From positions 1 through 64,000 of the forward strand of contig JANYFR010000021.1 of assembly GCA_025362585.1 (NCBI GenBank): a DNA stretch of 64,000 bases. Reading direction: 5' to 3'. Below the pieces are notes generated by a model. That model was not told where the DNA came from and made no database searches. It was given only the letters and a program-made list of their open reading frames with translations. Shown here piece after piece: positions 1-64,000 of the stretch (its first letter is position 1; the number at the start of each line of letters is the position of its first letter). Both the position numbers and the translations under genes were made by a program. This DNA is from Acidimicrobiales bacterium (lineage in GTDB: Bacteria > Actinomycetota > Acidimicrobiia > Acidimicrobiales > RAAP-2).

Positions 1-311
1 CCCCGAACTGGCAACGCCCAGTGCTTTAACACCAGCTCGGTTTAGGCTCTTCCCGTTTCGCTCGCCGCTACTCAGGGAGTCACTTTTGTTTTCCTCTCCT
101 CGGGTTACTGAGATGTTTCAATTCACCCGGTTCCCTCTACCCGCCCTATATATTCAGGCGGGAGTTACACCCCATAACGGGTGCAAGGTTTTCCTATTCG
201 GACACCCATGGATCAATGCTTGGTAGACAGCTCCCCATGGTTTATCGCAGTCGCCCACGTCCTTCTTCGGCTTTAGACGCCAAGGCATCCACCGTTGACT
301 CTTTGTAGCTT
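1..311 (-). rRNA. rrl: 23S rRNA, 5' part (truncated by window edge)
   Basis: Large-subunit rRNA read on the minus strand. The start of the gene is recognised by the conserved block complementary to 'gccaaggcatccaccgttga' near 286-305, which is the usual 23S 5' sequence (GGTGGATGCCTTGGC). The rest of the gene lies beyond base 1. It follows the 16S gene in the normal 16S-23S order. The exact 5' end (about 311) is estimated from the conserved block. Confidence 0.93.
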
Positions 312-2160
<1,849 letters not shown>

Positions 2161-2345
2161 AGATCTTTCAAGGACCGAAGTCCCCTACGAATCAGAGAGC
2201 CAGATGGGTGACTCTAATACCCACCTGACGACAACGAGTACCACGGAGTGGCCTCGCTGCCTACTGCATACTTCTTTTGACGAACGACGCGTCCTGTTAG
2301 ATCAGTCCATCGTCGCCCGTACTGGCTTTTGGCTCTCGTTCTTCC

Positions 2346-2359
2346 GTTTTCAAGGAGCG
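2346..2359 (-). promoter_or_regulatory. boxA-like element in the 16S leader
   Basis: The minus strand reads CGCTCCTTGAAAAC about 190 nt upstream of the 16S 5' end. It resembles the boxA of rRNA leaders and has a partner in the 16S-23S spacer. Position and sequence fit an rrn antitermination site, but the match is imperfect. Confidence 0.4.
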
Positions 2360-2454
2360 ACAACACACGCGACCGAAGTCGGAGGTGTGAAGTACACCAT
2401 CTCAGGATCTCTCCGTCGAATCTGCGACCGGTTACCCCAGTCACAGGACTGCCC

Positions 2455-2484
2455 ACCCTATCAGCGCCGTTTGCTCAGGTGCAA
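2455..2484 (-). promoter_or_regulatory. candidate rrn promoter
   Basis: On the minus strand TTGCAC and TAGGGT are separated by 18 bases, about 300 nt upstream of 16S. The layout resembles actinobacterial rrn promoters (TTGAC-N18-TAGNNT). A second -10-like TACACT at 2522-2527, with a weak TCGCAC 19 bases upstream, may be another start. Neither is proven. Confidence 0.4.
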
Positions 2485-2692
2485 ATCACACCTGGCCGCG
2501 GTCTCTTGCGGTGGGATAACCAGTGTAGCAGGCCAGCATCCCCGAGGTGCGACCATCGATGGGGACGAGGTCGCGAACGCCCGGGACGGGTCAGCGGCCA
2601 CTCGCCGCCATTTGACGGTGCCAGACGTCGGCCAAGGCATCGACGTCGCTTGGAGGGCGCGAGGTTTGTGAAACCGTTCGCACCACGAGGCA

Positions 2693-2722
2693 TTGACCGG
2701 GCTCGGCCGCCGATGTTATGTT
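2693..2722 (+). promoter_or_regulatory. sigma70-like promoter of the DUF1059 gene
   Basis: TTGACC (2693-2698), an 18-base spacer and TATGTT (2717-2722) form a near-consensus promoter. It would start transcription about 30 nt before the GTG at 2760, leaving room for the AGGAGG at 2748-2753. Confidence 0.55.
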
Positions 2723-2759
2723 CCGAGAGACCAGAGCATTTCTACCTAGGAGGTTGCCA

Positions 2760-2939
2760 GTGAAGACCTATTCCATTACCTGTGCCGACAGCGGTGCGGC
2801 CTGTCCGGCCTCGTTCACCACGGAGACCGAAGGTGAGCTGATGCAGCATCTCGAAGTCCACGCGAAAGCCTCGCATCCCGACATGAAGATGGACGACGAA
2901 ACGATCGCTCAGATCAAGGGACTGGTGAAGGTCTCCTAA
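2760..2939 (+). CDS. DUF1059 family small protein
   Basis: A 59-aa protein of the DUF1059 family, whose function is unknown. It shows the family layout: an N-terminal Cys in SITCADSG, a second Cys in AACPASF, then HLEVHAKASH, which together could form a Cys2His2-type metal site. The track starts it at 2718, but a perfect AGGAGG at 2748-2753 sits 6 nt before the GTG at 2760, and the family begins at MKTYS, so I moved the start. It is transcribed away from the rrn operon from its own promoter and converges on the helicase gene. No membrane segment is visible. Confidence 0.85.
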   Translation: MKTYSITCADSGAACPASFTTETEGELMQHLEVHAKASHPDMKMDDETIAQIKGLVKVS

Positions 2940-2964
2940 ACGACGGCCCAGCGTTCTTGGTTGG

Positions 2965-5900
2965 TCACTCCTCGGTGGCGTGCTCCACGAACGCGCTCAA
3001 CGTACCAATCAGACGCATCTCGTCGATTGTTCGCGCACGCGAGTTGAGCAGTTCGTCGGTGCAGACCAGAAACGCGAGACAGCGGGCCCGGCTCACCGCT
3101 ACGTTTAACCGGTTGCGCGAGAAGAGGAACTCGGGACCTCGGGGCATGTGGTCGCCCGAGGACGTCGTCATGGTGAAAAAAACGATCGGTGCTTCACGAC
3201 CCTGGAACTTGTCAACGGTGCCCACCTGGACGTCCGCGAGGCCCGGGACGTTCGCGAAATGCTCTTGGAGAAGACGCACCTGGTCGTTGTAGGGTGCGAC
3301 GACCATGAAATGCGATGCGTCGAGCGATTGCGTCGCACCCATCTGATTGACCCAGGGGGTGCCGAGCATTGCCGCGATCCGCGCGGCCACGATGTGCGCC
3401 TCCTCGACGGACTCGGTCGATCGTGCGACGTGGTGGGCGCGTAGCCAACGAAGCCCCGTTCCGAACGCCGTCGCCTGCCGGGCGCACGTGACGTGGCTCG
3501 AGAGTCGGTCCTCGTAGATCTGATTCGAAATGAAGCGACAGACGTCTGGATGCATGCGCCGGGTCTCGCCAATAAAGACACCTTGCGTCCGCGGTATCGT
3601 CGCGTGACCTCCCAAGATGTGCTCGAGCACGCTGGCCCCCGACCCGTCGGGATGATCGGCCTGGGAGACTTGACTCAACTGCAGCGGATCGCCGAGCAGT
3701 ACGAGGTTGCGCGCGGCGTTGGCTGAGGCGACGGCGTCGGCGAGGGCCAGCTGGCCCGCTTCGTCGACGATCAACACGTCGACGGGAAACGCTCGCATGC
3801 CGGGGCGCGCCCAGAGCCACGTCGTTCCCGCGACCAGGTTGTAGGTCTCGTTCTCCGCCTCGGCGGCGCCACCGTAGCGCACGCCGGCGAGGGCCCCCAC
3901 CTTCGGTTTGGTCGCTCTTCGAAACGTGCGAAGCAGATCGATGTCGCCCTTCTCAACGAAGACTTTGTAGGTGGCGTTGAGCAGATTGTCGATGGCGGCG
4001 TGACTCATGGCAGTGATGCCAACACGCTGTCCCTGGCTGATCAAGTGATGAATGATGTGCGATCCGCGGTAGGTCTTGCCGGTCCCGGGCGGACCCTGGA
4101 TGGCCACGTAACTGCCGTCGAGGTGACCGACCCAGCGCAACGTCGACGTCAGATCGTCGTCGAAGAGCCCACCGTGAGGTCCCTGTCCTTCGCTGAACCG
4201 GGGTCGCTCTCGCGCGAGTAGCGCCATTGACACTCGACTCGGCGCGTCGTCCTCGTTGCGACTCAGTATCTGTTCAGCGAGGTGCACGAGCACTCCGGGC
4301 TTCTCCATCGGTCCGACGTAGTCGTCAATGCACATCACCGAGGGAAGACCCCCGGCCTCGTCGTAACGGTCGCGCCAGCGCATCCGCAATTCACGTTGTT
4401 CGAGGTCAATGCGCGGCACGTAACCGTAACCCCGCTCTACGCCGACGCCACTGAAGAGGACCTGCACCTTATCCACGAAGAGGGGGCTCACTGGTTGGAC
4501 GGGCCAGCGGAAGATCGCGTCCTTCGCGGGCGCGCCGCGGCTCACGATCTCCTCGAAACCCGCGAAGCTCAAGTTCGCGATGAAGTCTGGGTCGCCGTAG
4601 AGCGCGGCGAACTCCGACGCTGCTTGGGCGAACTTTGGTTCGGTGTTGGCAATGCGCTCGCGGCGCCAGTAGTTGAGCAGGTCGCCCAGCAGGTGCTCCG
4701 GGCTGTGCTCGCCGAACCCCCGCAATCCCTCGACGAGCTCGTCGGTGTCGAAGGCCCGTTCGGGCTCGTCGAGGACCGCCTCACGCCACGTCGCCGTCGC
4801 GGGACGGTGTTCGACCAGCCAGTCGCGCAGTGCCATGGTCGCCGCGACGTCATCCTCGTTGTAGCGCGCGATCGACTCCAGTGCGAGCGGATCACCGCTC
4901 GCCATGTAGGCCTCGTACTCGACAACGGCGCCGGCTCCCTGTTCAATGCCGCCGCGTCGGACGAACCCGGTCAGTCGTTCCAGGTGCTTCAGTCCGTAGG
5001 ACTCCGTGCCAACTTGCACGGAGTTCTTCGCGACGACGAAGAGGTCCACGAAGAGACCGGTTTCGACCAGCGTCGTGAAGAGGCTCTCGACATCCGTGCC
5101 GCGCGTCAGACGCTCCATCGACGACCTCTCGGTGTGGTTGTAGTGGTACACGTGCATCGCGGGATAGGTCCGACGACGTTCGGCGAAGAAACCCACGAGG
5201 TCGCGCACCATCCCTTCTTGCGCGTTAAGGTCGTGCGCCCAGCGTGGATCGTAGGTCCATCTCGAGTGGACGCCACGGTAGTAGAGGCCACTCAGGAAGA
5301 AGAGGTCACGCTGCGGTGTCCAGAACGGGTGACCTTCGAAGTCGAAGAAGACGTCGCCGTCGTCCGGTATCGGCAGATGGTCAAAACCGTGTCCGAAGAC
5401 TGGATCGTCGGAGGGTTCCACCAGTTCGAAGACTGGCGGATCGTCAGGATGATCGCGCGACGTCACCTGCAGGGCAGCCTGGCGCGTCAGGCGCGCGAGG
5501 TTCGCCTCGTGCATTTCCGCCACCGTCTCACGCCGTCGCGACAGCTCGACCAAGGTCCGCACGCCGGTCGTCTCGAGCGCCTCACGTTCGGGACCACGAA
5601 TATTGGCGACGTAGACGAGCGAGTCTTCGGCTCGCCAGCGTGCTTCACAGACCTCGTTGAACTCGCAGTAGTCGCAGTGGTCGCAGGGCGTCGGCGTCGT
5701 TCCCTCTATCCGCTCTTGGTCGAGGAGCGTCGCGAGCTGGCGACGGAGTCGCCGCCAGTACGGCCGATACTGCTCAACGGTCAGTGACTCCTGGACACCC
5801 GAGCCCAGCCAGAGGTGCATCTGTCGAGGTGGTCGGCCCGTGAGCTCTTCGAGGGCGTCGGCGTAGAAGCAGAGTTGCAGTACGTGTCCGGGCTTGCCTT

Positions 5901-6315
5901 CGGTCCGGGTGAGTTTCGCGTCGATGGGCTCAAAGGCCGCGTAGCCGCTCTCTGGACTGTCGACTCGAACGAGAAAATCGGCGATGCCCCGAATACCCTG
6001 GTGCACCATGGGCATCTGGTAAATGACGTCGTAGTCCTTGTCCATCGGGTTGCCGACCCTCGCCACCCACTGAACGAAGGTCTCATCGAGGTTGCGGCCC
6101 GGTACTTGATAGACCGACCGCCGCTCATTCTCCAGGTCCTGGAGACAGGATCGTTCGTGAGTGGCACCCTTCTCAACCAAGAGATCGGCGAGTGTGCCCA
6201 TTGAGCGCGTCGCGACCGAGAATAGACCGTCGTCGACTTGATTGCGCAAGGAGAGGAAGTGGGCGCACTCCAACCACGCCGTGATCTTCGAGGGAGTTAT
6301 GAGACGTTCGACCAT
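2965..6315 (-). CDS. TM0106-family RecB-like nuclease/RNase H-like/SF1 helicase fusion
   Basis: A 1116-aa protein that by family probably processes DNA or RNA ends in the cytoplasm. The N-terminal third is RecB/Cas4-like, with an acidic-lysine core (FEPIDAK, about 130-140) and a Cys cluster CDHCDYCEFNEVC (about 208-220) that may hold an iron-sulfur cluster. The middle is RNase H-like (DFEGHPFW, YHYNHTERS, YNEDDVAAT). The C-terminal part is an SF1 helicase of the Dna2/SMUBP2 type: Walker A GPPGTGKT (about 739), Walker B VDEAGQL (about 849), then VDKFQGREA and NVAVSRAR. All catalytic motifs look intact. It stands alone, between rrn/DUF1059 and argH. TAGGGT lies 8 nt before the ATG. Its in vivo substrate is unknown. 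Confidence 0.85.
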   Translation of the reverse strand: MVERLITPSKITAWLECAHFLSLRNQVDDGLFSVATRSMGTLADLLVEKGATHERSCLQDLENERRSVYQVPGRNLDETFVQWVARVGNPMDKDYDVIYQMPMVHQGIRGIADFLVRVDSPESGYAAFEPIDAKLTRTEGKPGHVLQLCFYADALEELTGRPPRQMHLWLGSGVQESLTVEQYRPYWRRLRRQLATLLDQERIEGTTPTPCDHCDYCEFNEVCEARWRAEDSLVYVANIRGPEREALETTGVRTLVELSRRRETVAEMHEANLARLTRQAALQVTSRDHPDDPPVFELVEPSDDPVFGHGFDHLPIPDDGDVFFDFEGHPFWTPQRDLFFLSGLYYRGVHSRWTYDPRWAHDLNAQEGMVRDLVGFFAERRRTYPAMHVYHYNHTERSSMERLTRGTDVESLFTTLVETGLFVDLFVVAKNSVQVGTESYGLKHLERLTGFVRRGGIEQGAGAVVEYEAYMASGDPLALESIARYNEDDVAATMALRDWLVEHRPATATWREAVLDEPERAFDTDELVEGLRGFGEHSPEHLLGDLLNYWRRERIANTEPKFAQAASEFAALYGDPDFIANLSFAGFEEIVSRGAPAKDAIFRWPVQPVSPLFVDKVQVLFSGVGVERGYGYVPRIDLEQRELRMRWRDRYDEAGGLPSVMCIDDYVGPMEKPGVLVHLAEQILSRNEDDAPSRVSMALLARERPRFSEGQGPHGGLFDDDLTSTLRWVGHLDGSYVAIQGPPGTGKTYRGSHIIHHLISQGQRVGITAMSHAAIDNLLNATYKVFVEKGDIDLLRTFRRATKPKVGALAGVRYGGAAEAENETYNLVAGTTWLWARPGMRAFPVDVLIVDEAGQLALADAVASANAARNLVLLGDPLQLSQVSQADHPDGSGASVLEHILGGHATIPRTQGVFIGETRRMHPDVCRFISNQIYEDRLSSHVTCARQATAFGTGLRWLRAHHVARSTESVEEAHIVAARIAAMLGTPWVNQMGATQSLDASHFMVVAPYNDQVRLLQEHFANVPGLADVQVGTVDKFQGREAPIVFFTMTTSSGDHMPRGPEFLFSRNRLNVAVSRARCLAFLVCTDELLNSRARTIDEMRLIGTLSAFVEHATEE

Positions 6316-6404
6316 GTTTTCTCACCCTAGGTTTCGTCGGCGCACAGTTGCGTGACCATGTCAACTCTGGCGAGGCGGTGTGACACTGATGTCGCGACGA
6401 GTGG

Positions 6405-7775
6405 CTACAACCTCGACGAGGCGACGGCGCGAGCTTCGTCGAGCTGTTCACGCTGCGCCCTGGCGGCGTGCGGTCCCGACGCCCCCGGCGAACGACGGCG
6501 ATCCAGGGCCGCTCCGAGTTCGAAGAGCGGAGCGAAGTGCGCGAGTTCGGGGTCGCCCAAGACGACGTCGGCGAAGGGCACGGCGCGACGCACCGACTCC
6601 CCCACCAGAGTGCCGACCCGTTCGTGGGCCTGACGAAAGGGCACGCCCTCTTCGACGAGCCGCTCGGCGACGTCGATGGCGACAAGATGCTGATCGTTGG
6701 CGGCCCGGGCAGCAACCTCGACGTTGAAGATCAGCGACCGGTAGGCGCCGGCCATCGCGGCGAGCACCAGCAGGACCTGGCGCACCGAGTCGAAGAGTGG
6801 CTCCTTATCCTCTTGCAGGTCGCGATTGTACGACAAGGGCAGCCCCTTCAAGGTAACGAGGAATCCGGTGAGGTTGCCCACGAGGCGACCGCTCTTCGCG
6901 CGGGCCAACTCCGCGACGTCGCTGTTCTTCTTCTGGGGCAACATTGACGAACCGGTCGTGAAGGGGTCGCCGAGCGAGGCGAAGTTAAACTCCGCGCTGG
7001 TCCAGAGCACCAACTCTTCGCCCATGCGCGAGAGGTGGATGCCCGTGAGCGCAATGTCGAACAGCGTCTCGGCCACGAAGTCGCGATCGCTGACCGCGTC
7101 CATGGAGTTAGAGAACGGCCGCTCGAACATGAGCAACTCGGACGTCACTGACGGGTTGATGTTGAGCGACGTGCCGGCTAGGGCGCCCGCACCGAGGGGT
7201 GAGACGTTCAGGCGCCCGCGTGCGTCGAGAAGCCGGGCGACGTCGCGCAGGAGGGCCCACGCGTGAGCCTGAAGGTGGTGACTGAGCAGCACCGGCTGTG
7301 CCCGTTGCAGATGGGTGTAGCCCGGAAGGTACGCGTCGCGGTGGCGATCGCCAAGTTCTACCAGCGCGTCAACGAGGACGAGCGACTGTCGCGCGACTTG
7401 GGTCAGGGCGTCGCGAGTGAAGAGGCGCAGGGTCGTCGCGACCTGGTCGTTGCGACTGCGCGCCGTGTGAATCTTCGCGCCGAGGTCACCGGCCAGTTCG
7501 GTGGCGCGTCGCTCGATCGCCGTGTGGACGTCTTCGTCGCTCGACTGGCGCACGAAGGTCCCGCGGTCGAACTCGGCCTCAATCTCGTCGAGCGTTGCGC
7601 CGAGGCGAGATCCTTCGTCGGCGCTCAGGAGGCCGGCGACCACGAGTCCGCGGACGTGGGCTCGCGTGCCCATGAGGTCGTGGGCGTAGAGGACGTGGTC
7701 GAACGAATAACTCTCCGACAGGTCCCACAAGGTGGAGTCCATTGACGCGGAGAACCGTCCGCCCCAGAGCGTCAT
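6405..7775 (-). CDS. argH: argininosuccinate lyase
   Basis: Splits argininosuccinate into arginine and fumarate, the last step of arginine synthesis. The 456-aa length is normal. Family signature GSSMLPQKKNSD is present, and the protein opens with MTLWGGRF as in other ArgH. The track extends the ORF to 8051, but the true ATG at 7775 overlaps the argG stop as ATGA. It is the last gene of the arg operon, so its translation is probably coupled to argG. The C terminus is Ala/Arg-rich. About 90 bases separate it from the helicase gene. Confidence 0.96.
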   Translation of the reverse strand: MTLWGGRFSASMDSTLWDLSESYSFDHVLYAHDLMGTRAHVRGLVVAGLLSADEGSRLGATLDEIEAEFDRGTFVRQSSDEDVHTAIERRATELAGDLGAKIHTARSRNDQVATTLRLFTRDALTQVARQSLVLVDALVELGDRHRDAYLPGYTHLQRAQPVLLSHHLQAHAWALLRDVARLLDARGRLNVSPLGAGALAGTSLNINPSVTSELLMFERPFSNSMDAVSDRDFVAETLFDIALTGIHLSRMGEELVLWTSAEFNFASLGDPFTTGSSMLPQKKNSDVAELARAKSGRLVGNLTGFLVTLKGLPLSYNRDLQEDKEPLFDSVRQVLLVLAAMAGAYRSLIFNVEVAARAANDQHLVAIDVAERLVEEGVPFRQAHERVGTLVGESVRRAVPFADVVLGDPELAHFAPLFELGAALDRRRSPGASGPHAARAQREQLDEARAVASSRL

Positions 7776-8995
7776 GACGTCGGCGGCGTCGAGTTCTTCG
7801 CGCCCTGCCGAGCGGCCCAGGTCTTGACGCCGAGCCCGTAGATCTTGACGAATCCTTCGGAGTCCGCGTGGCGGAACGTGTCGGCGGCGTCGTACGTGGC
7901 CAGTCCGTAGTCGTAGAGGGCCCGGGGACTGCGACGACCCACCACGCGCAACAGTCCCGGCGCCTCGAACCGCAGTCGAACGTCGCCCGTGACGTGGCGC
8001 TGGGTCTCCTCGATGAAGGCGTCGAGCGCCTCCTTCAGTGGTGAGAACCACATTCCGTCATAGACAAGTTCGGACCAGCGGCTCTCGAGTCGGCCCTTCT
8101 CGTGCTGGACGTCTCGCTCGAGTACGAGGTCTTCCAGGTCGCCGTGCGCGGCGATGAGCGCCAACGCCGCCGGGCACTCGTAGACCTCCCGGCTCTTGAT
8201 ACCGACGCGCCGATTCTCCACCATGTCGAGGCGACCAAAGCCGGTCGCACCGGCCCGGACGGTGAGCGCCCCCACGAGATCGGCGAGCGGCATCGCCACT
8301 CCGTCGAGCGCGATCGGTAGGCCCCCCTCGAAGTGGATTGTCAGTTCGACGGGCTCACGATTCGTCACCCTCGTCAAGGTGTAGGGATCTTCGGGGGGTG
8401 CGGCCCACGGATCCTCGATCGCTCCGCACTCAATCGCTCGTCCCCACAGGTTCTCGTCGATCGAGTAAATCTTCTCCTTGGTCGCCTTGATGGGGATGCT
8501 CCACTTGGTGGCGTAATCGACCGAGTCGGCGCGGGTCATGCCCCAGTTGCGCGCCGGGGCCAGAACTTCGAGGTCGGGGGCGATGGCGTGCGTGCCGACT
8601 TCGAAGCGGACCTGGTCGTTACCCTTGCCGGTGCAGCCGTGCGCGACGGCGCCCGCGTCGAATTTGCGAGCCTGGTCAACGAGGTGGCGCACGATCACCG
8701 GGCGCGACAACGCGGACACGAGCGGATACTTGCCCTCGTACCGGGCGTTGGCGAAGATCGCCTTCGCGCAGAACTCGTCGGCCATCTCCCGCCGAGCGTC
8801 AACGATGACGCAGTCAATCGCACCAGCCGCCAGAGCTCGGGACCGAATGTCGCCGAGGCTCTCCGAGCTCTCGACGTCTTGACCAACGTCGACGAGGAGG
8901 CCGACCACTTCGACGCCCCACTCCTCGATCATCCAACGGATCGCGACCGACGTATCCAGGCCACCGCTGTAGGCGAGCACCACGCGCTTGGTCAT
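7772..8995 (-). CDS. argG: argininosuccinate synthase
   Basis: Joins citrulline and aspartate using ATP. At 407 aa it has normal length. The N-terminal ATP-pyrophosphatase loop AYSGGLDTS and the HGCTGKGNDQVRFE block are both intact. The ATG at 8995 overlaps the argR stop (ATGA), and its own stop overlaps argH. It is the fifth gene of the operon and is probably regulated by ArgR from upstream of argC. Confidence 0.97.
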   Translation of the reverse strand: MTKRVVLAYSGGLDTSVAIRWMIEEWGVEVVGLLVDVGQDVESSESLGDIRSRALAAGAIDCVIVDARREMADEFCAKAIFANARYEGKYPLVSALSRPVIVRHLVDQARKFDAGAVAHGCTGKGNDQVRFEVGTHAIAPDLEVLAPARNWGMTRADSVDYATKWSIPIKATKEKIYSIDENLWGRAIECGAIEDPWAAPPEDPYTLTRVTNREPVELTIHFEGGLPIALDGVAMPLADLVGALTVRAGATGFGRLDMVENRRVGIKSREVYECPAALALIAAHGDLEDLVLERDVQHEKGRLESRWSELVYDGMWFSPLKEALDAFIEETQRHVTGDVRLRFEAPGLLRVVGRRSPRALYDYGLATYDAADTFRHADSEGFVKIYGLGVKTWAARQGAKNSTPPTS

Positions 8996-9489
8996 GACAG
9001 TTGTTCCCTCATCAACGGCTTCGACTCGTCGAGGCCGGCCAGCATACGAAACTCGTTCGCCAACGCCAGACCTCCCCTTTTCTCGTGGGCGATGACGAGG
9101 ATCGTGTCGTCACCGGCGACACTGCCGAGCACCCCTTCGATGGCGCTGCGGTCGAGCGCCGAGGCAACTACGTGCGCGCAGCCCGGCGGCGTACGCACCA
9201 CCACCAGGTTCTCCGAGCTCTCGACCGACACGACCCATTCACCCATCATCCGGCGCAGATGGTCGAGAGGCGCGTGGGTGACCTTGGAGGCCGTCGCCGT
9301 CACGATGCGCCGAGCGCCGTGTTCATCGCGCACCTTGATGGTGCCGAGTTCCTGGAGGTCGCGAGTAACCGTTGCCTGCGTGGCCGAGATTCCCTCCGAC
9401 TGCAGTCGGGTCACGAGTTGGGCTGCCGTCGAGATGACCTCTCGTTCGATAAGTTCCCCGATCCGGTGTTGACGCTGCGTCTTAGTCAT
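8992..9489 (-). CDS. argR: arginine repressor
   Basis: A 165-aa ArgR/AhrC-type regulator. The N-terminal half is a winged helix (HRIGELIEREVISTAAQLV..., then ATQATVTRDLQELG). The C-terminal half is the arginine-binding, hexamer-forming domain, ending in the hallmark LGSVAGDDTILVI. The track ORF starts at 9798 inside argF; the ATG at 9489 follows GGAGAG and overlaps the argF stop as ATGA. Within the operon it would control its own synthesis. The likely operator lies before argC. Confidence 0.95.
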   Translation of the reverse strand: MTKTQRQHRIGELIEREVISTAAQLVTRLQSEGISATQATVTRDLQELGTIKVRDEHGARRIVTATASKVTHAPLDHLRRMMGEWVVSVESSENLVVVRTPPGCAHVVASALDRSAIEGVLGSVAGDDTILVIAHEKRGGLALANEFRMLAGLDESKPLMREQLS

Positions 9490-10409
9490 GTTCTCTCCTC
9501 TTTGATCCAACGAAGTACACCCCGCATAGCCGAGCGTCGGTGGTACACCTGGCGCCACGCGAGTGACGACGGGCCGTCGAGGACCCCGTCGGTGATCTCC
9601 TCGCCACGGTGGGCCGGCAGACAGTGCAGCACAACGGCGTCGGCATTCGCGAGAGCCATCAGGGGTTCGTCGACACGAAATGTCGCGAGGTCGTCGCGGC
9701 GCCGGTGGGCCTGGTCCTCGAAACCCATGGAGATCCAGGAGTCGGTATAGATAACGTCGACGCCCTTCACGGCCTCCTCGGCGATGTTGGTGAGGCACAG
9801 GGTGCCGCCGCCTTCGACCTTCGAGGGGTCCTCGTCGCCACTGTCGACTAATTGATAGCCCGCCGGGGCCCCGACGGTGACGTTAACCCCGAGACGAAGG
9901 AGGGCGACCGCGAGCGACCGCGTCACGTTGGTGGCGTCGCCGACGTAGGCAACCTCGAGGCCCTTGAGGCCCTCCACGTCTCCTCGGGCGAAATGCTCAG
10001 CAATCGTCAGCACGTCGGCCACCGCCTGGGTCGGGTGAGCCTCGTCGCTCAGTAGGTTGATGAGGGCCAGGCGGTCCGCGGTCGCCTCGCGCATTCGCGA
10101 AAAGACCGCATGGTCACGCACGCGCAGCGCGGCGATGGCGTACATCTCGGCGAGGGTCCTTCCGACATCCTCCACGCTCTCGCGACGGTCCAGACCAATC
10201 TCCTCGTCGCTGAAGAACGTCGCGAAGCCGCCGAGTTCGTGCACGGCGGTGGAACTCGACGCGCGCGTGCGCAGACTCGGGCGTTCGAACACCAGCGCAA
10301 CGCCCTGACCCTTCAGCGTCTCGTCGTCAAAGGCCGAAGTGGCGAGACCGTAGATCTCGCGGAGGTCGGAGGAGCTCAGTTCGTTGATGGTGGTGAAGTG
10401 GCGGGTCAT
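9486..10409 (-). CDS. argF: ornithine carbamoyltransferase
   Basis: Makes citrulline from ornithine and carbamoyl phosphate. The 307-aa protein has the carbamoyl-phosphate motif SLRTRAS, HPTQAVADV, the ornithine loop DSWISMG and the HCLPAHRG block. These distinguish it from the aspartate enzyme pyrB at 41455. I start it at MTRHFT (10409), which overlaps the argB stop, rather than at the upstream GTG in the track. Carbamoyl phosphate would come from carA/carB in this window. Confidence 0.95.
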   Translation of the reverse strand: MTRHFTTINELSSSDLREIYGLATSAFDDETLKGQGVALVFERPSLRTRASSSTAVHELGGFATFFSDEEIGLDRRESVEDVGRTLAEMYAIAALRVRDHAVFSRMREATADRLALINLLSDEAHPTQAVADVLTIAEHFARGDVEGLKGLEVAYVGDATNVTRSLAVALLRLGVNVTVGAPAGYQLVDSGDEDPSKVEGGGTLCLTNIAEEAVKGVDVIYTDSWISMGFEDQAHRRRDDLATFRVDEPLMALANADAVVLHCLPAHRGEEITDGVLDGPSSLAWRQVYHRRSAMRGVLRWIKEERT

Positions 10410-11194
10410 CGCCGAATCTCCGTGGTCGGTATGACACACGTGAGCGCGTCGCGCAGTGCGTGGGGCCGGGCGCCGTTGGCGAGTACGACGCGAACCGCCC
10501 CCGCGTCGAGGGCGTCGAGGGCGGCAGTGACCTTGGGACGCATGCCGTCGCGCACGGCCCCCGAGGCCACGAGCTGACGTACGCCGGTCCTCGACACCGA
10601 CGAGATAGCCGAGGTGGCGTCCTCGACGTCCGCACGCAGTTGGTCGACGTCACTCAACATCACGAGCGTCGTCGCGTCGAGTGCGCCGGCGAGGGCGCCA
10701 GCGACGGTGTCGGCGTTACAGTTGAGGAGCCCACCCGCGTCGTCCACGCTCACCGAGTTCATGACGGGCGTGGCGCCACAGGACCACAACGCTCGGATGA
10801 CGTCGTCACGGACCTTCGGGGCACCGCCGACTCGCCCCCAGGGCGGTCCGAGCGAAGTGGCGCGTACCGTCGAACCGTCGACACCGCTCAGCCCCACGGC
10901 GTCGAGTCCGTGATGGTTGAGCGCGGCCACGACCCGCAGATTCACGAGTTCGAGCGCCATCGCCACGTACTCCATCGTGACGGTGTTGGTGATCCGCAGC
11001 CCTTCGTGAAAATGGCTCTCGAGACCCACGCCTTCGAGCAGCGCCGCGATCTGTGGACCGCCACCGTGCACGACAACGACGTCGGTGCCGTCGGCGCGGA
11101 GTGCCATCACGTCCGAGGCCAAGTCGGCCAGCACGGACGCGTCCACGCTCAGCGAATCCAGCGCGTGACCTCCGAGCTTGACGACAATGCTCAC
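10406..11194 (-). CDS. argB: acetylglutamate kinase
   Basis: Phosphorylates N-acetylglutamate in the second step of arginine synthesis. The N terminus VSIVVKLGGHAL holds the Lys-Gly-Gly phosphate loop and HGGGPQI follows. I start at the GTG at 11194, which gives 262 aa and a GTGA overlap with the argC stop; the track's 20 extra residues look random. In most actinobacterial operons argJ precedes and argD follows this gene. Here argC and argF are its direct neighbours. Confidence 0.94.
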   Translation of the reverse strand: MSIVVKLGGHALDSLSVDASVLADLASDVMALRADGTDVVVVHGGGPQIAALLEGVGLESHFHEGLRITNTVTMEYVAMALELVNLRVVAALNHHGLDAVGLSGVDGSTVRATSLGPPWGRVGGAPKVRDDVIRALWSCGATPVMNSVSVDDAGGLLNCNADTVAGALAGALDATTLVMLSDVDQLRADVEDATSAISSVSRTGVRQLVASGAVRDGMRPKVTAALDALDAGAVRVVLANGARPHALRDALTCVIPTTEIRR

Positions 11195-12207
11195 GGCGTC
11201 ACGCCCGTCATTGGCAGCCCCATCGTCTCGTTCCGTCCGGTGGCGACGTTCCACGCCTGCACGGCCTGGCCCGCCGCGCCCTTCACCAGATTGTCGAGCG
11301 AGCTCAGAGCGACCAACCAGCCCGTACGCGCATCGACGCGGGCGCTGACCAGACAGAGGTTGCTGCCGAGAGGATCCTTCAGCGTGGGCGGCTCGTCGAC
11401 CACGACGACGCAGGGATCGTTGACGTACGCCTCGCGCAACACCTCTAGGGCGTTCTCGCTCGACATCGACCTCGCCGCGATAGGGGCGTAGGCGCTCACG
11501 AGCATGCCGCGACTGACCGGCACGAGGTGCGGCGTGAACAGCAGTTCGGCGTCGAGTTCCTGTTCGATTTCGGGGGTGTGGCGATGCGTCAAGAGCCCGT
11601 ACGCCTCGGCGTTGCCGGCGAGTCGCGAGAAGTGAAGGCGGTCGCTCGGAGCCCGTCCGGCACCCGATGCCCCGCTAAGGGCGTTGACAATGATGCCGCG
11701 ACGTTCGACGAGACCTCGGTCGAGGAATGGTCCAAGAGCCAGCGCACTGGCCGTCGGATAGCAACCGGGCGCCGCGATAAGCGTCGCGCCGGCCAGTTCC
11801 TCTCGATGACGTTCGACGAGTCCGTAGACCGATCGCGCGAGCAGCGCCGGCGCTTGGTGCGCGTCGCCGTACCACGTCACGTAGTCCTCGGCGGCTTTCA
11901 GGCGAAAATCGGCCGCGAGGTCGACTACCTGGATGCCGCGTGCCACCAGACCGGGCACGTGACGTTGACTCTGTCCGTGGGGCAGTGCGAGGAAGACGAC
12001 GTCGAGATCGCTCGTCGCCACCGCGTCGACCGACTCGAACGTCATCGACGGATAGGCACGGGCGAGGGCTGGCACGTGCTGGGCAACACGCTTGCCCGCA
12101 TTCGATTCGCCCGTCGCCACCACCACGTCGAGGTCGGGGTGGCCCGCGCAGAGGCGTAAGACCTCCGCACCGGCGTAGCCCGACGCCCCAATGACTCCCG
12201 TTCGCAT
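11191..12207 (-). CDS. argC: N-acetyl-gamma-glutamyl-phosphate reductase
   Basis: NADPH-dependent reduction of acetylglutamyl phosphate. The 338-aa protein begins with the nucleotide-binding GASGYAGAEVLRL and carries the catalytic Cys in APGCYPTASAL. It is the first gene of the operon. A TAAAAT hexamer ends exactly 6 nt before the ATG, and no Shine-Dalgarno is visible, so the message may be leaderless. A palindrome-like ARG box overlaps that hexamer. Confidence 0.95.
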   Translation of the reverse strand: MRTGVIGASGYAGAEVLRLCAGHPDLDVVVATGESNAGKRVAQHVPALARAYPSMTFESVDAVATSDLDVVFLALPHGQSQRHVPGLVARGIQVVDLAADFRLKAAEDYVTWYGDAHQAPALLARSVYGLVERHREELAGATLIAAPGCYPTASALALGPFLDRGLVERRGIIVNALSGASGAGRAPSDRLHFSRLAGNAEAYGLLTHRHTPEIEQELDAELLFTPHLVPVSRGMLVSAYAPIAARSMSSENALEVLREAYVNDPCVVVVDEPPTLKDPLGSNLCLVSARVDARTGWLVALSSLDNLVKGAAGQAVQAWNVATGRNETMGLPMTGVTP

Positions 12208-12225
12208 TGTGTCATTTTATGCACA
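12208..12225 (-). promoter_or_regulatory. arg promoter (-10 TAAAAT) with overlapping ARG-box-like operator
   Basis: The minus strand reads TGTGCATAAAATGACACA directly before argC. TAAAAT (12214-12219) is the probable -10 for a leaderless start. The TGTG..CACA arms and the TGCATA half-site resemble ArgR boxes. A weaker TTTGCAGTTTTGC lies about 20 bases further upstream. Arginine-bound ArgR sitting here would block the operon. The operator call is by resemblance only. Confidence 0.45.
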
Positions 12226-12261
12226 CTGGAGAGCAAAACTGCAAATAGTCGACCACGCGAC

Positions 12262-12267
12262 TAGGCT
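12262..12267 (+). promoter_or_regulatory. -10 element of the EamA gene
   Basis: TAGGCT ends 7 nt before the ATG at 12275, and no Shine-Dalgarno is visible, which points to a leaderless mRNA. It lies back to back with the arg promoter in a 67-base intergenic region. Confidence 0.4.
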
Positions 12268-12274
12268 GGTCGCC

Positions 12275-13141
12275 ATGTCACGTCGCGGTTGGGCCCTCTT
12301 TATGGCAATGGCGGTGATCTGGGGCCTCCCCTACCTCCTCATCCGAATCGCCGTGCGCCAACTCGATCCCGGCGTCCTGGTCCTCTTGCGAACGGCCCCG
12401 GCCGCGTTGCTGCTGGCGCCCGTGGTCATTGCCCAGGGCAGTTTTGCGCCGCTGGTGAAGAATCTGCGGTGGATCGCGGTCTTCGGCATTATTGAATTCG
12501 GTGTCCCGTGGTATCTCATGTCAACCGCCGAGCGCCATATCACGAGCTCGCTCACGAGCCTGCTCATTTGCGCGGTGCCGCTCCTCGCCGTCGTCGCACA
12601 ACGGATTCGCCGAACCGAGGAGCACATCTCGCGAAGGCGAATCGGCGGACTCGGGGTGGGCGCCCTTGGCGTCGCGCTGCTGGTAGGACTGGACGTTCGA
12701 GGGGGATCGTTGGTGTGGATTGGCTTCATGCTCGTCGTCGCCCTCGGCTACACCATTGGGCCCATCATCCTCGCGACGAAACTCACCCACGTGCCCGGGA
12801 CCGCGGTCGTCGCCGGCGCGACGGCGGTGGTGGCTCTCTGCTGGTTGCCCTGGTCCTTCGAACACTGGCCCTCGCACGTGTCGAGTGAGACGTGGGCCAG
12901 TGTCGCCACGCTCTCCACTGTCTGCACCGCCGGCGCCTTTCTCGTCTTCTTTCAACTGATCAAAGAGGTTGGCGCCACGCGATCGGTCGTCGTCACGTAC
13001 TTCAATACCGCAATCGCGGTCGTACTGGGCATCGTCGGTCTCCACGAACCGCTGACCGTCGGTATCCTGCTCGGCTTTCCACTGGTCATTGTCGGCTGCG
13101 TGTTCGCCACGAGCAGTCCCCGGGAACCAGCGCTCGTCTGA
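12275..13141 (+). CDS. EamA/DMT-family transporter
   Basis: A 288-aa inner-membrane protein with about ten hydrophobic segments in two related halves, as in EamA (drug/metabolite transporter) exporters. The N terminus MAVIWGLPYLLIRIAVRQL and the second-half GFPLVIVGC motif fit the family. The substrate cannot be told from sequence. The track starts at 12191, but that adds a charged leader overlapping the argC start; MSRRGWALF at 12275 begins just before the first membrane segment. It is divergent from the arg operon and converges on the thioesterase gene, one base apart. Confidence 0.85.
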   Translation: MSRRGWALFMAMAVIWGLPYLLIRIAVRQLDPGVLVLLRTAPAALLLAPVVIAQGSFAPLVKNLRWIAVFGIIEFGVPWYLMSTAERHITSSLTSLLICAVPLLAVVAQRIRRTEEHISRRRIGGLGVGALGVALLVGLDVRGGSLVWIGFMLVVALGYTIGPIILATKLTHVPGTAVVAGATAVVALCWLPWSFEHWPSHVSSETWASVATLSTVCTAGAFLVFFQLIKEVGATRSVVVTYFNTAIAVVLGIVGLHEPLTVGILLGFPLVIVGCVFATSSPREPALV

Positions 13142-13142
13142 G

Positions 13143-13847
13143 TTACGAGGCGAACGTCGCCGACACGGCGATCACGCCATTCACTAGCAGCCAGAGGGCC
13201 CCGGGCGAGCTCGCGAGCGTGACCTCGTGTCCGCTCTCGATTGGTCCGTGATGGGTCACCGTGACCGAGTTCACCGGGCCAACGACCACCTCAGTCACCG
13301 CCTGCCACACGGCGGCGTTGTTGACGTGGCCAAGGATGTCGAGGTCGGCACGGCGCAAGGGCCACGGGCGCAGCACCGCGTCGGCGTCGAGTGCGGAGCG
13401 ATCAACTCGCCCCGGGACCTTGCGCCCGCGCATCGCCCCGCCGTAGATCTCGAAGAAGAGGGGTCGCAGGCGCACCGGATGTCTGGTGGCGTCGACCGGC
13501 ACCCAAAGGGCCGCCGCCTGGACGAGCAACTTATCGTCGACAGCGATGTCGGTTCGCCGCTCCGCCCACGCGGCGCCAAATCCGCCGCACCACGTCGTGA
13601 CCGTCAGGCGCTCCTTATAACGGGGCCACCGTCCACCGTTCGCGACGCGTACGGCGGTACGGCGTACGACCCAGGTCTCAGTGGCCGCGATGCCGGTGTC
13701 GTCCCAGTCGTCCGTCGCGATGTCTTGGAGGATCCTCGCCACGCCGTCGAGGCGAAGTTGGCCACTGGAGTCGGCGTCACCGAGTCGCACGGAGAACGTG
13801 CCTCGATAGTGACGTCCTTCGTCGCTCGGGAGTACGAACTCAATCAC
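13143..13847 (-). CDS. acyl-ACP thioesterase-like protein (hot-dog fold)
   Basis: A 234-aa protein resembling the acyl-[acyl-carrier-protein] thioesterase family. It has an N-terminal hot-dog region (YRGTFSVRLGDADSSGQLRLD... DDWDDTGI) and a C-terminal second half with ILGHVNNAAVWQAV, the HVNN turn seen in such enzymes. It would release fatty acids from acyl carrier protein in the cytoplasm. It starts at GTG (13847) behind GAGGGTGAA. It lies downstream of pheT on the same strand, 27 bases away, and could be co-transcribed. The exact substrate is unknown. Confidence 0.75.
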   Translation of the reverse strand: MIEFVLPSDEGRHYRGTFSVRLGDADSSGQLRLDGVARILQDIATDDWDDTGIAATETWVVRRTAVRVANGGRWPRYKERLTVTTWCGGFGAAWAERRTDIAVDDKLLVQAAALWVPVDATRHPVRLRPLFFEIYGGAMRGRKVPGRVDRSALDADAVLRPWPLRRADLDILGHVNNAAVWQAVTEVVVGPVNSVTVTHHGPIESGHEVTLASSPGALWLLVNGVIAVSATFAS

Positions 13848-13874
13848 TATTTCACCCTCGGGTCCGGCCCAACG

Positions 13875-16358
13875 CTACGCAACACCGCGCAGCACCGCGC
13901 CGAGGTCTCTCGCCCGATTCACCAGCAGTTCACGCGCACCCGCGACGTCGCCCTCGCTGAGGGTGCGCTCGAACGAACTGAAGCGCACACTGTAGGCGAG
14001 ACTTCGCGTACCGGCCGCAAGCCCGCCGCCGCCAAAGACGTCAAAGAGGACGACGTCCTCGACCAGCTCGGACGCCATTCGCAATTCGTGGGCCAGATCG
14101 GCAGCGTGCACCGTCGAGGGCGTCACGAAGGCGAGGTCGACGGTCGCGCTCGGGTAGCGACTGGGCATCGTGGCGACGTCGCTGCACCTCGTCGCGCGCG
14201 CATGGTCAGCCAACGCGTCGACGTCGAGATCGACGAGACCGACCCGACGGCCCGTCACGCTCGGAACCAGGGTCGATACCAACGCCGCGTCCACCTCTCC
14301 GACGTGACCGAGCACGGCGCCCGAAGCGCGGTCGACGAGATCGGCGCAGCGCGTCGGGTGCAGGCCGACCGGCGCCACGTCACAGGTACGTACGACGACG
14401 TCACTCAGCCCGAGGCGGGCACCGAGCGTCGCCCAGAAGGCGACCGCGGTGCGGGCGTCGTCGTCGGGACGCCCGAGGAGTATCGTGAGTCGCTCGTTCT
14501 CGTAGGGCAGCGCCAGGGTGACTACTCCGCCCGCACCGCCTCTGGTGACCCGAGGTTGGGGTGTCGCTTCGGGGTGGGCGAAGACCGCTCCCAATTCCGC
14601 GAGCACCACGTCGCCCGTGCCGCGTTCGAGGTTACGTCCCCACGCTCGAACGAGGCCAATCAACATCGTTGCGCGCATCACCGACTCTTCGGCCGCGAGG
14701 GGGTTGGTGATGCGTACTCGCACCACGCCCTTTAGGAGTAGGTCGAACTCCTCGTCGCTGACGAGTGTCGGCGTCCAGGCCTCGTACGCGCCGAGGTCAA
14801 CCGCGACGTCGCGCAGGTTCCGTCGAAGTTGCTGGCGCGTGCTGAGGGCGCCGGGCTCGGGCCAGCGGGGTGTGCGTCGAGGGAGACGGCGATAGCCGTA
14901 GAGGCGGGCCACCTCCTCGATGACGTCGGCCCGGCCGGCGGCACCACTGCGCACGTCGAGCCTCGCAGAGGAGGGCGTGACCACGAGAGTCTCACCGTCG
15001 AGGCGGACCTCGAACTTCAAACCGCGCAGAATCGACGTCGCCTCCTCGAGCGGCACCTCCGCGCCGAGCAGCCGTTCAATGTCGCCGGGACGGAGGACCA
15101 CCGTCGGCGGTGACGGCACCGTACCCCACGTGTCGAGAGGGGCTGACAGCCACTCGAGGTCGGGGATGCTCTCGCGAAGTATCGCCACGAAGCGCGCGAC
15201 GGCGCGCAGAGCGAGATTCGGATCGACGCCGCGTTCGAAGCGAACGGACGCCTCGCTACGCAGCCCGTGGCGCTTCGAACTACGCGCAATGGCCATCGGA
15301 TCGAAGAAGGCCGCCTCGAGCAGCACGTCGGTGGTGGAGTCGCTAATTTCGCTCGTTGCGCCACCCATGATGCCCGCGAGACCCAGCACCGTGTCGTCGC
15401 CGTCGACGATGACGCAGTCCTCACCGCTATCACCGAGGCCGCGGCCGCTGCGTGCGAGCTCTCGTTCGACGCCGTCAAGGGTCAGCAACCGCTCGCCCGG
15501 TCGTGCACGCCGGGCCCGAAGCGTCCGTCGAGCGACCCGAGCCGCGTCGTAGGGGTGCGTGGGCTGACCGAGTTCGAGCATGACGAGGTTCGAGGCGTCG
15601 ACCACATTGGAGATCGGACGCATTCCGGCGTTCTGGACCCGTCGAGCGATCCACGACGGTGACGGCCCGACCGTGACGTTGCGCAGTACCGAAACCGTGA
15701 GGCGCCCACAGAGGTCCGGGTCGTCGATGCCCGACGAGGCGAACGAGTCACTGTCGACGTCGGCGTTCGGTTCAGCGAGTGCGGGTGCGCGCAGCTCGCG
15801 ACCGAAACGAGTGGCGAGGTCACGCGCCACTCCCTCGACGGACCACGCGTCAGGTCGATTACCCTCGACGGTGATGTCGAAGACCACGTCGGGCATTATG
15901 TCCAGCGCTTGGAGGAGCGGGGTGCCGACCGGCGCGTTGACCGCCTCACCCAGGATCATCAGGCCCACGTGATCGTCGCTCAGTCCCAGTTCACGGGCCG
16001 AGCAGAGCATGCCGTGCGAAATGACGCCGCGCATCGCCCGTTGGGCAATTTCGAACCCGCCGGGCAGCACCGCGCCAATCGGCGCGAGGGGCACGTGGTC
16101 ACCAATCACGAAGTTGGTCGCGCCGCATACGATCTCGAGTGGTCCCCCACCAGCGTCCACGATGACGAGACGGACCCGGTCGGCTCCCTCAATCGCGCGA
16201 ATCTCCTCGATACGCGCGACGACAATATTTTCGAGGCCCTGGCCGACGTACTCGATACCCTCGACCACGAGACCGAGGTCGTCGAGGACGGGCCGGAGTT
16301 CGTCGGGCGACTCGGGCAGGTCGACGAACTCGCGGAGCCACGACAACGCGATTTTCAT
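13875..16358 (-). CDS. pheT: phenylalanyl-tRNA synthetase beta subunit
   Basis: The beta chain of the alpha2-beta2 PheRS. The 827 aa show the N-terminal tRNA-binding/EMAP region (GLENIVVARIEEI), the B3/B4 editing region, the B5 region, and a C-terminal anticodon-binding FDX-ACB domain (SRYPSATVDLAFV). The track ORF begins at 16472; the ATG at 16358 (MKIALSWLREFVDLP) overlaps the pheS stop as ATGA and matches the family start. Together with PheS it charges tRNA-Phe. Confidence 0.96.
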   Translation of the reverse strand: MKIALSWLREFVDLPESPDELRPVLDDLGLVVEGIEYVGQGLENIVVARIEEIRAIEGADRVRLVIVDAGGGPLEIVCGATNFVIGDHVPLAPIGAVLPGGFEIAQRAMRGVISHGMLCSARELGLSDDHVGLMILGEAVNAPVGTPLLQALDIMPDVVFDITVEGNRPDAWSVEGVARDLATRFGRELRAPALAEPNADVDSDSFASSGIDDPDLCGRLTVSVLRNVTVGPSPSWIARRVQNAGMRPISNVVDASNLVMLELGQPTHPYDAARVARRTLRARRARPGERLLTLDGVERELARSGRGLGDSGEDCVIVDGDDTVLGLAGIMGGATSEISDSTTDVLLEAAFFDPMAIARSSKRHGLRSEASVRFERGVDPNLALRAVARFVAILRESIPDLEWLSAPLDTWGTVPSPPTVVLRPGDIERLLGAEVPLEEATSILRGLKFEVRLDGETLVVTPSSARLDVRSGAAGRADVIEEVARLYGYRRLPRRTPRWPEPGALSTRQQLRRNLRDVAVDLGAYEAWTPTLVSDEEFDLLLKGVVRVRITNPLAAEESVMRATMLIGLVRAWGRNLERGTGDVVLAELGAVFAHPEATPQPRVTRGGAGGVVTLALPYENERLTILLGRPDDDARTAVAFWATLGARLGLSDVVVRTCDVAPVGLHPTRCADLVDRASGAVLGHVGEVDAALVSTLVPSVTGRRVGLVDLDVDALADHARATRCSDVATMPSRYPSATVDLAFVTPSTVHAADLAHELRMASELVEDVVLFDVFGGGGLAAGTRSLAYSVRFSSFERTLSEGDVAGARELLVNRARDLGAVLRGVA

Positions 16359-17428
16359 GAGAACTGCCTTAAGAAGCGGGTGTCGTTGTCGATCAGTGCG
16401 CGCATGTCGGCGATTTGGTGGCGCATCTGCGCGCAGCGATCGATGCCGAAGCCGAAGGCGAAGCCACTCCACTCGTCGCCGTCGATGCCGACGGCGTCGA
16501 GCACTGCCGGATCGAGCATGCCGCAGCCGCCCAGCTCAATCCAGCCAGTCTGGGAGCACGTACGACATCCCGCGCCCCGACAGATCGTGCAGGTGACTTC
16601 GAACTCCGCCGAAGGCTCAGTGAAGGGGAAAAACGCCGGGCGCAGACGCGACTCGATGTCGGGACCGAAGTAGGCCCGCGTGAACGTTTCGATGACGCCC
16701 GCGAGGTCGGAGAAGGCAATTCCACGGTCGACAACGAGACCCTCGATCTGATGAAACGTGGCGAGGTGGCGCGCGTCGGGGGTGTCGCGGCGAAAGCAGC
16801 GACCGGGCATGACCGCGTGTATCGGCAGTGAACCGTGCAGGGCCGCCGCCTCCTTCAGGTGCACCTGCGTCGGCGACGTGTGCGTGCGCAGTACGACGGT
16901 CTCGGGCTCGCCAAGCTCGACGTAGAAGGTGTCCCACATACCGCGCGCCGGGTGGGCCGGTGGAATGTTCAGCGCCTCGAAGTTGTACCAGTCACTCTCG
17001 ACCTCGGGACCCTCAGAGACCGTGAATCCCATTGCCACAAAGACGTCCTCGAGCTCACGTTGGGTGACCGCGACGAGACTGGGATGACCGACCGACGCCG
17101 GCCAGCGCACGGCGTTCACGACGACGTCACCGAGCTCGAGCCGGTCGCTCTCGAGCAGCGCTGCGCGGGCGAGGGCCGCGAGGTCACTGCGTCGGGCCTC
17201 GAAGGCCGCCTCGACGACTCGTCGAGCCCCTTGGAGTTGGGCGCCGGCGTCGCGGCGATCCTCGGGCGCGAGCACGCCGAGGGACTTCTGCAAACTCGAC
17301 AGCACCGAGCGCTTTCCAAGAATTGACGGCTCGATGTCGCGCAACTGCTCAAGGGATGCGAGCGCTGCGATCTCCTCGAGAAGTCGGGCGGTCTCGTGGG
17401 GCAGGTCGGCGAGAGGTGACGTGGACAT
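16355..17428 (-). CDS. pheS: phenylalanyl-tRNA synthetase alpha subunit
   Basis: Catalytic alpha chain of PheRS (357 aa). The N-terminal coiled-coil is followed by class II motif 2 (FHQIEGLVVDRG), the GWIELGGCGML substrate block and motif 3 (GFAFGFGIDR). A Cys-rich stretch, CTICRGAGCRTC, lies just before the active-site block, as in many bacterial PheS. It is coupled to pheT and lies directly upstream of it, after trmH. Confidence 0.96.
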   Translation of the reverse strand: MSTSPLADLPHETARLLEEIAALASLEQLRDIEPSILGKRSVLSSLQKSLGVLAPEDRRDAGAQLQGARRVVEAAFEARRSDLAALARAALLESDRLELGDVVVNAVRWPASVGHPSLVAVTQRELEDVFVAMGFTVSEGPEVESDWYNFEALNIPPAHPARGMWDTFYVELGEPETVVLRTHTSPTQVHLKEAAALHGSLPIHAVMPGRCFRRDTPDARHLATFHQIEGLVVDRGIAFSDLAGVIETFTRAYFGPDIESRLRPAFFPFTEPSAEFEVTCTICRGAGCRTCSQTGWIELGGCGMLDPAVLDAVGIDGDEWSGFAFGFGIDRCAQMRHQIADMRALIDNDTRFLRQFS

Positions 17429-17433
17429 GACGA

Positions 17434-18246
17434 CTAGAGGCTAGGTGGTGGCGGCGAGGGGGTGGCGCCTTGTCGCTGCGACATTGCCTCGAAGGCAATC
17501 AGCGAGGCCGCGACGCCGGCGTTCAACGATTCGTTCCGCCCCACCATCGGTATCGATATCGCCGCGTCGCACAGACCCGTCGACGCCGCGTCGAGGCCGG
17601 TCGACTCGTTGCCGACGACGACCACCGACGCTGCGCTGAGGTCCACCTCTCGAAGGCGTTGCCCACCGTGCACGACGCTGGCGTAGCTCGTCACACCAAG
17701 TGTGGTGAAGTGCGACAGGGTCTCGGCGAGGGTGGCGACGCAAATCGGCAGGTGGAAGATCGATCCGGCCGTGGCGCGCAGCGTCTTGGGGTTGTACGGG
17801 TCGACCGATTGACCGGTAAAGATGACGGCGCTCGCGCCGGCGGCGTCGGCCGATCGGATGATGGTGCCCGCGTTACCGGGATCGCGGACTTCGTGCAACA
17901 CGAGGACCAGCCCGTCACCCGCCAGGTCGGTGACGCGGTAGGTCGCGAAGCGCACCGCGGCGACGACGGGTTGAGGGGTCTGGGCGTCAGCGACCCGTTC
18001 CAGCACCCCCGCGGCCAGCGAGAAGGTCCGCACGCCGTGAGCCCGGGCCCGCTCGCACAGGGCCGCAATGGCGTCGTCGTCGAGGTGGTTGACATCGACG
18101 TAGAGCGCCTCGAACTCGACACCGCCATGCAGGGCGGCGTCGACGAGGTCCGGACCCTCGATGGCGCAGACCCCCTCGCTCCAACGCAACGATCTCTTTT
18201 GCATGATGCGCCGAAGGCGGCGCACTCGCTGGTGTGACGATCCCAA
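17434..18246 (-). CDS. TrmH/SpoU-family RNA 2'-O-methyltransferase
   Basis: A 270-aa SPOUT methyltransferase. The knotted SAM-binding domain shows LHEVRDPGNAGTIIRSADAAGA, VVVGNESTGL and IPMVGRNESLNAGVAASLIAFE. An N-terminal L30e-like substrate domain precedes it. The place between rplT and pheS matches the mycobacterial tsnR gene, so 23S rRNA is the likely target, though tRNA cannot be excluded. The start is uncertain: TTG at 18246 is the furthest start after an in-frame stop, and GTG at 18225 is the alternative. Confidence 0.85.
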   Translation of the reverse strand: MGSSHQRVRRLRRIMQKRSLRWSEGVCAIEGPDLVDAALHGGVEFEALYVDVNHLDDDAIAALCERARAHGVRTFSLAAGVLERVADAQTPQPVVAAVRFATYRVTDLAGDGLVLVLHEVRDPGNAGTIIRSADAAGASAVIFTGQSVDPYNPKTLRATAGSIFHLPICVATLAETLSHFTTLGVTSYASVVHGGQRLREVDLSAASVVVVGNESTGLDAASTGLCDAAISIPMVGRNESLNAGVAASLIAFEAMSQRQGATPSPPPPSL

Positions 18247-18264
18247 CGCCTCGGTCAGGACGAC

Positions 18265-18624
18265 CTACTTCGTCAGCGCGGCGCTGGCCTGAGCGACGAT
18301 CGCCGAAAAGGCGAGGTTGTCGTTGACGGCCAAGTCCGCGAGAATTCGACGGTCGACCTCAATCCCGGCGGCGTTGAGCCCCGCGATGAATCGGCTGTAG
18401 CTCATGCCGTGGACTCGAGTACCCGCGTTAATTCGCTGAATCCAGAGTCGACGCATCTCACCCTTGCGCGCCCGTCGGTCACGAAAGGCGTACACGCCGG
18501 CGTGCTGCACGGCCTGGTTGGCGGATCGGAAGGTGCGGCTGCGGTCACCGTAGTAACCCTTGGCCTCTTCCAGAATCGCCTTGTGGTGCTTTTTGGCGTT
18601 GACCGCCCGCTTAACTCGTGCCAT
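18265..18624 (-). CDS. rplT: ribosomal protein L20
   Basis: A 119-aa 50S protein needed for early large-subunit assembly. [34 protein letters not shown] and the WIQRINAG block are hallmark L20. It follows rpmI by 29 bases and has an upstream GAAAGAGGA ribosome-binding site. In several bacteria L20 represses its own operon by binding the mRNA. Confidence 0.98.
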
Positions 18625-18653
18625 AACAGTTCCTCTTTCCTAACTCGATCTCT

Positions 18654-18848
18654 CTACAGGCCCATCAGACGCTTGGTCTTCTTTTCCAACGCGGGTGAGA
18701 GGTCAGTCTCGCGACCCAGACGTCGTGAGCGCACCGACGACTTCTTTTCCATCAGGTGGCCACGAAAGGCTTTGCCGCGACGCAGCTTGCCGCTCCCGGT
18801 CACCTTGATGCGCTTCTTGGCACCACTGTCTGTCTTCATCTTTGGCAT
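18654..18848 (-). CDS. rpmI: ribosomal protein L35
   Basis: A 64-aa basic 50S protein starting [24 protein letters not shown], a textbook L35. It lies one base after the infC stop, with AGGAGG in the infC tail as its ribosome-binding site, and is followed by rplT. Confidence 0.97.
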
Positions 18849-18849
18849 T

Positions 18850-19458
18850 TCAGCCCTCCTCTGCGGTCACTTCGGCCGAAACACTCGGCACGACTTCTTC
18901 CTCAACATCCTTCGAACTCTCGGCGGCCTTGGGCTTCGCCTTCTTCTCCGGACCTAGCACCATGATCATGTTGCGCCCGTCGAGCTTGGCGGCCGACTCC
19001 ACCTTGGCAACGTCCTCGAGCCTCTCGACAATCCGGTCGAGGATCTTCTTACCCAACTCGGGGTGCGCGGACTCACGTCCACGGAACATAATTGTGACCT
19101 TCACCTTGTGACCATCGTTCAAAAATTTCTCGACGAGTCGCGTCTTGGTGTCGAAGTCTCCCGGACCGATTTTCGGTCGGTACTTCATCTCCTTGACGCC
19201 CACGTTGAGAGTTTTCCGGCGCGACTCCTTTGCCTTCTGCGCCTCGTCAAACTTGAACTTCCCATAGTCCATGATCCGACAGACTGGTGGCTGCGCGGTC
19301 GGCGCGATTTCCACCAAGTCGAGGTCCAGGCTACGGGCCAGCGCGAGCGCCTCACGAGTCGGCATCACGCCACGTTGATTGCCCTCGTGATCGATAAGAC
19401 GAACCGTCTCTACGCGAATTCGGTCATTGACGCGGTGGTCTCCAGGCACTGTTGCGAT
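18850..19458 (-). CDS. infC: translation initiation factor IF-3, probable AUC start
   Basis: IF-3 binds the 30S subunit and rejects wrong start codons. Both domains are present: the N-terminal [12 protein letters not shown].. and [15 protein letters not shown], then the C-terminal KMKYRP-type block ([18 protein letters not shown]) with an acidic tail. The track starts at GTG 19449, but AAGGAG (19465-19470) is 15 nt from it and only 6 nt from an in-frame ATC at 19458 (ATC GCA ACA GTG). infC genes in many bacteria use AUU/AUC/AUA, which lets IF-3 repress its own translation. I therefore give 202 aa with an AUC start. Confidence 0.85.
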
Positions 19459-19702
19459 AACTCACTCCTTGCTCTACGCGACGCCTCGTTGGCGTCACCA
19501 CGGCAAGCGGGGCGCAAAACTCCTGGGAACCCGGCGCACATTGGTGGCCAGGTGGACGCTGGCGTTGCCAACCTCACTTGCTGTGAACTGCTGTACCACG
19601 ATAGCAGACGGCGCTCGGACAACGCTCGGCGCCTGCCGGGACCTCCAGGCGACTCCTTCGTCCATTCGTCACTACCTCCCGGTCTTCCTCCGAGCGACGA
19701 AG
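19459..19702 (-). promoter_or_regulatory. leader of the infC-rpmI-rplT operon
   Basis: About 245 bases without a credible gene. A perfect 6-bp hairpin (GACGCC-AACGA-GGCGTC, 19480-19496) lies just before the infC ribosome-binding site. Possible -10 elements on the minus strand are TGCTATCGT (19598-19603 plus TG) and TAGTGT (19703-19708). A long leader would fit attenuation or L20/IF-3 feedback, but no specific L20 site is identified. Confidence 0.35.
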
Positions 19703-19718
19703 ACACTATTTTGTTCAG

Positions 19719-20018
19719 ATGGACCCCGACGAGGAGAGCGCCGTGACCGATGAGTCCGAGGAGATGGCGTACCTCCGTTCAACGCCGGTCGAGACCGTGC
19801 TGGGCAATCACTTCTTTGTTCTTCTTCAACTCGCCGCCGTGCAACTAGCGGCGACGCCCCCGGACCTCGTCGCTGCCCAACTGGTCATTGACACCGTCAC
19901 CGCGATGATCCAGGTCGGTGGCGATCGACTGGGTGAGCACGTCGACCTGTACCGCAACGCCCTCGCCGAGGTCCAACAGGTATTCGTTCGAGCGTCGCAG
20001 CGCCCGGCCGGCGCCTGA
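19719..20018 (+). CDS. DUF1844 family protein
   Basis: A 99-aa protein with the DUF1844 pattern: short acidic N terminus, then PVETVLGNHFFVLLQLAAVQL..., and a C-terminal ALAEVQQVFVRAS. The function is unknown. The family often lies divergent from or beside infC in actinobacteria. Two starts are possible. ATG at 19719 is preceded by TATTTT and exactly 6 nt (leaderless type). GTG at 19743 has GAGGAG 6 nt upstream. I keep the ATG. Confidence 0.75.
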   Translation: MDPDEESAVTDESEEMAYLRSTPVETVLGNHFFVLLQLAAVQLAATPPDLVAAQLVIDTVTAMIQVGGDRLGEHVDLYRNALAEVQQVFVRASQRPAGA

Positions 20019-20038
20019 ACGTCGCCACAATGGATTGA

Positions 20039-21388
20039 TCAACCACTCGTGGGGAACGAGAAGGTCAACTCGAGGCCACCGAGTGCCCCCTTCGCCGTTG
20101 CCATGGTCCCACCCAGTCCTTCGGCGATGTCGGCCATGATGCTCATGCCGAGGCCGGAGCCCCCGGTGTCACGTGATCGCGACTGGTCGAACCGTTGAAA
20201 GCGCTGCGGGCGCACCCCGTACTCGGGCAGCCCATCCCCCGCGTCACCGATTCGCAAGACCACGCGGCCACTCTCACGGGCCAGGTGAACCTGGACGGCG
20301 GTGCCACTCAGGGTGTGGCGCACGATGTTGTTGAGCGAATTCGTGAGGAGCCGATCGAGAAGGTCGGCCCGGGCGCGGACGTGGAGGCTAGGCGCGACCT
20401 CAATCGTCACGGGGCGCGACGGATGGTCACTCGCAAACTCCTCGGCGCGCGCGCGCACCAGCGCACTGAAGTTAACCTCACTGTCGAGATGAGGCGGTGC
20501 TTCGCGGACTTCGGCCGAGAGAAGGAGGTCGGCCACGAGTGAATCCATTCGATCGATCTCGCGACGGACGCGTACGACCGCTCGGGCGCGTTGATCGTCG
20601 TTAATCGAGGGATTCTCCATCAGTTCGTTGTAACCCTTGATCACCGTGAGGGGCGTGCGAAGTTCGTGGCTGGCGTCACCGATGAACTGCTGCATTGCTT
20701 CGACGCTCCTCGTCTCCATGGCAATGCGTTGGTGCAGGGCTTCGACCATGGTCGCGAGGGCGCCCTGGAGCTCGCGGACGTCACGACTGCCCGCGCTCGG
20801 CGGTATCGCGCCGCGGTCGTCACCGCGCGCCACGTCGCTGGCGTAGCCAATCAGCCGCGCCATCGTGAGCAGGTCCTTGCGCATCACCAGTCGGGCCAGG
20901 ACCAGCACGACGAGGGCCACCAACATTCCCGCGAGCGCCACCTCCCCGGCCAGGCGTTGATTCTGCTTGGTGATTGCCCGTGTCGAGCCCGCCACGACGA
21001 GAAAGTCACCGCCGCCCGCGATGAGTGATCGAAGGCGAAAGCCCGGCAGGTCCGCGACGGCGCGCACGCGGCCGAGCGACGCACGCACGTCGGCGAGCGT
21101 CGGGTTGCTCGTCAACGCCACTTCCGGGGTGTTCACCTGCACGACGGCCCCCGTGGGATCAACGACGTCGAGGGTCAAGTTGTAACTGTTCAGGTCGACG
21201 ACGTTGAGCGCGTCACTGAGAGCGGCGTTGGGGTGGCCGAGGCCACTGACGACGACCGCGTTGATCGTGCCGTCGAGAGTGGCGTACTGGGATCGGGTGC
21301 TCGCCGCGACGGCGAACCATCCGACCGACAGGGCCACCATCGTGGTGAGCACAATCAACAAGATGGTGAGACGAGTGGCAATCTTCAC
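20039..21388 (-). CDS. sensor histidine kinase (HAMP, HisKA, HATPase)
   Basis: A 449-aa membrane kinase partnered with the adjacent response regulator. TM1 is at about 8-29, then an extracytoplasmic sensor of about 120 aa, TM2 at about 150-168 and a HAMP linker. The H box ASHELRTPLTVIKGY carries the phospho-His, the N box is NSLNNIVRHT, and the G boxes are GDAGDGLP and GGSGLGMSIM, all intact. The start is GTG, sharing one base with the regulator stop (TAGTG), so the two genes are co-translated. The signal is unknown. Confidence 0.93.
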   Translation of the reverse strand: MKIATRLTILLIVLTTMVALSVGWFAVAASTRSQYATLDGTINAVVVSGLGHPNAALSDALNVVDLNSYNLTLDVVDPTGAVVQVNTPEVALTSNPTLADVRASLGRVRAVADLPGFRLRSLIAGGGDFLVVAGSTRAITKQNQRLAGEVALAGMLVALVVLVLARLVMRKDLLTMARLIGYASDVARGDDRGAIPPSAGSRDVRELQGALATMVEALHQRIAMETRSVEAMQQFIGDASHELRTPLTVIKGYNELMENPSINDDQRARAVVRVRREIDRMDSLVADLLLSAEVREAPPHLDSEVNFSALVRARAEEFASDHPSRPVTIEVAPSLHVRARADLLDRLLTNSLNNIVRHTLSGTAVQVHLARESGRVVLRIGDAGDGLPEYGVRPQRFQRFDQSRSRDTGGSGLGMSIMADIAEGLGGTMATAKGALGGLELTFSFPTSG

Positions 21389-22074
21389 TACTGAACGTTC
21401 AAACTGACGAGTTTGAAGCCGACTCCTCTCACGGTCGTTATCGGCGCGAAGCCCTCGTGGTGGATTTTGCGTCGCAGGTACGAGATGTAGGTGTCCAGTA
21501 CGGACGTCTCGGAGTCGAAGTCAATGTTCCATACCTCACGCAGCAGCTGCTCGCGGGTGACGAGTCGGTCCTTGCGCTCCAGGAGCACCTCGAGCAGACG
21601 AAATTCGGTGGCGGACAGTTCGACCGGACGTTCGTTGACGATGATCTCGTGACGGTCGACGTTCATTGCGATTGGTCCAGCCCCCAGTACCAGGTCCCCC
21701 GATGTGCCAATGGCCGAGCGGCGCAGAATCGCCGCGATTCGCAATAGGATCTCCTCCAGACTGAAGGGCTTGCGGACGTAGTCGTCGGCGCCGAATCGTA
21801 GGCCCTTCGCGACGTCGACGGCCGAGTCCCGTGCCGACAGCATCAGCACGGGGGTCACCGTGTCGTGTTCGCGCAGTTTCGCCAGAAACTCGAATCCATC
21901 CATCGTCGGCATATTGATGTCGACAATGCAAAGGTCGGCATCATGGCGACGGAGCAGATCGAGAGCCTCGGCACCGTTGGAGGCGAGTTCGGTCTGGTAG
22001 CCGGCGATCTCGAGCGCGTCACGCAAAAGGTCGCGCACGCCCGGCTCGTCGTCCACCACCAAGATCGTCGTCAT
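21388..22074 (-). CDS. OmpR/PhoP-family response regulator
   Basis: A 228-aa regulator. The receiver domain has DDE at the acidic pocket (VVDDEPG), phospho-Asp in CIVDINMP, the conserved LSAR and Lys in VRKPFS. The C-terminal winged helix (LSATEFRLLEVLLERKDRLVTREQLLREVW ... YISYLRRKI) is of the OmpR class. The track starts at 22116, but MTTILVVDDE (22074) is the family start, and its ATG overlaps a short upstream ORF stop (ATGA). It lies upstream of the kinase and divergent from two secreted-protein genes whose promoters carry 11-bp direct repeats of the PhoP type. Confidence 0.93.
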   Translation of the reverse strand: MTTILVVDDEPGVRDLLRDALEIAGYQTELASNGAEALDLLRRHDADLCIVDINMPTMDGFEFLAKLREHDTVTPVLMLSARDSAVDVAKGLRFGADDYVRKPFSLEEILLRIAAILRRSAIGTSGDLVLGAGPIAMNVDRHEIIVNERPVELSATEFRLLEVLLERKDRLVTREQLLREVWNIDFDSETSVLDTYISYLRRKIHHEGFAPITTVRGVGFKLVSLNVQ

Positions 22075-22088
22075 CGCGCCCCCGTCAT
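22071..22088 (-). CDS. possible 5-codon leader ORF before the response regulator
   Basis: The minus strand reads TACGCT, 6 nt, then ATG ACG GGG GCG CGA TGA. Its stop overlaps the regulator's ATG as ATGA. The spacing matches the leaderless starts seen at other genes in the window. If real, ribosomes would load on the leaderless micro-ORF and pass to the regulator. It is too short for protein-level evidence and rests on the pattern alone. Confidence 0.35.
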   Translation of the reverse strand: MTGAR

Positions 22089-22144
22089 GGTGCGAGCGTA
22101 GCCCTCCCTCGACCACTCACGGGCTTCGAACGTCCGGTTGACTT

Positions 22145-22199
22145 TCACAGAGTCTTATCAAACAGCGCACAGGATTCTCGAAATCTGTTGTCGTACCGT
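22145..22199 (+). promoter_or_regulatory. regulated promoter with 11-bp-period direct repeats (secreted gene 1)
   Basis: TCACAGA (22145), TATCAAA (22156) and GCACAGG (22167) sit 11 bases apart; the last overlaps the -35 position. TACCGT (22194-22199) is the -10. The same geometry precedes secreted gene 2. OmpR/PhoP regulators, such as mycobacterial PhoP on TCACAGC-N4-TCACAGC, bind this kind of repeat. The adjacent divergent response regulator is the obvious candidate. Confidence 0.55.
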
Positions 22200-22227
22200 G
22201 AACAGTGTTCCTTTGAAAGGGGTCACT

Positions 22228-22902
22228 ATGAATCGTTTCAGCACCCGAGGTGTCGTTGCCGTGAGCATGATCGCGGCCCTGGGTCTCAGCACCCCGGCCG
22301 TCGCGTTCGCCGACACCACCACCACGACCGCCGCACCGTCGACGACCACGACGGTGTCAACGATGTCGACCACGATGGTCAAGGTCAACCACGCGAACGC
22401 CTGGCGGCAATGGCGTCACGCCGAGGAGGCCTACCTCGACGAGCTCAAGGTAATCAACCGAACTTTTCGCGCCACTGTCGAAGTCGCCCGCGACGCCTAC
22501 CGAGCGGCGATCAAGGCCTCGCGAGGCTCGAACAACGGCTCGGCCGCGCGACTGGCCGCGCGTGCCGCACTCACGCTCTCTATCGCCAACGCAATGGGCG
22601 CGCGCGCCACGGCCCTGACGTCCCTCGGAGCTCCTCCGGCGCCCCCGTCGGGTTCGGAGCGGTCGGCGTACATTCTGGCACTACAGGGAATCAACGAGAC
22701 GTACCGCACCACGGTCGCCGCCGCTGACGCGACCTTCGCCGCCGCGTTCGCCACGACCACGACCGGCGCCCAGCGCGCCACCGTTCGCGCCGCGTTGGAG
22801 CTGTCCATTGCCAACGCCGCCGTGGTTCGCGCCGCGGCGCTGACGACGCTCGGGGCGCCCCCGTCGTCATACTCGACATCGATGACGACCGCGGGCGCCT
22901 GA
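22228..22902 (+). CDS. secreted two-repeat protein of unknown family
   Basis: A 224-aa exported protein. The signal peptide (about 1-28) ends in AVAFA, followed by a Thr-rich linker (TTTTTAAPSTTTT). Two copies of a roughly 66-aa, Ala-rich, probably helical repeat follow (about 68-138 and 147-213), each with AY..xL..IN.T[FY]R at the front and [AV]RAAL.LSIANA...RA.ALT.LGAPP at the end. There is no Cys and no catalytic motif. ATG at 22228 follows GAAAGGGG; the track's TTG start adds a non-signal leader. It is divergent from the response regulator. A paralogue with one repeat lies 200 bases downstream. I do not recognise the family. Confidence 0.8.
   Translation: MNRFSTRGVVAVSMIAALGLSTPAVAFADTTTTTAAPSTTTTVSTMSTTMVKVNHANAWRQWRHAEEAYLDELKVINRTFRATVEVARDAYRAAIKASRGSNNGSAARLAARAALTLSIANAMGARATALTSLGAPPAPPSGSERSAYILALQGINETYRTTVAAADATFAAAFATTTTGAQRATVRAALELSIANAAVVRAAALTTLGAPPSSYSTSMTTAGA
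22429..22866 (+). repeat. tandem protein-coding repeat, two units
   Basis: Unit 1 spans about 22429-22641 and unit 2 about 22666-22866. They align best at INRTFRATV/INETYRTTV and at LSIANAMGARATALTSLGAPP/LSIANAAVVRAAALTTLGAPP. The units have diverged in the middle, so this is an old duplication. The single unit in the next gene (residues 50-116) belongs to the same family. Confidence 0.75.
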
Positions 22903-22915
22903 CCAACCGCAACCC

Positions 22916-22956
22916 GGTCCAGCGCGCGGCCCGTCCCGGGGGCGGCGCGCTGGACC
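22916..22956 (+). terminator. strong GC-rich hairpin after secreted gene 1
   Basis: A perfect 12-bp inverted repeat GGTCCAGCGCGC / GCGCGCTGGACC with a 17-base loop, starting 14 bases after the stop codon. No clear U tract follows, as is usual for high-GC actinobacterial terminators. It would separate the two secreted-protein genes into different transcripts. Confidence 0.65.
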
Positions 22957-23027
22957 GCTGCTCTGCGTGACCGCGACTGGCGGTGATGAGAGAGTCGGGG
23001 TCACTTTGAACTCGCCCAACGCGCTCT

Positions 23028-23082
23028 TCACAATAGATATTCATCCACTTCACAGGAGTTTCCAAAGATCCGCCGATACTGT
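23028..23082 (+). promoter_or_regulatory. regulated promoter with 11-bp-period direct repeats (secreted gene 2)
   Basis: TCACAAT (23028), ATTCATC (23039) and TCACAGG (23050) are 11 bases apart, and TACTGT (23077-23082) is the -10. Repeat-to--10 spacing is identical to that of secreted gene 1 (GGA to TAC is 22 bases in both). CACAGGA, TCNAAA, TAC.GTG and the GTTCC...GAANGGGNTCAC leader are shared. Common control of both genes is likely. Confidence 0.55.
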
Positions 23083-23106
23083 GGTGTTCCATAGAAGGGG
23101 ATCACG

Positions 23107-23478
23107 ATGAGCAGATGGGCCGTACGAAGCGTGGGCGCTCTGGCCCTCGTGATGTCCCTCGCCCTCGCGGCCCCGACCGCCGCCGTCGCGGGCAGTTCGC
23201 CAACGGTCACCATCGCTCCATTGTTATTGAAGGCGTACCACGTCGCGGAGAGGGCCTACCTCACGCAGCTCAAGACGATTAACGCAACGTTTTCGTTGGC
23301 CGTCGCGACCGCCAAGTCCAACTACGTCGCGGCCCTGTCGGTCGCGACGAGCGCCGCCAATCGGATCACCGCTCGAGCCGCGTTGCACCTGGCCATCGTC
23401 AACGCCACCGTCGCGAGGGCGACCGCACTGAGCTCCCTCGGTAAGGCGCCGGTCAACCCCAATCGGTTCCATCACTAG
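23107..23478 (+). CDS. secreted one-repeat protein, paralogue of the preceding gene
   Basis: A 123-aa exported protein. A signal peptide (about 1-29, ending AAVAG) precedes a short spacer and one copy of the helical repeat (about 50-116: AYLTQLKTINATF ... ARAALHLAIVNATVARATALSSLGKAP). The ATG at 23107 follows GAAGGGG. Promoter and leader match those of the larger paralogue, so the pair arose by duplication and probably remain co-regulated. The function is unknown. Confidence 0.8.
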   Translation: MSRWAVRSVGALALVMSLALAAPTAAVAGSSPTVTIAPLLLKAYHVAERAYLTQLKTINATFSLAVATAKSNYVAALSVATSAANRITARAALHLAIVNATVARATALSSLGKAPVNPNRFHH

Positions 23479-23539
23479 AGTTCAGATAATCGGGTCGTAG
23501 AACGTCAACCGCGATCGCCATTTCGGCCCAGTCGTTGCG

Positions 23540-23749
23540 CTAGTCCAGCGCCACGACGTCGAGCACCTCGTCGCGACCCGTCCGTCCCACCCCACGCCGC
23601 CCTCGGGCCCGAAGGCCTTCGCCAATCGTGCGAGTACCGTCGGCGATGGCCACGCAGTGAAAGTAGAGATGTTCTCCGGCGTCGGTGAGCAGCACGCCGT
23701 CGCCGCGGCGATCGTCGAAACTCGCGACCACGCCGGTGACGTTGCTCAA
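23540..23749 (-). CDS. cold-shock-domain-like small protein, TTG start
   Basis: A 69-aa protein, the length of a Csp. GVVASFDDRRGDGVL, LYFHCVAIADGTRTIGEGL and the C-terminal beta strands follow the cold-shock fold. However, the RNA-binding RNP1 motif (normally K-G-F/Y-G-F-I) is RGDGVL, and RNP2 (V-F-V-H-F) is LYFHCVAI, so nucleic-acid contacts differ. The track ORF runs to 23935 on random sequence. The true start is probably TTG at 23749, overlapping the ribH stop as TTGA. It is the last gene of the rib cluster. Confidence 0.7.
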   Translation of the reverse strand: MSNVTGVVASFDDRRGDGVLLTDAGEHLYFHCVAIADGTRTIGEGLRARGRRGVGRTGRDEVLDVVALD

Positions 23750-24285
23750 CGGGCCAGCGAGCCTTGACGCAGTAGTGACACCATCTCGAGGGCCGTCAAC
23801 GCCGACTCTCGTCCCTTGTTGGACGCGTCGGGCAACGACCGCTCCAGCGCCTGTTCGACCGTGTTGGTCGTGAGCACGCCAAAGACGATCGGGACGCGGG
23901 TGCTCAGTTGCACGTCCTGAACGCCACGCGCGCACTCGCCCGCTACCACTTCGTAGTGGCCAGTCTCACCGCGAATCACCGCACCAAGGGTGATGACGAC
24001 GTCGCGGGGCCGTTCCGCGTCGGCGTAGGCGAGAGCCGCGAGGGGGACCTCAAAGGCCCCGGGGACCCAGGCGACGGAGATGTCCGATCGGTCCACGCCC
24101 GCCCCGGTCAAGGTCGCGAGCGCGCCCTCCAAGAGCCTGGTCGTGATGCCACCGTTGAAACGGGCGCAGACGATGCCCACGCGCAGTCCCCGCCCTTGGC
24201 GCACTCCCTCGAGGTACTCGCCGACCTGGGCGCGAAAGGATTCGGCGATCGTGAGATCCAGTTCGGTGTCGTCACTCGACGTCAT
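23746..24285 (-). CDS. ribH: 6,7-dimethyl-8-ribityllumazine synthase
   Basis: Condenses the RibA/RibD pyrimidine product with the RibB product to form lumazine, the precursor of riboflavin. VCARFNGGITTRLLEGAL, the VPGAFEVPLA substrate loop, GAVIRGETGHYEVV (with the catalytic His) and PIVFGVLTT are all present. At 179 aa it is slightly longer than usual because of an acidic N-terminal tail. ATG at 24285 overlaps the end of ribBA by 14 bases. Confidence 0.95.
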   Translation of the reverse strand: MTSSDDTELDLTIAESFRAQVGEYLEGVRQGRGLRVGIVCARFNGGITTRLLEGALATLTGAGVDRSDISVAWVPGAFEVPLAALAYADAERPRDVVITLGAVIRGETGHYEVVAGECARGVQDVQLSTRVPIVFGVLTTNTVEQALERSLPDASNKGRESALTALEMVSLLRQGSLAR

Positions 24286-25492
24286 CGAGGCCCCCGAGAA
24301 TGTGGCCGAGCCGCTCACGCTTCGTGCGCAGGTAGTCAATGTTGAACGCGGTCGGACTGCTCTCGAGCGGCACACGCTCAACGATGTTGAGTCCAAAGCC
24401 CTCGAGGCCGCCGTACTTCGAGGGGTTATTGGTCATGAGGCGCATACTGGTCACTCCAAGATCGACCAGGATCTGTGCACCGATGCCGTACTCGCGCGAG
24501 TCGACGGGGAGCCCGAGCTCAATATTCGCATCGACGGTGTCGCGACCATCCTCCTGAAGCGCGTAGGCGCGAATCTTGTGTCCGAGACCGATACCGCGGC
24601 CCTCGTGCCCGCGCAGGTAGACGACGACCCCCGTGCCCTCGGCGGCCACCTTCGCGAGGGCCGTTTCGAGCTGCGGACCGCAGTCACAGCGCAACGACCC
24701 GAAGACGTCGCCGGTCAGGCACTCGGAGTGGACCCGCACGAGCACGTCGTGCGCGCCGGCGATGTCGCCGTACACCATCGCGAGGTGCTGCTCGCCGTCG
24801 AGAACGCTCTCGAAGACGAAGACCTGGAACTGACCGTGCTCCGTCGGCAACGTCGCGTCGGCAATCCGCTTCACCAGTTTTTCGTGGTGACGGCGGTAGC
24901 GGATCAGGTCGGCAATGGAGATGATCGGGAGGTCGTGGGTCCGGGCGAACGCCTCGAGTTCGGGCAGGCGCGCCATGTCGGACTTGTCGGCAGTGACGAT
25001 TTCGCACAGGACGCCCGAGGGGTACTTGCCGGCCAGGCGACAGAGGTCGACCGTCGCTTCGGTGTGGCCCGCGCGCTTCAGCACGCCGCCGGGACGGTAG
25101 CGCAGCGGGAAGATGTGACCCGGCCGATTGAGGTCGGACGGTCGGGTCAGCGGATCGATTAACGCGCGCACGGTCGCCGCGCGGTCACTGGCCGAGATTC
25201 CCGTCGAGGTCCCGTGGCGATAGTCCACGGTGACCGTGAAAGCAGTGCGCTGCGCCTCAGTGTTGGCCACGACCATAAGGGGCAGGTCGAGGTCGTCGGC
25301 CCGCGCCGACTCGAGCGGCACGCAGAACACCCCCGACGTGTGCTCGAGGTAGAACGCCATGCTCTCGGGCGTCACGTCTTCGGCGGGCATGATGAGGTCG
25401 CCCTCATTCTCGCGGTCCTCGTCGTCGACGACCACGACCATGCCGCCACTGCGCAACTGAGCAATCGCCACTTCGATGGATGACAGAGCCAT
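24272..25492 (-). CDS. ribBA: bifunctional DHBP synthase / GTP cyclohydrolase II
   Basis: Supplies both branches of riboflavin synthesis. The RibB half (about 1-200) has DDEDRENEGDLI, SGVFCVPL and GHTEATVDLCRL. The RibA half (about 205-406) has SECLTGDVFGSLRCDCGPQL with the zinc cysteines, then YLRGHEGRGIGL and TNNPSKY. The track's upstream extension is discarded: the ATG at 25492 shares one base with the ribD stop (TGATG). 406 aa is normal. Confidence 0.96.
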   Translation of the reverse strand: MALSSIEVAIAQLRSGGMVVVVDDEDRENEGDLIMPAEDVTPESMAFYLEHTSGVFCVPLESARADDLDLPLMVVANTEAQRTAFTVTVDYRHGTSTGISASDRAATVRALIDPLTRPSDLNRPGHIFPLRYRPGGVLKRAGHTEATVDLCRLAGKYPSGVLCEIVTADKSDMARLPELEAFARTHDLPIISIADLIRYRRHHEKLVKRIADATLPTEHGQFQVFVFESVLDGEQHLAMVYGDIAGAHDVLVRVHSECLTGDVFGSLRCDCGPQLETALAKVAAEGTGVVVYLRGHEGRGIGLGHKIRAYALQEDGRDTVDANIELGLPVDSREYGIGAQILVDLGVTSMRLMTNNPSKYGGLEGFGLNIVERVPLESSPTAFNIDYLRTKRERLGHILGGLDDVE

Positions 25493-26478
25493 CAGACCTC
25501 CACGTCGATACGTATATCTTCGCCGATACGTCGTACGTCCACCACTCGGCCACGGCGAAGGGCGTCGATGGTCGGGGTCTGCAGGAGTTGCAAGGCGCCG
25601 CGGGTTCCTTGGGCCCCCGCGAACGCGGGCGCCTGATACCACACGACGTGGTTGACGAGACCGGCCGCGATGAAGGCACTCGTGGTCGTCGGACCGCCCT
25701 CGACCAACAGTTGCAAGACGTCGAGTCCGCCGAGTTCGTCGAGCACGTGACCGAGATCGCCACTCATCTCGAGACAGGGCCGCACTTTGGCCTCTTCGGG
25801 GGCTCGACCGAGCACCACGCGCAGGGGCTCGACCACGATGTCATCGAGTCGCGCCGTGAGCGAGGGGTCGTCGGAGCGGACGGTCCCGGCGCCGACGAGG
25901 ACGGCCTGGCTCTGGGCGCGCAGGACGTGCGCGTCGCGACGGGCTTCGGGCCCGGTGATCCACTGGCTCGAGCCGTCGGCCATGGCGACGATGCCGTCGA
26001 GCGTGCTCGCGAACTTCACCACGACGTAGGGCCGCCCGGTCACTCGATGCCAGATGTACGAGGCGAGTTGGGCGCGCACGAGATCCCCTTCGACGCCGAC
26101 CTCCACCTCGACGCCCGCCGCCCGTAGGCGCTCAATACCTTGGCCCGACGCACGCGAGTCCGGGTCGAGCGTGCCTACGATGACTCGCGCGACACCGGCG
26201 GCGATGATGGCCTCGACGCACGGTCCCGTCCGTCCAACGTGACAGCACGGTTCCAGGGTCACCACCATCGTGGCGCCCCGCGCCGCGTCGCCCGCCCGGC
26301 GCAGCGCCTCCACCTCGGCGTGCGACTCGCCGGGAACTTGCGTGTGACCCTCGGCGACGATGACGCCCGCCGCGCTCACCACGAGGGCGCCGACCCAGGG
26401 GTTCGGTGGGGCGAGGAAGCGGGCCTTTTCGCCCGCGGCGATCGCCATGGTCATGAGTTCGGAGGGGGCGAACCTCAT
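25492..26478 (-). CDS. ribD: bifunctional pyrimidine deaminase/reductase
   Basis: Deaminates and then reduces the GTP-derived pyrimidine. The N-terminal deaminase has HAEVEAL and TLEPCCHVGRTGPC, the zinc ligands. The reductase half has VVVKFASTLDGIVA, SSQWITG and VEGGPTT. At 328 aa it is complete. ATG overlaps the rpe stop (ATGA). The next gene is ribBA; riboflavin synthase (ribE), usual at this point in actinobacteria, is absent. Confidence 0.95.
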   Translation of the reverse strand: MRFAPSELMTMAIAAGEKARFLAPPNPWVGALVVSAAGVIVAEGHTQVPGESHAEVEALRRAGDAARGATMVVTLEPCCHVGRTGPCVEAIIAAGVARVIVGTLDPDSRASGQGIERLRAAGVEVEVGVEGDLVRAQLASYIWHRVTGRPYVVVKFASTLDGIVAMADGSSQWITGPEARRDAHVLRAQSQAVLVGAGTVRSDDPSLTARLDDIVVEPLRVVLGRAPEEAKVRPCLEMSGDLGHVLDELGGLDVLQLLVEGGPTTTSAFIAAGLVNHVVWYQAPAFAGAQGTRGALQLLQTPTIDALRRGRVVDVRRIGEDIRIDVEV

Positions 26479-27164
26479 CGCTGCGCCGCGCGGGCGGCCA
26501 CGCGAAGCGCGTGGGCCGCCTCGAGGGGGGCGGACCGGCCAAAGATCGCCGAGCCGGCCACGAGCACGTTGGCGCCAGCGCTCACCACAATCGGGGCCGT
26601 GGTGACGTCGATCCCGCCGTCGACCTCGATGTCCACGGGCAGGGCGTTGGCGTCGACTTCGCGCCGCGCCGCCGCGACCTTGGTCATGACGTCGCCCATG
26701 AACGACTGGCCGCCGAAGCCCGGAAAGACCGTCATCAATAGGAGCAGGTCGATGTCGCCGAGGAAGGGGGCGACGCTTTCAAAGGCGGTGTCGGGGTTGG
26801 CCGCCAGTCCGACGCGCAGCCCCAGGGCCCGGGCGTCTTCAATCAGTTTCGCGGTGCCCCCGATCTCCACGTGCACGGTACAGCCGTCGGCTCCGGCGTT
26901 GGCGAAGGCTTCCAGGTACCGCCCCGGCTCACTCATCATCAGATGACAGTCAAAAAATCGCGTGCTGTAGCGGCGCAGCGAGTGCACGACGGGCGGTCCA
27001 ATCGACACGTTCGGCACGAAGTGCCCGTCCATGACGTCGACGTGCAGCCAGTCAGTCTCGGCGTCGATTTCGCGCACCGCGTCACCCAATTCGCCAAAGT
27101 CCGCGGCCAGAATCGACGGCGCCACGCGCAGGGCTCCGGCGGGACCGGCCTCGATCAATGTCAC
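26475..27164 (-). CDS. rpe: ribulose-phosphate 3-epimerase
   Basis: Interconverts ribulose 5-phosphate and xylulose 5-phosphate, and shares ribulose 5-phosphate with RibB downstream. The 229-aa TIM barrel has APSILAADF, HVDVMDGHFVPN with the catalytic Asp, FDCHLMM, and GFGGQSF. The start is GTG at 27164, with TAGGCT ending 6 nt upstream, so the rpe-rib unit probably has its own leaderless promoter although fmt lies only 29 bases upstream. Confidence 0.95.
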   Translation of the reverse strand: MTLIEAGPAGALRVAPSILAADFGELGDAVREIDAETDWLHVDVMDGHFVPNVSIGPPVVHSLRRYSTRFFDCHLMMSEPGRYLEAFANAGADGCTVHVEIGGTAKLIEDARALGLRVGLAANPDTAFESVAPFLGDIDLLLLMTVFPGFGGQSFMGDVMTKVAAARREVDANALPVDIEVDGGIDVTTAPIVVSAGANVLVAGSAIFGRSAPLEAAHALRVAARAAQR

Positions 27165-27176
27165 GCGGTCAGCCTA
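27165..27176 (-). promoter_or_regulatory. -10 element and leaderless start of rpe
   Basis: The minus strand reads TAGGCT-GACCGC-GTG. The hexamer occupies 27171-27176 and the GTG is rpe codon 1. No Shine-Dalgarno is present. Confidence 0.5.
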
Positions 27177-27193
27177 GGTGGTCGACCCCTCCG

Positions 27194-28066
27194 CTAGGAC
27201 CACCGCGTGTTGTCCGCGTGGAGGCGCGCGCCCAGCCACCACGCGGAGGCCTCCATCATTCGAGCGCCCTCCGGATGTACTGCGTCGAGCACGACGGCGC
27301 CGTCGTGCAGACCGAGCAGCACCGCGCCGTCGCGCACGCCAATCGATCCCGACGCCACGTGACTATCGCTCCGGTGCACACGGCTGACACCGAGGCGGCG
27401 ACCCGCGACAAAACAGAACGCCCGACCGAGGCGCACCGTGCGGGCCGCTACCGCCGTGGTCATTGACGGGATCACGTGGTAGGTCTCATTCGTCAGTTTG
27501 GCGGCGTAGGTCGCTTCACCCTCCTGGGGTTTCGGAGTCGCGAGCAGGGTGCGCGACGCGAGGACCTCGAGCAGGGCCTCGGCGCCGAGGGCCGCCAGTT
27601 CGACTCGTAGGTCGAGCGCCGTCTTCGCGTCGATGGCGGTGCGCCGCACGAGGTGGACGGGACCGGTGTCGAGCCCCTCGTCGAGGCTCATGATGCTGAC
27701 GCCGGTCACGTCGTCACCGGCGAGAATGGCGCGTTCGATGGGGGCCGCGCCGCGCCACCGGGGCAAGAGCGAAAAGTGCACGTTGAGCATGGCGGTGCGC
27801 TCGAGCAGCGTTGCGGGAATCATTGCTCCGAAGGCGACGACGACGCCGAGCTCGACGTTCGCCACCTCGACGTCGCCCAGCGAGTGTCCGACGGGGATCG
27901 TCAGGTCCACGGCGGCCGCCTTCACCGCGCTCGGTTGGAGCGCGCCTCCGCGGCCCCGACGCCGGTCGGGACGAGTGATAACCGTCGCCACGTCGTGGCC
28001 CGCCTCGACCAGGGCCCGCAAGACGACCACGGCCGGTTCGGGTGTTCCGAGGAACGCGAGGCGCAT
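27194..28066 (-). CDS. fmt: methionyl-tRNA formyltransferase
   Basis: Formylates initiator Met-tRNA. The 290-aa protein starts MRLAFLGTPEPAV and has the catalytic block NVHFSLLPRWRGAAPI and a C-terminal OB-like domain. It lies 7 bases after def, the enzyme that later removes the formyl group. In mycobacteria rsmB (fmu) follows fmt; here rpe follows directly. Confidence 0.95.
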   Translation of the reverse strand: MRLAFLGTPEPAVVVLRALVEAGHDVATVITRPDRRRGRGGALQPSAVKAAAVDLTIPVGHSLGDVEVANVELGVVVAFGAMIPATLLERTAMLNVHFSLLPRWRGAAPIERAILAGDDVTGVSIMSLDEGLDTGPVHLVRRTAIDAKTALDLRVELAALGAEALLEVLASRTLLATPKPQEGEATYAAKLTNETYHVIPSMTTAVAARTVRLGRAFCFVAGRRLGVSRVHRSDSHVASGSIGVRDGAVLLGLHDGAVVLDAVHPEGARMMEASAWWLGARLHADNTRWS

Positions 28067-28073
28067 CGCTCGC

Positions 28074-28598
28074 CTACAGCAGGTGCAGGCCGTCGGGATC
28101 GTGGCTGGCGATCGGGAATCGGCGCTGGCGAAGGAGTCTCTTAGCCTCCTTCTTCTGATCAGCGTCGAGTCGCTCGATCAACAGGACGCCGTTCAAGTGA
28201 TCCATCTCGTGTTGAAAGATTCGACCCTCGAACTCGTCGGCCTCGATGCTGAGTTCGTTGCCGTCCAGATCGAAGCCCACCAGGTGAACGACGTTGGCCC
28301 GAGTGATATCCCAACTGAGGCCCGGCACCGAGAGGCACCCCTCCTCGTAGGTCCACTCGCCGTCGGTCTCGACGATGACCGGATTGACCACCACGACCGG
28401 GCCGTCGCCCTTGTCGTAAACGAACAGACGCTTCTGCACGCCAACCTGATTCGCCGCGAGTCCGACGCCCGGCGCCTCGTACATCGTCTCAATCATCGTC
28501 TCGGCGAGCACGGCCACTTTGGCGTCGATGTTCTCGATCTCGGTGGTCACCAGGTTCAGCACTGGGTCGCCGTACGTTCGAATGGGCAACGTGTTCAC
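28074..28598 (-). CDS. def: peptide deformylase
   Basis: Metal hydrolase that removes the formyl group from new proteins. All three motifs are intact: GVGLAANQVG, EGCLSVPG (metal Cys) and QHEMDHLNG (metal His pair and Glu). 174 aa. GTG start at 28598 with TATCGT exactly 6 nt upstream and no Shine-Dalgarno. It forms a pair with fmt. Confidence 0.96.
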   Translation of the reverse strand: MNTLPIRTYGDPVLNLVTTEIENIDAKVAVLAETMIETMYEAPGVGLAANQVGVQKRLFVYDKGDGPVVVVNPVIVETDGEWTYEEGCLSVPGLSWDITRANVVHLVGFDLDGNELSIEADEFEGRIFQHEMDHLNGVLLIERLDADQKKEAKRLLRQRRFPIASHDPDGLHLL

Positions 28599-28610
28599 CC
28601 CACTACGATA
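28599..28610 (-). promoter_or_regulatory. -10 element and leaderless start of def
   Basis: The minus strand reads TATCGT-AGTGGG-GTG, hexamer at 28605-28610. It fits the leaderless pattern found at other genes in the window. Confidence 0.45.
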
Positions 28611-28639
28611 CCGCCCGCCACTTCACGCTTTGACGGGCG

Positions 28640-30346
28640 TTACTGCACCGCGACGCGAAGTTTGGCGAAGGGACGTTGCGCTCGACCCAGCGCGTCCACC
28701 AACGTCGCGACGTCCGGCGCACGCAGCTCGAAGCCCAGCGACGTCGGATGAACGCTCACGTCGCCGCCGAACTGTTCCACGAAGCTCGCCCCGCCCTCTC
28801 CCGTCACCTCGGCCCGCGCGCCAAAGGGTGACGCTCCGAGGTCGCGCGCCGTGGCGACGTCACCCTCGACGATCTCGTCGAAACGACCTCGCTCCAGTGC
28901 GCTGATCACCTCGTCGCCCCCCCGGCGCGTCTGGAGCACCACCAGGCCGCGACCCTCGCGCCGCGAGCCCACCAGCCGACCGGCCTTGCCCACGGCCACC
29001 ACGGCCTCGCGTCGAGCGGACTCGCGTGGCGCCAGCAGGTACTGGTCGAAGTCGACGAAGATCACGAGAGCGCTACGACGCACGCGCTGCCAGACCGCCT
29101 CGGTACCCACGACCACCCGTTCGAGGGGTCGCGCCGCCTCGCTCGACGCGGTCAGTTCGCTCACCGGACACGACAACTGGGCGGCGACGTCACGCGCCAG
29201 TGTCGTCACGCCTACGCGCACCCGCTTGAGATTCGTCGCACCACACGTCCGACAGAAGTTGGCCCGCGGCTCGTGGCGCGCCCCACAGGCGAGTTGGTCG
29301 CCGAACTCCTCCTCGGCCTGGGTGCAGTGCGCGCACCGCGCCAACTCTCCGCACGTGCGACAGGCGAAGAGACGTCCGGAGCCGAGGCGTTGCAACACGA
29401 CCGTCACGGCCAGCGCCTCGTTCCCGCCCAGGGCCCGATGGGCCGCGTCGAGCGACGGGCGCGACAGCACGCCGTCGTGGGGGTCACTCGTGCGGCGGTC
29501 CACGACCTCGAGCCGGGGCCACCCGCTGGCGACGTCAACCTCAATCTCGTAGGTCCCACGATCGAGCAGGCTCGGCGACGGGACCATCGAGGTACACCAC
29601 AGGGGGGCGCCGTCACGTCGGCAGCGCTCGCGGAGCATTGTGACGGCGTCCCAGGTCGGCGCGCCCGTGTTTCGATAGGACTCGTCGTCGGCGTCGACGA
29701 CCACGGCGCCGGCGACCCGGGGCACCGGGGCCAGAGCCGCCCCCCTCGATCCCACGACGACCGGCCAGCCCGCGCGCATACGATCCCACTGAGCCTCCCC
29801 CGCCGCCACGGCGAGTCCCCGCTGCTCGAGTCGTCCCCGCAGCCGTTGGGCCCAGGCCTCGGTGGGCACGAGCACGAGGAGAGATCCCTCGCTCGACGAC
29901 ACCCTCGCGTAGGCCCCGAGGATCAGCGCGAGGGGGTCGGTGTTCGGCGAGACCTGCAGGACCCCCGGGGCGAAGGCCGTGGCGACGTGGGCGACGGCCT
30001 CGGCGAGCGGCGCGGAGGGCGGTGGCGGCGTGATCGTCGTGACGAGTCGGCGCGGTGACGTCGCGATCAAGAGCCGCGAGAGCGGGCTGTACCAGCGCTC
30101 GCTGGCCCAGGCGAGCAGGTCCATGAGCGAGGGGGGCGGCCCGTACCCGAGCCACTTGACGAGCGGTTTCAGCCCCTCACTCCAGACGGCGTCGCCGGTG
30201 ACCCAGCCCCGCACCGAACGATGGTTGAAGTCGACGCGAACGCGGTCGCCGATGCCCACGAGGTCCGTAGCGTCGGTGACCGCGTAGTCGAAGGGTCGGT
30301 CGACCGGCGCCACCTCGGTGACCACCTGCACCGCGCGCGCGGTCAC
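28640..30346 (-). CDS. priA: PriA-like primosomal protein N', helicase motifs degenerate
   Basis: 568 aa, against about 730 in E. coli. The N-terminal DNA-binding domain (FDYAVTDATDLVGIGDRVRVDF), the zinc cysteines (CRTCGELARCAHC, FCRTCG) and C-terminal domain are recognisable. In place of Walker A (GVTGSGKT) the protein has SSSEGSLLVLVPT, and the DEEH box reads VVDADDESY, so ATP hydrolysis is doubtful. This is known for actinobacterial PriA and does not indicate a pseudogene. It lies three bases after metK, as in mycobacteria. Confidence 0.88.
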   Translation of the reverse strand: MTARAVQVVTEVAPVDRPFDYAVTDATDLVGIGDRVRVDFNHRSVRGWVTGDAVWSEGLKPLVKWLGYGPPPSLMDLLAWASERWYSPLSRLLIATSPRRLVTTITPPPPSAPLAEAVAHVATAFAPGVLQVSPNTDPLALILGAYARVSSSEGSLLVLVPTEAWAQRLRGRLEQRGLAVAAGEAQWDRMRAGWPVVVGSRGAALAPVPRVAGAVVVDADDESYRNTGAPTWDAVTMLRERCRRDGAPLWCTSMVPSPSLLDRGTYEIEVDVASGWPRLEVVDRRTSDPHDGVLSRPSLDAAHRALGGNEALAVTVVLQRLGSGRLFACRTCGELARCAHCTQAEEEFGDQLACGARHEPRANFCRTCGATNLKRVRVGVTTLARDVAAQLSCPVSELTASSEAARPLERVVVGTEAVWQRVRRSALVIFVDFDQYLLAPRESARREAVVAVGKAGRLVGSRREGRGLVVLQTRRGGDEVISALERGRFDEIVEGDVATARDLGASPFGARAEVTGEGGASFVEQFGGDVSVHPTSLGFELRAPDVATLVDALGRAQRPFAKLRVAVQ

Positions 30347-30348
30347 TG

Positions 30349-31545
30349 CTAGAGCGACAGTTCCCGGCGCAGTTCGTCGACGCGGGGCGTCTGCTCCCAG
30401 GTGAAGCCCTGGTCGCTGCGCCCGAAGTGGCCGTAGGCGGCGGTGCGTTGATAGACCGGCCGACGCAGGTCCAGGTCTCGAATAATGGCCGCCGGTCGCA
30501 GATCAAAGAGCGCGTCGACGGCCTTGGCAATCTGCGCGCGGTCGACCCGCTCGGTGCCGAAGGTCTCCACGATCACCGACACCGGACGGGCCACGCCAAT
30601 GGCGTAGGCCACCTGAACCTCGCACCGCTCGGCCGCCCCCGAGGCGACCACGTGCTTCGCGACCCAGCGCGCGGCGTAGGCCCCCGAACGGTCGACCTTC
30701 GAGGGGTCCTTGCCCGAGAAGGCGCCGCCGCCGTGACGGGCCATGCCGCCGTAGGTGTCGACGATGATCTTGCGCCCCGTGAGGCCGGTGTCGGCGTGGG
30801 GTCCACCGAGGACGAACTTGCCCGACGGGTTCACGAAGACTCGCATGGCGCTGGTGTCGAGATCCTGGGGCAGGACCGGCTTGATAACATGCTCGATCAG
30901 GTCATTCTTAATCGTCGTCTGCGAGTCGTAGCCGTCCTCGTGCTGGGTCGAAATGAGGACGGTATCGATCGCCACGGGGCGACCGTCTTCGTAGACCACC
31001 GTGACCTGGGTCTTGCCGTCGGGACGCAGGTAGGGCACCAGACCTGAGTGACGCACCTGGGCGAGGCGCATGGCGAGGCGGTGGGCCAACCATATTGGCA
31101 GCGGCATGTAGTCGTCGTTGTCCTGGCAGGCGTAGCCGAACATCATTCCCTGGTCGCCAGCGCCGAGCGCGTTGAGGCCGTCCTCGCCCCCCGCCCCGGA
31201 GCGGTGTTCGAAGGCCGTGTCGACGCCGTCGGCGATGTCGGGGCTCTGCTTGTCGAGGGCCACGAGGATCCCGCAGCTGCGACCGTCGAAGCCCATATCG
31301 CCATCGTTGTAACCAATGTCGATGATGGTCTGGCGCGCCAACTGGTTGATGTCGACGTAGGCAGTCGTGGTGATCTCGCCGGCGACCACGCACAGTCCGG
31401 TCGTGAGCAACGTCTCGCAAGCGACTCGGGCCGTGGGGTCTTGGCTGAGAATGGCGTCGAGCACCGCGTCCGAGACCTGATCGGCGATCTTGTCCGGGTG
31501 GCCTTCGGTCACCGACTCCGAGGTGAAGAGAGTGCGGTCGCTCAT
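30349..31545 (-). CDS. metK: S-adenosylmethionine synthetase
   Basis: Makes SAM from methionine and ATP. The 398-aa protein has [30 protein letters not shown] and [22 protein letters not shown] lies 5 nt before the ATG, which overlaps the coaBC stop (ATGA). No SAM riboswitch-like leader is present. Confidence 0.97.
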
Positions 31546-32795
31546 GTGGCTCCTTGCGATAGCAGTGAGGCCACCCTAGTCAAAATGGCAAGCGAAATCG
31601 CCGCTTTGGACCGTAGCGACACGGTCTCGGCGACCTCGTGACGATCGAGCAGCGTCACTTCATTGGTCGCGTGCTCGAAGCCCACGTGGGGCGCGGCGAC
31701 GTCGTTGACGACGAGCAGGTCAACGCCCTTGGCGCGCAGCTTGGCGAGCGCCTGCGCCACCACGTCACTGGTCTCGGCGGCGAAGCCCACGATGACCTGG
31801 CCGGGGTGACGCCTCGCGACGAGGTCGCCTAGAACGTCCTTGGTCGCGACGAAGTCGAGCTGGGGCACCCCGAGGTGCCTCTTCAGCTTCTCGTCCGATG
31901 CCTCGACGGTGAAATCCGCGACCGCGGCCGCCATGATCACGCAGTCGGCGTCGTCGGTGCGCTGGAGCATCGCGGCGTGCAACTCTGCCGCGGTCTGCAC
32001 CGCGACGACGTCAATCGAGCGCACCGTGTCGAGGGCGAGAGGCAGGTCGACGGTGGTCACGAGCGTCACCCGGGCCCCGAGTCGGTGCGCCACTTCAGCC
32101 AGGGCGTAGCCCTGACGACCCGACGAGCGGTTAGTGATGACCCGCACCGGGTCGATCGGTTCACGAGTGCCGCCAGCGCTGATGAGCACGTGACGACCCG
32201 AGAGCGGGCCACGATAGCCACGTACGATGCGCTCGATCAGCATGAAGATGTCGTCAGGTTCGGGCATCCGACCCGTACCGGCGTCGCCGCCGGCGAGTGG
32301 CCCCGTGGCCGGTTCCAAAACGAGCACGCCGCGTCGGCGCAACGTCGCCACGTTCTCCTGGACCGAGGGCTGTTCCCACATTTCAGTGTGCATCGCCGGA
32401 CAGAGCAGCACGGGCGCGCGCGTCGCGAGCAACGTCGCGCAAAGCAGGTCGTCGGCGAGACCCATCGCGTAGCGCGCGATGAGGTGCGCGGTCGCGGGCG
32501 CCACGACCACGAGGTCGGCGCTTTGGCCGAGGGAGGTGTGGGGAATGGGCGTCGTCGCGTCGCCAAAGAGATCGGTACGCGCGGGCTCACTGGCGAGCGC
32601 CGAGAAGGTGACGGCGCCGACGAAACGCGTGGCGTCGGGAGTGAGGATCGGGGCCACGTGGTAACCGGCGTCGCGCAGTCGGCGCAGCAACTCAACGGAC
32701 TTGTAGGCGGCGATGCCGCCGGCGACCCCTAGGACAATTCGTGGTGGCGACGAATTAGGCGTCGCGGAGGGCATCGGTGAAGGCGTCCAGGTCAC
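31542..32795 (-). CDS. coaBC: phosphopantothenoylcysteine synthetase/decarboxylase
   Basis: Two steps of coenzyme A synthesis. The CoaC flavodomain has [18 protein letters not shown] and [10 protein letters not shown] (usually PAMNxxMW, here His replaces Asn). The CoaB half has [30 protein letters not shown] and the KLKR active-site lysines. The start is unclear: GTG at 32795 has AGGA 8 nt upstream; ATG at 32774 is an alternative. Both overlap the rpoZ end. Confidence 0.93.
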
Positions 32796-33108
32796 TGTTG
32801 GCGTCCTGGCGAGCCTGCTCGAGGGCCTCCGCCTGGAGCCGCTCGTCTTCGAGCTCCGCCACGGTCGGACGGTGGAACTCCAGTTTGCCCTGGTAGAGCT
32901 CCTCCATCGCGAGTGACAGCGACTTGTTGGACATCGAGGCTACCTGGGGTGGAATGAGAGCGCCGTGGCCCGAACCGAGACCGTTGTAGTACTCATTGAT
33001 CTCGCGGGCGCGAATCGCCGACACGGCCACCAGCGTGAACTTGGAGTCGCCGACCTTGTGCAGGAGCGACTCGATGGGTGGGTCGACGAGTGTGGGACGT
33101 TCGGCCAT
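32755..33108 (-). CDS. rpoZ: RNA polymerase omega subunit
   Basis: A 117-aa actinobacterial-type omega that helps assemble RNA polymerase. The block FTLVAVSAIRAREINEYYNGLG is the conserved core that contacts beta prime. It lies between gmk and coaBC, the standard actinobacterial arrangement, with 5 bases to gmk. Confidence 0.94.
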   Translation of the reverse strand: MAERPTLVDPPIESLLHKVGDSKFTLVAVSAIRAREINEYYNGLGSGHGALIPPQVASMSNKSLSLAMEELYQGKLEFHRPTVAELEDERLQAEALEQARQDANSDLDAFTDALRDA

Positions 33109-33113
33109 GATAT

Positions 33114-33689
33114 TCAGTCCTTTTTCGAGGGGTCTCGCCGGCGCTGACGAAGTTCTTCCAGTATAGAGAGGATTTCGCCGGTCGCAGTGCCGAGGTCGTC
33201 GTTCACGACCTCGTAGGAGGCCAGTTCACGGCCCCGAGCCAGTTCGCGGGGCGTACTGGAGAGACGAAACTTCACGTGCTCCTCGTGATCGCCCCTCGCG
33301 CGCAGTCGCTCTTCGAGCTCTTCGAGCGAGGGCGGCATGATGAGAAACACCACGGTGTCCGAAACCTTTTGTCGCACCTGCTCGGCGCCCTGCACCTCGA
33401 TTTCCAACAGAACGTCACGGCCGACGGGCGCGTCGGGCACCGGCGTGCCGTACAGGTTCTCGTTGAACTCCGCCCACTCGAGAAACTTTTCGTCAGCGAC
33501 GGCACGCTCGAAAGTGGGGCGGTCGACGAAGTGATACTCGTTGCCGTCCTCGGTATCGCGCCGCGTTCTCGTCGTCCAACTCTGGGACAGCCACAGTTGT
33601 TCGTCGGCGTCGATCAGACGCTGCGCGAGGGTGCCCTTGCCTACCCCGCCGGGGCCGATGAGAACCACCAACAGTGGTTTAGCGGACAA
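33114..33689 (-). CDS. gmk: guanylate kinase
   Basis: Phosphorylates GMP to GDP. The 191-aa P-loop kinase has GPGGVGKGTLAQRL and the GMP-binding block SQSWTTRTRRDTEDGNEYHFVDRPTFE. The start overlaps the mihF end by 11 bases, so the two are probably coupled. Neighbours rpoZ and mihF match the conserved actinobacterial order. Confidence 0.96.
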   Translation of the reverse strand: MSAKPLLVVLIGPGGVGKGTLAQRLIDADEQLWLSQSWTTRTRRDTEDGNEYHFVDRPTFERAVADEKFLEWAEFNENLYGTPVPDAPVGRDVLLEIEVQGAEQVRQKVSDTVVFLIMPPSLEELEERLRARGDHEEHVKFRLSSTPRELARGRELASYEVVNDDLGTATGEILSILEELRQRRRDPSKKD

Positions 33690-34002
33690 GGGCTCGAAAG
33701 AGTTCGACGCGCTGCTTAGGACCGAGCCCTCGAATGCGTCGCGTCTGGGCGATCGAGGCGTTGCGCATAATCCGCTCGGCCTTCACCTCGCCAATCGCCG
33801 GGAGTGCGCTAATTAAGTCGTAGGCGCGCATCTGGGCCACGCACTCCTCGCGCGCCGCGAGTTCGAACAACTCCTCGAGGGAGAGTTCGCCCGACTTCAC
33901 CATTCGCTTCACTTCGGCGCGACGGCGTCGGTTCGCCACCGCGAGACGCGACGCCTCAACACGCTGCTCTTGCGACAGGGTTGGCGGGGTCGGGCTCACC
34001 AT
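33679..34002 (-). CDS. mihF: actinobacterial integration host factor
   Basis: A 107-aa basic DNA-binding protein of the mIHF/sIHF type, a nucleoid protein unrelated to E. coli IHF. ANRRRRAEVKRMVKSGELSLEELF, the helix-two-turn-helix LPAIGEVKAERIM and RRIRGLGPKQR are the family hallmarks. AAGGGGG lies 9 nt before the ATG. It sits between pyrF and gmk, as in mycobacteria and Streptomyces. Confidence 0.95.
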   Translation of the reverse strand: MVSPTPPTLSQEQRVEASRLAVANRRRRAEVKRMVKSGELSLEELFELAAREECVAQMRAYDLISALPAIGEVKAERIMRNASIAQTRRIRGLGPKQRVELFRALVR

Positions 34003-34032
34003 TTCAGATTACCCCCTTAGTGCAACTTCTGT

Positions 34033-34869
34033 TCAGGGCAGCGCTTGACTGAGATCATCGCGCCAACGGCGCGCCGCGTCGCGCAGACCGGCGCGGTCGG
34101 GGCCGGCCTGGAGTATCGCTCGGCTGACGCTCGGCAACACGGTACCGGGCGGACAGCGTTCGAAGAGCCTCGCCACGTGGTCGGCGGTCGCCCCCTGGGC
34201 TCCAACACCGGGCACGAGAAATGGGCCCCCGACCGTCGCCAAATCGAAGAGCGGGCGGTCTCGCGTCGCACCGAGCACCACGCCAATCACGCCTCGACCA
34301 TCGGCGCGTTGATTCAGTTCGGCGATGGAACGTAGTACCAACTCCTGGACCCGCTCGTTACTGGCGGTGCGCGCGCTCTGGAGCGCCCGTCCCTCGTCGT
34401 TGCTGGTGGCGGCGAGCACGAAGACCCCTCGACCGGACTCGGCGGCGAGATCGAAGAGCGGGCTCAACGCGCCGACCCCCAGATACGGGCTCGTGGTCAC
34501 CGCGTCGGCGCGCAGCGGCGAGCGATCGCTCAACCACGCGTCGGCGTAGCCGACGTTCGACCCCGCCACGTCGCCGCGCTTGGCGTCGGCAACGACCAAG
34601 ACGCCGGCGTCGCGGGCGTCGTCGAGGAGCCGTTCGAGCACGCGGTAGCCGGCGGCGCCAAAGCGCTCGAAGAAGGCGACCTGCGGCTTGATGGCGGCCG
34701 CCGTGTCGATCACCGCGTCGAGCACGGCGAGAGCGCAGAACTCGAGGCCCTCGACCGAGTCGGGCCGGTCCCACGATTCGAGCAGCTGTCGACTCGGGTC
34801 GATACCGACGCAGAGCGGTCCGAGGCTTCGTACCCGATCGAAGAGACGAACGGCGAACGGCTCACCCAT
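34033..34869 (-). CDS. pyrF: orotidine 5'-phosphate decarboxylase (type 2)
   Basis: Last step of UMP synthesis. The 278-aa protein has LCVGIDPS, KPQVAFFERFG and the catalytic VVADAKRGDVAGSN, the longer type 2 form usual in actinobacteria. It overlaps the pyrD end by 8 bases and is the last pyrimidine gene of the operon. Confidence 0.95.
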   Translation of the reverse strand: MGEPFAVRLFDRVRSLGPLCVGIDPSRQLLESWDRPDSVEGLEFCALAVLDAVIDTAAAIKPQVAFFERFGAAGYRVLERLLDDARDAGVLVVADAKRGDVAGSNVGYADAWLSDRSPLRADAVTTSPYLGVGALSPLFDLAAESGRGVFVLAATSNDEGRALQSARTASNERVQELVLRSIAELNQRADGRGVIGVVLGATRDRPLFDLATVGGPFLVPGVGAQGATADHVARLFERCPPGTVLPSVSRAILQAGPDRAGLRDAARRWRDDLSQALP

Positions 34870-35770
34870 GGGCCGCTCCGACGAGTTCGCCGACCCGGTC
34901 GACGCCGTGGCGCTTCATCCAGTGCACGAGGCCCCGCAGCACGACCCACGGCGCCCGAGGGTCGGCGAAGGTCGCCGTACCGACTTGCACGGCGTTGGCC
35001 CCGGCCATGAGCATCGCGACCGCGTCCTCGCCACTGGCGACGCCACCCACCCCGACGATCGAGCAGTTCGGGTAGGCCACGCGACAGTCGTACACGGCGC
35101 GCAGCGCCACGGGCAATATGCCCGGTCCACTGACTCCGCCGCCACCGTTGCCCAGCGTCGGGCGGCGCCGTTCGACGTCAATGCCGAGACCGAGCACCGT
35201 GTTCACGAGTACCAGGGCCTCGGCGCCGGCGTCGAGGGCGGCGCCGGCGATCTCGACGAGGTCGGGTGTGTTAGGGCTGAGTTTCACCCAGAGTGGGACC
35301 CCCGCGACGGCCGCGGCGCGCACGATCTCGGCGGTGGCGCTCGCCGAGTGTGCGAACATCGACGAACGGCTTTCCAGGTTCGGACAGCTGGCGTTGACCT
35401 CGAGCGCCACGACCGCTGCGCCCCGGAGACTCTCGGCGGCCTCAGCGAACTCGGCCACGCTGCGCCCCCATATCGAGCCAACGACGACGGCGCCGTGCGC
35501 CGCGAGTCCCGGGAGGTACGTCGCGCGCCACGCGGCGACCCCCGGTCCCGCGAGGCCCACCGAGTTGAGCAGGTGCGCACCCGACGACGCCACGCGCGGC
35601 GGGGGGTTCCCCTCCCAGGCAAAGGCCGCGAGCGATTTGGTGACAACCGCACCGAGCTCGGCGAGATCGCCGTAGCCGGCCAGCTCGTCGCCGTAGCCCG
35701 AGGTACCTGCCGCGGTCAGCACTGGCGCCCGCAGGGTGATGGAACCAACGTCGCACGTCACGTCACTCAT
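34862..35770 (-). CDS. pyrD: dihydroorotate dehydrogenase, class 1B-like
   Basis: Oxidises dihydroorotate to orotate. The 302-aa FMN barrel has [11 protein letters not shown] with Cys as the active-site base, and [29 protein letters not shown], both typical of the soluble class 1B enzyme. Class 2 membrane enzymes use Ser. The 1B type normally needs a PyrK electron-transfer partner, and no pyrK is in the operon. ATG at 35770 overlaps the carB stop. Confidence 0.9.
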
Positions 35771-38700
35771 CGGTGCAACTCCTGGAGTGACCGCACTCGC
35801 CATCCGTGTTCGCGGCTGTCCGCGATACCCTTGGCCGCCGCGAAACCGGCACTGAGCGTGGTGAGACAGGGCACCGCGTGCCCGACGCAGGTGGTGCGGA
35901 TCAGTGCGCCGTCGGCGCGCGCGCCGCCACCCGACGGAGTGTTCACCACGAGGTGGACGTCGCCAGCAACAATCATCGAGACCGCGTCGACGCCGAGATC
36001 GGTGAGGCCGACCTTGCCAACCAGGGTGGCGACTGGCACGTCGTGCGCGCGCAGGTAGCCAGCGGTGCCGACGGTGGCGGCGATAGTGAAGCCCAGTAGC
36101 GCGAACTGGCGGGCGAGGACCAAACCCTGAACCTTGTCGCTATCGGCCAGGGACATGAAGATCTGACCTTCGTCGGGCAGGCGGGAGCCGGCGGCCAGCT
36201 GGGCCTTGGCGAAGGCGATGCCGAAACTCTCCCCGACGCCCATGACCTCACCGGTCGAACGCATCTCGGGACCGAGAATGATGTCCACTCCCGGGAATCG
36301 ACTGAAGGGCAGAACGGCCTCTTTCACGCAGACGTAGCCGGGCGGCGACACGTCGGTCGGCACCACGCCGAGAGTGCGCAACTCGCGCAACGACTGACCC
36401 ATCATGACTCGTACGGCCACCTCGGCCACGGCGACGCCCGTTGCCTTGGCGACGAACGGAACGGTTCGACTGGCCCGTGGGTTTGCCTCGAGCACGAAGA
36501 GCTCCTCGTGCTTCACCGCGTACTGCACGTTGACGAGGCCGACGACGGCGAGCGCCTCGGCGATCTTCGCGGTGCTGGCGCGCAGTTCGCCGAGCACCGC
36601 GTCGCTCAGCGTCTGGGGCGGCAGCGCGCACGCCGAGTCCCCCGAGTGGACGCCGGCCTCTTCGACGTGCTCCATCACCCCCGCGATGAAGACCTCACCG
36701 GACTGGTCGCGAACGGCGTCGACGTCGACCTCGATCGCGTCCTCCAAGAAACTGTCGATCAGGATCGGTCGATTCGCCGACACGCCCCCTTCGCGCGCGA
36801 GGGACCCGCGGGCGCTCGTGAGATCATCCATGACGCGGGCCAGTGCGACGTCGTCGTAGACGATCTCCATCGCCCGACCACCGAGCACGTAACTCGGCCG
36901 CACGAGTACGGGGTACCCAATGCGACGAACGATGGCCTTGGCCTCACCCAGGGTGAGCGCGACGTCGCCCGGCGGTTGGCGCAGGCCCAGCGCCGAACAG
37001 ATCGCCGACCACTGTGCGCGGTCCTCGGCGGCGTCGATCGAAGCCACCGGAGTCCCGAGGACGAGCGCCGGATCGAGGGAGTGCGAGAGTTTGAGTGGGG
37101 TCTGGCCGCCGAGTGAGACGATGACGCCGACTACGCGCGCGCCGTCGACGCAGGCGGCCTGTTCGGCACTGATCACCTCGGCGACGTCGTGGGCGGTGAG
37201 GGGCTCGAAGTACAAGCGGTCCGACGTCGAATAGTCGGTCGACACGGTCTCGGGGTTGCAGTTCACCATCACGGTCTCGTACTCCATGGCGCGAAGCGCC
37301 ATCGCCGCGTGCACGCAGCAGTAGTCGAATTCGATCCCCTGGCCAATGCGATTCGGTCCCGAACCGAGGATGATCACGCGATCGCGTGCCGAAGGCTGCA
37401 CCTCGGTCGTGTCTTCGTAGGTGCTGTAGTGATAGGGCGTGGACGCTTCGAACTCGGCCGCGCACGTATCGACTGTCTTGAAGACCGTGGGGACGCCGGC
37501 CCTGCGACGTAACGCCGTCACGTCCGAGTCGCGTCGGCCCGTGAGATCGGCGATCTGGGGATCGGAGAATCCCCACTGCTTGAATCGTCGCCACCCTCGC
37601 GCGTCGAGCCCTTCGAGATCGAGGTCGGGCGTCAGTTCGCGCTCGCGCTCGACGATAGCGACGAGTTGGTGAATGAACCAGGGGTCAATGCGGGTGCGCG
37701 CGGCGACCTCCTCCATCGAGGCACCCCGCCACAGCACCTCGTGGAGCGCGAAGAGTCGCTCCGGCGTCGCTACCTCGCAGAGGCGCCAGAGTGCTGTCTC
37801 GTCGAGGTCGGTGAACTCCGAGGCGCTCCCGAGTGCGAACCCGGCGCGACCCTGTTCGAGGGACCGCACCGCCTTTTGCAGTGACTCCGCGAAGTTGCGT
37901 CCAATGGCCATCACTTCGCCGACGGACTGCATTCGAGTACCGAGCTCGGGCGTCGAACCCGGCAGCTTCTCAAAGGCCCAGCGCGGAATCTTGGTGACGA
38001 CGTAGTCAATGGCCGGTTCGAAGCTGGCCGGTGTCACTCGCGTGATGTCATTCTGAATTTCGTCGAGGGTGTAGCCGACCGCGAGTCGCGCGGCGATTTT
38101 GGCGATCGGGAATCCGGTCGCCTTGGACGCGAGTGCGCTCGATCGACTGACGCGAGGATTCATCTCGATGACCAGACGTTCGCCATCGAGCGGGTTGACC
38201 GCGAACTGGACGTTCGAACCACCGGTCTCGACCCCCACCCGGCGCAACACGGCAAAGGCGTCATCGCGCATGGCCTGGAATTCGACGTCCGAGAGGGTCT
38301 GGGCGGGGGCGACGGTGATCGAGTCACCGGTGTGCACGCCCATGGGATCGAAGTTTTCGATACTACAGATGACGACGCAGTTGTCGGCGACGTCGCGCAT
38401 CACCTCGAGCTCGAACTCCTTCCAACCGGCAATCGACCGCTCGACGAGAATTTCGCGAATCGGCGACGCCGCCAGACCCTCTTCGGCGAGGCGTCGAAAG
38501 GTTTCGATCTCGTGGGCGATGCCGGTACCGGCCCCGCCGAGGATGTAACTCGGGCGCACGATGATCGGCCATCCGATGCGTTCGACGACCGCGATCGCTT
38601 CGTCGATGGTACGCGCGAATCCCGATTCGGGTACCGCGAGGTTGATGTCGGCCATCGCGGCCTTGAAGAGCTCGCGGTCCTCGGCGGTCGCGATCGCCTC

Positions 38701-39060
38701 GGGCCTGGCCCCAATTACTTCGACACCGAGCCGATCGATGACGCCGCGCCGCACCAGTTCCATCGTCAAATTGAGCGCCGTCTGTCCTCCGAGGGTCGCG
38801 AGCAACGCGTCGGGCCGTTCGCGCTCCAGTATGTCGGTGACCACATCGGCGTCGAGCGGCTCGATGTAGGTGACGTCGGCGGTCACGGGGTCGGTCATGA
38901 TCGTCGCGGGATTCGAATTTACGAGAATGACGCGGAAACCGTCGGCGCGCAGGACCTGGCAGGCCTGGGTCCCCGAGTAGTCAAACTCACAGGCCTGGCC
39001 AATGACGATGGGACCCGATCCGATGACCATGATCGACTCGATGTCACGACGACGGGGCAT
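35767..39060 (-). CDS. carB: carbamoyl phosphate synthase large subunit
   Basis: The 1097-aa synthetase that makes carbamoyl phosphate for both PyrB and ArgF. Two ATP-grasp halves are visible: [20 protein letters not shown] in the first, and [20 protein letters not shown] in the second. A C-terminal MGS-like regulatory domain ([15 protein letters not shown]) follows. ATG shares one base with the carA stop. Confidence 0.98.
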
Positions 39061-40151
39061 CAGAGCGACGCTCGCACGCCAGAACGAAGTAGGGACTCGA
39101 AGCGATCGAAGAGGTAGCGCGCGTCGTGGGGGCCCGGGCCGGCCTCGGGGTGGTACTGCACCGAGAAGCAGCGATCCGAACTCGACGACAGACCCTCGAT
39201 GACGCCGTCGTTCAGGTTCACGTGGCTCACGACACCCCTCGAGAGCGAATCGGGGGTCACGGCGTAGTTGTGGTTCTGCGCGGTAATCTCAATGCGCCCG
39301 GTGGCGAGGTCCTTCACGGGATGGTTAGAACCGTGGTGGCCGAAGGGCAGCTTGAAGGTCGTCGCGCCGAGGGCGCTCGCGAGCAGCTGATGGCCGAGGC
39401 AGATGCCGAAGATCGGCACCGTGCCCACGAGTTCGGCAATGACTGACGTCGTTGCTCCGAGGGCCGCCGGATCGCCCGGTCCGTTCGAGAGGAACACCCC
39501 GTCAGGCTCGAGCGCACGGACCTCGTCCGCACTCGACGACGAGGGCACGACCGTGACTCGAAAGCGACTCGCCAGCAGGCGCACCATCGTGGCTTTGATG
39601 CCGAAGTCGTAGGCCACCACGTGCAGGTCCCCGTCGCCGCGACGGTAGGCCTCGCGAGTCGACACCATGGTCACCAGATCGGTGCCGTCGGTCCCGAGGG
39701 CTCGACGGGCCCCGCTACCTACCAGTGACTGCTCGGCGTGACCGAAGGCCCCGGGAAGGGCTCCGTGCGTTCGCAGGTGGCGCGTGAGGCGCCTCGTGTC
39801 AACACCGATCAGCGCCGCAACCCGGTGTCGGTGCAGGAAGGCTTCCAGCGACTCGACTGAGCGCCAATTGGATGGGAGATCCGACAGGTCGCGCACCACG
39901 ATCCCACGACACCAGGGACGAATCGCCTCCTCGTCGAGCGGGGTCACTCCGTAGTTGCCAACGTGGGGATAGGTGAAGACCACCACCTGGCCGGCGTAGC
40001 TCGGATCAGTGATCACCTCTTGATAACCGCTCAACGCGGTATTGAAGACGAACTCGCCCGTCGTGACGCCGTCGTCGGGGAGATGACCGGCGGCGTAACC
40101 CTCGAACGTCGTGCCGTCGGCGAGGACCAGGGTGGCCGGCGGGCGCATCAC
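39060..40151 (-). CDS. carA: carbamoyl phosphate synthase small subunit
   Basis: Glutaminase subunit that feeds ammonia to CarB. The 363-aa protein has [20 protein letters not shown], the nucleophile Cys in [10 protein letters not shown] and [13 protein letters not shown]. The first codon is GTG at 40151 (GTGA overlap with pyrC); ATG at 40148 is an equally good alternative. Confidence 0.97.
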
Positions 40152-41458
40152 GTCAGGACCCCGTCATCGACGACCAGTCGACCCTTCGCGATTGTGGCGC
40201 GAACTCGACCGCGCAGCGTTCGTCCTTCGTAGGGGGTGTTGGTCGCTCGGCTCGCGAGCTGGTGGCGGTCAACGACCCAGGTCACGCCGGGGTCGAAGAC
40301 CACGAGGTTGGCATCCTCGCCCGCCGCGACAGCGCCACCGTGACCCGTGTGGCGAATCCGGACGTCGTCGTGACGCAGTTGGGCAATTCGCGCCGGACCG
40401 CGACTGAGGACCTCGAAGAAGCGCTGCGCGCTGGCGTCGGTCGCACCGAGCGCCTCAAAGACCAGCGACGCGGCGTGCTCGAGTCCGAGCATCCCTGCGG
40501 CCGCTTCGTCAAACGGGAGATCCTTCTGTTCGGGAGCGTGCGGCGCGTGGTCGGTGGCGACGGCGTCGACGTCGCCCGCCACCAGTGCCGTCCGGAGGGC
40601 CACGACGTCGGCGCTGGTTCGAAGTGGTGGATGGACCTTGAACTGCGGGTCGAACGACGCGCAGGCCCCCTCGTCCAGGGTGAGGTGGTGAGGCGCGACT
40701 TCGCACGTGACCGCCAAACCCGCGCGACGGGCCGCCACGACCAGCGCGACTGAACGGGCCGTCGAGAGGTGTAGGAAATGCATCGAGCCCCCCGTCAAGG
40801 CGACCAGTTCGAGGTCGCGCAGCACCATCAGTTCCTCGGCGAGCGCGGGCCGTCCGACCAGGCCCAGCCGACTACTCAACGGGCCCTCGTTCATCGAGCC
40901 CCCGTCGGCGAGACGCTCATCCTCCGCGTGCTGGGCCAAGCGCACGCCGAGGGGCCTGGCGTAGGTGAGGGCGCGGCGCATCAGCGACGGGTCCTGCACG
41001 CCGACGCCGTCGTCGGTGAACAGACGCACGCCGACCGCCGCCATTTCGGCCATCGGGGCGAGGAGTTCACCCCGCCGACCCTGGGTGATCGCGCCAGCGA
41101 CGCAGACGTCGAGGGGGGTGCGGGCGCCACGTTCCAGGACGTACGAAACCAGCGCCACAGTGTCGAGGGCCGGTTCGGTGTTGGGCATTGCCACGATCGC
41201 GGTGTAGCCGCCGAGGGCCGCGGCGCGCGCGCCACTCGCCACCGTCTCGGCCTCCTCGCGTCCCGGCTCGCGCAGGTGCGCGTGGAGGTCAACGAGCCCG
41301 GGACCGACCCAGCAGTCCCGGACGTCGAGTTCACGCGTGCCGTGCGGCGCCTCGATGCCCGGAGCCACTTCCACGATCTTCCCCTCGACCACGAGTACGT
41401 CGGTCACCTGCGCCGAACCGTCGGCGACCACCAATCCCTGACGCAGCACGATGTTCAC
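40148..41458 (-). CDS. pyrC: dihydroorotase
   Basis: Closes carbamoyl-aspartate to dihydroorotate. The 436-aa class I amidohydrolase has DLHAHLREPG (metal-binding HxH), NTEPALDT, and ATDHAPH with the catalytic Asp. It overlaps pyrB by 4 bases. Confidence 0.96.
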   Translation of the reverse strand: MNIVLRQGLVVADGSAQVTDVLVVEGKIVEVAPGIEAPHGTRELDVRDCWVGPGLVDLHAHLREPGREEAETVASGARAAALGGYTAIVAMPNTEPALDTVALVSYVLERGARTPLDVCVAGAITQGRRGELLAPMAEMAAVGVRLFTDDGVGVQDPSLMRRALTYARPLGVRLAQHAEDERLADGGSMNEGPLSSRLGLVGRPALAEELMVLRDLELVALTGGSMHFLHLSTARSVALVVAARRAGLAVTCEVAPHHLTLDEGACASFDPQFKVHPPLRTSADVVALRTALVAGDVDAVATDHAPHAPEQKDLPFDEAAAGMLGLEHAASLVFEALGATDASAQRFFEVLSRGPARIAQLRHDDVRIRHTGHGGAVAAGEDANLVVFDPGVTWVVDRHQLASRATNTPYEGRTLRGRVRATIAKGRLVVDDGVLT

Positions 41459-42441
41459 GACGCCCTCTCCTCGTCCGCGCCCGCGATGCTCAGATACAAC
41501 ACCGCCATGCGAACAGGGACGCCATTCTCGACCTGACGCCCGATAACCGCGGCCGGCGAGTCCGCCACCAGCGAGTCGATCTCGACACCGCGATTCATCG
41601 GACCCGGGTGCATGATGATGGCCTCGGGGCGTAATCGTCGCGCCCGACCGACGCTGAGCCCGTAGGTCGTGGTGAATTCACCAAGGGTCGGCACGAACGA
41701 ACCACTGCCGCGCTCGCGCTGTAGGCGGAGCAGGGCCACCACGTCGGCCCACTCGATTGCCTCGTCGAAATCGGTCACGACCTCGACGGGCCACTGCTCG
41801 ACGAACTCGGGCAGTAGCGTCGCGGGCGCCGCCACGCGGACGGCGGCGCCGAGGGCCACGTAGGCCGCAATATCGCTACGTGCGACCCGGCTGTGTCGAA
41901 TGTCGCCCACGATTAGTACGCGCAGGCCCGCGAAGAGCTCGGCGCCGGTCTCGGTCCCGACGACTCCTCGGCGCTCGGCGAGGCACTGGCGGATCGTAAA
42001 GGCGTCGAGCAGACCTTGGGTCGGATGCTGGTGCAGACCGTCCCCGCCGTTGATTACTCGCACGTGGGGAACGTACCGACTCACCTGGAGTGCGGCGCCG
42101 CTCGACCGGTGGCGCATGACGACCGCGTCGATTCCCAGGGCGTCAACCGTGCCAATGGTGTCCCGCAGTGACTCACCCTTCTTCATGCTGCTCGACGCCA
42201 CGGCCAGCGAGAGGACGTCGGCGCTCAGTCGCTTGGCGGCAGTTTCGAAACTGAGCCGGGTACGCGTCGACTCTTCGAAGAAGATCGAGGCGACCACCCG
42301 GCCCCGCAGCGCCGGCACCTTCTTGATGGTTCGCCGATTGACCTCGACGAAGGCCTCGGCGGTGTCGAGGACTTCGACGATCGCGTCGCGCGTCAACTCG
42401 TCTAGGGAGAGGAGGTTCTGGCCGCGAATCGACGTGATCAC
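41455..42441 (-). CDS. pyrB: aspartate carbamoyltransferase catalytic subunit
   Basis: Joins carbamoyl phosphate and aspartate. The 328-aa protein has FFEESTRTRLSFE, HPTQGLLDAFTI and the SLAVASSSMKKGES loop. No pyrI regulatory chain is present, as in other PyrR-controlled operons. It overlaps the pyrR stop by 4 bases. Confidence 0.97.
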   Translation of the reverse strand: MITSIRGQNLLSLDELTRDAIVEVLDTAEAFVEVNRRTIKKVPALRGRVVASIFFEESTRTRLSFETAAKRLSADVLSLAVASSSMKKGESLRDTIGTVDALGIDAVVMRHRSSGAALQVSRYVPHVRVINGGDGLHQHPTQGLLDAFTIRQCLAERRGVVGTETGAELFAGLRVLIVGDIRHSRVARSDIAAYVALGAAVRVAAPATLLPEFVEQWPVEVVTDFDEAIEWADVVALLRLQRERGSGSFVPTLGEFTTTYGLSVGRARRLRPEAIIMHPGPMNRGVEIDSLVADSPAAVIGRQVENGVPVRMAVLYLSIAGADEERAS

Positions 42442-43007
42442 GCTCTCCCCTTCGTCCCGATCCAGACGCCGGCGAGGGTCGCGACGATCGCCTCATCGAG
42501 TGACGTCGGCAAGTTCTTGCCCACGTAGTCCGGTCGAATCGGGAGTTCCCGGTGCCCCCGGTCGACGATCACCGCCAACTGCACCACGCGAGGACGACCC
42601 CAGTCGGTCAGGGCGTTCAGGGCCGCTCGGACGGTGCGACCGGTGAAGAGGACGTCGTCGACGATGACGACGGTTTGGTTGGTCAGGTCGTGGTCGATCC
42701 GCGTGGTGGCCGGGATGGGCGCCGGATTGCGCGCCAGGTCGTCACGGTAAAAGGCGACGTCGAGGGAGCCCCAGCGAACGGCCCGACCAGTGATCTCGGT
42801 GAGCCCGTCAGCCAAGCGACGGGCGAAGTCGACCCCACCGGTCTGCAGTCCCACGACCACCACCTGATCGACGTCGCGAACGTGTTCAATGACCTCGTGC
42901 GCCATCCGTCGAAGGGCGCGCGCGACGTCGTCGGCACTCAGAAGTTGGGACCGCGGCACGAACGTGGGGTCGCGCAATCGAGCGTCGCGAAGACTGCTCA
43001 CATCCAC
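42438..43007 (-). CDS. pyrR: pyrimidine operon regulator / uracil phosphoribosyltransferase
   Basis: A UMP-responsive RNA-binding protein that represses the pyr operon. The 189-aa protein has the PRPP loop VVIVDDVLFTGRTVRAAL and VGLQTGGVDFARRLAD. GTG at 43007 follows GGGAGG by only 4 nt; a second in-frame GTG two codons later has better spacing. Its probable RNA target overlaps the ribosome-binding region of this gene. Confidence 0.95.
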   Translation of the reverse strand: MDVSSLRDARLRDPTFVPRSQLLSADDVARALRRMAHEVIEHVRDVDQVVVVGLQTGGVDFARRLADGLTEITGRAVRWGSLDVAFYRDDLARNPAPIPATTRIDHDLTNQTVVIVDDVLFTGRTVRAALNALTDWGRPRVVQLAVIVDRGHRELPIRPDYVGKNLPTSLDEAIVATLAGVWIGTKGRA

Positions 43008-43011
43008 CGTG

Positions 43012-43050
43012 CCTCCCGTCGTTCGAGCCTCACGGGACTCGCTTCACGAC
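43012..43050 (-). promoter_or_regulatory. PyrR-binding RNA hairpin at the pyrR ribosome-binding site
   Basis: The minus strand reads GTCGT-GAAG-CGAG-TCCCGTGAGG-CTCG-A-ACGAC followed at once by GGGAGG. The AGTCCCGTGAGGCT loop matches the PyrR binding-loop consensus (ARUCCNGNGAGGYU), with an upper stem, a purine bulge and a lower stem. The Shine-Dalgarno follows directly. UMP-bound PyrR would therefore block translation start, as described for mycobacteria, rather than act through a terminator. Confidence 0.8.
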
Positions 43051-43058
43051 TGCAGTCC

Positions 43059-43064
43059 ACGGTA
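43059..43064 (-). promoter_or_regulatory. candidate -10 of the pyr operon
   Basis: TACCGT on the minus strand lies about 9 nt upstream of the PyrR hairpin, so a transcript starting here would just include it. The -35 is weak (TGCCAG, 18-base spacer). Confidence 0.35.
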
Positions 43065-43116
43065 GCAGAAGGGCCGTGCGTACTGGCACGGTCCTACTGG
43101 CTCGACCCGTCGGGCT

Positions 43117-44034
43117 CTACCCGGCCCCGCCTCTTTCGGACGACGGACGAAACGACTCGATCGCCGGCGCGGGACCACGGCCCATGATCCGATCGAAGGA
43201 GTCCGACAACGACACCTCACTGTCGAGGGCCCGTCGGATGATCACGTAGATCGCGGGTAACGCCCAAAAGTCCCCGCAGACCCAGAGAATCGCCGCTCCG
43301 ATCTGCTGGTCGGCGAAGGGTGAGAGGGTGACCCCGGCGACGTGCGCGTAGGCGTGGTACCAACTGACGTTGGTCAAGATGCTCATCGAGATCGCGAGGA
43401 CTGTCATCACAACGTTCGTCGCCACAATTGCGCCGACCTGGAAGACGGGTCCGCGCGTCGGCCTCATCGGGTGCGAGGGAATGATCTGCAGCCAAAACAG
43501 CAGTCCGGTGACGATGAGACTGGTGTGCATGAGCCAGATGTGCACGAGGGCGTTGCTCTCGGCGGTATCGAACCACGACGGCACGTGCCAGAGCAGCATC
43601 ACGACGTTGAACGAGATCACTGCCGTCCAGGGGTGTCGAATGAACCGGGCGAGGGCGCGCAGGCCACTGACGCGCGGACTGAGGCAGAAGAAGCGCCCCA
43701 GGGCCCGTCGCGACTTGACCGGCAGTGCGAACATGAGGGGAATCCACGGCGCCCCGGCGACGATGAGCATCGGGGCGAAGAACCCCAGCAGGACGTGATC
43801 GAGCATGTGCACGTAGAAGTATCTCGATGACCAGTAGTCGACCGGCGACACGATGGCGATGACCAGCACGACGAGGCCCGCGTACAAGAGCAGCGCGCGG
43901 TACCGACGCCGACGGGTGCGCGACGCCACTGAATGACCGCGGAGCCGGGCGAGGCCCACCTCGTGCGCAACGACCGTCACGGCGACGCCGAGCAACACCG
44001 GGTCGAAGGACCAGTGGTGCCAGAGGGTGTTCAC
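43117..44034 (-). CDS. CtaG-family cytochrome c oxidase assembly protein 1
   Basis: A 305-aa membrane protein with about seven hydrophobic segments, like caa3-type CtaG. Conserved His-containing blocks are visible: HMLDHVLLGFFAPMLIVAGAP, LWHVPSWFD, HIWLMHTSL and WYHAYAHVAGVTLSPFADQQIGAAILW. It probably helps copper delivery to the oxidase. Its start overlaps the end of the small membrane protein upstream (44031). A second CtaG-like gene lies at 46092. Confidence 0.87.
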   Translation of the reverse strand: MNTLWHHWSFDPVLLGVAVTVVAHEVGLARLRGHSVASRTRRRRYRALLLYAGLVVLVIAIVSPVDYWSSRYFYVHMLDHVLLGFFAPMLIVAGAPWIPLMFALPVKSRRALGRFFCLSPRVSGLRALARFIRHPWTAVISFNVVMLLWHVPSWFDTAESNALVHIWLMHTSLIVTGLLFWLQIIPSHPMRPTRGPVFQVGAIVATNVVMTVLAISMSILTNVSWYHAYAHVAGVTLSPFADQQIGAAILWVCGDFWALPAIYVIIRRALDSEVSLSDSFDRIMGRGPAPAIESFRPSSERGGAG

Positions 44035-44405
44035 GACGATTCGCCGTCGTTCCTCGAGGTCTCCTGCGACATGCGCAGCTGGGCCTGGTGCAACTCCCAG
44101 GCGGCCAGCATCCCTTCGAACTCCGGAGCGATCGACGGTGGCGGGTCGTGGTGGCGTTGGTCACGGGGATGGATCACCTGCCACCACATGTAGACCGAGA
44201 AGATTCCGAGGAGGGGCCACTCAAAGACGTAGGCCCAACTCAGCGCGTTACCACCGAGCGCTCGGCCGATCTCGAACCAGAACGCCACGGCGCAGAGCGC
44301 CAGGCCGACGGCCAGGGTCACGTGGGCCTTCCACGCCTCAGGTCGAGCGAGTCGTTGGCCCGAAACCTCGGACTGTTCGCCGGTGTCGACGTCGCCACTC
44401 CCCAC
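44031..44405 (-). CDS. small membrane protein, paralogue of the 51521 gene
   Basis: A 124-aa protein with two hydrophobic segments (about 28-48 and 55-75) and a charged tail. The block GRALGGNALSWAYVFEWPLLGIFSVYM closely matches SRALAGNSLSWAYVFEWPVLGGYAIYM in the 51521 gene at the other end of the oxidase cluster. No family name is recognised. GTG start with TAGGGT exactly 6 nt upstream. It is translationally coupled to ctaG and is probably an oxidase accessory. Confidence 0.7.
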   Translation of the reverse strand: MGSGDVDTGEQSEVSGQRLARPEAWKAHVTLAVGLALCAVAFWFEIGRALGGNALSWAYVFEWPLLGIFSVYMWWQVIHPRDQRHHDPPPSIAPEFEGMLAAWELHQAQLRMSQETSRNDGESS

Positions 44406-44417
44406 GAGTTCACCCTA
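44406..44417 (-). promoter_or_regulatory. -10 element and leaderless start (44405 gene)
   Basis: The minus strand reads TAGGGT-GAACTC-GTG, hexamer at 44412-44417. The start codon belongs to the small membrane protein gene. Confidence 0.45.
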
Positions 44418-44492
44418 CAACCGGCCTGCGCCTCGAGGTCTGAGGTGGGACCGTCGGTAGAGTGGTCGAGACCTGGTGATCATTGAGACGAC

Positions 44493-45356
44493 GTGACGAG
44501 CAACACTCCCGAGAACTCCGACGCGCACTCGTCGCTGAGTGAGCGACAGCGCGCGGTGGCCTTCGCCCAAGCCAACGCGCCGGTGGGCGCCGACGGACTG
44601 GCACGGGTGGGACGCCCGCCGATTCCCGCCAAGTTCGTCGTGACGGTCGCGATTGTCTTCGTCGTGCTCGGCCTCGGCGGTGTCGTCATCGAGCACTTCT
44701 TTGGGGGAATCGGCACGACCAGGGCGACTTCGACGATCGTCACCCTTCCACCCTCCACCAATCGCGCCGGTCCCGCGCTGGATGGCCCGACCCGGGCGTT
44801 CATGGGAATGAAGGAGATTGCCTCGGCGACCGCGGCGCCGTTCGTGTTGCTCGACCAGTCGGGGCGGCCGTGGAGTCTGGCCGCTCAGCGAGGGAAGGTC
44901 GTGGTGCTCACCTTCTTCAACGCCGCCTGCAACGACGTCTGTCCCGTCGAGGGGGCGGAGATCCGCCGAGCGCGAACAGCGCTTGGCGCCACGGCCGACC
45001 GCGTCGAGTTCGCCGTGGTCAACTCCGATCCGAAGCACCTCACCCCGTCCCGGTCTCCCGCTGCACTCACGGTGCCCGGTCTCGAGCGCGCGACGACGGT
45101 GCACTTCCTCACCGGTTCGCTGCACCAGTTGAATGCCATCTGGATCGCCTACGGAGTCCGGGTGCGCGTCGGCGCCCTCGCGAATCAAGTGGCGCACAAC
45201 GACGTGATGTACTTCATTTCGCCCGACGGGCGGCTTCGCTCCCTCGTCGTGCCGTTCGCTCGAGTCGACGACGCGGGCCGCTTTCATCTCTCGCCCTCCG
45301 AGGTGGGACGATTCGCGCAAGGCGTGGCCGCCGAAGCCATTAGTCTTGCCGGGTGA
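44493..45356 (+). CDS. SCO1/SenC-family copper chaperone, membrane-anchored
   Basis: A 287-aa protein with one N-terminal membrane anchor (about 48-70) and an outside thioredoxin-like domain. The copper-binding CNDVCP motif follows VVVLTFFNAA, and a His lies in VAHNDVMYFISPDG, as in Sco proteins. It would metallate the CuA site of CtaC. It starts at GTG 44493, divergent from the ctaG unit, and overlaps the next gene by 4 bases. Confidence 0.87.
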   Translation: MTSNTPENSDAHSSLSERQRAVAFAQANAPVGADGLARVGRPPIPAKFVVTVAIVFVVLGLGGVVIEHFFGGIGTTRATSTIVTLPPSTNRAGPALDGPTRAFMGMKEIASATAAPFVLLDQSGRPWSLAAQRGKVVVLTFFNAACNDVCPVEGAEIRRARTALGATADRVEFAVVNSDPKHLTPSRSPAALTVPGLERATTVHFLTGSLHQLNAIWIAYGVRVRVGALANQVAHNDVMYFISPDGRLRSLVVPFARVDDAGRFHLSPSEVGRFAQGVAAEAISLAG

Positions 45357-46030
45357 TCAACGGCCAACCGACCCTTGAGGAACCTCGTTTCGACCCCGGG
45401 TCCATGGCGACGTCGTCGCTCAGTACCCAGCGTTCCTCCTGGTACCGGCGACCGTGGGTACTCCTCAGCGCGGCGCTAATTGTCATCGTGGCCGTCTCCA
45501 TCGTCTCGGACCTACCGCACCCAATTTCGGCCGTCGAGGATGCTGCGGCCCAGAACGCGTCGTTGAAGCAGATCAATCACGACCTCGCGCCGTGCGCGTA
45601 CGCGGTCGATGAGGCCTTTCGCTTCTACCGTCAGGACGTCGCTGGTCAACTGACGCCGGGCAAGATGAAGGTCGTCAACCTCTACTTGACCAACGACCAG
45701 ACAGTCTGCTCATTCGCCAGTTCGGGAATGTCCGATCTGACGAACAATCTGCAAGTCCTCGACACCAGTGGTGGCAAGTACATTGACAAACTGCTTCTCG
45801 TGATCGTGACCTGGATGGACTCCAGCGCCAACGGTGCGATTTTTGATATTCAGCATCTCATTGCCCATCCGCACGATCCCAAACTATTGGCCGATCTCAC
45901 CAAGCGCGAAAGGTTCCTCGAGGTCGACCGTCAGCGCGCCTTCGCCGACCTTGCCACGGCCCGCTCACTCGTCGGTGCCCCGCTCAACAACATCAACGTT
46001 CCCGCGATGGGCGTGCTGCCCGGAACTTGA
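45353..46030 (+). CDS. membrane-anchored protein of unknown function
   Basis: A 225-aa protein with one membrane segment (about 35-54, WVLLSAALIVIVAVSIVSDL) and an outside domain with two Cys (APCAYAVDEAF, QTVCSFASSG) that could form a disulfide. No family is recognised. GTG start overlaps the Sco stop as GTGA, so it is co-translated with Sco and may take part in oxidase assembly. Confidence 0.65.
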   Translation: MINGQPTLEEPRFDPGSMATSSLSTQRSSWYRRPWVLLSAALIVIVAVSIVSDLPHPISAVEDAAAQNASLKQINHDLAPCAYAVDEAFRFYRQDVAGQLTPGKMKVVNLYLTNDQTVCSFASSGMSDLTNNLQVLDTSGGKYIDKLLLVIVTWMDSSANGAIFDIQHLIAHPHDPKLLADLTKRERFLEVDRQRAFADLATARSLVGAPLNNINVPAMGVLPGT

Positions 46031-46064
46031 CGGGGTCTCCGGTGGCTAACGAGGTCGGTGGCGC

Positions 46065-46082
46065 GGGGACGGTGCGTTCCCC
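46065..46082. terminator. candidate bidirectional hairpin between convergent genes
   Basis: GGGGA-cggtgcgt-TCCCC, with flanking GTGG/CCAC, lies between the convergent stops at 46030 and 46092. No T tract is seen. A weak candidate. Confidence 0.3.
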
Positions 46083-46091
46083 ACCATCCAC

Positions 46092-46907
46092 CTAGTCCGT
46101 GCCAAAGAATCCCCTCGTGCGCTCTTCGCGAATGAGCCGGCCGAGCTCTTCGTTGGGATCCTCCTCGGACTGCAGCCAGTAGACGAGATTCCAAAAGACG
46201 ATTGGCACAAAAACGACGGCCGAGATGAGCCAAATGAGACCGGCGCTCAACTGTTGGTCCGCCGCGAGTGACAGACCGCGACCGGCCGCGTGGTGAAAGG
46301 CGGTGTACCACGAATTGTGCGACATGGCGTCGAGGTACGCCACCACCCAGGCCGTCCACATCACCCCCGTCGCCAGACCAATGCGATACGGTCGCGACGC
46401 TCCCGGGGCGAGCGGCGGAGACTCGACGAGATCGGTGAACAGCCAAGCTCCGCCGGTGACCAGGGTCAGGGCCTCGACGGACACGGCCCACGGATGATGA
46501 ACCAAGAAGTCAACAACGGGTGCGACGCGCCAGAAGATCACCAACGCGGCGAAGGCCAGAGCCGCGGCCACCGCCCTTTGCTGATGCGACGCCGTCGAAC
46601 GCGAGAGCGTCCACCGATCCACGGGGCGCACTGTGCCGACGGGCCGGCGCACGCCGTCAGGGTCGAGGTCGGGCGTGTCGCTCGACGCCAGTCCGAGACG
46701 GCGCCATGGCGCACCGCACACCAATAGGGGCCCCACGACAAAGGCCAAGACGCTGAACTGGACCGCCTGCACAAACTCGTAGCGAGCGGCCCACGACGCG
46801 ACCGGCGGTACGAGAACGACGATCCCGAGCAGTGGCGCGAGCACCGCGAGCGTCAGGCGAAACGGCGCAACCCATTCTCGAGGGCGAGGACGAACCTCGC
46901 CGTTCAC
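46092..46907 (-). CDS. CtaG-family cytochrome c oxidase assembly protein 2
   Basis: A 271-aa membrane protein with about seven hydrophobic segments and the same His-rich layout as the 43117 gene: VVDFLVHHPWAVSVEAL, SWYTAFHHAAGRGLSLAADQQLSAGLIWL. The similarity is low, so the two are old paralogues. GTG start (46907) overlaps the stop of the 37-aa small membrane gene as GTGA. It is the last gene of the ctaC-D-E unit. Confidence 0.82.
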   Translation of the reverse strand: MNGEVRPRPREWVAPFRLTLAVLAPLLGIVVLVPPVASWAARYEFVQAVQFSVLAFVVGPLLVCGAPWRRLGLASSDTPDLDPDGVRRPVGTVRPVDRWTLSRSTASHQQRAVAAALAFAALVIFWRVAPVVDFLVHHPWAVSVEALTLVTGGAWLFTDLVESPPLAPGASRPYRIGLATGVMWTAWVVAYLDAMSHNSWYTAFHHAAGRGLSLAADQQLSAGLIWLISAVVFVPIVFWNLVYWLQSEEDPNEELGRLIREERTRGFFGTD

Positions 46908-47017
46908 TCGGAGTGATGACGCTGGAAGAAGCCCCAGAGACAGACGACCACGAGCACGCCGAGCAGCACAACCATCGACTGCACTTGGGGTCCAATGTAG
47001 TTATCAACGGCTTGCAT
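46904..47017 (-). CDS. 37-aa single-span membrane protein in the oxidase operon
   Basis: Too short for the ORF track. The minus strand encodes MQAVDNYIGPQVQSMVV followed by LLGVLVVVCLWGFFQRHHSE: one hydrophobic helix (about 15-31) and a basic His-rich tail. Three ATG codons stand in a row (47023, 47020, 47017); GAGGTG favours the last. The stop overlaps the GTG of the following CtaG-like gene, and TAGAAT at 47033-47038 is a good -10. By size and place it resembles the small CcoQ/subunit IV-like helices of oxidases, but homology is not shown. Confidence 0.65.
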   Translation of the reverse strand: MQAVDNYIGPQVQSMVVLLGVLVVVCLWGFFQRHHSE

Positions 47018-47077
47018 CATCATCACCTCACCATTCTAGATTTCGTGTGCCGCTCAATTCAACGAGTTCGTTCGCAC

Positions 47078-47734
47078 TCACATTACGTAGAACATCGCTG
47101 ACAGCAACGTGCCACTGACGGCCAGAAAGCCCCAGAAGTACGCCATCGATGCCACCCCGGCCCGGAACTGACGGGCGGTCGGCGCCGTCGAAAGCTCGGG
47201 CTTGTCGCCGCCGAGCTCACGGCGCATCCGCAGCGACCTCGCCAGAGTGGTCTCGAGCCAGTAGGTGCCGATGACGAGACTCATAATATTAATGACGGCG
47301 AAGCCGATGAAGGTCGACGTGTAGCCACTGGCGCCAGGAAAAAAGCCCAGCTTCGTCAACTGCCAGCACTGCACGATCAGACCCACCACGCCCGAGAGCA
47401 CGCCCGTCCAGCCCGCCACCTGGAAGTCCGTAACGTCACCCTTGCGCAAACGGCGCTGTCCGACGTTCGCGAGCAGCGCCGTCGCCACCGTGAACAGGTA
47501 CACCGCCACGCCGTACGCGATCGGAGCGTGCTGGCCGTGAGGACGCCAGAGCATTCCGTTGTTACTCGAGCGCAAGTAGAAGTACGAAAACACGAGTGAC
47601 GCGATGAGAAAGGTGTACATACCAATGAACAGGCGTCCGCCCGACCAGATCGAACCGATCTGGGCTCGCAGTTCAAACTCGCGCTCTTCGGGGCTCTCAC
47701 GGGGTCCCGTGAGCTTGTTGTAGGTGTCAGCCAT
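47078..47734 (-). CDS. ctaE: cytochrome c oxidase subunit III
   Basis: A 218-aa heme-copper oxidase subunit III with five hydrophobic segments and no metal centre. MYTFLIASLVFSYFYLR, the long middle helices and a C-terminal YFWGFLAVSGTLLSAMFYVM are visible. The ATG at 47734 follows GGAGAAG; the track's GTG at 47755 would overlap the ctaD stop and is less likely. It follows ctaD. Confidence 0.88.
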   Translation of the reverse strand: MADTYNKLTGPRESPEEREFELRAQIGSIWSGGRLFIGMYTFLIASLVFSYFYLRSSNNGMLWRPHGQHAPIAYGVAVYLFTVATALLANVGQRRLRKGDVTDFQVAGWTGVLSGVVGLIVQCWQLTKLGFFPGASGYTSTFIGFAVINIMSLVIGTYWLETTLARSLRMRRELGGDKPELSTAPTARQFRAGVASMAYFWGFLAVSGTLLSAMFYVM

Positions 47735-47754
47735 GCGCTCTTCTCCACTCACCA

Positions 47755-49713
47755 CTAGGTCTGGTCACTGCCGGACGCGGACGATCTCGCGGGGGTGTGG
47801 TCACCCAAGTCGGCGAACGCCGGAGCACCGACCTCGCTGTAGCGATACGGGTCGGTCATGATCACCGGAATCCGTTCAAAGTTGTACGGCGGCACGGGAG
47901 TGGCCGTCTGCCACTCGAGACCAAGGGAGTCCCAAGGATTCGCCGGCGCCTTCACAGGACTGATGAACATTGACCACATCAGGTTCGCGAAGAAAAGCAG
48001 GAACGACGCGCCGAGCAGGAACGCGCTGATTGACGAGAAGTCATTCAGCACTTGGAGGTTCTTGGCGTACGTAAACACGCGGCGAGGTTGACCGGCTAGT
48101 CCAATGATGAACATCGGAAAGAAGGTCAAGTTGAAGAAAATAAACATCGTCCAAAAGTGCCACTTGCCAATTCGAGAGTTCATCATCCGACCGGTCATCT
48201 TGGGCAACCAGAAGTACAGGCCGGCCATGAAGGCAAACAGCAGCCCGCCCATGATCGTGTAGTGGAAGTGCGAGAGGACGAAGAAGCCGCCGTGCACGGT
48301 GACGTTCACCGGGACGTCCGAGAGGAAGACTCCGGTCACGCCACCGATAAGGAAGTTGAAGAAGAGCGCCATGCAGAACAGCATGGGCACCTCGTATCTG
48401 ATCTTGGCCTTATAGAGCGTACCCATTCCCACCAGGAAAATGAAGCCGGTGGGAATCGAGATCAACTCGGTGGTGAGCATGAAGAGTGGCCGCATATCGG
48501 GGTTGATCCCGCTCTGGAAGAGGTGATGCTGCCACACGAAAAAGGAGAGCAGGGCCACGCCCACCATGCCGGCGGCGGCCACCTTGTAGGCGAACAGTGG
48601 TTTTCGCGTGAAGACCGGCATGATCTCAAAGACGATGCCAAAGCCGGGCAGTGCCATGATGTACACCTCGGGGTGACCAAAGAACCAGAACAGGTTCTGC
48701 CACAAGTACGAACTGCCGCCGTGCTCGGTCACGTAGAACGCGGTCTCGACGGTCTTGTCGAGCAACCCGAAGAGTCCGCCCGCAACCAAGACCGGCGTCG
48801 CCAGGGTCAATAACGCCGCGGTGGCGAGCATCGACCAGGCGAAGATCGGCAAGCGACTCCACGTCATGCCCGGCGCACGGTAGTTGATGATGGTGATCGC
48901 GATGTTGAATCCGGCGGCCATCATGCCTAGTCCAATGACGGCGAAACCGAGCAGGTACGAGACCATGCCCGGACCGGCCTGGGTCTGCAACGGCGCGTAA
49001 CCGGTCCAGCCAGTCGGGAATCCGCCGTAGGGCAGCGCCGAGAAGATCACCATGTAACCGGCGACGAATATCCAGAAACTGAACGCCTCGATACGGGGGA
49101 ACGCCATGCGCCGTGACCCGATCATCAAGGGGACCAGATAGTTGCCAAGTGGACCAACGATAATCGACGTCGCCATCATCATCATCATGGTGCCGTGCTC
49201 ACTGACGATTTTGATGTAGGTGTCGGGAGCGAACACGTGGGTGGTCGGGTTGAGCAGTTCTGTTCGAATTGCCATCGCGAGAAGGCCGCCAGTGAACAAG
49301 AAGAGCAGGACCCCGACGACGTACTGCATACCCACGACTTTGTGGTCGAGGGTGTAGCGGAAGTATTTGCTCCAGCCTTCGACCGGCGCGTCCTCCACTC
49401 CCTCACGTCCGACCAACTTGGCCATCGGGTGATTGAGCGCACCGATGCCGAGCAGCCAACCAAAAACGCCGAAGAGGAGACCCAGGGCGTCGGCGGTCGA
49501 GTTCTGGCCGCTGGTGACGACGTAGGTGTAGCCGCTCGACACGTAGTTGCCCAACCAATGTCCGAAGGCGTAACCAAGTATCGCCGCGATGATGGCGGTG
49601 CCCAAGTGCTGACTGAGCCACCCCGATCGCGGCGTTCTCGAAATGCCGCCGGTCGACGGGGGTGCCGCGCTAGGCACTACTACTTCCGTAGGTCGTTCGG
49701 CGCTAATGGTCAT
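47755..49713 (-). CDS. ctaD: cytochrome c oxidase subunit I, N-terminally extended
   Basis: Catalytic subunit (652 aa) that reduces oxygen at heme a3-CuB. Metal ligands are intact: EHGTMMM (heme a), FWFFGHPEVYI (CuB His and Tyr cross-link), WQHHLF (two CuB His) and SHFHYTI (heme His pair). An extra N-terminal segment of about 110 aa with two helices precedes the core. Proton-channel residues look altered: the usual AxDMAFPR reads SRRMAFPR (no D-channel Asp) and the usual PTGIK reads PTGFIF (no K-channel Lys). Glu in GHPEVY is kept. Confidence 0.95.
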   Translation of the reverse strand: MTISAERPTEVVVPSAAPPSTGGISRTPRSGWLSQHLGTAIIAAILGYAFGHWLGNYVSSGYTYVVTSGQNSTADALGLLFGVFGWLLGIGALNHPMAKLVGREGVEDAPVEGWSKYFRYTLDHKVVGMQYVVGVLLFLFTGGLLAMAIRTELLNPTTHVFAPDTYIKIVSEHGTMMMMMATSIIVGPLGNYLVPLMIGSRRMAFPRIEAFSFWIFVAGYMVIFSALPYGGFPTGWTGYAPLQTQAGPGMVSYLLGFAVIGLGMMAAGFNIAITIINYRAPGMTWSRLPIFAWSMLATAALLTLATPVLVAGGLFGLLDKTVETAFYVTEHGGSSYLWQNLFWFFGHPEVYIMALPGFGIVFEIMPVFTRKPLFAYKVAAAGMVGVALLSFFVWQHHLFQSGINPDMRPLFMLTTELISIPTGFIFLVGMGTLYKAKIRYEVPMLFCMALFFNFLIGGVTGVFLSDVPVNVTVHGGFFVLSHFHYTIMGGLLFAFMAGLYFWLPKMTGRMMNSRIGKWHFWTMFIFFNLTFFPMFIIGLAGQPRRVFTYAKNLQVLNDFSSISAFLLGASFLLFFANLMWSMFISPVKAPANPWDSLGLEWQTATPVPPYNFERIPVIMTDPYRYSEVGAPAFADLGDHTPARSSASGSDQT

Positions 49714-49771
49714 GGCGCGATCTCCGTTTCTGTCTTCTCGTGCCGGTCATGCTTCATTCGGTCATTGCCTG

Positions 49772-50755
49772 TCACGAGGCCGGGCTCTTCGCCCCGTAAA
49801 TCTCGGACGGCGAGTACGGCGTAAAGGTGCCGTCGGGATAGAAGCCGCCACTCGCTCCATTGGCGTCGGGCACGTAAGTCCACGCAAAGGGAGGCAGGTG
49901 CGCCGTATTGGCGGCATTGGCCGTTTGAGTGGACGTCGCCCAGTTCGTGAAGTCGCTCTGGGAGACGATTCTTCCGTCGTTGAACATCGAGCCGTGCCAC
50001 AGACCACAGAGCTCACTGCACCGAACCACGAAAGAGCCGAGCTGTTTGGTCTCGGTGTAGGCCACGTTATTGACCTGCGGGTTGGCGTCGGCCTTGACAC
50101 TCAACTGGTACGCCCAGAAACTATGGATCACGTCAAGTGACGTGACGTTAAAGGCGATCGTCGTGTGGTTGGGTAGGATCAGCTGGTCCGATTCGAACCC
50201 CCCGAAGCCTGGGTACCGGTAGGTAAACTTCCACTGCTGACCGATGACCTGGACGACGAGCACGTGGCCCGGGGTCCACGACGAACCGCCGCCCAGGGCC
50301 GCGGTCTCGGCCTGTATTGCCCCCTCGGGCGACCAGACCGGGTTGGGACCCTCACCACCACCCGATCCGTGCTCCACGACGACCGCGTAGAAGCCGTAGA
50401 CGGCCAGCAAGATCACAATGACCGATGTCACGCTCATCCACCACACCTGGGCTTTCTGATTCGTCCGGGCCGCCTCGCCGCCGACCGATTCGGGAGCGCC
50501 ATCGCGCTTCGCACTCCAGACGGTGGCCGCGTAACCGAGGTAGACCCACACGCCGATCAACACCGGAAGAGCAATTACGAAGAGGATGTTGAACGTGCGC
50601 TGGTTGTTGATGGCCGTCTCGGTCATGCGTCCGGGTGGCACGTGCGGACCGACGAGGAACCAGAACAAGAGGTCCGCCACCACCGACACGACCACCCACA
50701 CCACCGCTATCCGACGCAGGTGGCCCACTTCACTCTTCGAATTCTGCGGCGACAT
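49772..50755 (-). CDS. ctaC: cytochrome c oxidase subunit II
   Basis: Carries the CuA centre that receives electrons from cytochrome c. DVIHSFWAYQLSVKADANP and CSELCGLWHGSM supply all CuA ligands. The 327-aa protein has three hydrophobic segments (about 15-36, 54-76, 103-126) instead of the usual two, and no cleavable signal. The gene directly follows the cupredoxin-like gene and precedes ctaD. Confidence 0.94.
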   Translation of the reverse strand: MSPQNSKSEVGHLRRIAVVWVVVSVVADLLFWFLVGPHVPPGRMTETAINNQRTFNILFVIALPVLIGVWVYLGYAATVWSAKRDGAPESVGGEAARTNQKAQVWWMSVTSVIVILLAVYGFYAVVVEHGSGGGEGPNPVWSPEGAIQAETAALGGGSSWTPGHVLVVQVIGQQWKFTYRYPGFGGFESDQLILPNHTTIAFNVTSLDVIHSFWAYQLSVKADANPQVNNVAYTETKQLGSFVVRCSELCGLWHGSMFNDGRIVSQSDFTNWATSTQTANAANTAHLPPFAWTYVPDANGASGGFYPDGTFTPYSPSEIYGAKSPAS

Positions 50756-50758
50756 AAT

Positions 50759-51442
50759 CTACGCCACCACTTTCAAGAAGCCACCCATATAGCCTTGCGT
50801 GGACATCGGCCCTCCGTTTCCAAATAGGTAGCCCAGCCCGCAGGGCACGAAGCACTGCCAAGAGTAGTTGCCGGCGCCGGGCGTCTTAAAGCTAAACGTG
50901 ATCGTGTTGTGATCGAAGCTGGACGCGCAGGGCGCCGTGCCGCAGATGTTCTTGGACGTCGAGGGAACGGCGACCAGTGGGATGTCGAGACCCAGGGCCG
51001 GCACGGTGAAAGTGTGGCCGACCCCATTGCCGCTATTGGAGTCGTACTGGCTGAGCGCTTTTCCGTTCACGCTGGCCGTATTGCCAATGGTCCCGGTGAC
51101 CTGACCCCACTGCTGATTGCGTAGGGGGCTGCCCGAGTCGTACTGAATCACCGTCATGTTGATGACCGTATTGGCGGGAAGCTCCCAGTCGGTACTGTGC
51201 ACCCACTGTCCCTGGGGCGACTTGACTAGGTACGACACCCACGTCGGGTGGGGACCAGTACCGATCGCCCCGAACGTCTGGACCGTCAAGTTGACTGGTT
51301 GGCCCGACGGTTGAGCACCCGTGAAGTTGACGATGCCGCCTGGAACTCCTGGGGTGAGGAACCCCGCGACCGCGGTGATCACTAAGCCAACGGCAACCGC
51401 GAACAGGCCGAGCACTGTCGCGAGTCTCCCATTTCTCGACAT
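50759..51442 (-). CDS. membrane-anchored cupredoxin-like protein
   Basis: A 227-aa protein with one N-terminal membrane anchor (about 8-30) and an outside beta-rich domain. Near the end, YSWQCFVPCGLGYLFGNGGPM resembles a type of copper loop (Cys197, Cys201, Met213), and C167/C172 with H178 form a second cluster. The His between Cys and Met of true CuA is missing, so its metal state is uncertain. AGGGAG precedes the ATG. It heads the ctaC-ctaD-ctaE unit. Confidence 0.7.
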   Translation of the reverse strand: MSRNGRLATVLGLFAVAVGLVITAVAGFLTPGVPGGIVNFTGAQPSGQPVNLTVQTFGAIGTGPHPTWVSYLVKSPQGQWVHSTDWELPANTVINMTVIQYDSGSPLRNQQWGQVTGTIGNTASVNGKALSQYDSNSGNGVGHTFTVPALGLDIPLVAVPSTSKNICGTAPCASSFDHNTITFSFKTPGAGNYSWQCFVPCGLGYLFGNGGPMSTQGYMGGFLKVVA

Positions 51443-51520
51443 ACAACTCCCTTACGACGTGATCGCAGAACGCATACCTGTCGAAAGACTAGATGGCACG
51501 ACCTTGTACTGTTTCCATTG

Positions 51521-51883
51521 GTGGAGTCGCAACCTAAGAAACCTCTCAGCGTTTTCGTAGGTCTCTTCGTCGCTGAAGCCATCTGCGCTTCGGCCTTCGT
51601 GATCGAGCTTTCGCGCGCGCTCGCGGGAAACTCGTTGTCGTGGGCCTACGTCTTTGAGTGGCCCGTCCTCGGTGGCTACGCCATTTACATGTCGCGCGAG
51701 TTGTGGCGAGGCGAGCGGCCGGGCTCCGTTTCGCCGGTGGCCCCCGACGATGAAGCACTCATCCAGTTCAACGACTACCTCGCTCAAGTGCACCAGAGGC
51801 ACGGCTCGACGAACGTCGCTCCCGACGTCGCTCGGAGGTCGTCGCCCGATCGCGACGGGTCGCCACGCGAGCGCCGCGAATAG
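51521..51883 (+). CDS. small membrane protein, paralogue of the 44031 gene
   Basis: A 120-aa protein with two hydrophobic segments (about 8-28 and 35-57). ALAGNSLSWAYVFEWPVLG is nearly identical to the 44031 gene. The tail is charged (SSPDRDGSPRERRE). The start is TTG 51518 (track) or GTG 51521; I prefer GTG. TACTGT lies 8 nt upstream. It is divergent from the cupredoxin gene and marks the far edge of the oxidase island. Confidence 0.65.
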   Translation: MESQPKKPLSVFVGLFVAEAICASAFVIELSRALAGNSLSWAYVFEWPVLGGYAIYMSRELWRGERPGSVSPVAPDDEALIQFNDYLAQVHQRHGSTNVAPDVARRSSPDRDGSPRERRE

Positions 51884-52196
51884 ACCACTCGGGCGCGCCG
51901 CGACGTTGGTGGAGCAACCGAGCGAGCGAGTCGGCGGGAACTGCAGAATCCGGTGAACGGCCCCGGCACGACGACCCCCCACGCGGGTTCGCGACTGCGC
52001 GACCTGTTGCTCGCATTCCTCGATAGGTCGATCGCGTCGCCGTCGTCGACGGGTCGCGTCGAGTGAGCTCCAGAGTCCGTCAGGCGCCACCACCCCTCTG
52101 GCAATGAAGAGCGTCCGACGCATGGCTGCCGCGGCCAACGGTTCGCCTGTTCATTCGACCTTCAGGCCGCACCGAGAATGACCCCCCGCGCCGGAG
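51884..52196. other. intergenic stretch, no gene seen
   Basis: 313 bases between the small membrane gene and the nusB stop. ORFs here are biased-composition shadows (the 51452..52138 frame also runs across the real gene at 51521). No tRNA, promoter or convincing terminator is visible. It sits at one border of the oxidase island. Confidence 0.5.
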
Positions 52197-52598
52197 TTAG
52201 CCGTTCAATTCGTCAACGCAGGCCGCCAGCACGCCGTTGACGAACGAGGGCGAACCGTCGCTCGAGTAGACCTTCGCCAGTTCAATGGCCTCGTCAAGGA
52301 TCACGGCTTTAGGAGGCGCGTCAGTCATCAGCAGCTCGGCGATGGCGAGCGTCATGACGAGGCGATCGACGATCGCCATGCGCTCGAGCTCCCAGTCGAT
52401 TGCGAAGGTCGAGATGAGCTCATTGGCCCGCACCTGGTGCAGTTGGGCCGAATTTAACAGTGCCAGGGTGTACTCGTCAGGTTGCAGTGCCAACTCGTTA
52501 ATGATGGTCGTCACGTCACGACCCTTGATCGTTGCCTCGTAGAAGATCTCGAGAGCCCGTTCGCGCGAGTGGTGTCGCCGGACGCCCAGTTCGCTCAC
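52197..52598 (-). CDS. nusB: transcription antitermination factor NusB
   Basis: A 133-aa all-helical RNA-binding protein that with NusE binds boxA of rRNA transcripts. RERALEIFYEATIKG, ERMAIVDRLVMTLAIAELL, PKAVILDEAIELAKVYSSDGSPSFVNGVLA are the family blocks. GTG start one base after the efp stop. Its probable targets, two boxA-like sites, are in the rrn region of this window. Confidence 0.95.
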   Translation of the reverse strand: MSELGVRRHHSRERALEIFYEATIKGRDVTTIINELALQPDEYTLALLNSAQLHQVRANELISTFAIDWELERMAIVDRLVMTLAIAELLMTDAPPKAVILDEAIELAKVYSSDGSPSFVNGVLAACVDELNG

Positions 52599-52599
52599 G

Positions 52600-53163
52600 C
52601 TACGCCCGAGTCATGTATTCGCCCGTGCGGGTGTCGACCTTGATGACCTCGCCGGGTCCCACGAAGAGCGGCACCTGCACGACGAGGCCGGTCTCCAGCG
52701 TCGCGGATTTACGCGCGCCCGAGACGCGGTCGCCCTGAATGCCCGGTTCGGTCTCGGCGATCGTCAACTCCACCGAGGCCGGCAGCTCGATGCCAATGAT
52801 CTCGTCGTCGTGAAGGATCAACATGGCCCGCCCCGTCTCGACGAGAAAGTTGGCGGCCTCGCCAAGCTTTTTCGAAGCGACCGGTACCTGGTCATAGGTG
52901 GACTGGTCCATGAAGACGTAGTCGTCGCCGTCGCGGTACAGGTACTGAGTGTCGCGCTTGTCAATGATGGCCTGCTCGAGTCGTTCGTCGGAGCGATACG
53001 TCCGTTCGATCACCGCACCGGTGCGGGCGTTTCGCAACTTGGTGCGAACGAACGCGCCACCCTTGCCCGGCTTGACGTGTTGGAACTCAATCACTGAGAA
53101 GAGACCGTTCTCGACGACGAGGGTGATGCCGTTCTTAATATCGGAAGTAGAGATGGCGGCCAT
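52600..53163 (-). CDS. efp: translation elongation factor P
   Basis: Helps ribosomes through polyproline stretches. The 187-aa three-domain protein has IEFQHVKPGKGGAFVRTKLRN with the tip Lys of domain I, and a C-terminal GPGEVIKVDTRTGEYM. It lies between aroQ and nusB; the pepQ gene often found just upstream is absent. Confidence 0.97.
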   Translation of the reverse strand: MAAISTSDIKNGITLVVENGLFSVIEFQHVKPGKGGAFVRTKLRNARTGAVIERTYRSDERLEQAIIDKRDTQYLYRDGDDYVFMDQSTYDQVPVASKKLGEAANFLVETGRAMLILHDDEIIGIELPASVELTIAETEPGIQGDRVSGARKSATLETGLVVQVPLFVGPGEVIKVDTRTGEYMTRA

Positions 53164-53199
53164 GAGCCTCGAGACCTTTCGCGCAATCGTGCGTTGCCC

Positions 53200-53205
53200 A
53201 GTCTA
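53200..53205 (-). promoter_or_regulatory. candidate -10 of efp-nusB
   Basis: TAGACT on the minus strand lies 36 nt before the efp ATG. A short leader with GAGG just before the ATG follows. No good -35 is seen. Confidence 0.35.
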
Positions 53206-53230
53206 GGCAATCGGCCGAGCGCGAGGCTCG

Positions 53231-53674
53231 CTACGTGTTGGCGTCGAGTCGCACGACTGCCTCGAGGGCCAGGTCGTAACTGACCGCGCCGAAGCCGGCG
53301 ATCGAGCCGTCAACAACTGCGGCGAGCGTGCTGTGGTGGCGAAACGGTTCGCGCGCCGCGGGATTGGAGAGGTGCACCTCGATTTTGGCGCCCGTGAAGG
53401 TGGCGAGGGCGTCGGCGAGCGCCCACGACGAATGCGTCAACGCGCCGGCGTTGATGACAATCGCGGTTGAGCGCCCGCGCGCCGCGTGCACCTGCTCGAT
53501 CAGGTCGCCCTCGAAGTTGGACTGCACGTGACGAACCGTGTAACCCTCGGACGTGGCCAGCGCTCCGAAGCGCGCGACGTGCTCCGCGAGGGTGGTCGAT
53601 CCGTAGATTTCGGGATTGCGCTCACCCAGCAGGTCGAGGTTCGGACCCGACAGCAGCAGAATCTCTTTGCTCAT
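53231..53674 (-). CDS. aroQ: 3-dehydroquinate dehydratase, type II
   Basis: Third step of the shikimate pathway. The 147-aa protein has LSGPNLDLLGERNPEIYGS with the catalytic Tyr, NAGALTHSSWAL and VHLSNPAAREPFRHHS. ATG overlaps the aroB stop (ATGA). Confidence 0.96.
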   Translation of the reverse strand: MSKEILLLSGPNLDLLGERNPEIYGSTTLAEHVARFGALATSEGYTVRHVQSNFEGDLIEQVHAARGRSTAIVINAGALTHSSWALADALATFTGAKIEVHLSNPAAREPFRHHSTLAAVVDGSIAGFGAVSYDLALEAVVRLDANT

Positions 53675-54720
53675 TGCTCTCCTCTGAAACTTTCCAGTAC
53701 GTCAGCGACGACCCGCGGTTCGACGCCGCGCACCACTTCGAAGCCTTCGGCCCCCGCTAGCACGAAGGTCAGGTCGTGGTGGGCCTTCTTGTCGTGGGCC
53801 ATCGCGTCGAGGATTGACGTCGTCGGGCAGCGCGCCGGCAGGGCGCGGCGCAGTCCCAACGCGTCGAGCACCTCGTCGTGTCGCGCGACCTCGGTCGCGT
53901 CGACGCGACCGAGGGCGAGGGCGAGACGGGCCGCGAAGGCCAGACCGACCGCGACCGCCTCGCCGTGACGCAACTCGTCAGCGCTGCGCGCGAGTGCTAC
54001 TTTCTCCAACGCGTGCGCCAGCGTGTGCCCGTAGTTCAATAGCGCCCGTCGGCCACCTTCTCGTTCGTCAGCGGCGACAATGGACGCCTTGAGCGAGACC
54101 GACATGACGATCAAGTCGTGCAGCGACACCGCGGCCAACTCGGCGGCGAAGCCGCCCTCGAGGAGCCAGCACTTGGCGACCTCGCCCAGTCCCCCCAGTC
54201 GCTCACGCTCGGGCAGCGTCGCCAGCGTCTCAAAGTCGCAGAGCACGCCCAGGGGCTGATGGAAGGCGCCCGCGAGGTTCTTGCCGGCGTCGAGGTTTAC
54301 CGCGGTCTTACCCCCGATGGCCGCGTCGACCTGTCCGACCAGTGTGGTCGGGACATTCACGAGGGCAATCCCGCGAAGGTAGACCGCGGCGGCGAACCCC
54401 GCCAGGTCGGTGACGGCTCCGCCCCCCACCCCGACAACGATGTCGTCGCGCGAGAGCTCGAGGTCCGCGAGTTGCTCGAGCAGGGCGCCGAGAGACTCCC
54501 AGGACTTCCCGGCCTCGCCATCGGGCACGGTCACCACGTGCTGAACGAGTCCGCTCTGCAGATCGAACCAGTCCTGTTCACTCAGTCCCTGCGAGGTCAC
54601 TAGGGCGGCGGTGGTCGCGCGGGGCGCACGCTCGTTGATCAGGGCGGCCAAGTCGTGGCGCGCGCCGTTGGCGAGCACCACGTCGTACGAGCGGTCGGCG
54701 AGCCCGACGGTCACCTTCAC
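53671..54720 (-). CDS. aroB: 3-dehydroquinate synthase
   Basis: NAD- and zinc-dependent cyclisation, second step of the shikimate pathway. The 349-aa protein has VGGGAVTDLAGFAAAVYLRG, PTTLVGQVDAAIGGKTAVNL and the zinc His in NYGHTLAHALE. The start overlaps the aroK stop by 4 bases. Confidence 0.96.
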   Translation of the reverse strand: MKVTVGLADRSYDVVLANGARHDLAALINERAPRATTAALVTSQGLSEQDWFDLQSGLVQHVVTVPDGEAGKSWESLGALLEQLADLELSRDDIVVGVGGGAVTDLAGFAAAVYLRGIALVNVPTTLVGQVDAAIGGKTAVNLDAGKNLAGAFHQPLGVLCDFETLATLPERERLGGLGEVAKCWLLEGGFAAELAAVSLHDLIVMSVSLKASIVAADEREGGRRALLNYGHTLAHALEKVALARSADELRHGEAVAVGLAFAARLALALGRVDATEVARHDEVLDALGLRRALPARCPTTSILDAMAHDKKAHHDLTFVLAGAEGFEVVRGVEPRVVADVLESFRGEQ

Positions 54721-55217
54721 GGGGCGACCCGCGCGACCTCGTTGACGACGCGACGGACCACGTCGTCCAGGGTCCCGGTGGCGTCAACGCGAAGGCGCGA
54801 CACCTCTCGGTACCACCCCTCGCGTGCGGCGCGAAGTCCCGTGAGTGCCGTGGCCGGCCGCTCGCCCAAGAGCGGACGATCGAGATGGTCCAGTCGCTCG
54901 AGAATGACGTCGTCGTCGCTATCGAGCCACAACGTCACCTCGCCGGCGAGTAACTCTCTGGCCTCGCGGGTGCACACGACGCCGCCACCCGTCGCCACCA
55001 CGGCGTCGCGAGCGACCGCGAGGACCAGCACTTCGAGCTCGCGTGTGCGAAACGTCGACTCCCCCTCACGGCGCAGGTACGACGCCGCGGGTTCCCCCAC
55101 GTTCGACTCGATGAGCTCGTCGGTGTCGAGCGACTCACAGCCCCAGCGCGCACCGACGGCGCGAGCGACGCTCGATTTTCCAACGCCCGGCAGGCCAACC
55201 AGGACGAGACGGGCCAC
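54717..55217 (-). CDS. aroK: shikimate kinase
   Basis: Phosphorylates shikimate. The 166-aa P-loop kinase has LVGLPGVGKSSVARAVG, the DTDE pocket (SLDTDELIE) and VATGGGVV. Two bases separate it from the aroC stop; all four aro genes form one unit. Confidence 0.95.
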   Translation of the reverse strand: MARLVLVGLPGVGKSSVARAVGARWGCESLDTDELIESNVGEPAASYLRREGESTFRTRELEVLVLAVARDAVVATGGGVVCTREARELLAGEVTLWLDSDDDVILERLDHLDRPLLGERPATALTGLRAAREGWYREVSRLRVDATGTLDDVVRRVVNEVARVAP

Positions 55218-55219
55218 GA

Positions 55220-56410
55220 CTAGCGAGGTCGAGCGGCCGAGGCCGTCGAGCCCAGGTTCGCCACGTAGGTGTCGTGGTTGCGGGCAAACTCTTCCACCGA
55301 GTCGCCGCCAAACTTGCGCAGGGCCTCATTAGCGAGGACGAGAGCCATCATGGCCTCGGCGACGACACCGAGTGCCGGGACCGCGGTGACGTCGGTGCGC
55401 TCCTTGAACGAAACCGTCGATTCACCCGTCGCCACGTCGACGGTTTCGAGTACGGGTCGGTTGAGGGTCGCGAGAGGCTTCATGGCCACCTTCGCGATGA
55501 CGGGTGCGCCCGACGTCATGCCACCCTCGAGACCGCCCGCGTGGTCACTCCGCCGCAGGAAACCACCACCTCGTGCGAAGGACCCGTCGACGGCGATGGC
55601 GTCGTGGGCGACACTGCCGCGTTGTGCCGCTTGCGCCATACCGTCGCCAATCTCGACGGCCTTCACCGCCTGAATGCTCATGAGGGCCCCCGCGAGGAGA
55701 CCGTCGAGTTTGCGGTCCCACTGCACGTGGCTGCCGAGACCGACCGGGACGCCGTAGGCGATGACCTCAACGATCCCGCCGAGGGAGTCGCCCTCTTTCG
55801 CGGCGGCCTTAATCTCGGCCACCATCGCGGCGGCGCTATCCGCGTCGAAACAACGGACTTCACTCGCGTCCACGACGACGAGATCGTCGGGCAGCGGACG
55901 CCGATCGTGGGGCGCGACGGCCCCGCCGATGCGCACCACGTGGCTCACGATGGCGACACCCACGCTCGCCAACAGCGCCTTCGCGAACGATCCCGCGGCG
56001 ACCCGTGCCGCCGTCTCGCGGGCACTCGCGCGCTCGAGGACGTCGCGGGCGTCGTCGAAGGCGTACTTCTGCATCCCGGCGAGGTCGGCGTGGCCCGGAC
56101 GGGGCTTGGTCAGTTTCGTCGCGGGCGTGCCGGGCGCCGCCGACATCTCCAACTCCCATTTGGGCCACTCGGAGTTGAGAATCTCGATCGCCACCGGCGA
56201 GCCAATCGTTCGGCCGTGTCGCACGCCACCGATCAGGCGAAGCTCATCGCGTTCGAAACGCATCCGGGGCCCTCGTCCGTAGCCCAGTCGTCGCCGCGCC
56301 AGTTCGTCAGCGATCTGTGCAACGTCGATGGCCAGTCCCGCGGGCAGCCCTTCGATGATGACACTGAGCGACGGACCGTGGCTCTCGCCGGCGGTGAGGA
56401 AGCGCAACAT
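55220..56410 (-). CDS. aroC: chorismate synthase
   Basis: Last step to chorismate, the precursor of aromatic amino acids and of menaquinone (menD here). The 396-aa protein has TAGESHGPSLSVIIEGLPAG, RPGHADLAGMQKYAFDDARDV and RASARETAARVAAG. It is first in the aro unit; TAGAAT stands exactly 6 nt before the ATG and no Shine-Dalgarno is seen. Confidence 0.97.
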   Translation of the reverse strand: MLRFLTAGESHGPSLSVIIEGLPAGLAIDVAQIADELARRRLGYGRGPRMRFERDELRLIGGVRHGRTIGSPVAIEILNSEWPKWELEMSAAPGTPATKLTKPRPGHADLAGMQKYAFDDARDVLERASARETAARVAAGSFAKALLASVGVAIVSHVVRIGGAVAPHDRRPLPDDLVVVDASEVRCFDADSAAAMVAEIKAAAKEGDSLGGIVEVIAYGVPVGLGSHVQWDRKLDGLLAGALMSIQAVKAVEIGDGMAQAAQRGSVAHDAIAVDGSFARGGGFLRRSDHAGGLEGGMTSGAPVIAKVAMKPLATLNRPVLETVDVATGESTVSFKERTDVTAVPALGVVAEAMMALVLANEALRKFGGDSVEEFARNHDTYVANLGSTASAARPR

Positions 56411-56422
56411 TTTACGATTCTA
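56411..56422 (-). promoter_or_regulatory. -10 element and leaderless start of aroC
   Basis: The minus strand reads TAGAAT-CGTAAA-ATG, hexamer at 56417-56422. Confidence 0.5.
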
Positions 56423-56443
56423 GAGCGGGCGCCCTGGAAACCC

Positions 56444-57094
56444 CTACTGCTTGGCGTAGAAGGGATTCTCCCCCGACGCGTGGTCGGTGACGTCGACGAC
56501 ACTCTCGAGGCTCGGGATTGCTTCGCGCAACGACGTTTCGATACCTTGCGAGAGCGTCATACGACTCATTGCGCAGCCCTGGCAACCACCCGACAGCTTG
56601 ACGTACGCAATGCGCTGCTCTTCGTCGAGAGCGACCAGGTCGGCGCGCCCCCCGTGGGACGCAATGGATGGATTGATGCTCGACTCCAAGACCTCGACGG
56701 CCATCGTCGCGAGCGGCCCGTCGATACCGAGGGCGAGGATGTTGGCGGGGACACCGGGGTTGACCTCTTCGGGCGTCGGAACGTTCGGGTTGACGAGCAC
56801 CAGACCGCCACCGCCCTCGCTCGCGAACTCGAGGCGACTACCGCGTAGGCGTTCGATGCTCTGCTCGGGCACCACGATCGTCACGCCGCCGTCGTTACCG
56901 ATCGCCGCGCCCTCGGGCGCGTCGGCGCGGTCCGAGAAGTAGAGGTCGTAGGAGTAGCCCGCGCCCCGCGTGCCGGTCACCTCGACGAAGAGGGCCAGTC
57001 CGGCGCTCTGCTCCTCATTGTGCAGTGCGTCAGTGACGACGTTTCGAGCTTCGTCGGTCAGTGAGAGGATTTCGAAGGTCTCGACGGTGGTCAT
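56444..57094 (-). CDS. NfuA-like iron-sulfur carrier
   Basis: A 216-aa protein. The C-terminal NifU domain (about 125-200) has GGCQGCAMS, the CxxC that holds a 4Fe-4S cluster for transfer to target enzymes. The N-terminal half resembles an A-type (HesB) domain without its three cysteines (GAGYSYDLYFSDRAD), as in NfuA. TAGACT is exactly 6 nt before the ATG. It lies 33 bases upstream of aroC on the same strand but has its own promoter-like site. Confidence 0.88.
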   Translation of the reverse strand: MTTVETFEILSLTDEARNVVTDALHNEEQSAGLALFVEVTGTRGAGYSYDLYFSDRADAPEGAAIGNDGGVTIVVPEQSIERLRGSRLEFASEGGGGLVLVNPNVPTPEEVNPGVPANILALGIDGPLATMAVEVLESSINPSIASHGGRADLVALDEEQRIAYVKLSGGCQGCAMSRMTLSQGIETSLREAIPSLESVVDVTDHASGENPFYAKQ

Positions 57095-57106
57095 GTACCG
57101 AGTCTA
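57095..57106 (-). promoter_or_regulatory. -10 element and leaderless start of the NfuA-like gene
   Basis: The minus strand reads TAGACT-CGGTAC-ATG, hexamer at 57101-57106. It lies nearly back to back with a similar element for the plus-strand gene at 57147 (TAAGTT, 57135-57140). Confidence 0.5.
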
Positions 57107-57146
57107 GAGGTGGGGGGACCTGCTCGAGTCGAAGTAAGTTTTCGTT

Positions 57147-57887
57147 GTGAGTTCAATCCCCAACGACGCCCACGAATGGGTCAGCTTCGAGGACAACGAG
57201 CGCCAGCGCACCTGGATGTTCGACGTCACGTTCCTCGAGAGTAACTGGACGTGCATCTTCGGTGCCGGCTGCCAGGGCGTCTTGACGGGTCCGACGCCCG
57301 AACTGGTCCAGGGCTGTTGCAGCTACGGCGCCCACTTCACCGACGAGAAGGACCGGCGGCGCGTCGAAAGGGCGGCCAAGCGCCTCACCGCTGACCAGTG
57401 GCAGTTCAAGGCGAAGGGGCGCGACGCGACGACGCGGGTGAAGAAGAGCGGTGAGATTGTCACCAAACTCGTCCAGGGGGCCTGCATCTTTCTCAACCGC
57501 CCGGACTTTCATCGCGGTCCGGGCTGCGCGCTGCACGTCATGGCGATTGACGGCGACGAAAGCTACATCCCGTTGAAGCCCGAGGTCTGTTGGCAGCTGC
57601 CGCTGCGCCGCGACGACGAGGTCCAGGACTCGGGCCACGTGATCACCCGCATCGCTCAGTGGGACCGGGGCCACTGGGGCGGCGGCGGCGAAGAGTTCCA
57701 CTGGTGGTGCACCGAGGACGCGTCGGCCTTCGTGGGCAAGAGTCGGGTCGTTGATTCCATGGCCGAAGAGCTCATCGCGATGGTCGGTCGCCACGTCTAC
57801 GAACAGTTGCTCGCCTACCTGGATCGACGGGCGCGCCAGCCCAGGGGCACTCTGCTGCCGCACCCGGTCCTGCGCAAGCGCGTCTAG
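57147..57887 (+). CDS. conserved Cys-rich protein of unknown function
   Basis: A 246-aa soluble protein. Cysteines cluster at CIFGAGCQG, GCCSYGAHF, GACIFLNR and GCALHVMA, suggesting a zinc or iron-sulfur site of the YkgJ kind. FHWWCTEDASAF follows. No catalytic motif is recognised. GTG start with TAAGTT exactly 6 nt upstream. It converges on the 57884 gene; the two stops share one CTAG. Confidence 0.65.
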   Translation: MSSIPNDAHEWVSFEDNERQRTWMFDVTFLESNWTCIFGAGCQGVLTGPTPELVQGCCSYGAHFTDEKDRRRVERAAKRLTADQWQFKAKGRDATTRVKKSGEIVTKLVQGACIFLNRPDFHRGPGCALHVMAIDGDESYIPLKPEVCWQLPLRRDDEVQDSGHVITRIAQWDRGHWGGGGEEFHWWCTEDASAFVGKSRVVDSMAEELIAMVGRHVYEQLLAYLDRRARQPRGTLLPHPVLRKRV

Positions 57888-58096
57888 CCCTCAGCGGCGA
57901 GCGGGTCCTCTTCGTTGAACGAGGCGCGCGGCAACGATCCGAGAATCTCGTCGTAACGGTCCTCTTCGGCCAGACACCACTGGGCGTGAACGTCCTCTGG
58001 CGCGGCGCCGCACTCCACGCAGGTGGTGGCCCGTGGTCCAGTAGAACGCTTGAGTTCGCGAGCTTCCACAAATCTGCGGTGGCGGCCTTTTTTCAC
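57884..58096 (-). CDS. small zinc-ribbon-like protein
   Basis: A 70-aa protein with CVECGAAPEDVHAQWC in the middle, a likely metal knuckle, a basic N terminus and an acidic tail. The function is unknown. GTG start at 58096 with GAGGAG 5 nt upstream. Its stop overlaps that of the 57147 gene. Confidence 0.6.
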   Translation of the reverse strand: MKKGRHRRFVEARELKRSTGPRATTCVECGAAPEDVHAQWCLAEEDRYDEILGSLPRASFNEEDPLAAEG

Positions 58097-58210
58097 GTCA
58101 ACTCCTCACTGGTCACGGGCCAAAGCTGGCGGCGACCGCAACCCAGCGGAACCGAGTTGAGTATCCATGATACCAACTCGACCCTTCGAGTGAGCCTCTA
58201 GCATCTGGAC

Positions 58211-58435
58211 GTGAGCCAAGCCTTTGATCCCAACGAGATGGTCCTACGGTTTCGAGAGCGCGCCGAAGCGGTGAAGCGACGGGGCTTCCCGCCCGTGGAG
58301 GGTCCCGAGCGCCAGTTGTTCATCGAATCGGCCAAATTGGATTTTCAGGACTACGCAATGTTGGGTGACGCCACGGCCACCCTCGTCGACGGCATCTTGC
58401 GTCTCGAGGTCGATCTGCGCCCTCCCCCGACCTAG
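58211..58435 (+). CDS. small conserved-looking protein of unknown function
   Basis: A 74-aa soluble protein (MVLRFRERAEAVKRRGFPPVEG ... LDFQDYAMLGDATATL). Codon and amino-acid use look like a real gene rather than a shadow. GTG start with TAGCAT exactly 6 nt upstream (58199-58204). No family is recognised. It converges on the lipoprotein gene with stops sharing CTAG. Confidence 0.55.
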   Translation: MSQAFDPNEMVLRFRERAEAVKRRGFPPVEGPERQLFIESAKLDFQDYAMLGDATATLVDGILRLEVDLRPPPT

Positions 58436-58866
58436 GGCAACGACGCGACCGCGACGCGCGCGGACGCCTCACTCAGTGACGCGGCACCCCGCACCAGGAG
58501 CCCGAGAGCCCCGGCCCGGTCGACGGAGCGGCGCGCGGCCCCGTAACAGGTGCTGGCCCCGTGGGCGAAGTCGGCCGTCGCCCGGTTGAGCAAATTCGTT
58601 GCCTGCATGTCGGGCGTCGGCAGCGACTGCTCCATATGTCCGGCGTCACTGAAGAGCACTGCACAGACCGTGTGGAGCTCGAGGCCCGACGTCGCGGGCG
58701 ACCGCAGGGCGCGAGCGGAGTGTCGAACGTCAGTGAGCAGGGTCTTCGAGTTCACGGTGTAGTTGCTCTGGGTGACCCACGACGCCATGGCCCTTCCGGC
58801 GCTGATCGAACCGCAGGCGCTCAACACGAGGCCCGCCACGACGAGGCCGACCACCCGTCGGATCAC
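58432..58866 (-). CDS. lipoprotein of unknown function
   Basis: A 144-aa protein with an N-terminal signal ending in the lipobox LSAC (about residue 18), so a membrane-anchored lipoprotein. Two further Cys (HTVCAVL, ASTCYGA) may pair. ATG overlaps the tyrS stop, so it is translated with tyrS, though nothing links the functions. Confidence 0.65.
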   Translation of the reverse strand: MIRRVVGLVVAGLVLSACGSISAGRAMASWVTQSNYTVNSKTLLTDVRHSARALRSPATSGLELHTVCAVLFSDAGHMEQSLPTPDMQATNLLNRATADFAHGASTCYGAARRSVDRAGALGLLVRGAASLSEASARVAVASLP

Positions 58867-60146
58867 GCAACGACCACGAGGTGCAACTGGCGCCGTCCGC
58901 GCCGTACCAGCAGGTAGCGCCCATGCAGTGCGGCCGAGCCGTCGACCCTCGTCGTGGCGTCAACCCGGACGTTGTTCACGTAGACGCCACCCTGCTCGAG
59001 GAATCGTCGGGCTTCGGCCCTGGACGATGCCAATCCGCAGCGAACCAACAGCGTCGCGGCCTCGACACCGACGTCGAGTTCACTCTTCGACCACGTGGAG
59101 GACGGGGCGTCGGCGACGACGTCGAGCAGTGTCGCCTCGTCGAGGTCGTGAATCGACTCAGCGAACAGCGCCTCGCCGGCCCGTTCGGCCTGGCGGGCGG
59201 CGTCGCCGCCGTGCACCAGTTCAACGACCGCGTTGGCGATGGCGCGTTGGGCCTGGCGCTTCTGGGGGGCGGTCCGCGTGGCCCCGTCGAGTTCGAGGAT
59301 TGTCGCGTGGTCGAGGAAGGTGAAGAATCGCAACAGCGCCGGCGTCGTCGCGTCCTCGGCGTTCAAGAGGAACTGGTGCAGCGCGAAGGGCGACGTCAAT
59401 GTGGCGTCGAGCCATACTCGCTCATTGCCACCCTCGGATTTGCCGAACTTCTGTCCGTCCGCGCGCAACAGCAGTGGCGAGGTGATCCCGTCGACGACGT
59501 GACCGGTCATCTTCCTCACGAGGTCCGTGCCGATGGTGATATTGCCCCACTGATCCGAGCCACCCAACTGCAGCGTGCAACCGTGATCGAGATTCAGCCG
59601 CACGAAGTCGTAGGCCTGGAGCAACGAGTAGGCGAACTCCGTGAACGACAGGCCGACGTCGTCACGATCAAGTCGCGTCTTTACCGACTCCTTCGCCATC
59701 ATCTGATTGACCGTGACGTGCTTGCCAACGTCACGCAGGAACTCGGTGAGCGGGACGGTCGTCAGCCAGTCGGCGTTGTTCAACAACAGCGCTTGGGTCG
59801 AGCCCGCCCCGGGTGAAAAGTCGAGGAATCGCCCGAGTTGGGCGCGGATGCCCTCAACGTTTGCGCGCAGCTGCTCGAGGCTCAACAGGGGACGCTCCAC
59901 GTCCTTGAAGCTCGGGTCGCCGATCAGGCCGGTGCCCCCTCCCGCGAGGGCAATCGGCCGATTGCCGGCCAACTGCAAACGGCGCAGCAGGTTGATCTGC
60001 AAGAGACTCCCGAGGTGGAGTGACGAGGCGGTCGGGTCAAAACCAATGTAGGCGGTCACCCCGCCAGCGCTCAGGCGGTCCAGCACCGCGTCGTCGGTCG
60101 CCTGCTGGACCAGGCCACGGAACCGCCAGTCGTCGCGAAGATTCAT
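58863..60146 (-). CDS. tyrS: tyrosyl-tRNA synthetase
   Basis: Charges tRNA-Tyr. The 427-aa class I enzyme has IGFDPTASSLHLGSLLQI (HIGH-like HLGS), LLQAYDF, the Tyr pocket QLGGSDQWGN, and KFGKS (KMSKS-like). A C-terminal S4 RNA-binding domain follows. TAGACT is exactly 6 nt before the ATG, so the mRNA is probably leaderless; no T-box leader is possible. Confidence 0.96.
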   Translation of the reverse strand: MNLRDDWRFRGLVQQATDDAVLDRLSAGGVTAYIGFDPTASSLHLGSLLQINLLRRLQLAGNRPIALAGGGTGLIGDPSFKDVERPLLSLEQLRANVEGIRAQLGRFLDFSPGAGSTQALLLNNADWLTTVPLTEFLRDVGKHVTVNQMMAKESVKTRLDRDDVGLSFTEFAYSLLQAYDFVRLNLDHGCTLQLGGSDQWGNITIGTDLVRKMTGHVVDGITSPLLLRADGQKFGKSEGGNERVWLDATLTSPFALHQFLLNAEDATTPALLRFFTFLDHATILELDGATRTAPQKRQAQRAIANAVVELVHGGDAARQAERAGEALFAESIHDLDEATLLDVVADAPSSTWSKSELDVGVEAATLLVRCGLASSRAEARRFLEQGGVYVNNVRVDATTRVDGSAALHGRYLLVRRGRRQLHLVVVA

Positions 60147-60158
60147 CTACGCAGTCTA
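60147..60158 (-). promoter_or_regulatory. -10 element and leaderless start of tyrS
   Basis: The minus strand reads TAGACT-GCGTAG-ATG, hexamer at 60153-60158, in the 26-base gap after ccdA. Confidence 0.5.
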
Positions 60159-60172
60159 CGAGGCGCCTTGCT

Positions 60173-60919
60173 CTAGAGGACTGCTCGCGAACTCGGTACG
60201 TGGGTCTGCAACCACAGGACGAACGAGCTCCACGCGCCGGTGACCTCGCAGATTCCGATCACGATGAGCAACACTCCCCCGACGCGTCCGATTACCCGCT
60301 GGTGGCGCCGCAGCCAGCCCGAGGCGCTCGTCATCCACTCGGTGGCGAGGGCGGCGACGACGAAGGGGATACCCAATCCGAGACAGTAGAAAAACGCCAG
60401 AATCGAGCCGCGCACCGCGGTCGCTCCCGACGAGGACGCGGCGAGTCCGAGGATCGCGGCGAGGGTCGGCCCAATACACGGCGTCCAGCCAATGGCGAAG
60501 AAGAAACCGAGCACCGCCGCACCCAGCACCGACACGCGAGGCAGATGGTGCACGCGTCGCTCGCGCTGGAGCCACGACGAGGGCCACCACCCGGCGAAGA
60601 AGAGACCGAGCAGAATCGTGATGGCCCCGAATAGAATCTCGAGCGATCGTTGGTGCGTCCTCAGTGCACTGCCGAAGCCCCCAAAGAGCGCCCCGAAGCT
60701 CACGAAGACCACCGCGAAACCGAGCACGAACGCCAGCGAGCCGAGCACCGCACGTCCGCGACCGCCTCGACCCTCGGCACTCCCCGTCGCGCCACTCAAA
60801 AAGGCCAGGTAACCGGGCAGGAGTGGTAGCACGCACGGCGAAACGAACGAGACCAGACCAGCCGCCACCGCCAACGGCAGCGCGGCGACGAGCGGGAGCG
60901 ACGAGACCGAGCCAATCAT
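60173..60919 (-). CDS. ccdA: CcdA/DsbD-family thiol-disulfide transporter
   Basis: A 248-aa membrane protein with six hydrophobic segments that passes reducing power outwards for cytochrome c maturation. The paired cysteines are in FVSPCVLPLLPGY and GWTPCIGPTL. The ATG at 60919 shares one base with the menD stop (TGATG); the track's upstream start is not needed. Its role may tie to the oxidase island. Confidence 0.9.
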   Translation of the reverse strand: MIGSVSSLPLVAALPLAVAAGLVSFVSPCVLPLLPGYLAFLSGATGSAEGRGGRGRAVLGSLAFVLGFAVVFVSFGALFGGFGSALRTHQRSLEILFGAITILLGLFFAGWWPSSWLQRERRVHHLPRVSVLGAAVLGFFFAIGWTPCIGPTLAAILGLAASSSGATAVRGSILAFFYCLGLGIPFVVAALATEWMTSASGWLRRHQRVIGRVGGVLLIVIGICEVTGAWSSFVLWLQTHVPSSRAVL

Positions 60920-62571
60920 CACAGCGCGTCGGCGAGGGCGTGGACCTGGTCGTTCCACGCTTCGTGGAGTGCGACATTTTCGTCGCGACGCGGCACGTCG
61001 GCGACCACGACGTGCAGACCCGGCGCCGAGAGCGCGCGCTCGATGGCGAGATCGAGTTCGCCACGGGTCTTCACCTTTTCTCCGTCGTGGCCGAAGGAGT
61101 GGGCGATGCCCACGAGGTCGTGGGTGCGAGGTGTCGCGAAGAGACGTTCAAACTCTTCGTCCACCAGGACACTCGCCTGGGGCAGAAACGAGAAGATGCC
61201 TCCCCCGCCGTTGTCGACAACGACGAGCACGCACGTGCCCTGGGCGCTGCCCAGGCCGTCAACCAGGGCCGAAACGTCGTGGAGCATGGTGACGTCACCA
61301 ACGAGACCGACGGCGACGGCGCCGGCGGCGACGCCGAGGGCCGTCGACACGACGCCGTCGATGCCGTTGACGCCACGATTCGAGTAGGTCGGCGACGTTC
61401 TCGCCGGCGCCCACCACTCGACGTCGCGTACCGGCATCGACGAACCGACGACGAGAGCTACGCCCGAGCGCGCACTCGCGTCGACAACCGCGCGCGCGAC
61501 CAGGGGCTCATTCAGCGGCGCGTCCTCGGTGTCGACGGTCGCGAGCCAGTCTCCGACCCGCGCCGACGCACTGCGCCACAGCGCCACGTAGGCGGCGTCG
61601 CCGCCGCCCGCGGGTGCGACGCAGGGCAGACCGGGCAGCATCTCGTCGACGAGATGATCGGGGTCGGCGATGAAGCCGGCGCCGTCGAAACCGACGGTGT
61701 GCACGTTCCACTGACGCAGCCGCTCCTGGAGGACTTTCGACGCCGGTATCCCGCCGAGACGAACCACGACGTCGGGAGTGGCCCGCTGCGCGAAGGTACT
61801 CGAACGCAACAGGCTGTCGAAGTAGGGCAACGATCCCTGCGCGGTGGCGTCGCCGAGCACAACCCAGTTGGCCGCCACGCACGTCGCAATTGCGTCGGGC
61901 GTGACCCCGCGCCCGACCACGCAGAGCACTCGGCGCCCCTGCGCGTTGAAGTCGGCGACGGGCGTCACCCATCCTTCGTCGCGCACACCCTCGAGGCCCG
62001 GCAGGTTTCCCGGTTGCGCTACCAGCGGTTCGGCGAAGGCCACGTTCAAGTGGACGGGACCGGCGTGGCCGGGGGCGCTCACTGCCCCGTGCCACAACCG
62101 TCGAGCGAGCGAGCGCCACGTCGACGCCGCCGCCGCGGTTGCCACGCCCGGCTCTTCGAATCGGCGCACCTTGGCTCCGTAGAGTTCGCGCTGATTCATC
62201 GTTTGGGGGGCTCCGACGCCGTGAAGATTCGGGGGGCGATCGGCCGTCAACACCAGCAGCGGCACGAAACCCTGGTCGGCCTCGGCGACGCACGCGTGCA
62301 GTTCAGCGGCGGCGGTGCCGCTGGTGACAACCACGGCGACGGGCCGGCGCGTGGCGAGGGCCCGCCCGATCGCGAAGAACCCGGCACTGCGCTCGTCGAT
62401 GCGCACGTGCAGTGCCAGTTCGGCACGGGCGGCGCAGGCGAGTACGAGGGGTGTCGATCGCGATCCGGGGCAGATCACCACGTCGGTCAGTCCGCGCCGT
62501 ATCCACTCGTCGAACAGCGTCGCCGCGAACGTGGCCTGGACCACGCTGGCGCTCGGTACGCTCGGTTGCAA
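60919..62571 (-). CDS. menD: menaquinone synthesis protein MenD (SEPHCHC synthase)
   Basis: ThDP enzyme joining isochorismate and 2-oxoglutarate. The 550-aa protein has TSGTAAAELHACVAEA and the ThDP site GDVTMLHDVSALVDG. TTG at 62571 has GAGGAG 5 nt upstream, so this rare start is supported. The divergent menH start codon shares base 62571. ccdA follows. Confidence 0.94.
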   Translation of the reverse strand: MQPSVPSASVVQATFAATLFDEWIRRGLTDVVICPGSRSTPLVLACAARAELALHVRIDERSAGFFAIGRALATRRPVAVVVTSGTAAAELHACVAEADQGFVPLLVLTADRPPNLHGVGAPQTMNQRELYGAKVRRFEEPGVATAAAASTWRSLARRLWHGAVSAPGHAGPVHLNVAFAEPLVAQPGNLPGLEGVRDEGWVTPVADFNAQGRRVLCVVGRGVTPDAIATCVAANWVVLGDATAQGSLPYFDSLLRSSTFAQRATPDVVVRLGGIPASKVLQERLRQWNVHTVGFDGAGFIADPDHLVDEMLPGLPCVAPAGGGDAAYVALWRSASARVGDWLATVDTEDAPLNEPLVARAVVDASARSGVALVVGSSMPVRDVEWWAPARTSPTYSNRGVNGIDGVVSTALGVAAGAVAVGLVGDVTMLHDVSALVDGLGSAQGTCVLVVVDNGGGGIFSFLPQASVLVDEEFERLFATPRTHDLVGIAHSFGHDGEKVKTRGELDLAIERALSAPGLHVVVADVPRRDENVALHEAWNDQVHALADAL

Positions 62572-63320
62572 TGTCGCTCCTCGGGGTCCATCGTCAAGGT
62601 ACCGGACCGACCCTCGTGTGGCTGCACGGATTCACCCAGACGAGGGACTCGGCCCACTTGTTTCGTACCATTCTGGCAGGTACCTACGAAGTCGTGACCC
62701 TCGACCTGCCCGGCCACGGACGAAACGCCGCAATCGAGGCGTCGCTCGTCGAAACGGCCGACCTCCTCGCCGAGGTGCTCCCGCGCGAACCGTTCATCCT
62801 CGGCGGCTACTCGTTCGGCGCCCGCGTGGCCCTGCACTTCGCGTTGTGCCACCCCGAGCGCCTGCACCGTCTCGTCCTGCTCGGCGCGACGCGCGGGATT
62901 GAAGATCCGTCGCAGCGGGTCGAACGTCGCCAGCGCGACGACGCGATCGCCGAACGCGTGGAGATGATTGGTGCGGACCGCTTTCTCGACGAATGGCTCG
63001 CCCAGCCGATGTTCCAAGGACTTCCCCCGGACCCGCGCGAACGTGCCGCTCGCAGCTCCAACGCCCACGGCCTCGCCACGTCGCTGCGCCGAGCGGGCAC
63101 CGGTACCCAGGAGTGGCTCGGGCCGCGGATGTCGAAGGTTCTCGTGCCGACCCTCACCTTGGCCGGCTCGGACGACGTCAAATTCTCCGTCGAGGCCAAC
63201 GCCATCGCCGCAGAGGTCGTGAACGGTCGAAGTGGCGTCGTTGGTTCGGCCGGTCACGCCGCGCACCTCGAACGGCCCGAGGAGAGCGCCCGCCTCGTCA
63301 TCGAATTTCAGCGCCAGTAG
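62571..63320 (+). CDS. menH: MenH-like alpha/beta hydrolase (SHCHC synthase)
   Basis: Probably removes pyruvate from the MenD product. The 249-aa alpha/beta hydrolase has WLHGFTQT, the nucleophile elbow GYSFGARVAL, the Asp in GSDDVKF and His in GHAAHLERPE. The track's 62412 start is a shadow over menD; ATG at 62571 starts the fold. No Shine-Dalgarno; TACGCT lies 8 nt upstream. Its end overlaps menA by 13 bases. Confidence 0.87.
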   Translation: MSLLGVHRQGTGPTLVWLHGFTQTRDSAHLFRTILAGTYEVVTLDLPGHGRNAAIEASLVETADLLAEVLPREPFILGGYSFGARVALHFALCHPERLHRLVLLGATRGIEDPSQRVERRQRDDAIAERVEMIGADRFLDEWLAQPMFQGLPPDPRERAARSSNAHGLATSLRRAGTGTQEWLGPRMSKVLVPTLTLAGSDDVKFSVEANAIAAEVVNGRSGVVGSAGHAAHLERPEESARLVIEFQRQ

Positions 63321-64000
63321 GGTTCGGCCGAGAGCAACGTCGCGAGCAAGACCCCGAGCAGCAACTGGGCTCGCGCGGAAAACTGGAGCAGGGGAATAAG
63401 TTCGCGTCCCCGTCGAGTGGAGAACGCGAGACGAATGGCCGGCGCGTAGGCGACGAGCGCCACGAGGGGCACGAGCGGCTGGCGGGCGAGGACGGTCCCC
63501 ACGAAGACGCCGACGACACAGGCCACGTACAGCCACGACGCGCGTCGACGTCCGAGACGTGCCGCGAGGGTCATTTTGCCCGCCGCCTGGTCGCCCTCGA
63601 CGTCGCGCAGGTTGTTGGCTTCGAGCAGGGCGCAGGCCATCGCACCGGTGGCGACGCCCAACCACCACGCTCGCACCGGAATGGTCTCGTGCTGCACAAA
63701 GGCGGTACCGACGGTCGCGACGAGTCCGAAGTAAATGAAAACAAAGAGTTCGCCGAAGCCGAAGTAGCCGTAGGGCTTGGGCCCACCGGTGTAGAACCAT
63801 CCGGCGAGCAGAGCGCTGGCCCCAATGGCGACCAGCCACCACGAGGTGCGCGACGCGAGCAGCAGGCCGACGAGCGCACCTAGGGCGAAGGTGGCGAACG
63901 CCGCGTTGCGCACCCGACGTGGCGTCACCAACCCTGACGCGGTCAGTCGAAACGGACCCACCCGCGCCGCGTCCGTGCCCCGGATGCCGTCGGAGTAGTC
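63308..64000 (-). CDS. menA: 1,4-dihydroxy-2-naphthoate polyprenyltransferase, 5' part beyond window
   Basis: Membrane prenyltransferase of menaquinone synthesis. The frame stays open to base 64000, and the coded DYSDGIRGTDAARVGP is the first Asp motif of the family, so the gene starts outside the window and the track's start at 63961 is internal. The second Asp motif is NNLRDVEGDQAAGK. At least seven hydrophobic segments remain. It converges on menH. Confidence 0.92.
   Translation of the reverse strand, partial: DYSDGIRGTDAARVGPFRLTASGLVTPRRVRNAAFATFALGALVGLLLASRTSWWLVAIGASALLAGWFYTGGPKPYGYFGFGELFVFIYFGLVATVGTAFVQHETIPVRAWWLGVATGAMACALLEANNLRDVEGDQAAGKMTLAARLGRRRASWLYVACVVGVFVGTVLARQPLVPLVALVAYAPAIRLAFSTRRGRELIPLLQFSARAQLLLGVLLATLLSAEPYWR

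Follow-up and report, generated by a model that had tools for sequence, protein, structure and literature searches.

A conserved four-unit direct-repeat array at promoters of secreted-protein genes and its probable use by an adjacent OmpR/PhoB-family two-component system in Acidimicrobiales

Results

Genes of the locus

The window, the whole 64,000-nt stretch of DNA that was analyzed, falls within a 2.09-Mb draft genome of an Acidimicrobiales bacterium. It contains the genes of a sensor histidine kinase (HK) and a response regulator (RR) and, divergent from this pair, the genes S1 and S2 (Table 1). Lumazine synthase and other riboflavin genes lie 3' of S1 and S2. The RR combines a receiver domain with a winged-helix Trans_reg_C domain and has a HisKA kinase as its partner, as expected of the OmpR/PhoB family, and its best match in the PDB is Mycobacterium tuberculosis PhoP.

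HK has one extracytoplasmic PAS/Cache-like domain flanked by two membrane helices (AF2 model of residues 1-220, pLDDT 85). When the model of this outer domain was compared by Foldseek, WalK and Cache domains were most alike, and the match to CpxA was weak (E 0.1). The resemblance to WalK/Cache sensors suggests a signal of the envelope or small-molecule type, and nothing more specific than that.

The S1 and S2 proteins are homologous (E 2e-11). Searches with S1 gave no Pfam, NCBIfam, or PDB family above the cut-off. The AF2 model of S1 consists of two helical hairpins with a pLDDT of ∼95 outside the leader and linker, and despite this confident model a Foldseek search for its fold gave no PDB match with E below 0.3. 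CpxAR and BaeSR are systems with PAS-like periplasmic sensor kinases that control small all-helical exported proteins (Spy and CpxP), and the locus resembles them in its PAS-like kinase sensor and its small helical secreted proteins. It differs from them in that S1 and S2 are unrelated to those proteins in sequence and lack a fold match in the PDB, and in that the host is an actinobacterium without such a periplasm. An identity of S1 and S2 as Spy/CpxP-type chaperones was rejected on the lack of a Pfam/NCBIfam family match and of a fold match.

Between S1 and the promoter of S2 lies a strong hairpin (−47.2 kcal/mol for a 76-nt stretch, z −3.8), in a region that also appears as a self-match. 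Because this hairpin follows S1, S2 probably depends on its own promoter box.

Table 1. Features of the HK-RR/S1-S2 locus and the third box of the genome (window positions unless a contig is named; promoter positions are relative to the inferred transcription start)
Feature	Position	Strand	Remarks
HK, sensor histidine kinase	20039..21388	-	Pfam matches HisKA, HATPase_c
RR, OmpR/PhoB-family response regulator	21388..22074	-	Receiver and Trans_reg_C (Pfam E 1e-33, 2e-24); ATG at 22074
Putative -10 of RR-HK operon, TACGCT	22095..22100	-	∼20 nt from RR start in relatives
S1 promoter unit 1, TTCACAG	22144..22150	+	-62 to -56
S1 promoter unit 2, TTATCAA	22155..22161	+	-51 to -45; degenerate
S1 promoter unit 3, CGCACAG	22166..22172	+	-40 to -34
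S1 promoter unit 4, CTCGAAA	22177..22183	+	-29 to -23
S1 -10, TACCGT	22194..22199	+	Exactly 10 nt past unit 4
S1, secreted protein, 224 aa	22228..22902	+	Signal peptide, Thr-rich linker, two ∼70-aa helical hairpins
GC hairpin	22915..22957	+	Strong, terminator-like, no T tract; between S1 and S2 promoter
S2 promoter unit 1, TTCACAA	23027..23033	+	
S2 promoter unit 2, TATTCAT	23038..23044	+	Degenerate
S2 promoter unit 3, TTCACAG	23049..23055	+	
S2 promoter unit 4, TTCCAAA	23060..23066	+	
S2 -10, TACTGT	23077..23082	+	Exactly 10 nt past unit 4
S2, secreted S1 paralogue, 123 aa	23107..23478	+	Signal peptide, Thr-rich linker, one hairpin repeat
Third box of this genome (L194)	C21:28906-28938		Profile search E 0.02

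Repeat arrays of the S1 and S2 promoters

The promoters of S1 and S2 each contain four 7-bp units with the consensus TTCACAG and an exact period of 11 bp, the sequence pattern of a direct-repeat operator. A first-pass annotation of the window had described three such repeats per promoter. All six heptamers that it named are present, as are the two TACNGT boxes, and its 11-bp period holds, but each promoter has four units, and the units start one base earlier. When the last T of the -10 element is set as -7, which defines the inferred transcription start, units 1 and 2 span -62 to -41 and units 3 and 4 span -40 to -19, so that this downstream pair is centered at about -29.5. The gap between unit 4 and the TAnnnT of the -10 is exactly 10 nt in 32 of the 33 promoters compared; the scan for this gap favored distances of 9-11 nt, of which 9 was taken by none of the 33 promoters and 11 by one. 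No σ70 -35/-10 pair was found in the S1/S2 promoter region. The architecture is thus like that of PhoB promoters, with a repeat over the -35 position, a fixed distance to the -10, and no σ70 -35.

When the window was scanned with a position weight matrix (PWM) built from 30 boxes, with this genome and its nearest kin left out, the S2 and S1 promoters (44.5 and 24.3 bits, respectively) ranked first and second among ∼128,000 positions, and the third-best position scored 9.5 bits. Among 4 million random positions of the same dinucleotide composition as the window, none reached either score. The held-out PWM and these Markov controls rule out a chance resemblance between the two promoters. Since S1 and S2 are paralogous, however, their promoters are not independent cases, and independence rests on the relatives.

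Conservation of the array in related genomes

Analysis of related genomes showed that the HK-RR/secreted gene order and the array recur together in more than 50 genomes of the Acidimicrobiaceae type. This was the recurrence for which the first-pass annotation had proposed to search, and the pattern that it considered adverse, genes kept and repeats lost, is not what the relatives show: the repeats are retained almost wherever the genes are. The members of the clade that depart from the pattern are L090 and L091, in which the array is weak, and L111, L119, and L121, which lack a clear array; L086 is a further exception, owing to Ns. The relatives with the locus belong to the same genus or come from bog, palsa, fen, and mine material, with labels that are mostly Acidimicrobiaceae or Actinomycetes, and at most of their HK-RR loci the secreted gene or genes are followed by lumazine synthase.

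In an alignment of 30 RR-linked intergenic regions, the information content was 1.29, 1.39, and 1.29 bits per position in units 1, 3, and 4, respectively, and 1.20 in the -10, compared with 0.23 in the 10-nt gap and 0.10 in the preceding 30 nt. Unit 2, at 0.26 bit per position, is weakly kept in these promoters; the middle copies of the first-pass annotation are therefore weak, although correctly placed in the 11-bp register. Where the RR homologue is 53-57% identical (L123-L126), the last two units persist before the secreted gene, and at loci of other groups with RR homologues of ∼50% identity or less (L127-L132) the array is absent.

Two further observations were made among these genomes. 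In genome G035, a second RR, 66% identical, has its own box and secreted gene, so that the whole module is duplicated (L184, contig C55). In addition, four contigs that encode the RR or a relative of it (L076, L091, L113, and L128) carry the labels Candidatus Saccharibacteria, Acidobacteriota/Acidobacteria, or Bifidobacterium breve; judged by their content, they are probably mislabelled or mis-binned actinobacterial contigs.

Boxes before unlinked genes

A profile search of 81 genomes, in which stricter filters were used above 40 genomes, found between one and five boxes per genome in most members of the genus. This search missed the S1 site of the present genome, which a direct PWM scan recovered. 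Paralogues of the S genes that are unlinked to the RR and lie in other gene neighborhoods bear the same box. At these unlinked paralogues position -55 stands out, as scored with a PWM from linked promoters only, and 7 of 12 of their promoters have two more units upstream, in phase.

Genes were also read downstream of the sites away from both the RR locus and the known S genes. With signal peptides judged by eye, 21 of the 23 unlinked non-S sites in the genus (E ≤ 0.05) precede genes for proteins with a signal peptide. The products include a secreted helical family of 241-244 aa (L158, L152, L165, L182, and L185; hereafter the 243-aa family), DUF5666-like proteins, and some others. A Pfam search with a member of the helical family (L158) gave no match. 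Among the DUF5666-like proteins one matches Pfam PF18914 at 7e-24, and several are His-rich. A literature search for DUF5666 as a known two-component target returned nothing relevant.

The third box of the present genome belongs to this set. It reads TTCTATG-AGCACAG-CTCACAC-CTCACAA, followed after 10 nt by AAGACT, and precedes a gene for a secreted His-rich DUF5666-like protein that is cut by the contig end. The first-pass annotation had regarded the locus as a small, self-contained signaling system. That description fits in part and is too narrow, as most relatives also have the box in front of secreted genes that are unlinked to the RR, and this genome has one such case, on C21.

These data also bear on whether the repeats could be functionless remnants of a promoter or gene duplication, given that S1 and S2 are homologous and share ancestry. 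More than 50 species retain the units, whereas the flanks are at background level, and the array also precedes the non-homologous DUF5666-like and 243-aa families. Because non-homologous secreted genes bear the box, duplication alone is ruled out as the explanation, and we regard remnants without function as extremely improbable.

The probable regulator of the array

The presence of the box was compared with that of the RR in 49 genomes of the same genus. The RR is present in 41 of them, and the box was found by profile in 40 of these and by direct reading of the locus in the remaining one (G033). Seven of the eight genomes without the RR have no box, and the eighth has just one weak site (E 0.044), which falls within a long open reading frame. 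The co-occurrence is significant by Fisher's test (2e-9, or 7e-7 with both exceptions counted against it), with kinship among the genomes ignored.

The recognition helix of the RR, SVLDTYISYLRRKI, is near-invariant in the box-bearing loci where it was read. The residues of M. tuberculosis PhoP that contact bases are Asn212, Val213, Glu215, Ser216, Tyr217, and Tyr220 (PMC4832192). In the RR helix, Val and both Tyr are kept, and Asp and Thr are conservative replacements.

The genome encodes seven full OmpR-type RRs, and it is therefore possible to ask whether the array is regulated by another of them, such as those on contigs C63 or C40, or by several, with the window RR a bystander. Their recognition helices are similar (VYIGYLRRK) and have Tyr217, Tyr220, and LRRK in common. 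Yet it is the window RR that the array adjoins in more than 50 genomes and with which the box is jointly present or absent across the genus, and only the window RR has the Ser219 of PhoP. It is also the closest of the seven to M. tuberculosis PhoP (162 bits versus 155 for the next), although with the window RR as the query PrrA and RegX3 score nearly as high as PhoP. Control by a different RR thus appears improbable.

The position of the box and its 11-bp repeats are those of SARP boxes, and the genome has two weaker or partial Trans_reg_C matches in longer open frames (840 and 328 aa). The box might accordingly be a SARP-type operator for a protein that has an OmpR-type DNA-binding domain and is not part of a two-component system. 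We give this very little credence, as the box is linked to and co-occurs with an ordinary RR with receiver and Trans_reg_C domains. The RR itself was rejected as a SARP activator, since a receiver domain is present and a BTA match is absent. Against the NCBIfam equivalogs (PhoB, MtrA, or similar), all scores shown for the RR were below the cut-off. For PhoB the score was 176 bits against a cut-off of 296, and all these identities were rejected; a PhoB/PhoP phosphate regulon was likewise set aside, as the equivalog cut-offs were missed and the targets are secreted proteins.

Based on the conservation of the array, its co-occurrence with the RR, and the recognition helix, the RR very probably activates S1 and S2 through the 11-bp repeats, as the first-pass annotation had proposed.

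Discussion

A probable two-component switch for secreted proteins

Our preferred reading, to which we assign a probability of roughly 0.84, is that HK and RR, encoded divergently from S1 and S2, work as a two-component system and activate these two genes, together with one or more unlinked secreted genes, through the four-unit array. In the model, HK would phosphorylate the RR on an envelope or environmental signal. The four TTCACAG units would then be occupied by RR monomers in head-to-tail order, as stacked tandem dimers. On units 3 and 4, the phosphorylated RR would take the place of the absent -35 and seat σ region 4 beside the TAnnnT -10, while units 1 and 2 would strengthen binding and probably contact the α subunit of RNA polymerase. 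This would switch on S1 and S2 and, away from the locus, at least the gene for the secreted DUF5666-like protein on C21. The switch and its strictly spaced DNA tag, which is very probably its binding site, add a well-supported case to a familiar form of bacterial control.

The proposed docking of σ draws together an AfsR-like geometry with a true two-component RR, the tandem binding of PhoP, and the replacement of the -35. M. tuberculosis PhoP binds TCACAGC-N4-TCACAGC as tandem dimers, and its affinity is higher for three or four repeats (PMC4832192). PhoPR and the present system have in common an OmpR-family RR, a TCACAG core, 7-bp units with 4-bp spacers, a nearly identical recognition helix, and, in some PhoP promoters, sites over the -35 (PMC3413638). 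The window RR is ∼41% identical to M. tuberculosis PhoP, to which it is the closest of the seven RRs by only a small margin. The systems differ in that here four units are the rule and the gap to the -10 is an exact 10 nt, and in that the PhoPR regulon takes up ∼2% of the genome, whereas here a small regulon of secreted proteins is found.

Where a PhoB or PhoP site stands in for the -35, contact with σ is implied (PMC3413638). In the pho box of Escherichia coli, two 11-bp direct repeats replace the -35 of a σ70-type promoter (PMC3413638, PMC3348028, PMC4415409), as is proposed here, but the PhoB motif is another one, its targets are phosphate genes, and the present array has two extra upstream units. 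The SARP AfsR of Streptomyces adapts σ at an afs box centered at -29.5 (PMC10936776). The likeness extends to an OmpR-type DNA-binding domain, 11-bp repeats over the -35/-10 spacer, and a poor -35, whereas Streptomyces SARPs use two units and the present system has four to six units and a true RR with a receiver domain and partner kinase.

The predicted direction of control is read from promoter geometry alone. Unit 4 falls within the -35/-10 spacer, and the RR might bind the array and yet repress, for example by covering this spacer, with phosphorylation bringing relief. We consider repression quite improbable, since promoters without a -35 would be weak if they lacked an activator, the same position is an activating one for AfsR (afs box at -29.5, PMC10936776), and class II activation is the interpretation given to PhoP sites over the -35 (PMC3413638).

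With activation by the RR as the preferred reading, an unusually clean and testable regulon becomes available for a lineage represented here almost entirely by metagenomes: its binding code, the exact geometry of its promoters, and its targets, nearly all of which are uncharacterized exported proteins. The box could be used to find more families of secreted proteins in acid-peat and mine bacteria by their promoters, and a PhoB/SARP-like promoter whose -35 is replaced by an activator site can be compared across the relatives in dozens of natural variants. It is conceivable, if on balance unlikely, that in this uncultured acid-habitat lineage one dedicated PhoP-like switch controls a whole regulon of unannotated exported proteins (the helical-hairpin S family, the 243-aa helical family, and the His-rich DUF5666-like proteins) that jointly form a surface shield against stress or against metal and acid, with an S protein possibly feeding back on HK in the manner of CpxP.

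Control of the RR gene

The first-pass annotation had further suggested that the RR may control itself, and the positions of the elements give this no support. In nearly all relatives the putative -10 of the RR gene (GAGCGTA as read from the other side) is placed ∼20 nt from the start of the RR, and the array lies 15-55 bp beyond it, at a distance that varies between relatives. No separate box facing the RR gene was found at the RR loci examined. Given the variable distance of the array from this -10, a class II effect on the RR gene is unsupported; a more distant effect of the array may still operate.

In two other families of the order, box-like sites were found directly before OmpR-type RR genes (L196, G054:C1:3528821-3528865, and L177, G069:C209:13947-13993). 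These sites suggest that, beyond the genus, some RRs regulate themselves through TTCACAG operators of a similar type.
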